From the NCBI GenBank assembly GCA_902530685.1, contig CACAAZ010000011.1, positions 1 to 43,080 on the forward strand: a stretch of DNA of 43,080 bases. The letters are read 5' to 3'. The position numbers were made by a program, and so were the translations under genes. The stretch comes from an uncultured Alphaproteobacteria bacterium. GTDB lineage: Bacteria > Pseudomonadota > Alphaproteobacteria > HIMB59 > GCA-002718135. The notes beneath the pieces were generated by a model. The model worked only from the letters and a program-made list of their open reading frames with translations, searched no databases and was not told where the DNA came from. Shown in pieces: positions 1 to 43,080 of this stretch (positions are counted from its first letter, which is position 1; each line of letters opens with the position of its first letter).

Positions 1-1
1 A

Positions 2-1021
2 GATCATACTATTTCTTACTCAAAAAAAAGTTATAATAATCAGTTAGGTGTATTAGTATCTTTACTAAATTTAAACTTAAAGTCGAACTTTGCAATTTTT
101 GAGATTGGAACAAATAATTTTGGTGAGATAAAATTTCTTAGTAAATTAGTTAGACCATCAGAGGTATTTATTACAAATATACAATCTACGCATCTTGAAA
201 ATTTTCAAACTAAAAATAATATTGCTAGAGAAAAAGCTGATATATTTATTTCAAAACATAATAACAATAGACAAAACCTATATTTAAATGTTTCATCTAA
301 ATCTGAAAATATTTTAATTACAAAGGCAAAAAAAGAAAAAAATCTAAAAATAGTTCGTATTGATAATTCTTCAAAAACATATTTTATTAAAAAGATATCT
401 CCTTTTAAAAAACTTCATAAAGTGACTTTATCAATTAATAAAAAACAAATTAATATTATTACTGATGAAGTAGTTATGCATAGATTAAATAACTTATTAT
501 TTTGTCTTGCGTTTTATAATGAAAATTCTCTAAACATTAAATCAGTTGTAAATCGTTTAAAGTTTTTAAAACCAGTTGAAGGTAGGGGATTAGTTCATAA
601 AATTTCTTTAAATAAGAAAAAAATACATATTATTGATGAATCTTATAATGCTAACCCAGATACAATGTTGCAAAGTATACAAAACTTAAAAAATATAAAA
701 ATAGAGAATAATAAAAAAATAATAATACTTGGAACAATGAATGAATTAGGAAATAACTCTTATAAAATTCATTATCAATTATTAAAACAATTAGATGACA
801 CTATTTTTAAATTTGTAATTTTATGTGGCGAATTCTTTGAATTATCTATAAAAAAATTTTTTAATCCAAATAATGAATTTATCTATTTTAAAAATACGAA
901 TAAAATAATGCAATTTTTAGAAGAGAAAGTGCATAATAATGACATTATTTTAATTAAATGTTCTAATTCAACAAAAATAAACAAGTTTGCAAAAATACTA
1001 TTAAAGCAGGTATCGATTTGA
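2..1021 (+). CDS. murF: UDP-N-acetylmuramoyl-tripeptide--D-Ala-D-Ala ligase (MurF), 5' end missing
   Basis: MurF is the last cytoplasmic Mur ligase; it adds D-Ala-D-Ala to UDP-MurNAc-tripeptide using ATP. The reading frame is open from base 2, so the start lies left of the window, and 339 residues are visible. Family signs are SYNNQLGV followed by FEIGTNNFGEI in the central ATPase domain, and DESYNANPDTM in the C-terminal domain, which matches the Mur ligase DSYNANP signature. The N-terminal domain and the P-loop are cut off by the window edge. An internal GTG at 422 could be misread as a start, but the conserved central-domain residues lie upstream of it in the same frame. The stop overlaps the mraY start (TTGA), so the two are co-transcribed within the dcw cluster. 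Confidence 0.93.
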   Translation, partial: DHTISYSKKSYNNQLGVLVSLLNLNLKSNFAIFEIGTNNFGEIKFLSKLVRPSEVFITNIQSTHLENFQTKNNIAREKADIFISKHNNNRQNLYLNVSSKSENILITKAKKEKNLKIVRIDNSSKTYFIKKISPFKKLHKVTLSINKKQINIITDEVVMHRLNNLLFCLAFYNENSLNIKSVVNRLKFLKPVEGRGLVHKISLNKKKIHIIDESYNANPDTMLQSIQNLKNIKIENNKKIIILGTMNELGNNSYKIHYQLLKQLDDTIFKFVILCGEFFELSIKKFFNPNNEFIYFKNTNKIMQFLEEKVHNNDIILIKCSNSTKINKFAKILLKQVSI

Positions 1022-2106
1022 TTAAATATTTGGCCTTTGAATACCAATCTTTATTTAGTTTTCTAAATATTTTTAGTTATATAACATTTAGGGCTGGCGC
1101 CTCTATTCTTACTGGATTATTTTTTTCTCTCATATTTGGAAATTATATTATTAACAAATTATCAAATGTTCAGCCATCTGGTCAGCCAATAAGAGATGAC
1201 GGTCCAGAGTCACATCTAATTGCAAAAAAAGGTACTCCTACAATGGGGGGCTTATTGATTATTCTAAGTGTTTTTGTCTCAACAATTATTTGGGCTGATT
1301 TACAAAATATTTTTATATGGATTTTACTTTTAACTATTTTAATTTTTGGATCTATTGGTTTTGTAGATGATTACAAAAAAATTAAATCAAATACAAGTGA
1401 GGGTATTTCGTCAAAAATAAGAATTATATTTCAAATAATTTTTTCATTTTTCATTACATATTTAATTCTAATTAATTTAGATCCAAGTATAAGCAAGTCT
1501 ATGACATTTCCTTTCTTTAAAAATTTAATTATAGATTTTGGAATACTTTATTTTCTAATTTCCATATTTATAATTATTGGATCGGCTAATGCAGTAAACC
1601 TAACTGATGGACTTGATGGTTTAGCAATTGTGCCTGTAATGATAGTTGCTATGTCTTTTGCTTTTATAGCTTATATTTCAGGTAATATAGTATTTTCTAA
1701 ATATTTACTTATCCAATATATTCCTGGAACTGGTGAATTAGCAGTTTTTTGTGGTTCTTTAATTGGAGCTGCTTTAGGTTTTCTATGGTTTAATGCACCC
1801 CCCGCAAAAGTTTTTATGGGTGATACTGGATCTTTAGCATTAGGTGGCTCTTTAGGCTCAATAGCAATAATATGCAAACATGAAATTCTTCTTTCAATAA
1901 TCGGAGGTTTATTTGTTCTAGAAACCTTGTCTGTAGTAATCCAAGTATTCATTTTTAAAATGACAGGAAAAAGAGTTTTTTTAATGGCTCCACTACATCA
2001 TCATTTTGAAAAAAAGGGATGGCCTGAGTCAACAATAGTTATACGTTTTTGGATAATTACTATTGTATTAGCTTTGATAGGTCTTGCAACTTTAAGAATT
2101 AGATAA
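1018..2106 (+). CDS. mraY: Phospho-N-acetylmuramoyl-pentapeptide transferase (MraY)
   Basis: MraY makes lipid I by moving phospho-MurNAc-pentapeptide from UDP onto undecaprenyl phosphate in the inner membrane. The 362-residue polytopic protein has the usual family length. The Asp-rich motif FVDDYKK lies near residue 117, NLTDGLDGLA near 195, a FMGDTGS loop with the third conserved Asp near 267, and the APLHHHFE histidine motif near 325. The start is TTG at 1018, overlapping the murF stop as TTGA; the preceding gene dictates this start and there is no better ATG. It sits between murF and murD, the standard dcw order. Confidence 0.96.
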   Translation: MIKYLAFEYQSLFSFLNIFSYITFRAGASILTGLFFSLIFGNYIINKLSNVQPSGQPIRDDGPESHLIAKKGTPTMGGLLIILSVFVSTIIWADLQNIFIWILLLTILIFGSIGFVDDYKKIKSNTSEGISSKIRIIFQIIFSFFITYLILINLDPSISKSMTFPFFKNLIIDFGILYFLISIFIIIGSANAVNLTDGLDGLAIVPVMIVAMSFAFIAYISGNIVFSKYLLIQYIPGTGELAVFCGSLIGAALGFLWFNAPPAKVFMGDTGSLALGGSLGSIAIICKHEILLSIIGGLFVLETLSVVIQVFIFKMTGKRVFLMAPLHHHFEKKGWPESTIVIRFWIITIVLALIGLATLRIR

Positions 2107-3422
2107 TGTATTTAATTTATGGAATTCAAAAATCAGGACTTTCTATAGTAAATTATTTTGAAAATAAAAAAATAAAATTTAAGATGTGGGATGATAATCC
2201 AATAGTAAGAAAAGCTATAAAAAAAAAATATAATAAAGATTATTTTTTTAATAATAAAAAAGATAATTTAAATGACTTTGAAAAAATTTTCGTTAGCCCA
2301 GGAATATCTTTAAGACAAAAGAAATTTAAAATAAAAAATATATCTAAAAAAGTAAATAGAGATTTAAATCTATATATTTCAAATTTAACAAATCAAAAGA
2401 TTGTAGCTATTACTGGTACAAATGGGAAATCAACAACAACCAAATTAATAGGAGACATTTTAAAAAAAAATAATATTAAAACATTTGTTGGGGGTAATAT
2501 TGGAGAATCATTATGCAATGCTTTTCTTCTTAAACAAAAATATAAAGTTCATGTTATCGAATTAAGTTCCTTTCAATTAGAAACAGTTAAATCACTAGAT
2601 AGTAGAATATCAGTAATAACAAATTTATCTGGTGACCATTTAGATAGATACAACAGTATTAGTGATTATATTAATCAGAAAAAAAATATTATTTCAAAAA
2701 ATGGAATTAATTTATTATCTATAGATGATATTTATTCAAGAAAGATTTTTAATCAAAAAAAAATTAAAAATAAAATTAGTTTTTCTTTGGTCGATAAATC
2801 AGCTGATTGTTTCGCTAATAATGATTATATTTTAGATAATTACTTCAAAAAAAGCAGAAAATTTTTTATAAAAAAAATCTCAAAAGACTTAGAAGGTCAT
2901 TTTAATATCCAAAATATTTTAATAGCATACATGTGTAGCAAAATATTTAAAATTCCAGAAAGTAATTTTCTTAAAGTTGTTAAAACATTTAAGGGTCTGC
3001 CATTTAGATCATCTACAATTTTTACAAATAATAAATTAAAAATAGTAAATAATAGTAAATCTACTAATTTAAATTCAACAATAAATTCAGTTGTAAATTA
3101 CAATAATATTTACTTAATTTTGGGAGGCATAGCTAAAGAAAAAAATTTTGAAATTCTTCTAAAGTATAAAAATAAAATTAGCTGTGTATATACCTATGGA
3201 AAATCAGGATCTTTTATTGAAAAAAAATTAAAGAAAGAATTAGTTGTAAAAAGATCGACAAACTTAAAATCAGTTGTCAAAAAAACCTTCAAGGATATTA
3301 AAAAAAATATAAATCAATCAACTATATTGTTCGCTCCTGCATGTAGCTCTTATGATCAATACAAAAATTTTGAAGAAAGAGGCATACATTTTAATAAATT
3401 AATTAAAAATTATATAAATTAA
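2106..3422 (+). CDS. murD: UDP-N-acetylmuramoyl-L-alanine--D-glutamate ligase (MurD)
   Basis: MurD adds D-Glu to UDP-MurNAc-L-Ala in the cytoplasm. The 438-residue product has an N-terminal Rossmann-like UDP-binding region beginning YGIQKSGLS, then the ATP P-loop AITGTNGKSTTT near residues 103-114, a central NLSGDHLDRY motif, and a C-terminal FAPACSSYDQYKNFEERG, which is the diagnostic MurD tail. It is Lys/Asn/Ile-rich, as expected at this base composition. The start ATG shares its A with the mraY stop (TAATG), so translational coupling is likely. It contains several runs of eight or more A without any loss of frame, which matters when judging the ilv frameshifts further along. Confidence 0.95.
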   Translation: MYLIYGIQKSGLSIVNYFENKKIKFKMWDDNPIVRKAIKKKYNKDYFFNNKKDNLNDFEKIFVSPGISLRQKKFKIKNISKKVNRDLNLYISNLTNQKIVAITGTNGKSTTTKLIGDILKKNNIKTFVGGNIGESLCNAFLLKQKYKVHVIELSSFQLETVKSLDSRISVITNLSGDHLDRYNSISDYINQKKNIISKNGINLLSIDDIYSRKIFNQKKIKNKISFSLVDKSADCFANNDYILDNYFKKSRKFFIKKISKDLEGHFNIQNILIAYMCSKIFKIPESNFLKVVKTFKGLPFRSSTIFTNNKLKIVNNSKSTNLNSTINSVVNYNNIYLILGGIAKEKNFEILLKYKNKISCVYTYGKSGSFIEKKLKKELVVKRSTNLKSVVKKTFKDIKKNINQSTILFAPACSSYDQYKNFEERGIHFNKLIKNYIN

Positions 3423-3424
3423 AT

Positions 3425-4486
3425 ATGGAATATTTAAAGAATTGGTGGAGCTCAATTGATAGAATTAACATAATACTAATATTATCATTGGGTTTTACGG
3501 GATTAATACTTTCATTTTCCATAGATGAAAATTTATCTATAAATAGACACTCTATTTTTTTTCTTTTTTCAATTTTCTTACTTATTGCGTTATCAGACTT
3601 AGATAACAAAAATATAAGAAGAATTTCATTATTTTTATTTGTTATTTTATTAATAATAATACTGCTAATACTTTTTTTAGATTACGAAGTTAAAGGCGCT
3701 AAGAGATGGTTCCAAATATTTAACATAACACTACAACCTTCGGAGATAATTAAGCCTATTTTTGTGATATTGACTGCATGGTGTATAAGTAAATCTATAG
3801 AAGATAGAAAATTTTATTTACCTTTACTGTTTGTTTTTTTCTTCTTGCTTTTATCTTTAATACTTATGCAACCTGATTTGGGAATGACAGTTTTACTGTC
3901 AGCAACTTTTTTTTGCCAGTTATTTGTTGCTGGTTTATCAATTTTTTTAGTTATTGTTGCTTTTTTATTTATATTAGGAATTTCAATTTTTTCTTATTTT
4001 ATATTTGATCATGTTCAATCAAGAATTAATTCATTTCTTGGCGGATTAGGCGGGACTGATACATACCAAATAGATTTAAGTATTCAAGCTTTCAAAAATG
4101 GTGGACTACTTGGAAAGGGTCCAGGGCAAGGTATTTTAAAAGAAAAAATTCCTGATGCTAACACAGATTTTATTTTTGCTGTTGCTGGAGAAGAATTAGG
4201 ATTTATCTTTTGTTTAATCATTATTTTTATAATTCTATCTATTATAATAAGAAGCTTATTAAAAGTTCTACAACTTGAAGATCCATATAAAATTATAGCA
4301 ATTAGTGGATTAATTTGCTCATTTGGATTACAATGCTTAATTAATATCTTTAGCTCGCTAGGTCTTATACCAACAAAAGGTATGACACTGCCATTTGTAA
4401 GTTATGGAGGCTCTTCCATGATATCAATAGCAATTTTATTTGGTTTTTTATTATCTCTTACTAACAAAAAAAATGAAGAATTATGA
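3425..4486 (+). CDS. ftsW: Septal SEDS glycosyltransferase FtsW
   Basis: FtsW is the SEDS-family peptidoglycan polymerase of the divisome and acts in the inner membrane with PBP3. The 353-residue protein has about ten membrane segments. Family motifs are GAKRWFQIF followed by QPSEIIKP near residues 90-108, MQPDLGMT near 147, a DANTDFIFAVAGEELG loop near 235 holding the conserved SEDS Asp, and a C-terminal TKGMTLPFVSYGGSS. The position between murD and murG identifies it as FtsW and not RodA; the RodA paralogue is at 35896-36993 beside the PBP2 gene. The start is 2 bases after the murD stop, and the end overlaps murG by 4 bases (ATGA). Confidence 0.94.
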   Translation: MEYLKNWWSSIDRINIILILSLGFTGLILSFSIDENLSINRHSIFFLFSIFLLIALSDLDNKNIRRISLFLFVILLIIILLILFLDYEVKGAKRWFQIFNITLQPSEIIKPIFVILTAWCISKSIEDRKFYLPLLFVFFFLLLSLILMQPDLGMTVLLSATFFCQLFVAGLSIFLVIVAFLFILGISIFSYFIFDHVQSRINSFLGGLGGTDTYQIDLSIQAFKNGGLLGKGPGQGILKEKIPDANTDFIFAVAGEELGFIFCLIIIFIILSIIIRSLLKVLQLEDPYKIIAISGLICSFGLQCLINIFSSLGLIPTKGMTLPFVSYGGSSMISIAILFGFLLSLTNKKNEEL

Positions 4487-5568
4487 AAAAAAATTTTTTA
4501 CTAATTACGGGAGGAACAGGTGGGCATGTTATACCAGCAAAAAATTTTGCTAATTATTTATCTATTAAAAATATAAATTGCACAATTATAACTGACAAAA
4601 GAGGCTATAAATACTTTGATAATTATAATGGAAAAATTCATATAATTAGTTCATCAAATTTAAATGGGAACATAATATTTAAAATCTTTGGTATATTTCA
4701 AATTTTATTAGGATTAATTCAATCATTTATAATTATATTTTTATTAAAACCATCCCACTCTATTTCTTTTGGTAGTTATGCCTCATTTTCTCCAATGTTA
4801 TCATGTATCTTATGTAAACCATTCTATAAAGTTAAGCTTTATATACATGAGCAAAATTCAATAATAGGTAGAACGAATAAATTTTTTCTGAATTTTATAA
4901 ATAAATTATTTTTAAATTTCGATATGAAATCTAAAATAAATTCAAAGTTTAAAGATAAAATATTTTTAGTAGGCTCCCCGGAAAATAATTTTAAAAAAAA
5001 TATTAACATAAGCAATAAAAATTTTGAGAGTAATTTTACAATTTTCATTTCTGGTGGAAGCCAAGGATCAGAATTTGTATCAAACTTTGCAACAAAACTA
5101 ATTAAAATTATTGATAATGAAAAAATTATAAAAGCTAAATTTATATTTCAGTGTTCTAAACATTTGATAAAAAAACAAGAAGAAAAATTAAGACATATTA
5201 AATCACCAATCATTTTAAAAGATTTTTTTATAAATGTAGATGAAATATTAGCTAATACTAATTTAGCAATATGTAGAGCTGGAGCAGGCACAATTGTTGA
5301 TTTAATTAACTTTAAACTTCCTTCGATATTAATTCCATTACCTTCTTCAAAAGATAATCATCAATTTTTTAATGCTAAAATATTAGCTAAACATGACTTA
5401 GCCATTATTATTGATCAAAATAATGATGATTTAGACAAAGCAAAAAGACACATTTATGAAATATATAGTAAGCCAAAAAAATTAGAATCAATGATTGAAA
5501 AATTTGATATGATTAAAGTTAAAAACTCTAACACTTTAATTTATAAATTAATACTAAATGAAAATTAA
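4483..5568 (+). CDS. murG: UDP-GlcNAc:lipid I N-acetylglucosaminyltransferase (MurG)
   Basis: MurG turns lipid I into lipid II at the inner face of the membrane. The 361-residue GT-B enzyme has the N-terminal glycine loop ITGGTGGHVIPA at residues 8-19, a second glycine motif FISGGSQGSEF near 188-198, and the UDP-GlcNAc-binding stretch CRAGAGTIVDL with LPSILIPLP near 262-285. The usual long insertion-free linker and a hydrophobic membrane-contact patch (residues 60-90) are present. It overlaps ftsW by ATGA and murC by 11 bases, both typical of this tightly coupled operon. Confidence 0.94.
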   Translation: MKKNFLLITGGTGGHVIPAKNFANYLSIKNINCTIITDKRGYKYFDNYNGKIHIISSSNLNGNIIFKIFGIFQILLGLIQSFIIIFLLKPSHSISFGSYASFSPMLSCILCKPFYKVKLYIHEQNSIIGRTNKFFLNFINKLFLNFDMKSKINSKFKDKIFLVGSPENNFKKNINISNKNFESNFTIFISGGSQGSEFVSNFATKLIKIIDNEKIIKAKFIFQCSKHLIKKQEEKLRHIKSPIILKDFFINVDEILANTNLAICRAGAGTIVDLINFKLPSILIPLPSSKDNHQFFNAKILAKHDLAIIIDQNNDDLDKAKRHIYEIYSKPKKLESMIEKFDMIKVKNSNTLIYKLILNEN

Positions 5569-6928
5569 CAGTAAAATTCATTTTATAGGTATTTCAGGAA
5601 TAGGAATGTCTGGTATAGCAGAATTAATGTTAGATAAAGGATATTCGATTCAGGGTAGTGATATCACAGAGAACGACAACACAAAAAGATTAAAGAAAAA
5701 AGGTATAAAATTTTTTTTAGGACATAATAAAAAAAATATAAGATATGCTCATGCTGTAGTTTATTCATCAGCTATAAAAAAAAATAATCCTGAAATAAGA
5801 GAGGCATATATTAAAAAAATCCCTGTTCTTTCTCGAGCTGATATGCTTTCAGAATTAATGAAAAATAAAAAATCTATTGCAATAGCTGGATCTCACGGGA
5901 AAACTACAACTACTAGTTTGGTAGGAAACATTTTTAATGAAGCAGGTTTAGACCCTACTATTGTAAATGGTGGTATTATAAATTCTTTTTCAAATAATAA
6001 TCGCTATGGAAAAGGGGAGTGGATGATCGTTGAAGCAGATGAAAGTGATGGCACTTTTTTAAAACTCCCACATCAAATATCAATTATTACTAATTTAGAT
6101 ATTGAACACATGGATTTTTATAAATCAAAGAAAAATTTAATTAATGCATTTGAAAAATTTATAAATCTGCTTCCATTTTATGGAACCACAATAATGTGTT
6201 ATGATGATAAGAATCTTAAATTACTAATTAACAAAATAAAGACTAGAAATATTTTAACTTATTCAATAAAAAATAATAAAGCAGATGTATTAATTTTTGA
6301 TATTATACAAAACAAACTAAGAACTTCTTTTAAATTAAAAATAAACAATAAAATTATTCATTCTTCTAATTATAAATTTAATATAAATGCAATAGGCAAT
6401 CACAATATTTTAAATGCAACTGCAAGTATTATTGCAGCTAAACTAATTGGAATAAAAAATAAAGATATTAATAACGCATTGACTAATTATGTAGGTGTAA
6501 AAAGAAGATTCTCATTTATTGGAAAAAAAAATAAATCCTTTGTGTATGATGATTATGCACATCATCCGACAGAAATTGCAGCTACATTAAGTGCAGCTAA
6601 AAGTCTAAAAAATAAAGTAATAGTTGTTTTTCAACCTCACAGATACACTAGAACAAAAATACTAATTAGGGAATTTATAAAAGTTTTATCTAAAGTTGAT
6701 TATTTATTTTTATTAGAAACCTATTCAGCTGGAGAAAAGATTATCAAGGGTGCAACCTCAAAAGATATATATTCTAAAATACTAAAAATAAATAAAAATA
6801 CTACACATTTAAAGAATATAGATGATTTAAATAAATTAATGAAACCTCATACAATGAATCAAAATACAATTGTTTTTATGGGCGCGGGCTCAATATCAAG
6901 TATTGCAAAAAAATATTTGAATAACTAA
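5558..6928 (+). CDS. murC: UDP-N-acetylmuramate--L-alanine ligase (MurC)
   Basis: MurC starts the peptide stem by adding L-Ala to UDP-MurNAc. The 456-residue protein opens with the Rossmann motif HFIGISGIGMSGIAELM. The P-loop AGSHGKTTTT is near residues 109-118, VEADESDGTF near 156, and the C-terminal YDDYAHHPTEI near 332, a MurC-specific signature. The proposed ATG lies inside the end of murG (11-base overlap) and places the glycine motif 8 residues in, as in the family. The gene ends on the A of the murB start (TAATG). Confidence 0.95.
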   Translation: MKINSKIHFIGISGIGMSGIAELMLDKGYSIQGSDITENDNTKRLKKKGIKFFLGHNKKNIRYAHAVVYSSAIKKNNPEIREAYIKKIPVLSRADMLSELMKNKKSIAIAGSHGKTTTTSLVGNIFNEAGLDPTIVNGGIINSFSNNNRYGKGEWMIVEADESDGTFLKLPHQISIITNLDIEHMDFYKSKKNLINAFEKFINLLPFYGTTIMCYDDKNLKLLINKIKTRNILTYSIKNNKADVLIFDIIQNKLRTSFKLKINNKIIHSSNYKFNINAIGNHNILNATASIIAAKLIGIKNKDINNALTNYVGVKRRFSFIGKKNKSFVYDDYAHHPTEIAATLSAAKSLKNKVIVVFQPHRYTRTKILIREFIKVLSKVDYLFLLETYSAGEKIIKGATSKDIYSKILKINKNTTHLKNIDDLNKLMKPHTMNQNTIVFMGAGSISSIAKKYLNN

Positions 6929-7821
6929 TGTCAAAAAAAATTATAAAATTAGCAAATAAACTTAAAAGTAAAATTTACTCAGATTATAATGCTGGTAAAC
7001 ATACCTGGTTCAGAACAGGAGGTAATGCGAAAATATTTGCCATAGTTGAAAATAATTTAGAGTTAGAAATTATACTAAATGAAATAAATAATGAAAATTT
7101 TTACATAATTGGTTCAGGTTCAAATCTTTTAATTAGAGATAATGGTTATAATGGAACTCTTATAAAATTAGGCAAAGGTTTTAATACTATTAATATTAAT
7201 GATAACAAACTTGAAGTTGGCGCTAGTATTTTAGATATTAATTTGTCAAATTATGCATTGAGACAAAATATAGAGGGTTTTGAATTTTATAGCGGTATTC
7301 CAGGTTCAATAGGTGGAGCAGTAAAAATGAATGCTGGTTGTTATGGTTCAGAAACTGTAGATGTTTTGAATAGTATAGAAATTTGTGACAATTTTGGTCA
7401 AAGAAAAACAATTACAAAAGATAAACTAAATCTAAAATACAGATCTTCAAAAATAAATAATACAGATATAATTACAAAAGCTATATTTAATTTTAATTAT
7501 GGAGATCAAAATTTAATAAACGACAAGATTAATGAAATAAAGAATAAACGTTTAGAATCTCAGCCAATTAAAAATAAGACTTCAGGTAGTACTTTCAAAA
7601 ATCCTAAAAATCTTCATGCAGCAAAATTAATTGAGGAAGCAGGATGTAAAGGTGCTAATTATGGAGATGCATATGTGAGTGATAAACATGCAAATTTTTT
7701 AATAAATAGAGGAAATGCTTCAGCAACAGATATAGAAAACCTAGGTAAAAGTATTGTTGAAAAAGTATATGCCAAATTCAATTTAAAATTGGAATGGGAG
7801 GTAAAAATAATAGGTGATTAA
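6928..7821 (+). CDS. murB: UDP-N-acetylenolpyruvoylglucosamine reductase (MurB)
   Basis: MurB is the FAD enzyme that reduces UDP-GlcNAc-enolpyruvate to UDP-MurNAc with NADPH. The 297 residues fit the short type II (alphaproteobacterial) form. Visible motifs are TWFRTGGNA near residue 25, GSGSNLLIRD near 62, the FAD-binding GIPGSIGGAVKMNAGCYG near 124-141, and SGSTFKNP near 220 with the proton-donating Ser. A C-terminal Glu occurs in EWEVKIIG. It overlaps the ddl start by 8 bases. MurB is also in the dcw cluster between murC and ddl in other alphaproteobacteria. Confidence 0.95.
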   Translation: MSKKIIKLANKLKSKIYSDYNAGKHTWFRTGGNAKIFAIVENNLELEIILNEINNENFYIIGSGSNLLIRDNGYNGTLIKLGKGFNTININDNKLEVGASILDINLSNYALRQNIEGFEFYSGIPGSIGGAVKMNAGCYGSETVDVLNSIEICDNFGQRKTITKDKLNLKYRSSKINNTDIITKAIFNFNYGDQNLINDKINEIKNKRLESQPIKNKTSGSTFKNPKNLHAAKLIEEAGCKGANYGDAYVSDKHANFLINRGNASATDIENLGKSIVEKVYAKFNLKLEWEVKIIGD

Positions 7822-8764
7822 TAAAAAAATTCTAATTTTAGAGGGTGGTAATAATGAAGAGCATGATGTATCTTTAGTAACCTCCACAGAAATTCAAAAA
7901 ATTCTTAAACAAAATAAATTGAAGTTTAAGACATTAAGAGTTAATCCTAAAAACTTTCATAAAAAAATAATTAATTATAAAAATTTTGTTTGTATTAATG
8001 CTTTACATGGACCTTTTGGTGAAGATGGGCAAGCTCAAAAAATTTTAAAAAAAAATAAAATTCCTTTTTCTCATTCAAATATAAAATCATCTAATCTATG
8101 TTTTAATAAAACTTCATCAAAAAAAGAAATTATTAAAAATAGATTAATGTCTCCAAAATATTATCTTTTAAATATAAATGATTTAAATGAGAAGAAATTA
8201 ATTACTATCAAAACTAATTTAAAAAAATTCGTTATTAAACCTAATAGAAGTGGTTCAAGTTTTGGTATAAAAATAATTAAAAATCAAAAAGAATTTAATA
8301 TTTTAATGTCTAATTTAGAAGAATTTAAAAGGAAACTTAATAATCACAAAGAAATTTTAATAGAAGAGTATATATCTGGAAAGGAGCTTACAGTTTCAAC
8401 TATTAAATTGGATAATAAAATTCACGCACTTGCTGTTACAGAGATAAAATCTAAAAATAATTTCTTTGATTATAAAGCAAAATATTCAAAAGGTTACGCT
8501 AAACATATTTTGCCAGCTAAGTTAAATAAAATAAATTATGCTAAATGTCTAAAATTTGCTACTAAAGCTCATAAACTCTTAGGTTGTAATTCACTTGCAA
8601 GAACTGACTTTATTTTTGATACAAAAAGAAACAAAATTTTCTTTTTGGAAACAAACACACAACCTGGACTTACTCCTATATCTCTATTACCTGAACAAGC
8701 TAATTATAAAGGTTTACCTTTTTCAGAAATCATTTTTATTTTGATCAAAAATTTGAATTATTAG
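7814..8764 (+). CDS. ddl: D-alanine--D-alanine ligase
   Basis: Ddl is an ATP-grasp enzyme that joins two D-Ala to make the dipeptide used by MurF. The 316-residue product shows the N-terminal LEGGNNEEHDVS motif, NALHGPFGEDG near residue 63, the ATP-binding KPNRSGSSFGI near 140, and metal and substrate residues in LARTDF and LETNTQPGLTP near the C-terminus. The start is GTG at 7814, overlapping the murB stop; no ATG lies nearby in frame before the conserved N-terminal motif. Lys and Asn are unusually abundant even for this window, but no catalytic motif is lost. Confidence 0.93.
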   Translation: MINKKILILEGGNNEEHDVSLVTSTEIQKILKQNKLKFKTLRVNPKNFHKKIINYKNFVCINALHGPFGEDGQAQKILKKNKIPFSHSNIKSSNLCFNKTSSKKEIIKNRLMSPKYYLLNINDLNEKKLITIKTNLKKFVIKPNRSGSSFGIKIIKNQKEFNILMSNLEEFKRKLNNHKEILIEEYISGKELTVSTIKLDNKIHALAVTEIKSKNNFFDYKAKYSKGYAKHILPAKLNKINYAKCLKFATKAHKLLGCNSLARTDFIFDTKRNKIFFLETNTQPGLTPISLLPEQANYKGLPFSEIIFILIKNLNY

Positions 8765-8765
8765 T

Positions 8766-9539
8766 ATGAACAATATTAATAGAAGAAGATATGTTTTAAG
8801 TTTTAGATCATTCATTTATTTTGGTATTTTCTTATTTTTAATTATTTTCTCTTTTTTGTTATATTTTAACAAAAATAATTTAATTGAGATTTCAAAAAAA
8901 ATAATTCAGAGTTTTTCAGAAAACTTCCAATATCAATTTACAAAATTTGATATTTCAGGCTTGGAGAAAATTGAATTGAAATTTGTAGAGGATAAACTGC
9001 AAAATTATATAGAGTCTTCAATTTTTTTATTACCATTGGATCAAATTAATGACTCAATAAAAGAAAATAATTGGGTCAAAGAAATAAATTTAAATACAAA
9101 TTATAAAGACACTCTATTTATTAGGATTGAAGAATATAAACCAATAGGAATTTATTTTTTTAATGAGAAATACTTTGTTTTTGACAAAAATGGAAAAATT
9201 ATAGATCAAATTTACATTACAAATTTCACTAATCAGTCATTATTAATCTTTAAGGGCAATTCTTCAAACTTAGAAGCGTATTCACTAATTAATATTTTAA
9301 AAAATAATAATTTTGAAAAAAAATATCAAATAGAGAGTTTGGAATATATTAATAAAAGAAGATGGGATATAAATTTATATAGCGATGTGAAATTAATGCT
9401 TTCTGAGGAAGATCCTAATAAATCTATTCAGAATTTTATTATGATACAAAATAAACTTAGCGAAATGGATATTAATAATATAAAAACATATGACTTAAGA
9501 AATTTAAAAAAAACAATCTTAATTAATTTAAATGATTAA
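8766..9539 (+). CDS. ftsQ: Cell division protein FtsQ
   Basis: FtsQ is a bitopic divisome scaffold that recruits FtsB and FtsL. The 257 residues show a short basic cytoplasmic tail (NNINRRRYVLS), one membrane segment at about residues 14-35, and then a periplasmic POTRA domain beginning near FTKFDISGLEKIE. The WVKEINLNTNYKDTLFIRIEEYKPIGIY stretch corresponds to the conserved end of POTRA and the start of the beta domain. Sequence conservation in FtsQ is low, so position between ddl and ftsA carries much of the weight. It starts one base after the ddl stop and overlaps ftsA by 8 bases. Confidence 0.9.
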   Translation: MNNINRRRYVLSFRSFIYFGIFLFLIIFSFLLYFNKNNLIEISKKIIQSFSENFQYQFTKFDISGLEKIELKFVEDKLQNYIESSIFLLPLDQINDSIKENNWVKEINLNTNYKDTLFIRIEEYKPIGIYFFNEKYFVFDKNGKIIDQIYITNFTNQSLLIFKGNSSNLEAYSLINILKNNNFEKKYQIESLEYINKRRWDINLYSDVKLMLSEEDPNKSIQNFIMIQNKLSEMDINNIKTYDLRNLKKTILINLND

Positions 9540-10752
9540 AGCTGGTTTAGATATTGGTAATTCAAAAATATCATGTGTCATTGCTGATTATAAGAATACT
9601 GAAAATATTAATATATTATCAATTGCTAGTGTTCCTAATATTAATATTAAAAAAAATATTATTTTAAATTTTGAAAATTTATATGATCAGATTAAATCTT
9701 TAGTTATAGAGGCTGAAAAACAATCTCAAACCAAATTAAATTCAATTAATCTTAATCTGTCTTTATTGAATTCTAATTCTCATTATTACAGCTCAGCAAT
9801 AGAATTAAAAAACGAGAAAATTTCAGAATTACATCTAAAAAAAATAATTAATCAATCAGAATATTTTAATAATACTAGTGAAAAATTTGAAATATTTAAC
9901 AATATTATCTCATATGATATTGATAATAATCTGTATTTTAATGCACCGATAGGAAATTATTCAGATAATATTAAAATTAATTTTTATAAAATAAATATTC
10001 AAAAAAAATATTCAGATAATGTTACTAGTGTTATCAAAAATTTAAAACTTAATATTGATAATTATATTCCTTCTCCATTATCTTCATCTTTATCATCGCT
10101 CACAAAAGATGAAAAAGAGCTTGGCACCATTTGTATTGATTTAGGTCATTCAACATCTTCAATATCTGTGTTTGAAAATAATAAATTTGTATATGGAGAT
10201 GCAATAGGTGTTGGTAGTAATAACGTTACATTAGATATTGCTAGAGGTTTATCAACTACCATTTCCAGTGCTGAAAGGTTAAAAACGTTATATGGTTCTC
10301 TATTCTCATCACCAAGTGATGATCATGAAATAATAGAAATTCCAATTGCTGCAGGTGATAAAAATACATTTAAACAAATAACAAGATCAAGCTTAAATGC
10401 AATTATTAGACCACGAATTGAAGAAACTTTAGAAATGATATGGCAAAAAATTAGAGACAATAACTTAAGAAGTAAAAAATTAAATAATGTAGTTCTAACC
10501 GGGGGTGGGGCAATGATGGATAATATTGCAAAATATGTAGAAACAATTTTTGCAAGTGGGGTGAGAATATCAAATCCATTAGATCAATTAAATTTGGAAA
10601 ATAATTTTAAAAAACCTAACTTTTGCGATATTATCGGATCTATATTGTATGACAAAGATTTATTTAATGTTGATTTTTTAGCAAATCAGTCAAAAAATTC
10701 AAAAAAACGAGGAATTTACAGCTTTTTTACTTGGCTTGATCAATATATTTAG
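9532..10752 (+). CDS. ftsA: Cell division protein FtsA
   Basis: FtsA is the actin-like ATPase that ties FtsZ filaments to the membrane. The 406-residue product has the phosphate-1 motif AGLDIGNSKISCVIA at its very start, the phosphate-2 motif TICIDLGHSTSSISVFE near residue 203, and the adenosine motif VVLTGGGAMMDNI near 322. The C-terminus (KRGIYSFFTWLDQYI) is amphipathic and aromatic, as expected for the membrane-targeting helix. The 1C domain (about residues 85-165) is poorly conserved and very Asn/Ile-rich. The start overlaps ftsQ by 8 bases. Confidence 0.93.
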   Translation: MIKAGLDIGNSKISCVIADYKNTENINILSIASVPNINIKKNIILNFENLYDQIKSLVIEAEKQSQTKLNSINLNLSLLNSNSHYYSSAIELKNEKISELHLKKIINQSEYFNNTSEKFEIFNNIISYDIDNNLYFNAPIGNYSDNIKINFYKINIQKKYSDNVTSVIKNLKLNIDNYIPSPLSSSLSSLTKDEKELGTICIDLGHSTSSISVFENNKFVYGDAIGVGSNNVTLDIARGLSTTISSAERLKTLYGSLFSSPSDDHEIIEIPIAAGDKNTFKQITRSSLNAIIRPRIEETLEMIWQKIRDNNLRSKKLNNVVLTGGGAMMDNIAKYVETIFASGVRISNPLDQLNLENNFKKPNFCDIIGSILYDKDLFNVDFLANQSKNSKKRGIYSFFTWLDQYI

Positions 10753-10831
10753 ATAATACTATATATAGTAAATTGTATTGACGATTTCGAAGTTAAATCG
10801 TTAAAAACTATTAAAAACGGCGGAGATTACA
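10753..10831 (+). promoter_or_regulatory. ftsZ leader with strong ribosome binding site and possible promoter
   Basis: This 79-base gap is the longest inside the dcw cluster up to ftsZ. It carries a clear Shine-Dalgarno sequence (GGCGGAG, about 10819-10825) 6 bases before the ftsZ ATG; most genes upstream have none and rely on overlap coupling. A TTGACG at 10778-10783 could be a -35 element, but the matching -10 about 17 bases on (TTAAAA) is weak. A small inverted repeat (CGATTT/AAATCG, about 10782-10800) overlaps it. An extra promoter here would let FtsZ be made in excess of FtsA; this is inferred. Confidence 0.4.
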
Positions 10832-12466
10832 ATGACTATCAATATTTCAATACAAGATGTAGGACAAAACTTACATCCTAAAATTACTGTTTTAGGAGTA
10901 GGTGGTTCTGGTGGAAATGCAGTTAACAACATGATTAATGCTAATTTAGAAGGTGTAGATTTTTTAATAGCAAATACAGATGCACAAGCTTTGCAAATTT
11001 CAACTTGTCCAAATAAAATTCAATTAGGATTAAACAGCACAAAAGGTTTAGGCGCAGGAATGAGACCTGATATTGGAAGACAGGCTGCAGAAGAGGCAAT
11101 TCAAGATCTAAGTGAAAAGTTTGAAGGTAGTCATATGCTTTTTATTGCTGCTGGAATGGGTGGTGGTACTGGCACAGGAGCTGCACCAGTAATTGCTAAA
11201 CTAGCAAGAGAAAAAGGAATATTAACTGTGGGCGTGGTAACCAAACCATTTCATTTTGAAGGCTCTCAAAGGATGAAGTTAGCTGATAAAGGAATTGAAG
11301 AACTTCAACAGTATGTTGACACATTGTTAACAATTCCTAATCAAAATTTATTTAGAATTGCTAATGAAAAAACTACTTTTTCTGATGCTTTTAAGATGGC
11401 AGACGACGTTTTATATGCAGGAGTCAGAGGTGTAACTGATCTTATGGTTCAGCCAGGAATGATAAATTTAGATTTCTCAGATATCAAAACTGTAATGTCA
11501 GAAATGGGTAAAGCAATGATGGGTACTGGTGAAGCACAAGGTGAAGGTAGAGCAATTGCAGCTGCAGAAGCAGCAATAGCCAACCCTCTAATTGATGATG
11601 TTTCACTTAAAGGTGCAAAAGGTTTAATTATAAATATTACTGGCGGTAAAGATATTACACTATACGAGGTTGATGAAGCTGCAAATAGAATCAAACAAGA
11701 AGTTGATGATGAAGCAAACATTATTTATGGAACCACGTGTGATGATAGACTTGAAGGTGTTGTAAGGGTTAGTATTGTAGCTACAGGCATTGATGCAAAT
11801 AATAATATATCAGCTAAAGCTATAGAAAACTTCACACAAATAAATTTAAATAACGACATTTACAAACAAGATATAGAAAAGTTTGATTCATTGCCTGGAA
11901 ATAGTATTTTGCAGGAAGATGCCCTACAAGAGGAGAATGTCTTAGATAAAGACATCAATATGGAAGTAAATAAAGAAATTTTCAATAATAAAAATTCTGA
12001 TACTATTGAATTAGATGAGCAAACAAAAATTGACCAACTAGAACCTTCAAATTTAGAAGAAAATATTGATAATTTAGTATTTGACCAAAATGAAGTCTCT
12101 GAAACTGAAGATCAAATTGAAGTTGATAATATTTATGAGGAAGAATTAAGCCCATCTGAACATATTGAAAAACCAAATGAAACAAGTGTAAGAAGGTTAA
12201 GCCTATTTGATACTCTTTCAACTGAAAATAAATCTGAAGATATCATTTCAGCTAATGATGATTTAGAAAAGACCGAACCTGTTTTTGCGTCTTCAGATGA
12301 AAAAATTGAAGAAAATGTCTCTAAAGATGATAATTTGAGTATCAATGAAAAAGAGGAGTTTAATGGTGAAGAGACAGAGTCCTCTGAAATTGATGATGAG
12401 TTCAATCAGGAAACAGAGGAAGAACTTTTAGATATACCAACATTCTTAAGAAGACAGGCAAATTAG
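10832..12466 (+). CDS. ftsZ: Cell division GTPase FtsZ with long acidic C-terminal linker
   Basis: FtsZ is the tubulin-like GTPase that forms the division ring. The N-terminal 320 residues are well conserved: [13 protein letters not shown] at about 22-34, NTDAQAL near 48, the tubulin signature [11 protein letters not shown] near 109-119, and a T7 loop NLDFSDI near 211. Residues about 330-530 form a disordered linker dominated by Glu, Asp and Asn, making the protein 544 residues compared with about 380 in E. coli; long linkers are usual in alphaproteobacteria. The last residues, [12 protein letters not shown], are the conserved peptide that binds FtsA. It has its own ribosome binding site and is followed by a terminator. 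Confidence 0.97.
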
Positions 12467-12534
12467 TACAAAAACCATTTTTTGCAATATTTTGAAATAT
12501 TAGGTTAGTTGTTAAAACACTCTAAAATATATAA

Positions 12535-12562
12535 AAAAAAGTGCTGAATTAAGCACTTTTTT
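12535..12562 (+). terminator. Rho-independent terminator after ftsZ
   Basis: An 11-bp stem (five-base core GTGCT/AGCAC extended by six A-T pairs) closes a 6-base loop GAATTA, with six T at its 3' side. It ends the dcw transcript. It finishes only 4 bases before the lpxC start codon, leaving no room there for a ribosome binding site. Confidence 0.85.
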
Positions 12563-12566
12563 AAAT

Positions 12567-13439
12567 ATGATAGACATATTAAACAGATATAATAATCAAC
12601 AAACTATAGCTGAACCAGTATCAATAAATGGAACAGGACTACATTCAGGAGCAGATGTAACAATTAAATTGTATCCTGCTGAAGATGATTATGGAATAAA
12701 GTTTATCCGTAAAGATCTTAATAAAAATAACGTCATTGAAGCTATATGGTCAAATGTAACTAATACAAAATTAAGCACAACTATAAGTAATCAAAATGGT
12801 GCAAGTGTCTCAACAATTGAGCATTTAATGAGTGCTTTGTCTGGACTGCATATAGATAATATTAAAATTGAAATTGATGGGCCAGAAGTTCCAATAATGG
12901 ATGGAAGTTCAATAAAGTTTGTAGATCTTATTGATAAGACTTCTATTAAAAGTTTGAGAAAAAAAAGAAAAATTTTAAAAGTTAGAAAAAATATTAAAGT
13001 AGAAAACGATAACTCATCTGTAGAATTAAAACCGAATAACCAGTTTTCAATTGATTTTGAAATTGATTTTCCTAGTAAATTAGTCAGCAAACAAAGCTGT
13101 CAATTACAATTAGTAAATGGAAACTATAAAACTGATATTGCATCAGCACGAACTTTTGGATTTGAAAAAGATGTAGATATGCTAAGATCAAATGGTTTAG
13201 CACTAGGGGGTTCTTTAGATAACGCTGTTGTTGTTGGAGAAAGTAAAATACTTAATTCAGATGGATTGCGCTTTAAGGATGAGTTTGTAAGACATAAAAT
13301 TCTTGATTCTATTGGAGATTTGTATTTAGCTGGTGCCCCAATTTATGGATATTTTTTAGGTAATAAATCAGGCCATCATTTAAATAACTTATTATTAAAG
13401 ACATTATTTGCTGATAAAAATAACTACGAATATATTTAG
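12567..13439 (+). CDS. lpxC: UDP-3-O-acyl-N-acetylglucosamine deacetylase (LpxC)
   Basis: LpxC is the zinc deacetylase that commits UDP-acyl-GlcNAc to lipid A synthesis. The 290-residue product has NGTGLHSGADV near residue 21, the zinc His in IEHLMSAL near 88, PEVPIMDGSS near 105, and the second zinc set VRHKILDSIGDLYLAG near 240-255 with the His/Asp pair. A catalytic His occurs in SGHHLNN. It follows ftsZ as in most proteobacteria, but the terminator hairpin directly before its ATG suggests either readthrough control or a separate promoter inside 12500-12535. Its stop codon directly abuts the fumC stop on the other strand. Confidence 0.94.
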   Translation: MIDILNRYNNQQTIAEPVSINGTGLHSGADVTIKLYPAEDDYGIKFIRKDLNKNNVIEAIWSNVTNTKLSTTISNQNGASVSTIEHLMSALSGLHIDNIKIEIDGPEVPIMDGSSIKFVDLIDKTSIKSLRKKRKILKVRKNIKVENDNSSVELKPNNQFSIDFEIDFPSKLVSKQSCQLQLVNGNYKTDIASARTFGFEKDVDMLRSNGLALGGSLDNAVVVGESKILNSDGLRFKDEFVRHKILDSIGDLYLAGAPIYGYFLGNKSGHHLNNLLLKTLFADKNNYEYI

Positions 13440-14825
13440 TTAAATCATTTTTTTTGGATCAACTATCTTTTCAAATTCCTTTTCTGAAATCAATTTTAAT
13501 TTTAACGCTGCTTCTTTAAGAGTCAAATTTTCATCAAAAGCTTTTTTAGCAATTTTGGCTGCATTATCGTATCCAATACTTTTATTTAAGGCAGTAACAA
13601 GCATTAAAGAATTATTTAAATGATTATCAATAATTTCTTTATTTGCTTTCAATCCTTTTAAGCAATTATTACAAAAACTTTTAATCCCATCACTAAGAAG
13701 GTTTACTGACTGAATAATGTTAAAAGCAATAACTGGCTTATAGGCATTCAATTGAAAATGACCATTGGATCCTGCAATATCTACAGTTGTACCATTTCCA
13801 ATTACTTGAACACATACCATACTTAATGATTCAATTTGTGTTGGGTTTACCTTGCCAGGCATAATTGATGATCCAGGTTCATTAGCAGGTAAAGTTAACT
13901 CTCCCAAACCAGATCTAGGTCCAGATGCCAATAATCTAATATCATTTATTATTTTTAATAATGAAAGTGATAAAGTTTTTAAAGAATTTGAAAAATTAAT
14001 TAATGGATCATGAGAAGCTAATGACTCAAATTTATTTGGAGAAGGTTTGTAATTATCCTTAGTCAGTTTATTCAAATATTTACAAAATACTTTATCAAAT
14101 TTTTTTGGCGCATTTATGCCTGAACCTACAGCAGTTCCACCTTGAGCAAGATATTTTAATTCTGATTTTGCAATTTCTATTCTTTTTAAACAACTGTTTA
14201 ATTGAGAACAAAAAGCTGAGAATTCGTCACCCAAAGTAATTGGAGTTGCATCTTGTGTATGAGTTCTTCCTATTTTGATTATATTTTGAAAAATTTTTTT
14301 CTTTTTTTGAAATTCTTTTATTAAAATTTTTAAATTTGGAATTAAGTCTTTGGTTGCTAATTCATTAATTGCAACATGCATTATTGTTGGAAAGGTATCA
14401 TTTGATGATTGAGATAAATTCACATGATCATTTGGATGAATAGGTTCTTTACTTCCAATTTTTCCTCCTAATTTTTTTATTATATAATTACTAATTACTT
14501 CATTAGCATTCATATTTGTCTGAGTACCAGATCCAGTTTGCCATACTACTAAAGGAAACTCTTCGATAAGTTTTAAATTAATTATATCATTACATGCCTT
14601 TATAATTAATGTTCCTAATTTTCTGTCTAAAACACCAAGTTCAATATTAGCTTCTGCAGCAGCTTTTTTTTGTTGTCCTAAAGCAATTATTAATTCAACC
14701 GGTATTTTTTCACTACCAATTTTAAAATTCTCAAGAGATCTTTGCGTTTGCGCACCCCAAAGCTTATTTTTATCAATTTTTTTTGAACCTAGGCTATCAA
14801 ATTCTATTCTTTTTTTATTTTTCAT
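13440..14825 (-). CDS. fumC: Class II fumarate hydratase
   Basis: FumC interconverts fumarate and malate in the TCA cycle and needs no iron-sulfur cluster. The 461-residue protein begins RIEFDSLGSKKIDKNKLWGAQTQRS, typical of class II. It contains TGSGTQTNMNANEV near residue 98, the catalytic His stretch GRTHTQDATPITLG near 185, and the superfamily signature GSSIMPGKVNPTQ near 316 with the catalytic Ser. The full family length is present. It is transcribed divergently from gpmA and ends exactly where lpxC ends, with no intergenic base between the two stop codons. Confidence 0.96.
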   Translation of the reverse strand: MKNKKRIEFDSLGSKKIDKNKLWGAQTQRSLENFKIGSEKIPVELIIALGQQKKAAAEANIELGVLDRKLGTLIIKACNDIINLKLIEEFPLVVWQTGSGTQTNMNANEVISNYIIKKLGGKIGSKEPIHPNDHVNLSQSSNDTFPTIMHVAINELATKDLIPNLKILIKEFQKKKKIFQNIIKIGRTHTQDATPITLGDEFSAFCSQLNSCLKRIEIAKSELKYLAQGGTAVGSGINAPKKFDKVFCKYLNKLTKDNYKPSPNKFESLASHDPLINFSNSLKTLSLSLLKIINDIRLLASGPRSGLGELTLPANEPGSSIMPGKVNPTQIESLSMVCVQVIGNGTTVDIAGSNGHFQLNAYKPVIAFNIIQSVNLLSDGIKSFCNNCLKGLKANKEIIDNHLNNSLMLVTALNKSIGYDNAAKIAKKAFDENLTLKEAALKLKLISEKEFEKIVDPKKMI

Positions 14826-14857
14826 TAATTATTAACAAATTTACTATAACATATTAT

Positions 14858-15496
14858 ATGAAACTTATGAACAAACTTGTTTTACTTAGGCATGGCCAAA
14901 GTCAATGGAATTTGGAAAATAAATTTACTGGTTGGAAAGACGTTCCATTAACTGAAAAAGGTATAAATGAAGCAAATAATGCAGGTCTATTATTAAAAAA
15001 AAATAATATAAAAATTGATAAAATTTTTAGTAGTGTTTTAGAAAGAGCAAATAAAACAGCAGAAATTGCAATAATGGCATCAGAAATAGAAAATTTACAT
15101 AAAAACGGAATTCTTATTTATGAAAAAGATCAAAGACTAAATGAGAGAGATTATGGTGATTTAGTTGGCTTAAATAAAGCAGAAACTGCAGAAAAATTTG
15201 GAAAAGAACAAGTACATATTTGGAGGCGATCATATGACACGCCGCCACCTAACGGTGAAAGTCTTAAGGATGTTGTGGACAGAGTTTCACCATATTTTAC
15301 TGAAACAATTCAACCATTTATCTTAGATAAGAAAAATGTTCTAATTGCAGCACATGGTAATTCTTTAAGAGCAATAATGATTAAAGTTGGCATGTATAAG
15401 CCTGAAGAAATATCCTCGATAGAACTTCCTACAGGAAGTCCGCTGTGCTTAGATTATGCTTATGGTCAATTACAAAGATATTATTATTTAGATTAA
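14858..15496 (+). CDS. gpmA: 2,3-bisphosphoglycerate-dependent phosphoglycerate mutase
   Basis: GpmA interconverts 3- and 2-phosphoglycerate in glycolysis and gluconeogenesis. The phospho-acceptor His lies in VLLRHGQSQWN about 10 residues in, followed by FTGWKDVPLTEKG, LNERDYGDLVGLNK near 87 and the second catalytic His in IAAHGNSLRA near 180. The frame stays open upstream to 14783, but that would run into fumC and add a non-homologous hydrophobic tail. ATG 14858 or ATG 14867 puts the RHG motif at the usual place, and I chose 14858. Its stop overlaps the sspB stop in a shared TTAA. Confidence 0.93.
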   Translation: MKLMNKLVLLRHGQSQWNLENKFTGWKDVPLTEKGINEANNAGLLLKKNNIKIDKIFSSVLERANKTAEIAIMASEIENLHKNGILIYEKDQRLNERDYGDLVGLNKAETAEKFGKEQVHIWRRSYDTPPPNGESLKDVVDRVSPYFTETIQPFILDKKNVLIAAHGNSLRAIMIKVGMYKPEEISSIELPTGSPLCLDYAYGQLQRYYYLD

Positions 15497-15924
15497 TTTT
15501 TTTTATAATTAGAAAAATTAATTACATTATTTTTGTTTGATTTTTTCTTTTCGTCTTTTTTATTTATTTTCTTTTGAACTTTATTTTTTTGCAAAATTAA
15601 TCCAAAATTAGCTGAAGGATCTGCAAAGGAGATAATAGAATTATAATCTATTTTTAAATTTGTTTTTATATCATTAAATGAAAGTGAAATAGAAAAATTA
15701 TTTTTATTTATTTCAAGATCATAATATTCGTATTGAATTATTATAGTCATTTCTTCTGGATATTTTTGTCTTAACCAATTTGGCAGTTCAACATTGTGAT
15801 GATTAGTAGAAAATGTAATATAGAGGTGATTATTATTTGAGAGTCCTTTATCTCTGATATTAATCAGAATATCTTTAAGTACGTTTATTATATTTTTATC
15901 TAATATATTTTGATATTCAATCAT
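15493..15924 (-). CDS. sspB: ClpXP adaptor SspB, alphaproteobacterial type
   Basis: SspB delivers ssrA-tagged proteins to the ClpXP protease. The 143-residue product matches the alphaproteobacterial SspB pattern: LYITFSTNHHNVELPNWL, KYPEEMTIIIQYEYYDLEI, FSISLSFNDIKTNLKI and SFADPSANFGLIL, forming the substrate-binding beta-sandwich (about residues 30-115). A Lys/Asn-rich tail follows, ending FSNYKKN; in the family the C-terminal tail docks on ClpX. The gene overlaps the upstream exported-protein gene by 4 bases. The tmRNA that produces the tag is about 3.6 kb away on the same strand. Confidence 0.88.
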   Translation of the reverse strand: MIEYQNILDKNIINVLKDILINIRDKGLSNNNHLYITFSTNHHNVELPNWLRQKYPEEMTIIIQYEYYDLEINKNNFSISLSFNDIKTNLKIDYNSIISFADPSANFGLILQKNKVQKKINKKDEKKKSNKNNVINFSNYKKN

Positions 15925-16328
15925 TTTAAGCTTTCTATGTAAGATAAAAAATTATTAATTTTTACAAACTTACACAACCCAATTGGAAACATTTCTCTTG
16001 TTGTAAATCCACCACCAGTCATGGTCCAAATATCAACTCTCAATGAATTAAGTTCAATAGAATAAACTCTATCTCTAATATTATTTTCATTCGAAAATAT
16101 ATTTATGTAGGATAGTTCTGAATCTACATCATAATAATATTCATCAATTGATGTTTTGTTATTAAGGTCTGTATTAATGACTTTGACTTTGTTTGATGAA
16201 ATAAATTCAAATCCCCACAACAATGTTCGACATAATAGTTGGTTATTTGAAATATCATATTTTGTAAGAGCTATAGATGAGGATGAATAAAAAAATAAAA
16301 ATATAAAAATAAATAATTTCTTTATCAT
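15921..16328 (-). CDS. Small exported protein of unknown function
   Basis: I do not recognise a named family. From ATG 16328 the product is 135 residues and begins with a classic signal peptide: MIKK, then a run of Phe/Ile/Leu, then SSSSIALT, which suggests cleavage near residue 20. An upstream in-frame ATG at 16385 would bury this signal behind 19 charged residues, so 16328 is preferred. The mature part (about 115 residues) has two Cys (LLCRTLLWGFEF and PIGLCKFVKI) that could form a disulfide, and a DIWTMTGGGFTTREMFPIG segment that looks conserved. It overlaps sspB by ATGA, so it probably heads an sspB operon. Confidence 0.72.
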   Translation of the reverse strand: MIKKLFIFIFLFFYSSSSIALTKYDISNNQLLCRTLLWGFEFISSNKVKVINTDLNNKTSIDEYYYDVDSELSYINIFSNENNIRDRVYSIELNSLRVDIWTMTGGGFTTREMFPIGLCKFVKINNFLSYIESLK

Positions 16329-16400
16329 ATCAAAAAGTAATTTAGTTTTTTTCTGCTTTAAATTTTTTAATTCAAAATTTATCAATTTAATTTAATAAAA

Positions 16401-16766
16401 TTATTCTTTTAATTTTTCCCATTCAGCTATACCACCAGTAATATTCTTTACATTCTTAATGCCCATGTCTTTCATTGTTTTAGTTGATAAAGTTCCTTGT
16501 CCACCAACACCACAAAATACAACATATTCTTTATTAGGATTTTCTTTGAAAAATTTATTTTCTAAGGGACTACCTTCTGCTAAATAAAACTCAAGAAAAG
16601 CTCTATCTAAATGAATTGCATTTCCTATTGTTCCTTTTTCAAAACTTTCTTTATCCCTAACGTCAATAAATTGTACATTTGGATCATTTAGTTTTTCTTT
16701 TGCTTGTGATGCAGAAATATTTTCAATTTCATTTTTTACATTCATCAAATCTTCAAACTTTTTCAT
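16401..16766 (-). CDS. Single-domain rhodanese-like protein
   Basis: The product is a 121-residue single rhodanese domain. ISASQAKEKLNDPNVQFIDVRDKESFEKGTI is the standard opening with the DVR motif; the active-site loop CGVGGQGTLS near residue 86 holds the persulfide-forming Cys; and NITGGIAEWEKL closes the fold. Such proteins carry sulfane sulfur, but the in vivo partner is not evident here. A good ribosome binding site lies upstream (AAGGAG at about 16775-16780 on this strand, with a second AAGGA nearer the start). The gene lies just inside the chromosome at the outer edge of the islets described here. Confidence 0.88.
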   Translation of the reverse strand: MKKFEDLMNVKNEIENISASQAKEKLNDPNVQFIDVRDKESFEKGTIGNAIHLDRAFLEFYLAEGSPLENKFFKENPNKEYVVFCGVGGQGTLSTKTMKDMGIKNVKNITGGIAEWEKLKE

Positions 16767-16783
16767 ATTTTCCTTAACTCCTT

Positions 16784-16816
16784 AATAAAGGGGCGTTCTG
16801 TAGAACGACCTTTATT
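16784..16816. terminator. Imperfect hairpin containing the outermost tmRNA-end repeat
   Basis: A perfect 6-bp stem CGTTCT/AGAACG with a 2-base loop is extended by AATAAAGG/CCTTTATT after one mismatch and one bulge. The left arm contains the 12-base copy of the tmRNA 3' end (16790-16801). No long T run follows on either strand, so termination is plausible but not certain; on the - strand it would end the 16923-17450 gene. Confidence 0.45.
16790..16801 (+). repeat. Direct repeat R1: 12-base copy of the tmRNA 3' end
   Basis: GGGGCGTTCTGT is identical to the first 12 bases of the copies at 17591 and 19511. Nine of the 11-12 bases that define it are unusually GC-rich for this window, and all three copies have the same orientation. 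It would mark the far boundary of the islet array, with later bases eroded or replaced. Confidence 0.6.
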
Positions 16817-16852
16817 TTATTATATACAGAAAATATAGGTTTTTGGAAACTT

Positions 16853-16874
16853 CTTCGTAGAAACTTCGTAGTAA
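16853..16874. repeat. CTTCGTAG iterons, outer side of islet A
   Basis: Two copies of CTTCGTAG 11 bases apart form a 22-base unit identical to 17510-17531; a further single CTTCGTAG lies at 16909-16916. They flank the HEAT-like gene on its downstream side. Confidence 0.8.
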
Positions 16875-16922
16875 GTTTTCGTTATTTGTCAGATTTCTTG
16901 TTTTGGTTCTTCGTAGTCTTTT

Positions 16923-17450
16923 TTATTCTTTAATTAAGGATAATAATTTCATTGCTAGTCTAGAAACTGCCTTTCTTCTATCTTTTGATAGTTTTTTAAT
17001 AATTTTTATATTTTCTTTTATTGTTTTATTATCAATTTTATTGAAAGTTATTAAAGCATTCATTGATTGACATAAAACAATCCAATCACTGGAATTATTA
17101 AGATAATCAGATACAATTTTTTTTGCTTTTTTTTGCTCTTTATTTTCTAATTGATTAACTAATTCTGAAAATAATTGAGCGCAGGTCCATTGTGTGGAAG
17201 ATTGTTTTATCTTTGAAATTTTGTTTAAGAAAATATGTTTAAAATCTAAAAACCATTCTGGTTTTTGTCTAAAAATTCTTTTAAAAGCATTTGATGTTCT
17301 TAACCTTACTATTTGGTCTGTGCTTGAATAACACTTAATTAATGAATTAATTCTATTTTTTTTAACAATAACATGTTCAACAACTTTTATTGTATTACCT
17401 AGTGAATTTGGATGACCACCAGTTAGTTCAGACTCATAATTCATTATCAA
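16923..17450 (-). CDS. HEAT-like alpha-helical protein of unknown function
   Basis: The 175-residue product is all helical by eye and looks like a short HEAT/ARM-type solenoid: repeated helix pairs such as NRINSLIKCYSSTDQIVRLR, then TQWTCAQLFSELVNQL and SSDWIVLCQSMNALITF. The opening ELTGGHPNSLGNTIKVVEHVI resembles a family of uncharacterised bacterial HEAT-like proteins that I know only by pattern. No catalytic motif, signal peptide or membrane segment is visible. Start: ATG 17450; a second ATG at codon 3 is equally possible. It is the only gene of islet A and is flanked on both sides by CTTCGTAG iterons. Function unknown; protein-protein binding is the most that the fold suggests. Confidence 0.75.
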   Translation of the reverse strand: MIMNYESELTGGHPNSLGNTIKVVEHVIVKKNRINSLIKCYSSTDQIVRLRTSNAFKRIFRQKPEWFLDFKHIFLNKISKIKQSSTQWTCAQLFSELVNQLENKEQKKAKKIVSDYLNNSSDWIVLCQSMNALITFNKIDNKTIKENIKIIKKLSKDRRKAVSRLAMKLLSLIKE

Positions 17451-17509
17451 TTAATTTGTTAAAATAGATCCAAAAATTTACATTATTTAATAATAAATTA
17501 TATATTTTC

Positions 17510-17540
17510 CTTCGTAGAAACTTCGTAGTAAACTTCGTAG
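17510..17540. repeat. CTTCGTAG iterons, inner side of islet A
   Basis: Three copies of CTTCGTAG at 17510, 17521 and 17533, spaced 11 and 12 bases (about one helical turn). The first two with their spacers are identical over 22 bases to 16853-16874. They end about 50 bases from R2, mirroring the distance of the outer set from R1. Confidence 0.8.
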
Positions 17541-17582
17541 AAAGGTTTTTATAAAAAATTATTGATATTACTAGATAATATT

Positions 17583-17653
17583 AAAAAAGTGGGGCGTTCT
17601 GTTGCTCGGTGCGTGAACAAGTCCTCATTCAATTACGCGTGAGCGAACACCCA
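17583..17653 (-). terminator. Remodelled hairpin over R2 followed by a T run
   Basis: On the - strand GGGTGTTC pairs with GAACGCCC (one G-T wobble), GCTC with GAGC, and GCGT with ACGC, forming a long interrupted stem, followed by ACTTTTTT. One arm is the tmRNA-derived R2 sequence; the other arm is islet B DNA. It could end transcription from islet B toward islet A. The pairing is seen directly; the function is inferred. Confidence 0.5.
17590..17612 (+). repeat. Direct repeat R2: 23-base copy of the tmRNA 3' end
   Basis: These 23 bases match 19510-19532 exactly, in the same orientation and 1920 bases apart. In the tmRNA copy the sequence is the 3' arm and loop of the terminal hairpin. Beyond 17612 the match stops (GCG here, GCC in the tmRNA). 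This is the expected trace of site-specific integration at the end of an RNA gene. Confidence 0.85.
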
Positions 17654-17763
17654 AAAGTTTAAGCATTTCCTACTGTTATCGCTTATTCTTTCTTAAAAAA
17701 GTTTATAGCACATACTTACCAATATACACAATTTTTAATTTTAATTACGCGTATATTACGCGT
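17635..17763. repeat. ACGCGT sites, outer end of islet B
   Basis: A single ACGCGT at 17635-17640 (in ATTACGCGTGAG) and a 17-base double site ACGCGTATATTACGCGT at 17747-17763. The 17-base unit recurs exactly at 19436-19452, and ATTACGCGTGAG recurs at 19444-19455. They lie close inside R2 and may be recombinase or regulator binding sites. Confidence 0.75.
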
Positions 17764-17806
17764 AAAATGAGGGCAAATAACTTAAGTTCATGTTAGTATT
17801 ATAAAA

Positions 17807-19423
17807 ATGAAAAAAGTTTTATTGTTTTTAAGTTTACCTTTTATTTTAATTTCAGGTAATCTCTTAGGTGCTGAAAAAATTGTTAATCATTACTCAGATA
17901 GCGATCAAATAATTATTGGAGTTATTAACTATGATAGCGATCTAGATAACAACAATCGATGGAATAAAATAGATAGAAAAGCCGCAAAGTATTGTGACAA
18001 AATAAAAGATGAAAGACCTACAAATGGTAATAAAACTAAAACTGCAAGACGTTTTTATACTGTTAGAAATTTTGGAGAAAACAATGAGATCATAGTCACT
18101 AATGATTGGCATGATGCTGGGAATAATTGGTACATAAGGTTTTTCTGTTCTAATGAATATGGCCCTTGGGAAAAAGCATATAAAGGTAAATATACAAAAT
18201 CATTAAAATTGCTTAAATCTTGGATTGATAATCCTCAGCAAGATAATTATCCTAAATATCAAAGTGATTTGATAACAGATGGTAGCAAAGGTAAGTTAGC
18301 CGTAGAGGATTTATTTATTTCATGTAAATTAGGCATATGCGGAAAAGTGCGTTCGCGAAGAATGCTTGTTAGCGCACATATGGATGAGATAGCATATGAG
18401 AACCTTGGTTTTGATTTCACGCCTTTACAATTACAAAAAAAGAAAGAAGAGGCTCAAAAAGAAATTGCTTTAAAAAAATCTGAGTTGGAGAAAAAAAGAG
18501 CTCAAGAAGAAGAAGAAAGGAGAATTGCGATAGCTAAGACAAAAGAAGAGGAGGCAAAAAGAAAAGCTCAAGAGGAAGAAGAGATGCGAATTGCTGAGTC
18601 TAAAAGAAAAGAAGAGGAGGCAAAAAGAAAAGCTCAAGAGGAAGAAGAGATGCGAATTGCTGAGTCTAAAAGAAAAGAAGAGGAGGCAAAAAGAAAAGCT
18701 CAAGAGGAAGAGCTTTATGTTATAGGTACAGGTACAGGTTTTTTTGTTAATGACGAAGGTTATGTTGTAACAAATGAACACGTGGCTGGAATTTGTAATT
18801 CATTAGCATCAAATATAAATGGCAAAATGCATTTATTTAATATTTTAACGTTAGATAAAAGAAATGATTTAGCACTTCTTAGAGGAGAATATAAAAATAA
18901 AAGCTTTCTCAATATAAATGTTATGGGAGCTGAATTTGGTGAGGATATTATGGCTTTTGGTTTTCCTTTAGCCGAAAACTTAAGTTCAAGTGTGAAACTT
19001 ACAAGAGGAATTGTGAGCTCATTAAGCGGTCCAAACAATGACATTTCGTTGATTCAAATAGATGCTGCTATTCAACCTGGTAATAGCGGTGGTCCAGTAT
19101 TAAATTATTATGGACAAGTGGTTGGTGTAGCATCTTCAGGATTAAATAAAATTCAAATGCTGTTAGATGAAGAGTCACCATACATTCCAGAAAATGTTAA
19201 CTTTGCTGTATCTGCAACAACTTTAACAAGTTTTCTTAAATCAAATCGAGTAAGTATTTCAAATAAATCTTTTGATAAAAAAAGCTCTCAAGATCTAGCA
19301 AAAATAGGAATGCCACCAACAATTCAATTATATTGTTTAAACACAATAGCCGCTCACAAAGAACTTAGAAATAGTGAAAAATATAATGATGTTCTTCTTA
19401 AAAAAGTTATAAATCTAAAATAA
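17807..19423 (+). CDS. Secreted trypsin-like serine protease with coiled-coil linker
   Basis: The 538-residue product has a signal peptide (KKVLLFLSLPFILISGNLLGAE). An N-terminal domain of about 170 residues that I do not recognise follows, with four Cys (KYCDKI, FFCSNE, ISCKLGICG). Next come a highly charged coiled coil at about 210-303 with near-identical 22-residue repeats, and then an S1C-type protease domain at about 305-490. The catalytic triad is visible: His in VTNEHVAG, Asp in KRNDLALL, Ser in QPGNSGGPV. There is no PDZ domain, unlike DegP at 24476. It is the sole gene of islet B. The coiled coil may hold the protease as an oligomer or at the envelope. Substrate unknown. Confidence 0.85.
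   Translation: MKKVLLFLSLPFILISGNLLGAEKIVNHYSDSDQIIIGVINYDSDLDNNNRWNKIDRKAAKYCDKIKDERPTNGNKTKTARRFYTVRNFGENNEIIVTNDWHDAGNNWYIRFFCSNEYGPWEKAYKGKYTKSLKLLKSWIDNPQQDNYPKYQSDLITDGSKGKLAVEDLFISCKLGICGKVRSRRMLVSAHMDEIAYENLGFDFTPLQLQKKKEEAQKEIALKKSELEKKRAQEEEERRIAIAKTKEEEAKRKAQEEEEMRIAESKRKEEEAKRKAQEEEEMRIAESKRKEEEAKRKAQEEELYVIGTGTGFFVNDEGYVVTNEHVAGICNSLASNINGKMHLFNILTLDKRNDLALLRGEYKNKSFLNINVMGAEFGEDIMAFGFPLAENLSSSVKLTRGIVSSLSGPNNDISLIQIDAAIQPGNSGGPVLNYYGQVVGVASSGLNKIQMLLDEESPYIPENVNFAVSATTLTSFLKSNRVSISNKSFDKKSSQDLAKIGMPPTIQLYCLNTIAAHKELRNSEKYNDVLLKKVINLK
18541..18712 (+). repeat. 66-base tandem repeat in the protease coiled coil
   Basis: About 2.6 near-perfect copies with a 66-base period (starting 18541, 18607 and 18673) encode KEEEAKRKAQEEEEMRIAESKR and its partial third copy. 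The very high DNA identity, including third positions, points to recent expansion, so repeat number may differ between strains. Confidence 0.9.
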
Positions 19424-19435
19424 ATTTTAAATTAT

Positions 19436-19455
19436 ACGCGTATATTACGCGTGAG
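19436..19455. repeat. ACGCGT double site, tmRNA-proximal end of islet B
   Basis: ACGCGTATATTACGCGT at 19436-19452 repeats 17747-17763 exactly; the overlapping ATTACGCGTGAG at 19444-19455 repeats 17632-17643. It starts 12 bases after the protease stop and ends about 55 bases from R3. Confidence 0.75.
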
Positions 19456-19509
19456 TCTGGAGCATTGTTAAGAAAGCCCAAGCATTGTCCTATAAAAACG
19501 AAAAACTAA

Positions 19510-19532
19510 TGGGGCGTTCTGTTGCTCGGTGC
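19510..19532 (+). repeat. Direct repeat R3: tmRNA 3' end, proposed attachment core
   Basis: This copy is part of the intact tmRNA gene: on the - strand it is the loop and 3' arm of the terminal hairpin GGGGC...GCCCC (19535-19511). Exact match to R2 over 23 bases and to R1 over 12. Confidence 0.85.
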
Positions 19533-19728
19533 CCCTAACCGCGCTTACCTAGAATCTAGGCAGCAAGTGCTAATCTATTATCGTTAGCGTTTATAAATTA
19601 GCCCGATAACGGTGGTACAATACCGGATAAAGTCTTTGTCTTTCAATTACCGTCGATCCTATTTCGTCCCCATGTGTGGTGGAGACGCCGGGTACCGCCC
19701 CCGGGTCCGAATAATTTATTACACAAAG
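19511..19728 (-). ncRNA. ssrA: Circularly permuted (two-piece type) tmRNA
   Basis: tmRNA rescues stalled ribosomes and adds a degradation tag. Read on the - strand, an acceptor part (about 19728-19677) comes first and ends GGCGTCTCCACCA. Five bases (19676-19672) separate it from the coding part, which begins GGGGACGAAATAGGATCGACG (19671). GGGGACG pairs with CGTCTCC as a 7-bp acceptor stem with G-U at the third pair, the alanine identity mark. A T stem CCGGG/CCCGG encloses an atypical loop GGCGGTA. ACAAAG and TAATT of the coding part pair with CTTTGT and AATTA of the acceptor part (helix P2). The tag frame at 19588-19556 reads ANDNRLALAA-stop, with the stop in a hairpin CCTAG/CTAGG. The gene closes with a GGGGC/GCCCC hairpin at 19535-19511. 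The 5' and 3' ends are approximate. Confidence 0.94.
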
Positions 19729-19760
19729 CATTTATTATCTTAGTTGATAAACAACTCTTA

Positions 19761-19766
19761 ATTATA
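19761..19766 (-). promoter_or_regulatory. Likely tmRNA promoter -10 element
   Basis: A perfect TATAAT on the - strand, in GGTATAATTAAG, about 33 bases before the inferred start of the acceptor piece. I see no good TTGACA at the right distance. Transcription would start near 19754 and leave a short 5' precursor to be trimmed. Confidence 0.5.
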
Positions 19767-19860
19767 CCTTATTCTGATTGCAGATAAAAGTTTTGTCTTA
19801 AATAGAAATTAATGAAATTTATTGTGTTTTATTCTTAATAAATACAATACATATATATCT

Positions 19861-20349
19861 ATGATCAAAGCAATAATGGCTATTGATGAAAAAGGTGGCA
19901 TAAGTAAGGGAAGAAGTATGCCATGGCCTAAAAACTCTCTAGATCTACAATGGTTTAAAAAAAATACTTTAAATGATGTTGTTGTAATGGGTAGAAAGAC
20001 ATGGGAAGATCCATTTATGCCTACACCTTTAAAGTCAAGAATCAATGTATTAGTAACAAAACATGCAAGTAATTTATTTCCTGGCGCTGATTATTATTTA
20101 AAGGGGGATATAAAAAAACAAATTAATGATCTTCAAAAAAAATACAAAAATAAAGATATTTTTATTATTGGTGGATCTGAAATAATAAATTTAACAATAG
20201 ACTTAATACAAAACTTCTATCTAACAAGAATCTACGGTAATTACGAATGCGAAAAATTTTTAGATTTTACATTGATAGAAAAAAAAATGAAACTGACTGA
20301 GAAGATAGATGGTGATAACACTTGTCATTTTGAGATATGGAAAAAATGA
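19861..20349 (+). CDS. folA: Dihydrofolate reductase
   Basis: FolA reduces dihydrofolate to tetrahydrofolate with NADPH, recycling the dihydrofolate produced by ThyA next door. The 162-residue protein starts IKAIMAIDEKGGISKGRSMPWP, with the Trp of the substrate loop. It contains VVMGRKTWED near residue 41 and the NADPH loop IFIIGGSEI near 100. The frame is open upstream to 19822, but ATG 19861 places the core as in the family and the extra residues are unlike any DHFR. The stop overlaps thyA as ATGA. Confidence 0.93.
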   Translation: MIKAIMAIDEKGGISKGRSMPWPKNSLDLQWFKKNTLNDVVVMGRKTWEDPFMPTPLKSRINVLVTKHASNLFPGADYYLKGDIKKQINDLQKKYKNKDIFIIGGSEIINLTIDLIQNFYLTRIYGNYECEKFLDFTLIEKKMKLTEKIDGDNTCHFEIWKK

Positions 20350-21176
20350 AACAATACCTTGATGCATTAAAATTTTGTTATCAATCTGGTGAAAATGTAA
20401 ATAGTAGAGCTGGTGCTGTTCGCAAATCTTTTGGTTATCAAATGCGATTTGATTTATCAAAAGGTTTTCCAGCAATAACAACTAAAAAGCTTGCTTGGAA
20501 AGCAGTCGTTTCAGAATTACTATGGTTTATTGAGGGTTCAAATGACGAAAGAAGATTAGCAGAGATACTCTATGAAGATAAAAGAGATAATCTTATTAAT
20601 AAAAAAACAATATGGACACAAAATGCTGAGGCAGATTATTGGAAATCAAAATCAAAATTTGAGGGTGATGTTGGAAAAATATATGGTGTTCAATGGAGAA
20701 GTTTTAATGGTGTTGATCAATTAAAAAAACTTATTGATGGAATTAAAAATGATCCTAATGGACGAAGACATATTATATCATCATGGAACCCTCCTGAATT
20801 AGAAAAAATGTCTTTACCTCCATGTCATGTATTTTCACAATTTTTTGTTTCAGAAAATAAATTAAGTTGTCAACTCTATCAAAGGTCTTGTGATATGTTT
20901 CTAGGAGTACCTTTCAACATAGCTAGCTATAGTCTTTTAACCCATATGTTAGCAAGAGAATGTAATTTAGATGTAGGATATTTCATTCATTCTCTTGGGG
21001 ATTTTCACATATATGCAGAGCATTTTGATGCAGTAAAAACTCAATTAAAAAGATCACCTATGAAATTGCCAACTTTAGAGTTTGAAACTAAAAATTTTTT
21101 CAAATATGGTATTAATGATTTTTACTTAAAAAATTATGAATATCATGCAAAGATTGAAGCAAAAATGAATGTTTAA
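20346..21176 (+). CDS. thyA: Thymidylate synthase (ThyA)
   Basis: ThyA methylates dUMP to dTMP using methylene-tetrahydrofolate. From ATG 20346 the product is 276 residues and begins MKQYLDALKFC, matching the family start; an ATG 9 bases upstream is less likely. The motifs are GFPAITTKKLAWKAVVSELLWFIEGSND, the catalytic Cys in LPPCHVFSQFF, dUMP-binding QRSCDMFLGVPFNIASYS and HSLGDFHIYAEHF. The usual NDRTGTGT motif is altered to NSRAGAVRKSFG; the Arg is kept. It is coupled to folA, and its stop shares TTAA with the mrp stop. Confidence 0.95.
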   Translation: MKQYLDALKFCYQSGENVNSRAGAVRKSFGYQMRFDLSKGFPAITTKKLAWKAVVSELLWFIEGSNDERRLAEILYEDKRDNLINKKTIWTQNAEADYWKSKSKFEGDVGKIYGVQWRSFNGVDQLKKLIDGIKNDPNGRRHIISSWNPPELEKMSLPPCHVFSQFFVSENKLSCQLYQRSCDMFLGVPFNIASYSLLTHMLARECNLDVGYFIHSLGDFHIYAEHFDAVKTQLKRSPMKLPTLEFETKNFFKYGINDFYLKNYEYHAKIEAKMNV

Positions 21177-22210
21177 TTATCTAGTGTTTCATTAAGAGAC
21201 TTAGCAATCTCAATAAATTTTTTTGAAATCTCACTATCAATTTCGTCTATACAAGCAGGTTTTCCTATATCTGATTGTTCTCTTAATCTTTTATCAATAG
21301 GAATTTTTCCTAAAAAAGGTATTTGTAGTTTTCCTGCTTCTTTTTCTGCTCCATCTTTAGAAAATATAAAATGTTTTTTATCACAATTGTCACAAATAAA
21401 ATAACTCATATTTTCTACCATTCCTAGTATATCAACATTAACTTTTTTAAACATATTAAAACCTTTTCTTGCATCTGCCAAGGCTACATCTTGTGGAGTT
21501 GAAATAATTATTGATCCGGATAATTTTGAGCTTTGGGCAAGTGTCAGCTGAGCATCACCGGTTCCTGGCGGCAAATCTATAATTAAATAGTCTAATAATC
21601 CCCATTCTACACCGTTAAACATCTGTTCTAAAGCTTTCATTATCATAGGGCCTCTCCAAATAGTAGGCGCCTCTTCTTCTAATATAAAGCCTATAGACAT
21701 ACATTTGATACCGTATTTTTCTATTGGAATAAGTTTTTTTTCAGAATTAATTTCAGGTTTTTTATTATAACCTATCATTCTTGGAATACTAGGCCCATAA
21801 ATATCAGCATCAAGTAAACCAACATTCATTCCAATTAATTTTAACGCAGCAGATAAATTTACAGAAAATGTGGATTTTCCAACACCACCTTTTCCACTCG
21901 CAACAGCGATTATATTTTTTGCATTTATTTTAAATTTTTTTTCATTTACATTTTTAACATTCATTTCATTTGTGAAAATAATATTGGTTGATAATACACC
22001 AGGAATTTGTTCAATATTTTTCCTTAATAACCTTGATATATCGTCATAATCTCCATTATTTTTTCCTGAAATTGTAAGCGATAAATTTACATTGCCATTA
22101 TTTATAATAACTGTGATATTTTTATTTTCTGGCTCAAAAGCCAGATTTGAAACAGGATCACTAAATTTTTTAGCAAAATTGTAAATTAAACTTAATATTT
22201 CGTCTGACAT
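21173..22210 (-). CDS. mrp: Mrp/ApbC-type iron-sulfur cluster carrier ATPase
   Basis: Mrp/ApbC is a P-loop NTPase that carries and delivers iron-sulfur clusters. The 345-residue protein has an N-terminal MIP18-like domain (residues 1-80), a deviant Walker A loop VASGKGGVGKST near 104-115, DADIYGPSIPRMIG near 140, LIIDLPPGTGDAQLTL near 210, and the cluster-bridging CDNCDKKH near 272. Full length. It is convergent with thyA (overlapping stops) and divergent from hflK. Confidence 0.93.
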   Translation of the reverse strand: MSDEILSLIYNFAKKFSDPVSNLAFEPENKNITVIINNGNVNLSLTISGKNNGDYDDISRLLRKNIEQIPGVLSTNIIFTNEMNVKNVNEKKFKINAKNIIAVASGKGGVGKSTFSVNLSAALKLIGMNVGLLDADIYGPSIPRMIGYNKKPEINSEKKLIPIEKYGIKCMSIGFILEEEAPTIWRGPMIMKALEQMFNGVEWGLLDYLIIDLPPGTGDAQLTLAQSSKLSGSIIISTPQDVALADARKGFNMFKKVNVDILGMVENMSYFICDNCDKKHFIFSKDGAEKEAGKLQIPFLGKIPIDKRLREQSDIGKPACIDEIDSEISKKFIEIAKSLNETLDN

Positions 22211-22317
22211 ACTTGATTTTTATAGATTTACCCAAATATTAGATATTAATTATTTTTTTTAATGTTAGTAGATAGTACCATTTTTATCAATTAATATTAT
22301 GAGAGGAATACTTTAAA

Positions 22318-23397
22318 ATGAATGACAATAATCCTTGGGGAAGCGGAAATAATAATCCATGGGGATCTGGAAATAACGGATCTAATAAAATGGATTTTGA
22401 AGATTCAATTAAAAAAGCTAAGGATAGGTTTGGCAATTTTAAATTTGGTGGGAGAAGAAATTGGTCTATTTTTATTATCATCGCATTACTTCTCTGGCTT
22501 GCAACAGGATTTTACAGAGTAGAACCTGACGAACAAGGTGTAGAACTCTTATTTGGTAAATGGAATGGACAAACTACACAACCAGGACTGCACTATTTTT
22601 TTCCTACGCCGATTGGACAAACAGTTACACCTAAAGTAGAGATCATTCGAAAAATTAACGTGGGGTTCAGAAGTGCAAGTGATTTGGGTTTTGGATCAAA
22701 TTCTACTGCTGAAAGAAAAGTGATTGAGGAAAGCCTCATGCTAACAGGTGACCAAAATATAGCAGATGTAGCATTTACAGTACTATTTAAAATTAAAGAT
22801 GCCGGTAATTTCTTATTTAAATTAAGAAATCCAGAACTAACCGTAAAAGACATGTCAGAGAGTGTTGTACGTGAGGTTGTTGGACAAAGAGATCTTCAAT
22901 TTTTACTCACAGAAGGAAGACAAGAAGTTGAACAAGTAGTTAGAAACGAATTACAATTAGTTTTAGATTCATATGAGAGTGGTGTTCTTGTGCAATCAGT
23001 TCAACTTCAAAGTGTTGATCCCCCTGATCAAGTTATTGACGCTTTTGATGAAGTTCAAAGAGCCAGACAAGATAAAGAGAGGTTAGTAAACGAAGCTAAT
23101 ACATATTTAAACAGAATTGTACCTAATGCTAGAGGTGAAGCTGCTAAGCTTGTTGAAGCTGCGACAGCATATAAAGAACAAGTAGTTAAGCAAGCCGAGG
23201 GTGTTGCTCAAAATTTTATAGATGTTTATAATAGCTATAAAGATGCAAAAGAAGTTACAAAAAGAAGAATATATCTAGAAACTTTAAGAGAAGTTTTAGA
23301 AGGAAAAAATAAAATTATATTAGATGATACTGGTAACGGCCAAGGTGTGGTCCCTTATCTCCCATTAAATGAACTAAAGAAATCAGGAACTAATTAG
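22318..23397 (+). CDS. hflK: HflK, SPFH-domain regulator of the FtsH protease
   Basis: HflK forms a large membrane assembly with HflC that controls FtsH access. The 359-residue product has a cytoplasmic Gly/Asn-rich tail with a repeated NNPWGSGNN motif, a membrane segment near residues 43-62, then the SPFH domain (GFYRVEPDEQGVELLFGKW onward, with PGLHYFFPTPIG). A long coiled coil with NEANTYLNRIVPNARGEAAKLVEAA follows. A ribosome binding site (GAGAGGA, about 22301-22307) precedes the ATG. It heads the hflK-hflC-DUF2065-degP run. Confidence 0.94.
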   Translation: MNDNNPWGSGNNNPWGSGNNGSNKMDFEDSIKKAKDRFGNFKFGGRRNWSIFIIIALLLWLATGFYRVEPDEQGVELLFGKWNGQTTQPGLHYFFPTPIGQTVTPKVEIIRKINVGFRSASDLGFGSNSTAERKVIEESLMLTGDQNIADVAFTVLFKIKDAGNFLFKLRNPELTVKDMSESVVREVVGQRDLQFLLTEGRQEVEQVVRNELQLVLDSYESGVLVQSVQLQSVDPPDQVIDAFDEVQRARQDKERLVNEANTYLNRIVPNARGEAAKLVEAATAYKEQVVKQAEGVAQNFIDVYNSYKDAKEVTKRRIYLETLREVLEGKNKIILDDTGNGQGVVPYLPLNELKKSGTN

Positions 23398-23398
23398 T

Positions 23399-24274
23399 AT
23401 GAAATTTAGTGCTAAAAACTTATTGATTGTGTTAATTTTATTTGTAATTTTTTTAACATTTACAGGTGCATTTTTTATTGTTAACGAAACTAAACAAGCA
23501 CTAGTACTGCAATTTGGTGATCCAAGAAAAGTTGTTACAAAACCTGGGCTTCAATTTAAAATCCCTTTTATTCAAGATGCAGTCTTTATTGACTCTAGAC
23601 TGTTAAACTTAGATCCTCAACCGGAGGAAATGATACTTTCTGACCAAAAAAGAATTATAGTCGACTCCTTTGCAAGGTACAGAATTGTTGATCCACTAAA
23701 GTTTTTCCAGACAGTAAGAAATGAAACAACATTTTCTGATAGGTTTGGAAGAATTATTAATGCAGCAGTAAGGGGTGTAATTGCTCAATACTCATTAACA
23801 TCTTTACTTAGTGATGAACGTATAAACATAATGAATGAAATAGAGAAACAAATTAAAGTTAATGAAAAATCATTTGGAGTAGAGATAGTTGATATTAGAA
23901 TTGGTAGAACTGATCTTACTGAACAAGTTTCAAATAATGTCTATCAAAGAATGCGTTCAGAACGTGAAAAAGAGGCTAATCTTTTAAGAGCTGAGGGAGA
24001 GGAGTTGTCAAAAGAAATAGTTGCATCAGCTGATAGGCAGCAAACAGTTATTTTAGCAGAAGCAGAAAGAACATCATCAATTTTAAGAGGTGAGGGTGAT
24101 GCCGCAAAAAATAAAATACTTGGTGATGCCTACAGTCTTGATGAAGAATTCTTTGATTTTCTTCGAACAATGCAAGCTTGTAAAGATACTTTTGGAGATA
24201 CTGAAATGTCAATGGTTATTGCTCCCGGAGAGGTTTGTGAAAAGTTTTTTGGTGAAATTGATCTCCAGAATTAA
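23399..24274 (+). CDS. hflC: HflC, SPFH-domain partner of HflK
   Basis: HflC is the second subunit of the HflKC complex. The 291-residue protein has an N-terminal membrane segment (residues 6-27), the SPFH start FIVNETKQALVLQFGDPRKVVTKPGLQFKIPF, and the conserved QRMRSEREKEANLLRAEGEE coiled coil near 190-210. The C-terminus keeps YSLDEEFFDFLRTMQACKDTF, an expected HflC feature. One base separates it from hflK, and its stop overlaps the next ATG (TAATG). Confidence 0.95.
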   Translation: MKFSAKNLLIVLILFVIFLTFTGAFFIVNETKQALVLQFGDPRKVVTKPGLQFKIPFIQDAVFIDSRLLNLDPQPEEMILSDQKRIIVDSFARYRIVDPLKFFQTVRNETTFSDRFGRIINAAVRGVIAQYSLTSLLSDERINIMNEIEKQIKVNEKSFGVEIVDIRIGRTDLTEQVSNNVYQRMRSEREKEANLLRAEGEELSKEIVASADRQQTVILAEAERTSSILRGEGDAAKNKILGDAYSLDEEFFDFLRTMQACKDTFGDTEMSMVIAPGEVCEKFFGEIDLQN

Positions 24275-24474
24275 TGTTTGAAGTACTCCTAACCAGTATT
24301 GGATTAGTGCTTATAATTGAGGGGTTTCTCTATTTTTTTTTAGCAAGGAAATTAAAAGAACTATTAACTAGGATTATTTCAATCAATCCCCAAATTATTA
24401 AAAATGTAAGTGCACTTTGTGTATTAATTGGACTATGCCTTATTTATTTCACTTTCAAATATTATAAAAATTAA
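24274..24474 (+). CDS. DUF2065 small membrane protein (YjeT family)
   Basis: The 66-residue product has two membrane segments (about residues 5-22 and 44-62) joined by a short basic loop ARKLKELLTRI. The pattern and the position directly after hflC and before degP match the DUF2065/YjeT family, found beside hflKC in many proteobacteria. Function unknown; a role with HflKC or DegP is inferred only from position. Confidence 0.82.
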   Translation: MFEVLLTSIGLVLIIEGFLYFFLARKLKELLTRIISINPQIIKNVSALCVLIGLCLIYFTFKYYKN

Positions 24475-24475
24475 A

Positions 24476-25834
24476 ATGAAACAAAGATTTTTATTCTTTA
24501 TTTGTATACTTTTATGTAAACCATCATTAGCTGTACCTGAGAGTTTTGCAGATCTTGTAGAAAAATTATCTCCTTCTGTTGTAAGTATTGCATCAACAAC
24601 AATAGTTGAAAATAACTCTCAGAATCAAATACCACAATTTCCAGAAGGATCTCCTTTTGATGAATTTTTTAAAGATTATTTTGATAGAGATCAGCAAAGA
24701 TCTCAACGTCCAATGACTGGTTTAGGTTCTGGTTTTATAATTAGTGATGAAGGGATTGTGGTTACAAATAATCATGTAATTGAAGGTGCTGATGAAATAA
24801 CAGTTATACTCTATGATCAAACCGAGTTTACAGCTGAACTTCTAGGAAGAGATCCTAAGGCAGACATAGCAGTTTTAAAAATTAACCCTGGAAATAATAA
24901 ACTTACTTCTGTTAACTGGGGAAACTCTGATGAAATGAGAGTGGGAGATTGGACGATTGCAATCGGTAATCCTCTTGGATTAGGTGGTACAGTTACAGCA
25001 GGTATCCTTTCAGCTATATCTAGAGATTTAGGAAGTGGACCATATGTAAAATTTTTACAGACTGATGCATCTATAAATAGAGGTAATTCTGGAGGACCAT
25101 TATTTAATTTAGATGGAAAGGTAATTGGTATTAATACCGCAATTGTATCACAAACAGGAGGTAGCATTGGTCTTGGATTTGCAATACCTTCGAACAGCGC
25201 AAAAAAAATTGTTAATCAGCTCAAAGAATTTGGAAAGACTAAAAGGGGATGGTTAGGAGTTATGATACAACCTGTAACTAAAGATTTTGCTGAAAGTTTA
25301 GGCTTAAGTAGCCAAAAAGGTGCATTCGTGTCAAATGTTAATCCTAATGGCCCATCAAAAAGGGCTGGAGTAGAATCTGGTGATGTAATTTTAAAGTTTA
25401 ATGATGAAGAAATTAATAAAATGTCTGATCTACCAAGAATTGTAGCTGAAGCAGATGTAGGATCAACTGCATCATTAGAAATTTGGAGAAAAAATAAAAA
25501 AATTAATATTGAAGTTGTTTTAGGTGAACTTCCAGGTGAGGTAGTCACTGAGAGAAATAATAATGTTAATCCTGCTGACGAATACAAAAAGATTATGTCA
25601 CTTGGAATTACTATTGTTAACAATGGCTCTGGTGTAGAAGTTGTAAGCATAGAAAAAGAAGATAGCAATCTTCAAAAAGGTGACATTATTACTGAGGTTA
25701 ATTTAGAAAAAGTTACCGACGTAGATTTATTTGACAAAATAGTAAGCAAACTTGAAAAGTCTGGAAGATCATCAGTACTTTTAAAAATATTGAGAGATGA
25801 AGACCAAATATGGATAACTAAAAGATTTAATTGA
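24476..25834 (+). CDS. degP: Periplasmic DegP/DegQ-type serine protease
   Basis: DegP-type proteases degrade misfolded envelope proteins. From ATG 24476 the 452-residue product has a signal peptide (KQRFLFFICILLCKPSLA) and a protease domain with His in VTNNHVIEGAD, Asp in DPKADIAVLKI and Ser in INRGNSGGPL. Two PDZ domains follow (about 250-345 and 365-450), the first starting GWLGVMIQPVT. An upstream ATG at 24428 would add 16 residues inside the DUF2065 gene and spoil the signal. The stop overlaps miaA as TTGA. The exact subtype (DegP, DegQ or MucD) is not resolved. Confidence 0.93.
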   Translation: MKQRFLFFICILLCKPSLAVPESFADLVEKLSPSVVSIASTTIVENNSQNQIPQFPEGSPFDEFFKDYFDRDQQRSQRPMTGLGSGFIISDEGIVVTNNHVIEGADEITVILYDQTEFTAELLGRDPKADIAVLKINPGNNKLTSVNWGNSDEMRVGDWTIAIGNPLGLGGTVTAGILSAISRDLGSGPYVKFLQTDASINRGNSGGPLFNLDGKVIGINTAIVSQTGGSIGLGFAIPSNSAKKIVNQLKEFGKTKRGWLGVMIQPVTKDFAESLGLSSQKGAFVSNVNPNGPSKRAGVESGDVILKFNDEEINKMSDLPRIVAEADVGSTASLEIWRKNKKINIEVVLGELPGEVVTERNNNVNPADEYKKIMSLGITIVNNGSGVEVVSIEKEDSNLQKGDIITEVNLEKVTDVDLFDKIVSKLEKSGRSSVLLKILRDEDQIWITKRFN

Positions 25835-26754
25835 ATAAATCAATTTATTTTATAACTGGACCAACTGCAATCGGCAAATCTTCATTCGCAATAAATTTAG
25901 CACAGCACATAAATGGAGAAATCATTAACGCAGATAGTATGCAAATCTATAAACAATTAAAGATAGTTTCAGCTAGACCCAGTTCATGTGATAAACTATT
26001 AATCAAACATCATTTGTATGGATATATTGATGGCAGTGTTAGATATAATGTTGAAAAGTGGTGCACAGATGCATCTCAAATAGTAAAGAATTTAAAATCT
26101 AAAGGTAAAACTTCAATATTTGTAGGTGGCACCGGTTTATATATTGATACTTTGATAAATGGAATTTCAAATGTTCCTAACATTCCAGAGAGTATCAAAA
26201 AAAAATCTAGTATTTTATTTAATAAAATTGGTTCTGAAAAATTTTTTCAATTAGTTAAAAATATAGACTACGAAACAACTAAAAATATTCAATCTAATGA
26301 CTCACAAAGATTAAAACGTGTATGGGAAGTATTTGATCATACTAAAAAAAAATTAAGTGATTTTAAAAAAAATCCAAATAAAAAATTTATTGATATTGGT
26401 GACTATAAAATAGTTTTGTTTTTACCTAATAGGAAAAAAAATTATGAAAGGGTAAATCAAAGAGTATTATCAATGATAGATCTTGGTGCAATAAACGAAA
26501 TTAAAAAATTAAAAGAACTTAATTATGATAAAGATTTACCTATAATGAGAGCACATGGTGTCCCAGAAATTATGTCTTATCTAAATAACAATCTGCTTTT
26601 GGAAGATTGTATAAACAATATGCAACAAGTAACTAGAAATTATGTAAAAAGACAGCATACTTGGTGGAATTCTTCAAAACTAAAAATATTCTCTAAAATA
26701 CAACAATTTCCAGATGAAATTGACATAAAAACTACTAATTTAGGTATAAATTAA
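25831..26754 (+). CDS. miaA: tRNA dimethylallyltransferase (MiaA)
   Basis: MiaA isopentenylates A37 in tRNAs reading UNN codons. The 307-residue product has the P-loop TGPTAIGKSSFA near residue 9, INADSMQIYKQL near 36, the core VGGTGLYIDTLINGI near 98, and a C-terminal RQHTWWN motif near 282. The start is TTG at 25831, overlapping the degP stop; no ATG fits the P-loop distance. All conserved catalytic regions are present. Confidence 0.93.
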   Translation: MNKSIYFITGPTAIGKSSFAINLAQHINGEIINADSMQIYKQLKIVSARPSSCDKLLIKHHLYGYIDGSVRYNVEKWCTDASQIVKNLKSKGKTSIFVGGTGLYIDTLINGISNVPNIPESIKKKSSILFNKIGSEKFFQLVKNIDYETTKNIQSNDSQRLKRVWEVFDHTKKKLSDFKKNPNKKFIDIGDYKIVLFLPNRKKNYERVNQRVLSMIDLGAINEIKKLKELNYDKDLPIMRAHGVPEIMSYLNNNLLLEDCINNMQQVTRNYVKRQHTWWNSSKLKIFSKIQQFPDEIDIKTTNLGIN

Positions 26755-26763
26755 AGTAATTTA

Positions 26764-26792
26764 TTGATTTTATTTTATCCACAGCCTATGAG
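26764..26792 (+). promoter_or_regulatory. Candidate promoter for the ilv-leu operon
   Basis: TTGATT (26764-26769), a 17-base spacer, then TATGAG (26787-26792), each 4 of 6 to the sigma-70 consensus. Transcription would start a few bases before the ilvB ATG at 26802, giving almost no leader and therefore no room for a leader-peptide attenuator. Weak evidence by itself; the gap after miaA makes a promoter here likely. Confidence 0.35.
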
Positions 26793-26801
26793 CTAAAAGA
26801 T

Positions 26802-28568
26802 ATGAATAATGAAATAACAGGTGCTGAAATTGTTATTAAAAGTCTAGCTGAACAAGATGTTGAAGTAGTCTTTGGGTATCCAGGAGGCGCAGTTCTTCCT
26901 ATATATGATTCACTATTCAAACAAAATTCAATTAAGCACGTTCTTGTAAGACAAGAAGGTGGAGCTATACATGCTGCAGAAGGATATGCTCGTTCTACTG
27001 GTAAAACTGGAGTTGTACTTGTAACTTCAGGACCTGGAGCAACGAATGTTGTAACTGGTTTAACTGACGCAATGATGGATAGTGTACCCATTGTATGTAT
27101 AACTGGACAGGTTCCACAACACTTAATTGGTAGTGATGCATTTCAAGAATGTGACACAACAGGCATAACTAGACCTTGTACTAAACATAATTACCTTGTT
27201 AAGGATGTTAATAAATTATCTTTTGTATTTCATGAGGCATTTACTATTGCTAAAAATGGAAGACCAGGACCTGTATTAATTGATATTCCTAAAGATGTTC
27301 AATTTGCTTCAGGAACTTATGAAGAAAAAAATAAAATAATCATTCCTTCTCATAGATTATTTGAACCAAGCCCTGATTTTGAAAAAAATAAAATTAAAGA
27401 AGCAGTAGAATTAATTTCTAAAGCTAAAAAAACCAATTTTTTATATTGGTGGCGGATGTATTAATTCTGGTCCAAAAGCTTCCAAACTTGTTAGAGAATT
27501 CATAAATATGGTTGGCTCACCAGTTACAATGACATTAATGGGTCTTGGTGTAGTAGGCTCATCAGATAAAAACTCTCTTGGTATGCTTGGTATGCATGGA
27601 ATGTATGAGGCGAATATGGCAATGCATGAATGTGATGTCATGATAAATATAGGAGCTAGATTTGATGATAGGGTGACAGGCAGACTTGATGCATTCTCTC
27701 CTAATTCAAAAAAAATCCATATTGATATTGATGAAAGTAATATTAATAAAACGATTAATGTTGATGTTCCAATAATAGGTGATGTTAAACAGGTTGTTGC
27801 AAAGATGATAATCCTTTGGAAAGAAAGTAAATTTAAATTAGATGATAAAGAACTGAAATTATGGTGGGATAAAATAAATAAATGGAAAGAAGTAGATTGT
27901 TTAAACTATATTAACGAAGGTAAACAGATTAAACCGCAGTATGCAGTACAAAGACTCTACGAATTAACGAAAAATACAAAAACATTCATTACAACTGAAG
28001 TAGGACAACACCAAATGTGGGCCGCTCAATTCTATAAATTTGAGGAACCAAATAGATGGCTTACATCTGGTGGTTTAGGGACCATGGGATATGGTTTTCC
28101 TGCTGCAATTGGAGCTCAAGTAGCTCATCCAGATGCTTTAGTAGTCGATATAGCAGGAGACGCGTCTATACTAATGAACATTCAAGAAATGAGTACAGCT
28201 GTTCAATATAGACTGCCTGTAAAAATATTTATTTTAAACAATGAATACATGGGAATGGTAAGACAATGGCAAGAACTTTTACATGATGGAAGATATTCCG
28301 AAAGTTATACTGATAGTTTACCTGATTTTGTGAAGTTAGCTGATAGTTATAAAGCTGTCGGTTTAAGAGCAAAGACAACTGATGAACTTGATGACGTTAT
28401 AACTCAAATGATTGAAACAAAAAATACAGTCATTGCTGATATTTGGGTTACAAAAGAAGAGAATTGTTTTCCAATGATTCAGAGTGGGTCTGCTCATAAT
28501 GAAATGCTGTTAAGTAAAGATCAAAAACAAGACAAAAAATCAGCTGAAAAAGGAAAAATTTTAGTTTA

Positions 28569-28569
<1 letters not shown>
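26802..28569 (+). CDS. ilvB: Acetolactate synthase large subunit, frame broken by one extra A
   Basis: This ThDP enzyme starts valine, leucine and isoleucine synthesis. The first frame (26802-27464) gives 220 residues with VFGYPGGAVLPIYD, the cofactor Glu in LVRQEGGAIHAAEGYA and the domain up to LISKAKK. The frame then fails at seven A (27426-27432) and stops. Removing one A restores KAKKPIFYIGGGCINSGPKAS and runs on through the second frame to 28569, with the ThDP motif GDASILMN...NN near the C-terminus. The repaired protein is 588 residues, the normal length. Every conserved part is present, so the gene is either functional with a sequence error or recently broken. It abuts ilvN (TAATG). 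Confidence 0.9.
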
Positions 28570-30131
<1,562 letters not shown>

Positions 30132-30170
30132 ATCAAAGTTTAAATACTTAGATTTTAGTGTATAGATAAA

Positions 30171-32779
<2,609 letters not shown>

Positions 32780-32787
32780 AATTTTAT

Positions 32788-33609
32788 ATGGCTAATAGAT
32801 TTAGAGTAACTTCTTTACATATTACAAAGATTATTAAAAATGTTACAATCATCTCAGTAATATTGTTATCTTTTTTTTTAGTTTTATTTTCTAAAACTGA
32901 TTATTTTTTAATTAATAGCATTAAAAATATCTCATCTGGATTTATAAACCCTATTACTAGAATTGTTGCTGCACCTTTAAATGCTATGTCTAATTTAGTT
33001 AATCAGTATGATCAATTTAGAAATTTAAAATTTGAAAATAAAATATTACAGGAAGAAATAATAAGATTAAAAAAATGGCAAACACTTGCAATTCAAAATT
33101 CAAGAGAAAACAAGGTGCTAAAAAAATTATTAAATGCCACAAACAACAATCTTAAACTTGTTAAAACAGCTTCATTAATAAATAGAAATGATGCACTATT
33201 TTCGAAAATTATTAATATAAATGCAGGTTTTCAAGATAATATTAAAAATAATATGTCTGCAATTAATGAAAGAGGACTTGTTGGTAAAGTAATTGAAACA
33301 ACTCCAAATAATTCAAGAATTTTATTACTTAGTGATCCAAATTTATCAGTTTCTGTTAAAACAATATCCGATGGTATTTTTTCTATTGTTACTGGAGCTG
33401 GTGATAGTAAACATTTAATAAGCACTTTTATTAAAGATAACAAAATGCCCAAAATTGGAGACATTGTTGTCACTAGTGGAACCGCGCAAATTTTTCCAGT
33501 TGACCTTCTTGTAGGAAAAATATCAAAAATTGAAAAAGATAGATTTTATATTTTACCTTTTGTAGATTTTAATAGTATTGATTATGTTCAAATAGTAATT
33601 TCTGAATAA
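32788..33609 (+). CDS. mreC: Rod-shape protein MreC
   Basis: MreC is a bitopic periplasmic scaffold linking MreB to PBP2. The 273 residues comprise a short cytoplasmic tail, one membrane segment (about 17-38), a coiled coil (QYDQFRNLKFENKILQEEIIRLKKW, about 72-96) and a beta-rich domain with GLVGKVIETTPNNSRILLLSDPNLSVSV near 171. It lies 8 bases after mreB, and its stop overlaps mreD (TAATG). Confidence 0.93.
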   Translation: MANRFRVTSLHITKIIKNVTIISVILLSFFLVLFSKTDYFLINSIKNISSGFINPITRIVAAPLNAMSNLVNQYDQFRNLKFENKILQEEIIRLKKWQTLAIQNSRENKVLKKLLNATNNNLKLVKTASLINRNDALFSKIININAGFQDNIKNNMSAINERGLVGKVIETTPNNSRILLLSDPNLSVSVKTISDGIFSIVTGAGDSKHLISTFIKDNKMPKIGDIVVTSGTAQIFPVDLLVGKISKIEKDRFYILPFVDFNSIDYVQIVISE

Positions 33610-34094
33610 TGTATCTTTCAAGAGTTTTTACTCCTTATGTTTTGTTTAACATAATTCTCTTTTTTTCTTTTTCCATAGCAGTTAATAGCTATTATCATAT
33701 CCAATATATCAATATTATATTTTATATTTTTTTTCATCTCACATTTGTGTATTTTTTATTTTATCATTATCATTATTCTCAATTTATCTTAGGTTTCATT
33801 TACGGTACTTTACTTGATATTTTTTTAATTAATGAAATTGGTAGTCATTTGCTAACCATTTTATTTATAATTTTAATATATGCGCAATTAAAAAAATTGT
33901 TGTTACTATTAACTTCTCTTCAAATTAGTATTACAATATTTTGTTTGGTTAATATAATTTTAATAATTGAGTTGTTATATGCGCTAATATTTAATGGTAT
34001 TTATTTTAATTTTAATCAGATTATTTATTATTTTATTATTTCTTTTTTTTTATTTATTCCTTCTCTATTTTTATTTAATAAAATTGATAACTAA
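33609..34094 (+). CDS. mreD: Rod-shape protein MreD
   Basis: MreD is a small integral membrane subunit of the elongasome. The 161-residue product is almost entirely hydrophobic with about five membrane segments. GFIYGTLLDIFLINEIGSHLLTILF near residues 62-86 corresponds to the conserved MreD core. Sequence conservation is low, so the position between mreC and mrdA carries the call. One-base overlaps on both sides (TAATG). Confidence 0.86.
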   Translation: MYLSRVFTPYVLFNIILFFSFSIAVNSYYHIQYINIIFYIFFHLTFVYFLFYHYHYSQFILGFIYGTLLDIFLINEIGSHLLTILFIILIYAQLKKLLLLLTSLQISITIFCLVNIILIIELLYALIFNGIYFNFNQIIYYFIISFFLFIPSLFLFNKIDN

Positions 34095-35896
34095 TGTTTT
34101 ATTCTGAAAATAAAAAACAATATTCTGTAATAAATAGAAGAACTTTTTTTCTTTACTTATTAAAGTTCTCTTTATTTGGTATTGTAGGATGGAGATTATA
34201 TAATATACAAATCAAGGAGTCAGATAAATACAAAACATTATCAAAAAATAATCAAATTGATGTTGAAATTATTTATCCCCTTAGAGGCAAAATATTTGAT
34301 ATAAATAATGTTCTTTTGGTATCAAATAAAAAAGTTTATGATGTCTATATAATTCCAGAAAAAACTAAAAATTTAAATCAAACTCTTAATCAAATATCAA
34401 AAATTTTAAAAATTAATTTTTCTAAAAAAAGAAAAATTATTGATTTAAGTAAAAAAGTAAAAAGATTTGAAAAAATAAAAATATTTGAAAATATCAATTG
34501 GCAAGATCTAGAAAAAATTGAATCTAATAAATTCAATATTGAAGGATTGCTAATAACTCAAGATCATATGAGAGTTTACCAATATGGTGAAATATTTTCT
34601 CATCTATTAGGTTATATTAACAAACCAAATAGTCAGGAAATTTCTCTTCCTTTTATTGCCAACATGCCGGATTTAGATATTGGGAAGGAAGGACTAGAAA
34701 AAAATTTTAATCCTATCTTAGTTGGCAAGTCCGGTCAGCGTGAAATTGAAGTTAATTCATCTGGACGAGTAATAAGAGAAATTTCCAAAAGAGATAGTCT
34801 TAAAGGAAATGATTTGCAAGTAACTATAGATTTTAGACTACAGCAATATTCCATGAATTTACTTAATGCCCATCGAGCAGGATCGGTAGTAGTAATGAAT
34901 ATAGAAAATGGTGATATAAAAACAATAGCCTCAACACCATTTTATGATCCTAATAAAATTATTAAAAAACCAAATAAAGATTACTGGGACTCACTATTGA
35001 GTAATAAATTATCTCCTTTAACTTTTAGAAGTGTCCAAGGTCTGTATGCACCTGGTTCAACGTTTAAAATGATAGTAGCTATTGCAGGAATTTACTATGG
35101 AGTGATTAGTAATGATACTCAACATTTTTGTGATGGTAAAATTGCTCTAGGAGATCGTTTATATCATTGTTGGAAAAACAATGGTCATGGATTGATGAAT
35201 GTACAGAATGCAATTAAAGAATCCTGCGATGTTTTTTTTTATGAAATATCAAAAAAAATTGGCATTGATAGAATAGCTGAGGTTGCAAAAGATTTTGGAT
35301 TGGGCAAGATTTATGATTTACCTATAAGTAATCAAAAAATGGGAATTATCCCATCAAAAGATTGGAAAAAGAAAAAACTTGGAGAAAGTTGGTATCCTGG
35401 AGAAACACTAATTTCTGCTATTGGTCAGGGTTTTGTTTTAGCCAATCCATTACAACTTGCAACTATGACAGCAATTATAGCTTCAAATGGAAAACAAGTA
35501 GAGCCCAAAATAATTAATGATTATAAATATAATGCAGTTAAAAAACTTGAAAAATACAGTAGTGCAATAAGAATTATTAAAAAATCAATGTTTAAAGTTG
35601 TTAATGAAAAAAAAGGAACGGCATTTAGTTCTAGATCAGATGATTTTACCTTTTCTGGAAAGACAGGAACATCACAAGTAAGACGTATAACAGTTGCTGA
35701 AAGAGATAGTGATGATTTTCGTAAGAAAGAAATAGAATGGGAAAAAAGAGATCATGCTCTGTTTGTTGGATTTATGCCCCATGACAAACCAAAATATGCT
35801 GTTTCTGTTGTAATAGAGCATGGTGGTTCTGGTGCTAAAACTGCTGCACCTATAGCAAAGCAAATATTTCAATTTATAAATAAAAATAATATTTAA
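34094..35896 (+). CDS. mrdA: Penicillin-binding protein 2, elongation transpeptidase
   Basis: PBP2 cross-links lateral wall peptidoglycan together with RodA. The 600-residue product has one N-terminal membrane segment (about 17-35), a dimerisation domain with PLRGKIFDINNVLLVSN near 58, and a transpeptidase domain. The active-site SxxK is in YAPGSTFKM near 325, the second motif in ESCDVFFYE near 380, and KTG in SGKTGTSQVR near 523. GWR-type aromatic anchors follow the membrane helix. TAATG overlaps link it to mreD and rodA. Confidence 0.95.
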   Translation: MFYSENKKQYSVINRRTFFLYLLKFSLFGIVGWRLYNIQIKESDKYKTLSKNNQIDVEIIYPLRGKIFDINNVLLVSNKKVYDVYIIPEKTKNLNQTLNQISKILKINFSKKRKIIDLSKKVKRFEKIKIFENINWQDLEKIESNKFNIEGLLITQDHMRVYQYGEIFSHLLGYINKPNSQEISLPFIANMPDLDIGKEGLEKNFNPILVGKSGQREIEVNSSGRVIREISKRDSLKGNDLQVTIDFRLQQYSMNLLNAHRAGSVVVMNIENGDIKTIASTPFYDPNKIIKKPNKDYWDSLLSNKLSPLTFRSVQGLYAPGSTFKMIVAIAGIYYGVISNDTQHFCDGKIALGDRLYHCWKNNGHGLMNVQNAIKESCDVFFYEISKKIGIDRIAEVAKDFGLGKIYDLPISNQKMGIIPSKDWKKKKLGESWYPGETLISAIGQGFVLANPLQLATMTAIIASNGKQVEPKIINDYKYNAVKKLEKYSSAIRIIKKSMFKVVNEKKGTAFSSRSDDFTFSGKTGTSQVRRITVAERDSDDFRKKEIEWEKRDHALFVGFMPHDKPKYAVSVVIEHGGSGAKTAAPIAKQIFQFINKNNI

Positions 35897-36993
35897 TGTT
35901 ACAAAAGATTCAAAATTTGAACTACCTGTTAATATTTCTAGTTGTTTTAATTACTTTTATTGGTGCTGCAGGTTTATACTCAGCAGCGGATGGATTTTTT
36001 AATCCATGGGCGTCGAGACATTTGATACGATTTGCAGTTCTTTTACTTTTATCAATTATAATTGCTTTTATAGATATAAGATTAATTTATAAATTTTCAT
36101 ATTTTATTTTTTTATTATTTTTTTTACTATTACTTTCAGTTGAATTATTTGGTGTATTCGGTAAAGGCGCTACCAGATGGATTAGTTTATTTGGTTTCAG
36201 CCTTCAACCTTCTGAATTAGTAAAAATTGGTATAATATTAGCTTTAGCAAAATTTTATCATGATTTAAAATTTGATAACGTAAAAAAAATTTCTTATTTA
36301 TTTTTTCCATTTTTAATTTTATTTTTTCCATTTATTCTAGTTGCCACTCAACCAGATCTAGGCACAGCGCTAAGTATAATAATTTTAGGCACCTTCATTT
36401 TATTTGCAAGTGGTATAAGGATATGGAAATTTGTATTTGGAATTTTAATTTTTATTATTTCTATACCAATATTATTAAATTTTCTAAAGCCCTATCAAAA
36501 AGATAGAATCATTTCTTTTCTTAATCCAGAAGGTGATGCATTGGGTAGAGGATATCAATTGATCCAATCAAAAATAGCACTTGGTTCGGGGGGTCTAAGT
36601 GGAAAAGGTTTTTTAGAAGGTACACAATCTTATTTACAATACTTGCCTGAAAAGCAAACTGATTTTATTTTTACATTAATTGGTGAAGAATTTGGTTTTA
36701 TTGGAACTATATTTATAATTTTCTTATTTTTATTACTCATCACTATATGCTTTTATGTTAGTATAAAATGTAGTCATGTTTTTGGTCGAATATTAAGTAT
36801 TGGAGTTGGTACAAATCTATTTATTTATGTAATTATGAATATATCAATGGTATCGGGTTTAGTGCCAGTTGTAGGTATTCCGTTGCCTCTAATTTCTTAT
36901 GGAGGATCAGCAATGCTATCTATAATGATTTCGATCGGATTACTTCTTAATATGGAATTGAATGCCAACATAAAAAAAATTAATTATGCTTGA
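35896..36993 (+). CDS. rodA: SEDS glycosyltransferase RodA
   Basis: RodA is the elongasome peptidoglycan polymerase that pairs with PBP2. The 365-residue polytopic protein contains GKGATRWISLFGFSLQPSELVKIG near residues 90-113, TQPDLGTALSI near 151, LPEKQTDFIFTLIGEEFG near 249 with the conserved Asp, and VVGIPLPLISYGGSAML near 323. The gene order after mrdA separates it from FtsW at 3425. Its end overlaps livG by 8 bases, so the transporter genes may be reached by readthrough from the shape operon. Confidence 0.95.
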   Translation: MLQKIQNLNYLLIFLVVLITFIGAAGLYSAADGFFNPWASRHLIRFAVLLLLSIIIAFIDIRLIYKFSYFIFLLFFLLLLSVELFGVFGKGATRWISLFGFSLQPSELVKIGIILALAKFYHDLKFDNVKKISYLFFPFLILFFPFILVATQPDLGTALSIIILGTFILFASGIRIWKFVFGILIFIISIPILLNFLKPYQKDRIISFLNPEGDALGRGYQLIQSKIALGSGGLSGKGFLEGTQSYLQYLPEKQTDFIFTLIGEEFGFIGTIFIIFLFLLLITICFYVSIKCSHVFGRILSIGVGTNLFIYVIMNISMVSGLVPVVGIPLPLISYGGSAMLSIMISIGLLLNMELNANIKKINYA

Positions 36994-37753
36994 GATTAAA
37001 AATGTTAATAAATTTTTTGGAGGATTAAAAGCAGTTCATAACGCATCAATGAAAGTTGAAATGGGTTCAATTACAGGTTTAATAGGTCCAAATGGAGCAG
37101 GAAAGACAACATTATTTAATACTATCGCAGGTTTATTTGATCCAGATGATGGAAATATAATCCTTAATAATGAAGATATTTCTTTTCTAAAACCTCACGA
37201 ATTATTTGCTAAAGGAGTTCTAAGGACCTTTCAAATAGCCCATGAATTTTCAACTTTAACTGTTCTTGAAAATTTAATGATGGTACCACCAAATCAATTT
37301 GGTGAGAAATTATCATATGCTTTATTAAGTAACGCTAAAGTAAAACAACAAGAAGAAGAAATAAGACAAAAAGCTATTGAAGTAATAAATTTTTTAAATT
37401 TAAGTCACTTAACTCAAGAACTTGCAGGTAACTTATCTGGTGGTCAAAAAAAACTACTTGAGTTAGGAAGAACCATGATGGTTGATCCTCAAATTGTTTT
37501 ACTTGATGAAGTAGGAGCTGGAGTTAATAGAACACTTCTTAATGAAATTACAGATGCAATATTAAGATTAAATAAAGAAAAAAATTATACTTTTTTTGTA
37601 ATTGAACATGATATGGATCTAATAGAAAAAATTTGTGATCCTGTTATTGTAATGGCAGAAGGTTCAGTTTTATTTAAAGGAAATTTTAATGAAGTGAAAA
37701 ATAACAATACAGTTATAGAAGCTTATTTAGGAAAAGGTATTAATAAGAACTAG
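36986..37753 (+). CDS. livG: Branched-chain amino-acid type ABC transporter ATPase (LivG-like)
   Basis: One of two ATPases of a Liv-type importer. The 255 residues show Walker A GPNGAGKTTLFNTIAGL near 33, Q-loop region LRTFQIAHEF near 80, signature LSGGQKKLLELGR near 151, and Walker B IVLLDEVGAGVN near 172. The usual DEPAAGLN is DEVGAGVN here; the catalytic Glu is kept but Pro is replaced by Val. A His switch occurs in VIEHDMDLIE. It overlaps rodA by 8 bases and is followed after 6 bases by livF. The true substrate of Liv-family importers varies (amino acids, amides, urea). Confidence 0.92.
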   Translation: MLEIKNVNKFFGGLKAVHNASMKVEMGSITGLIGPNGAGKTTLFNTIAGLFDPDDGNIILNNEDISFLKPHELFAKGVLRTFQIAHEFSTLTVLENLMMVPPNQFGEKLSYALLSNAKVKQQEEEIRQKAIEVINFLNLSHLTQELAGNLSGGQKKLLELGRTMMVDPQIVLLDEVGAGVNRTLLNEITDAILRLNKEKNYTFFVIEHDMDLIEKICDPVIVMAEGSVLFKGNFNEVKNNNTVIEAYLGKGINKN

Positions 37754-37759
37754 AACTTT

Positions 37760-38464
37760 ATGAATAATTTAATTGGTAAAAATTTAACAGCTGGGTATGG
37801 TGGAATTGATATAATTAGAGATATTAACCTAGAAGTTAACGAAGGTGAAATTGTCGTTATTGTTGGCCCTAACGGAGCAGGGAAATCAACAGCAATGAAA
37901 GCATTGCTTGGAATGCTAAGTTTAACTTCAGGTTCTGTTGAATATTCAAATGAGGAAATTTCTTCAATGCTACCTCAAAACAGAATTAATTTAGGATTGG
38001 CATTTGTTCCTCAAACAAACAATGTGTTTACTGGTATGACAGTAGAAGAAAATTTAGAAATGGGTGGGTTTTTAAGAGAGGATGACATTATGCATACTAT
38101 CAATGATGTTTATGATCTTTTTCCTATTTTAAAAGAAAAAAGAAATCAAAGCGCAGGAGAATTATCTGGAGGTCAAAGACAACAAGTAGCTTTTGGGAGA
38201 GCACTTATGACTAAACCTAAAATTTTAATGTTGGATGAACCAACTGCAGGAGTATCACCAATAGTAATGGATGAATTATTTTCAAGAATTATAGAAGTTC
38301 GCAAAACTGGTGTTGGTATACTAATGGTTGAACAAAATGCTAAACAAGCACTTAGTATCGCTGATAGAGGGTATGTATTAGTAAATGGAAAAAATAGTAG
38401 AGAAGGTACAGGTGAAGAACTATTAAATAATCCAGAAGTTAGAAAGTCTTTTTTAGGAGGTTAA
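37760..38464 (+). CDS. livF: Branched-chain amino-acid type ABC transporter ATPase (LivF-like)
   Basis: The second ATPase of the importer. The 234 residues show Walker A GPNGAGKSTAMKALLG near 35, LAFVPQTNNVFTGMTVEENLEMG near 79 (LivF-specific Q-loop region), signature LSGGQRQQVAFGRAL near 136, Walker B ILMLDEPTAGVSP near 156 and VEQNAKQAL as the His-loop region with Gln, as is usual in LivF. It is followed by livH after 1 base. Confidence 0.94.
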   Translation: MNNLIGKNLTAGYGGIDIIRDINLEVNEGEIVVIVGPNGAGKSTAMKALLGMLSLTSGSVEYSNEEISSMLPQNRINLGLAFVPQTNNVFTGMTVEENLEMGGFLREDDIMHTINDVYDLFPILKEKRNQSAGELSGGQRQQVAFGRALMTKPKILMLDEPTAGVSPIVMDELFSRIIEVRKTGVGILMVEQNAKQALSIADRGYVLVNGKNSREGTGEELLNNPEVRKSFLGG

Positions 38465-38465
38465 A

Positions 38466-39479
38466 ATGACTGATTTTCTAAATTCTATAATTGTACTTTT
38501 AAATTTTATTATAATTCCAGGAATATCTTATGGGTCTCAACTTGCACTTGGAGCTCTTGGAGTTACTTTTGTTTACGCTATACTACGTTTTGCTAATTTT
38601 GCCCACGGTGAAATAATGTCTTTTGGAGCCATGATAACAATTTTATTTACTTGGTTTTTTCAATCACAAAATATAGGTTTAGGAATTTTCCCAACTGCTT
38701 TGTTGGCTTTACCCTTAGGAATAACCGCAACAATTATTTTATGTATTATTTCTGATAAATTTGTTTTCCAATATTACAGATACCAAAAAAGTGTTCCTGT
38801 TGTTTTAGCAATGGTTTCAATAGGTGTTATGTTTGTAATTAATGCAATAATTAGAATTATAATTGGGACTGAAACTATAAAATTTTCTGATGGACAGAAA
38901 TTTATAATGAAAGCCAAACAATTTAAAGTAATGACAGGTTTAAATGAAGGATTAGCATTAAAATCTTCTCAAGTTATTACAATTTTAATTACTATTTTGC
39001 TTTTAACTTTTACTTTCTGGTTTTTGCAAAAAACAAAAACTGGAAAATCAATGAGAGCATTTTCTGATAACGAAGATTTAGCATTATTGTCTGGAATTAA
39101 TCCTGATAGAGTAGTTTTTACTACATGGATTATTGTAGGTGTTCTGGCATGTGTTGCGGGTACACTTTATGGATTGGATAAAAGTTATAAACCTATTATC
39201 TATCTCAACTTAGTCTTACCAATATTTGCATCTGCAATTGTTGGAGGAATTGGTAGTCCCTTTGGAGCGGTAGTAGGCGGGTATGTTATAGCCTTTTCAG
39301 AAATCATGGTTACTTATGCTTACAAGAAATTTTTTGTTTACCTACTTCCAAGTTCTTTAGAACCAACTGGTTTAGTACAATTACTTTCTACAGATTATAA
39401 ATTTGCTGTATCATTTTCAATTTTAGTCATCGTTTTATTGATTAGACCATCTGGAATATTTAAAGGTAGAGTTTTATGA
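38466..39479 (+). CDS. livH: Branched-chain amino-acid type ABC transporter permease (LivH-like)
   Basis: One of two membrane subunits. The 337-residue protein has about eight membrane segments. Its opening GSQLALGALGVTFVYAILRFANFAHGEIMSFGA is the hallmark of LivH-type permeases. The coupling-helix region MRAFSDNEDLALLSGINPDRV lies near 198, and ASAIVGGIGSPFGAVVGGYVIAFSE near 258. Overlaps livM by 4 bases (ATGA). Confidence 0.93.
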   Translation: MTDFLNSIIVLLNFIIIPGISYGSQLALGALGVTFVYAILRFANFAHGEIMSFGAMITILFTWFFQSQNIGLGIFPTALLALPLGITATIILCIISDKFVFQYYRYQKSVPVVLAMVSIGVMFVINAIIRIIIGTETIKFSDGQKFIMKAKQFKVMTGLNEGLALKSSQVITILITILLLTFTFWFLQKTKTGKSMRAFSDNEDLALLSGINPDRVVFTTWIIVGVLACVAGTLYGLDKSYKPIIYLNLVLPIFASAIVGGIGSPFGAVVGGYVIAFSEIMVTYAYKKFFVYLLPSSLEPTGLVQLLSTDYKFAVSFSILVIVLLIRPSGIFKGRVL

Positions 39480-40849
39480 TGAAGTTTGAAAGATATGAAT
39501 GGTTAGCTATCACAATAATGATCTCCCTCTTTATTTTTGTAGGTTTCATTCAAGGGTGGTCAGTAAGTTTAGTAATTTTAAACATGTGTATTATTTCAGC
39601 AATAATGACAATGGGAGTAAATATTTCTTGGGGTTATGCAGGAGTAATTAATTTTGGTGTAATGGGTTTTCTTGCCATGGGTGGACTAGCCGCAGTTCTT
39701 GTTTCTTACCCTCCCATTGCTGAGTCATGGCAGACTGGAGGTAGAGGGCTAGGTATCAGTTTTGCGTTACTTATCGTATTGGTGATTGCAGTAATGTATA
39801 TTAATAAAGTGATAATCCTAAAAAGAAATAAGTATATTTTAAATTCTCTCCTAATTTTTTTTGGTATTTTAATTATCAGACACTTTTATTTAAACGCCAC
39901 ACATAATATTGAAGATGTTAATCCAGCAATAGCAGGTTTTTTAGGTGGTCTTGGGCTACCAATAATTTTCTCTTGGATAGTAGGGGGTTTGTTTGCTGCA
40001 GGTGTTGCATTTGTAATTGGTAAAGTAGCTCTTGGATTACGATCAGATTATCTTGCAATTGTTACTCTTGGTATTTCAGAAATAGTTGTTAGTATATTAA
40101 AACATGAAGAATGGTTATCTAGAGGAGTAAAAAATGTAATTGGTTTGAAAAGACCAGTTCCTTATGAAATTGATTTACAAAATGCAGATTGGTTTATTAA
40201 TTTAATTACATATCTCCATTCATCAAAGTTAAATTATATAATTGATGAAAGTGATAGACAACAAGTATTAAACAATCTTATAATTGATGGTTCAGGAATA
40301 TTTGTAAAATTATCTTACGCTATTTTATTTCTGATTGTTATGTTGATAATTTTTTATTTTGCAAACAAAGCTCAATTATCTCCTTGGGGAAGGATGATGA
40401 GAGCTATTAGAGATAATGAAACTGCCGCAAATGCAATGGGTAAAGATGTTGTAAAACAACATTTAATTATTTTTGTAATAGGAGCTGCAATTGTAGGTGT
40501 TGCGGGTGCAATGCTTGTTACTTTAGATGGATTGTTTACTCCTTCAGGATATCGACCACTTCGCTTCACTTTTATTATCTGGATTATGGTTATTGTAGGC
40601 GGCAGTGGAAATAATTTAGGTGCTATATTTGGTGGTTTTGTCATATGGTTTTCTTGGATTGAAGCTGCACCACTTACAACATTTATTATTAATCAACTTA
40701 CAATAGGATTAGAACCAACTAATGCTTTAAAATTACATTTACTCGATAGCGTTCCTTATTTTAGATACTTATTTATGGGTTTGATTTTATTATTAATTTT
40801 ACGCTATAGGCCTAAGGGAATTATACCAGAGAAAGTAAGGCACTCATAA
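39476..40849 (+). CDS. livM: Branched-chain amino-acid type ABC transporter permease (LivM-like)
   Basis: The second membrane subunit. The 457-residue protein begins with membrane segments and NISWGYAGVINFGVMGFLAMGG near residue 50, a LivM signature. The coupling loop is WGRMMRAIRDNETAANAMGKDV near 304, followed by WIMVIVGGSGNNLGAIFGG near 368. It is longer than typical (about 310-425), from extra hydrophobic segments near 100-140 and a loop near 235-270 with DESDRQQVLNNLI. A convergent terminator follows directly. Confidence 0.92.
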   Translation: MMKFERYEWLAITIMISLFIFVGFIQGWSVSLVILNMCIISAIMTMGVNISWGYAGVINFGVMGFLAMGGLAAVLVSYPPIAESWQTGGRGLGISFALLIVLVIAVMYINKVIILKRNKYILNSLLIFFGILIIRHFYLNATHNIEDVNPAIAGFLGGLGLPIIFSWIVGGLFAAGVAFVIGKVALGLRSDYLAIVTLGISEIVVSILKHEEWLSRGVKNVIGLKRPVPYEIDLQNADWFINLITYLHSSKLNYIIDESDRQQVLNNLIIDGSGIFVKLSYAILFLIVMLIIFYFANKAQLSPWGRMMRAIRDNETAANAMGKDVVKQHLIIFVIGAAIVGVAGAMLVTLDGLFTPSGYRPLRFTFIIWIMVIVGGSGNNLGAIFGGFVIWFSWIEAAPLTTFIINQLTIGLEPTNALKLHLLDSVPYFRYLFMGLILLLILRYRPKGIIPEKVRHS

Positions 40850-40852
40850 AAA

Positions 40853-40875
40853 AACCCCAGCTAAAAGCTGGGGTT
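40853..40875. terminator. Bidirectional terminator between livM and livK
   Basis: A perfect 10-bp stem AACCCCAGCT/AGCTGGGGTT with a 3-base loop lies between two convergent genes. Four to seven A on the left give a U run for the - strand transcript; the right side (TTATATT) is weaker. One of the most GC-rich hairpins in the window. Confidence 0.9.
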
Positions 40876-40897
40876 ATATTAAAATAATATTTAAGTA

Positions 40898-42079
40898 TTA
40901 AAGAGCGCCAACGGTAACGAATTCGCCACCACTAACTTCTAATTCTTTAAACGCACCAGCCGCATCACCAAACGCATTAAATTCTACGTCTGTTGCACCT
41001 TGGTAATCAATATCTTTTCCAGCAGCTAACATTTGTAAGCCGTATGATAATTGACCAGGATTAATTACAATACCTGGAGCGTTAGATACTTTAGCAATAT
41101 TACTTAGGATTGATTGCTTATCAGCAGATCCACCAGCTTGAATTGCAAGAGCAATAATCGCTGCAGCATCATAAGACTCTCCAACATATGGAGCACTTCC
41201 ATCCATGCCATTTGCAGCTGCTAATTCACCAAACTTAGCTGAACCTTTTGAAATTGCACCTGGCATAGAACCAAATGATCCTTCAAGATCAGCACCGATA
41301 TTATCTACAATTGATTGACCAATCATACCATCAGAAAGAACAAAAGTATCAAATGCACCTGAGTCTAAAGATGCTTCAATCATTCCTTTTCCACCATCAT
41401 CGATGTAACCAATTACTAGTAGCGCATCTCCACCAGCTGATGCAAGAACACCAACTTCTGATGAATAATCCGCTTTACCATCTTCGTGTGAAGCAGATGC
41501 TGTAATAGTTCCACCACCACGTGCAAATGAAGCCTCAAATACTTCAGCTAAACCTTTTCCATAGTCATTGTTAGTATAAGTTACAGCTATACTTTCAATT
41601 CCTCTACTTAAAGCAAGCTTAGCTAATACTTGGCCACCTTTTGCGTCAGATGGAGCAGTTCGCCAAAAAGTTCCATTATCAGGAACTTCACTTAAACCTG
41701 GTGAGGTTGCAGATGGAGACACCATCAAGATGCCATTTGGTACTGCAACATTTGCATTAATTGCACCTGTTACACCTGAACAATCAGCACCCATTATTGC
41801 TGTTACACCTTGAGCAACTAGATCTTCAGCAGCAGCAGTTGCAGCAGCAGAGTCTACACAAGTTGAGTCAGCTTCTAAGATAGTAATTGACTCACCACCT
41901 AAAAGATTTCCAGAGTTTGATGCTTCATCGAATGCCATTCTAGCACCATCTCTCATAGCAGGAGTTAAAGATTCAATTGGTCCTGTAAAACCAAGAATAA
42001 TTCCTACTTTAATTTCTGCTAATGCAGCTGTTGATACAGTCGACAAGCTTACAATAACAGCTAGAAGTAATTTTTTCAT
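40898..42079 (-). CDS. livK: Branched-chain amino-acid type periplasmic binding protein (LivK-like)
   Basis: The binding subunit of the Liv importer. The 393-residue product has a signal peptide (KKLLLAVIVSLSTVSTAALA) and a type I periplasmic-binding fold starting EIKVGIILGFTGPIESL. GVTAIMGADCSGVTGAI near residue 95, a paired Cys (DSTCVDS/ADCSG), and TYTNNDYGKGLAEVF near 170 are present. Codon use is clearly richer in G and C than its neighbours, with many Ala and Gly, as expected for a very highly expressed protein. It is convergent with livM and has the strongest ribosome binding site in the window. Confidence 0.94.
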   Translation of the reverse strand: MKKLLLAVIVSLSTVSTAALAEIKVGIILGFTGPIESLTPAMRDGARMAFDEASNSGNLLGGESITILEADSTCVDSAAATAAAEDLVAQGVTAIMGADCSGVTGAINANVAVPNGILMVSPSATSPGLSEVPDNGTFWRTAPSDAKGGQVLAKLALSRGIESIAVTYTNNDYGKGLAEVFEASFARGGGTITASASHEDGKADYSSEVGVLASAGGDALLVIGYIDDGGKGMIEASLDSGAFDTFVLSDGMIGQSIVDNIGADLEGSFGSMPGAISKGSAKFGELAAANGMDGSAPYVGESYDAAAIIALAIQAGGSADKQSILSNIAKVSNAPGIVINPGQLSYGLQMLAAGKDIDYQGATDVEFNAFGDAAGAFKELEVSGGEFVTVGAL

Positions 42080-42082
42080 ATT

Positions 42083-42088
42083 TCCTCC
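42083..42088 (-). promoter_or_regulatory. Strong ribosome binding site of livK
   Basis: GGAGGA on the - strand ends 3 bases before... the ATG at 42079 (spacer AAATATG region), in a window where most genes lack any clear Shine-Dalgarno. A possible -10 element TATAAG lies at 42123-42118 on the same strand, without a convincing -35. Together with the codon bias this fits high expression. Confidence 0.6.
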
Positions 42089-42226
42089 AAAAAAGTATAC
42101 TTTTTAATATTTTCTCTCTTATACTAGTTACAAAAATCAATCATGCAGTTTTTTCAAAAAAAATGACTAAAATCATAGAAAAACCATAAATTGACTTAAT
42201 TTGTTACAGAAGATAAGAGGTCCGTA

Positions 42227-42715
42227 ATGACAATAGGTATAATTGGTGGTGGTGTATGGGGAAGTGCTCTTGCAAGAATTTTAAGCAAAAATAAGGTTTT
42301 AATTTATGCAAGAGATGAAAATATTGTTAAATCAATTAATGATCACAACTTTAATCCAAAGCTTAAATATTCCTCATTCAATGAAAATGTTTCCGCTACA
42401 TCATCCTTAAATGAATTAAAGAGTTCTAACTACTTATTTATTGCATTACCTGCTCAAAGAATTAGAGAAGTAGTATCACAAAAACAATTTCATAATAAAA
42501 AACATAACATTGTTATTTGTTCCAAAGGAATAGAAATATCATCATCAAAATTTCTAACAGAAGTTATAGAAGAATTGATGCCCTTTAAAACTATAAGTAT
42601 TCTATCAGGACCTTCTATAAGCAAATACCCCAAATGTATGTATGAATGGAATAAAACCACTCATAGCCAAACCACCTGCAAAACTTATCATATTTTGTTC
42701 TGCCATTCCCATTGA
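42227..42715 (+). CDS. gpsA: NAD(P)-glycerol-3-phosphate dehydrogenase (GpsA), truncated at a junction
   Basis: GpsA makes glycerol-3-phosphate for phospholipids. The first 130 residues are authentic: the dinucleotide motif IGIIGGGVWGSALARIL, then LFIALPAQRIREVV and CSKGIEISSSKFLTEVI, ending ILSGPS at 42616, where the family continues FA(K/E)E. After that point the frame reads 33 unrelated residues to 42715, antisense to a transketolase gene. The substrate-binding C-terminal two thirds is missing. A possible promoter (TTGACT 42191-42196, 17-base spacer, weak TAAGAG) precedes it, with an AGAGG ribosome binding site. Confidence 0.85.
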   Translation: MTIGIIGGGVWGSALARILSKNKVLIYARDENIVKSINDHNFNPKLKYSSFNENVSATSSLNELKSSNYLFIALPAQRIREVVSQKQFHNKKHNIVICSKGIEISSSKFLTEVIEELMPFKTISILSGPSISKYPKCMYEWNKTTHSQTTCKTYHILFCHSH

Positions 42716-42859
42716 AACAAACTGTTTTGGATACTCATCTCGAAATATATCAACTTCACAAGAAGAAGTAAGATCTCCAGATAAACATAAAATATTTTTA
42801 TTTTGGGATGCATACTTTTTAAAGGATGTTCCGTAAGGTTTATTAACTATTTCAGTCAT
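42605..42859 (-). CDS. Transketolase C-terminal subunit, truncated at a junction
   Basis: The product has 84 residues, where the family has about 300. TEIVNKPYGTSFKKYASQNKNILCLSGDL followed by FVSMGMAEQNMISFAGGLAMSG and PFIHTFGVFAYRR is the pyrimidine-binding domain of a transketolase, with the cofactor Glu in MAEQN. The match ends at YRR (about 42611-42616), exactly where the gpsA match ends on the other strand; two codons later a stop occurs by chance. It starts 2 bases after the N-terminal subunit gene, so this is a split transketolase. Which pathway it serves (pentose phosphate or another sugar) cannot be told. Confidence 0.85.
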   Translation of the reverse strand: MTEIVNKPYGTSFKKYASQNKNILCLSGDLTSSCEVDIFRDEYPKQFVSMGMAEQNMISFAGGLAMSGFIPFIHTFGVFAYRRS

Positions 42860-42861
42860 GT

Positions 42862-43080
42862 TTAATAAATAATTGGGTCTATTCCTAATTCTTTAGAGAT
42901 TTCTAAGTTCATTTTATTTCTTTCATCTTCAGATTTAAATCTTACATAATGAAGTCGAGGAAATCTAGTTTTTAAAAAGTCCATTCCTTTATATGGTAAA
43001 GTTCTTGCAAGTATTATCAAAGGACTACCTTCATGCTTTTCATTTTTTGCCTGTCTCATCGCATTAATATCATGTCCATC
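42862..43080 (-). CDS. Transketolase N-terminal subunit, C-terminal 72 residues only
   Basis: The frame is open to the right edge of the window, so the start is outside. DGHDINAMRQAKNEKHEGSP, then LIILARTLPYKGMDFL, is the end of the ThDP pyrophosphate-binding domain of transketolase (DGHD with I/V is typical). The tail FKSEDERNKMNLEISKELG is usual for split transketolase N-subunits. It lies 2 bases upstream of the C-terminal subunit gene. Confidence 0.85.
   Translation of the reverse strand, partial: DGHDINAMRQAKNEKHEGSPLIILARTLPYKGMDFLKTRFPRLHYVRFKSEDERNKMNLEISKELGIDPIIY

Follow-up and report, generated by a model that had tools for sequence, protein, structure and literature searches.

Cassettes A and B, stacked behind the 3' end of a permuted tmRNA gene (ssrA) in the window (the whole stretch of 43,080 nucleotides that was analysed), are very probably integrase-less gene cassettes that are bounded by complete tyrosine-integrase attachment sites and moved in trans. 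An earlier note on this DNA had read them as minimal satellites without an integrase, served by one in trans, or as remnants, which had joined ssrA successively. Empty-type sites, varied cargos and an identical cassette shared with a distant relative now support that proposal; the action in trans we infer. The ssrA gene encodes the tag peptide ANDNRLALAA, and its 3' end serves as the target for attachment (Table 1).

Table 1. Positions of the tmRNA gene, cores, cassettes, arm sites and cargo genes in the window.
Feature	Position	Strand	Remarks
Rhodanese gene	16401..16766	-	Pfam 6.8e-21; beyond the array; directly after ssrA in empty-type loci
Core 3	16790..16811	-	AGGTCGTTCTACAGAACGCCCC; distal end of cassette A
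Cassette A	16812..17590	-	Layout I; 779 bp; identical to cassette in L060 (G046)
P arms of cassette A	16853..16916	-	CTTCGTAG at 16853, 16864, 16909
Cargo gene A	16923..17450	-	175 aa (TTG start) or 173 aa (ATG start); no function assigned
P' arms of cassette A	17510..17540	-	CTTCGTAG at 17510, 17521, 17533
Core 2	17591..17612	-	Identical to core 1; separates cassettes B and A
Cassette B	17613..19510	-	Layout II; ssrA-like distal core; 1898 bp
P arm ACGCGT of cassette B	17635..17640		22 bp before core 2
P arm ACGCGT of cassette B	17747..17752		134 bp before core 2
P arm ACGCGT of cassette B	17758..17763		145 bp before core 2
Cargo gene B	17807..19423	+	538 aa; trypsin-like (HtrA-like) protease domain; antiparallel to ssrA
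P' arm ACGCGT of cassette B	19436..19441		Offset 69 from core 1
P' arm ACGCGT of cassette B	19447..19452		Offset 58 from core 1
ssrA	19508..19793	-	Permuted (two-piece) tmRNA gene; Rfam RF01849 216.9 bits and RF04321; ARAGORN tmRNA*
Core 1	19511..19532	-	ssrA 3' end, GCACCGAGCAACAGAACGCCCC read with ssrA; ssrA/cassette B junction

On the + strand of the window GGGGCGTTCTGT occurs only at 16790, 17591 and 19511, and its reverse complement is absent. Three copies of the ssrA end had been claimed before. The pair at 17590-17612 and 19510-19532 stands, with 23 identical bases, and the third is instead a 22-bp core (16790-16811) with a different left half (AGGTCGTTCT read with ssrA). This left half is seen again in other cassettes and is the half coupled to ACGAAG arms. 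When up to three mismatches were allowed, the 22-mer core matched only at 17591 and 19511 in the window's own genome assembly (1.05 Mb, 56% complete). The division into two one-gene units of about 0.8 and 1.9 kb was confirmed by measuring between cores (779 bp for A, 1898 bp for B). Both ends of A and of B carry cores and arms, resembling attL/attR flanks, and each unit has one cargo gene and no match to integrase or transfer genes.

The cargo B protein matches Pfam Trypsin_2 (7e-23, residues 309-441); its match to NCBIfam degP_htrA_DO (3.1e-25) lies under that model's cut-off, and its PADLOC match to RT-Protease_XI (7.1e-21) covers the protease part alone. Cargo gene A is present in 28 of the 129 cassettes surveyed. 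It gave nothing above the Pfam cut-off and no match up to E 1 in a search of solved structures. Its assignment as a defence gene was rejected for want of a PADLOC match. Weak matches to Cnd1, phrog_168 and XopD (E 0.003-0.005) were also rejected. The predicted structure had a pLDDT of 42.8 and no reading was drawn from the model.

For the survey of relatives, 126 sequences were entered and 118 tmRNA loci were kept, the window included. Those dropped had a contig ending inside ssrA (L083), a partial ssrA (L084) or no ssrA by blastn (L085, L255, L262, L265, L273, L277); L309 and L310 never entered, and from one set of 33 loci six entered and L279 was kept. The ssrA pattern used for one genome search misses ends reading GAGC, and in a second family of 52 genomes an ssrA pattern matched in 39, of which 38 were used (all but G120). 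The loci contain 129 core-bounded cassettes (segments <150 or >7000 bp were skipped) of 61 cargo clusters, in 71 of the 118 loci. Median cassette length is 823 bp, and 93 of the 129 have exactly one ORF of at least 90 aa. Cargo is antiparallel to ssrA in 48 of 60 clusters. A Pfam scan of 40 from 79 representative ORFs left 17 of the 40 without a match at E 0.01; PADLOC was applied to eight of these 40 and to genes A and B.

No recognised core-bounded cassette was seen in 47 of the 118 loci, where some stretches are short. The empty site suggested by the earlier note, ssrA followed by the rhodanese gene, was found in seven of the 118, with a spacing of 21-23 bp. The 61 clusters likewise supply the other cargos sought between the same cores, and occupancy varies among relatives: the closely related L069 and L051 hold different arrays. 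Core copies downstream of ssrA (up to 6 mismatches in 22) number 80 in the ssrA direction and one in reverse, compared with 0 in a control of one shuffle for each of 74 oriented sequences.

All six copies of CTTCGTAG in the window lie within unit A, and five of its six ACGCGT copies are split between the ends of unit B, the sixth being at 28160. Paired CTTCGTAG copies no more than 20 bases apart occur at no other place in the window's assembly. The idea that each repeat is private to one unit has to be abandoned, as relatives' cassettes with other cargo carry the same repeats; these are arm types that recur at set distances from the core in cassettes whose cargos are unrelated. Fifty cassettes, drawn from 18 cargo clusters and including 28 copies of A, have layout I; layout II was counted in 19 cassettes from 13 clusters. 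L043.4 enters both counts, and 61 of 129 cassettes fit neither layout by the strict rule. Since the layout windows were both chosen and counted on one data set, the weight is carried by the shifted-window controls (45 per layout), which gave means of 0.11 (I) and 0.02 (II) and a maximum of 1. The gene of a layout I integrase would be expected to be preceded by CTACGAAG or TGCACACAC repeats near a ACAGAACGCCCC core.

Which arm sequence a cassette has goes with the left half of its distal core. Per cargo cluster, ACGAAG arms are associated with core class 1 (8/1 vs 7/51, Fisher p 8e-6) and ACGCGT arms with the ssrA-like core (8/0 vs 25/36, p 0.0017), arm types and core classes having also been defined on these data. 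The end modules keep much of their sequence while the cargo differs: over the 105 bp at the right end, cassettes with unrelated cargo have identities of 0.91 for ACGAAG (7 clusters), 0.85 for ACGCGT (8), 0.76 for GCACAC (4) and 0.73 for other layout II cassettes (5), and just inside this stretch only 0.58-0.61. With 0-1 mismatch the cassette A end motif is confined to contigs with ssrA or cassette cores, and the spread over many unrelated loci that the earlier note held would speak against its proposal was not seen; with 2 mismatches there are matches away from ssrA in G014 C4 and G051 C2. The GCACAC-type motif at 0-1 mismatch is also found on contigs with ssrA or cores, bar one exact match in G126 C17, where no core was seen in the 9 kb examined, and with up to 3 mismatches many unrelated places match as well.

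In one relative (locus L016, genome G005) an intact gene for a 336-aa tyrosine integrase starts 102 bases after the end of ssrA and has arms in layout II (GCCGAAG, 11 bp apart, offsets 58/69, counted by eye). A broken integrase gene of this family lies in the second cassette of L073, whose TGTGCCGT arms follow layout II; L012.2 and L059.1 have these arms too, and the integrase query gave no match in their loci. An 11-bp-spaced repeat pair lies upstream in 23 of 27 examined family members, compared with 2.4% of shuffles; the pairs listed cover 24 members, and the count is 23 because L405 has only a 13-bp-spaced pair. TGTCACA is common to nine of the 23. Layout II matches the L016-type integrase family; an integrase for layout I was not found. 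The attP of the L016-type integrase itself would carry GCCGAAGC. Among 102 genus genomes, integrase-domain matches beside ssrA on the ssrA contig occur only in G005 (intact) and G047 (broken), both of tyrosine type, and the search of 60 other genomes gave none at 12 kb or less from an ssrA of known position (46 of the 60).

In the assembly of the window's genome, 56% complete, no intact integrase gene was found that has arms of the sequences seen in the window, and the only integrase-domain match there is L001, a lone tyrosine recombinase on contig C1. That this resident enzyme serves all cassettes in trans is very unlikely. It is the sole candidate in the assembled part of the genome, and matches with similar-length open frames are common among the genus genomes. 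However, five genomes (G043, G078, G087, G088, G090) carry cassette A and have no integrase-domain match at 81-90% completeness, which leaves some room, and a single enzyme would leave the several arm types unexplained. Both the core and paired CTTCGTAG are confined to C11, and the integrase with nearby arrays for which the earlier note advised a search elsewhere is not L001, whose contig has neither; thus a helper for A and B was not found. A helper phage was also considered and rejected, as in eight viral-collection scans no contig among the matches listed had the ssrA core plus arms. The 14 viral contigs with an exact core comprise eight that resemble tmRNA ends by eye and six in unrelated, G+C-richer DNA. 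Among the matches listed in the CTTCGTAG-pair viral scan, 80 loci (of 120 stretches), none has the 12-bp core. By eye, viral matches including L293-L301 have no ssrA-like context and two further matches are coding coincidences. Phage relatives of the query integrase are all <60% identical.

Cassette A is identical over its 779 bp between the window and L060, although thyA and fumC are 76.8% and 84.5% identical. On either side the identity reaches no further than the 22-bp core, and the adjoining sequences are different. Single-cell assemblies can contain foreign DNA; an identical cassette with different neighbours in two contigs speaks against this, without excluding it. The cross-species comparison supports mobility of the cassettes, as judged from sequence. 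The same data bear on the possibility that the cassettes are immobile remnants, that is decayed, fixed islands whose integrases are lost and whose arms are fossils. Across the 118 loci just three genes or pieces of the L016 family were seen, two of which are broken, and the 61 cassettes outside the strict layouts also fit such decay. Identity of the cassette despite flanking genes at 77-84%, its position (first in 24 loci, second in 4) and the retention of three ACGAAG sites at both ends by 19 of 27 listed copies make this improbable.

Exchange without an integrase, in which homologous recombination or transformation acting on the shared ends swaps the genes, would account for ends conserved across cargos. 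Cassettes WIN.1 and L062.4, with both ends 94-98% alike and different cargo, have the look expected of cargo replacement. This explanation is nevertheless improbable, for the identity of cassette A halts at the cores, arm-core distances are fixed, arm type goes with the core half and reverse cores are nearly absent (80 to 1).

Under the preferred reading, integration of gene cassettes by a borrowed tyrosine integrase, the mobile form would be a circle of one gene plus attP (P arms, 22-bp core, P' arms). An integrase supplied in trans would read the arm sequence and recombine the circle with the core at the ssrA 3' end. Integration would leave ssrA intact and shift older cassettes outward, so that the array would grow as a stack; in the window A would have entered first and B second. 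The site may be served by at least two integrase types, with cassette B (layout II) assigned to the L016-type family, and the cassettes would have a route between cells. No excised circle or excision event was seen. Because fixed recombination-site layouts are common to related species, the cassettes look like a gene-swapping system that borrows its integrase. It is an even call whether this amounts to an integron-like cassette economy with phage-type attachment sites, in which the tmRNA gene is the dock for a shared pool of single genes and the arm sequence an address for different, mostly absent integrases, giving parallel, largely orthogonal exchange channels.

In a search of open-access journal papers, under terms other than the names AEGEAN-169 and HIMB59, arrays of this kind were not seen described for the lineage, and in an AEGEAN-169 paper (PMC10308909) the terms integrase, tmRNA, genomic island and recombinase have a count of 0. 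Streamlined ocean bacteria combine small genomes with variable gene content, and the exchange of single genes needs a vehicle. If the reading is true, the cassettes would fill this role, and the integrases that go with them would form a natural set whose members seem to recognise different arm sites. Since the cassette ends are defined they provide a searchable signature. The pairing of integrases with cassettes becomes testable, as does the way in which a new gene gains a complete attP, for which WIN.1 and L062.4 are a case.

PICI-like phage satellites carry their own integrase and packaging or interference genes, and the units here have one cargo gene each, none of that kind. Cis-mobilizable elements (CIMEs) have attL/attR flanks, lack integrase and transfer genes of their own, are mobilised by a related element and stack by accretion. 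A and B also have such flanks and no integrase or transfer genes of their own, and two genomes have related integrase genes at this site, intact in G005 and broken in G047; unlike CIMEs, many unrelated single genes here use few conserved attachment modules. Integrons collect cassettes at a single site, most of them with one gene and with diverse functions. The arrays here resemble them in this, but have attP-like ends with arms and cargo mostly antiparallel to ssrA, and no intI lies beside the window's array, the only integrase match in the window's genome (56% complete) being on C1. For SAR11 hypervariable regions, the accessible text of PMC2217521 reports no attC. Tycheposons, as outlined in extracts of PMC10872708, have a tRNA border, their own tyrosine recombinase and a size of 4-200 kb, and A and B differ in size (0.8 and 1.9 kb), in their tmRNA site and in having no recombinase.

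The additive islands of Actinomarinales and Methylopumilus, in the portions available of PMC7771536 and PMC10872708, consist of small cassettes at tRNA genes with tRNA-end repeats. They resemble the present arrays in their small cassettes, streamlined aquatic hosts and target-end repeats; unlike them, the arrays here use a permuted tmRNA target, and arm sites, cassette classes and a helper integrase are not described in those portions. The ssrA islands of Dehalococcoides, according to sections of PMC2764846 and PMC3146451, are tandem units in a streamlined genome, with ssrA 3'-end repeats of about 20 bp. Of 31 such islands, 15 have no integration module and were suggested to be cis-mobilizable, the term cis-mobilizable element being found in PMC3146451. 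Tandem direct repeats of the ssrA 3' end are shared with these islands. The sections of the two papers describe a serine recombinase (CcrB-like) and vcr islands of about 12 kb, whereas the units here mostly have one gene, are linked to a tyrosine integrase and have arm layouts with several sequences. In A and B no serine recombinase module (DsiB) was seen, neither cargo gene matching a recombinase family, and the integrases at the site in G005 and G047 are of tyrosine type. On the best reading, the closest known systems are cis-mobilizable elements together with the Dehalococcoides ssrA islands, and the cassettes form no new category.

Reading in its own direction, ssrA in the window is followed by unit B, core 2, unit A, core 3 and a rhodanese gene. 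Unit B encodes a product of 538 aa with a trypsin-like domain and unit A one of 173-175 aa of unknown function, and neither unit holds an integrase gene. In the 1.05-Mb assembly of the window's genome, estimated to be 56% complete, no further site was found for the 22-mer core (at most 3 mismatches) or for paired CTTCGTAG within 20 bases. Elsewhere in the window, an acetolactate synthase large subunit-like gene (26802-28569) seems to be broken up into a first ORF at 26802-27464 and a second at 27508-28569, possibly by a frameshift or sequencing error.

The ssrA gene, core copies and units in the window (cores read in the ssrA direction)
Feature	Position or length	Strand	Description
ssrA	19508-19793	minus	permuted tmRNA gene
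Core 1			last 22 bases of ssrA, GCACCGAGCAACAGAACGCCCC
Unit B	1898 bp		adjoins the ssrA end
Core 2			between B and A; exact second copy of the final 22 bases of ssrA, GCACCGAGCAACAGAACGCCCC
Unit A	779 bp		between core 2 and core 3
Core 3			beyond unit A, AGGTCGTTCTACAGAACGCCCC; the rhodanese gene comes next

The search set comprised 162 genomes of the window genome's alphaproteobacterial order; the genome may belong to the AEGEAN-169/HIMB59 lineage, SAR11 subclade V in PMC10308909. A tmRNA match was obtained in 74 of the 102 genomes of the genus; these loci were supplemented by those from 7 further genomes within the family and from 38 in another family of the order, and 118 loci, the window counted, were oriented on ssrA. 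At the listed junctions ssrA ends in a constant or nearly constant sequence, the sequence switches immediately beyond it, and a few starting sequences recur there. Core copies numbered 80 forward and 1 reverse, with 0 in shuffles (at most 6 mismatches in 22, 74 sequences). When a core was allowed no more than 1 mismatch in its final 12 bases, or no more than 3 over all 22, we counted 129 cassettes in 71 of the 118 loci, up to 7 per locus, and no cassette in the other 47. Their median length is 823 bp and their cargo falls into 61 clusters; exactly one ORF of at least 90 aa is present in 93 cassettes, two to five in 29 and none in 7. Pfam matches at E 0.01 were found for 23 of 40 representative ORFs scanned (17 had none), and include methyltransferases, acetyltransferases, a trypsin-like protease, bactofilin, a polysaccharide lyase, nucleases, a permease and type I restriction subunits. 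Type I restriction-modification subunits are encoded by a 5.6-kb cassette with ACGAAG arms (L337:6626-11949). The main cargo ORF is antiparallel to ssrA in 48 of 60 clusters (binomial p 3e-6), gene A being an exception.

Occupancy varies. Seven of the 118 loci have an empty-type site, the rhodanese gene starting 21-23 bp past ssrA, and loci L069 and L051, from relatives whose thyA and fumC are about 98% similar, differ by one cassette. The rhodanese gene and a 154-aa gene, frequent followers of the arrays, are variously found inverted, in a changed order or immediately behind ssrA in four loci (L078, L017, L023, L026), as if they were former cassettes. A second tmRNA gene in genome G001 (L015, contig C33), only about 68% identical to that of the window over the aligned part, terminates in a similar core.

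The repeats of A and B recur elsewhere with unrelated cargo at unchanged distances from the core and, judged from sequence, are attachment-site arms. Layout I, that of A, has ACGAAG or GCACAC at about 50, 62 and 73 bases past the proximal (ssrA-side) core and 97, 52 and 41 ahead of the distal one. Layout II, that of B, has ACGCGT, GTGCGTA or TGTGCCGT (GCGACT was also counted in the test) at 57 and 68 past the proximal core and about 145, 134 and 22 ahead of the distal core, individual cassettes missing or shifting some sites. With a fit defined as a 6-mer in at least 3 of a layout's windows, both sides represented, layout I was fitted by 50 cassettes in 18 cargo clusters (28 of them copies of A) and layout II by 19 in 13 clusters, one cassette (L043.4) counting in both; as the layout windows were derived from the same data, the weight rests on the shifted controls (45 per layout), with means of 0.11 (I) and 0.02 (II) and a maximum of 1. 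Neither layout was fitted by 61 of the 129 cassettes. Arm type is associated with the sequence of the distal core's left half (Fisher tests counted per cargo cluster, p 8e-6 and 0.0017). Conservation of the end modules extends past the arms: across unrelated cargo, right ends are 91% (ACGAAG), 85% (ACGCGT), 76% (GCACAC) and 73% (other layout II) identical, against 58-61% for the sequence beside them. The window's cassette WIN.1 and L062.4 have different cargo genes and both ends in common (97.5 and 94.3%).

Cassette A appears to have moved recently. Gene A occurs in 28 loci, immediately after ssrA in 24. Mean identity of its cassette is 96.2% over 378 pairs; the corresponding means are 90.4% for thyA over 300 pairs and 86.1% for fumC over 171. 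The cassette is more similar than thyA in 86% of the pairs compared, and more similar than fumC in 96%. All 779 bp are identical between the window and L060, the G046 locus, where thyA is 76.8% and fumC 84.5% identical, and the sequences diverge directly past the cores. The neighbours are cassette B before and the rhodanese gene after in the window, and ssrA before and another cassette after in L060. Outside the genus, relatives of gene A were found in 7 of 385 genomes searched, four at 37-39% identity; two fetched loci (L415, L416) contain no tRNA or tmRNA gene.

An intact tyrosine integrase gene (336 aa, Pfam 1.8e-25) starts 102 bases past the ssrA end in genome G005 (L016), where two GCCGAAG 11 bp apart lie, by eye, at 58 and 69, the layout II positions. 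The second cassette of L073 carries a broken gene of this family and has layout II arms reading TGTGCCGT; these arms are also present, without an integrase gene, in L012.2 and L059.1. A third, short remnant in L018 has AGTCACA at 57 and 68 (by eye). Among L016-family loci examined elsewhere, 23 of 27 have, ahead of the gene start, a 7-mer repeat pair with a spacing of exactly 11 bp (shuffle rate 2.4%, 9-13 bp spacing allowed), in about 15 different sequences, one common to 9; several of the genes are preceded, by eye, by tRNA-like sequence. These upstream pairs, taken with the layout II positions, link layout II to the L016-type family, and suggest that the arm sequence is the address that changes. 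An integrase for layout I was not found: the cassette-A end motif (0-1 mismatch) occurred only on contigs with ssrA or cassette cores, and viral scans with this motif gave nothing related. The window genome's one tyrosine recombinase gene (L001, G000 C1:69698-70285, 359 aa) adjoins a gene that reads, by eye, like SIR2. The best integrase match in the genus list was 5.8e-28; in the second family, 51 genomes had many matches between 1e-36 and 1e-43, the strength expected of XerC/XerD.

The best reading of these sequences is that the units are integrase-less cassettes with a complete attP, stacked at ssrA, which integrases supplied in trans would move, excision, circles and trans action being the proposed steps. 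The stack would work like an integron array, except that its attachment sites are of the core-plus-arm type, as are those of lambda. Among known kinds the closest are cis-mobilizable elements and the ssrA islands of Dehalococcoides, for which PMC2764846 and PMC3146451 describe tandem ssrA repeats, islands without integration modules and a serine recombinase; the ssrA cassettes here differ in size, arm types and enzyme.
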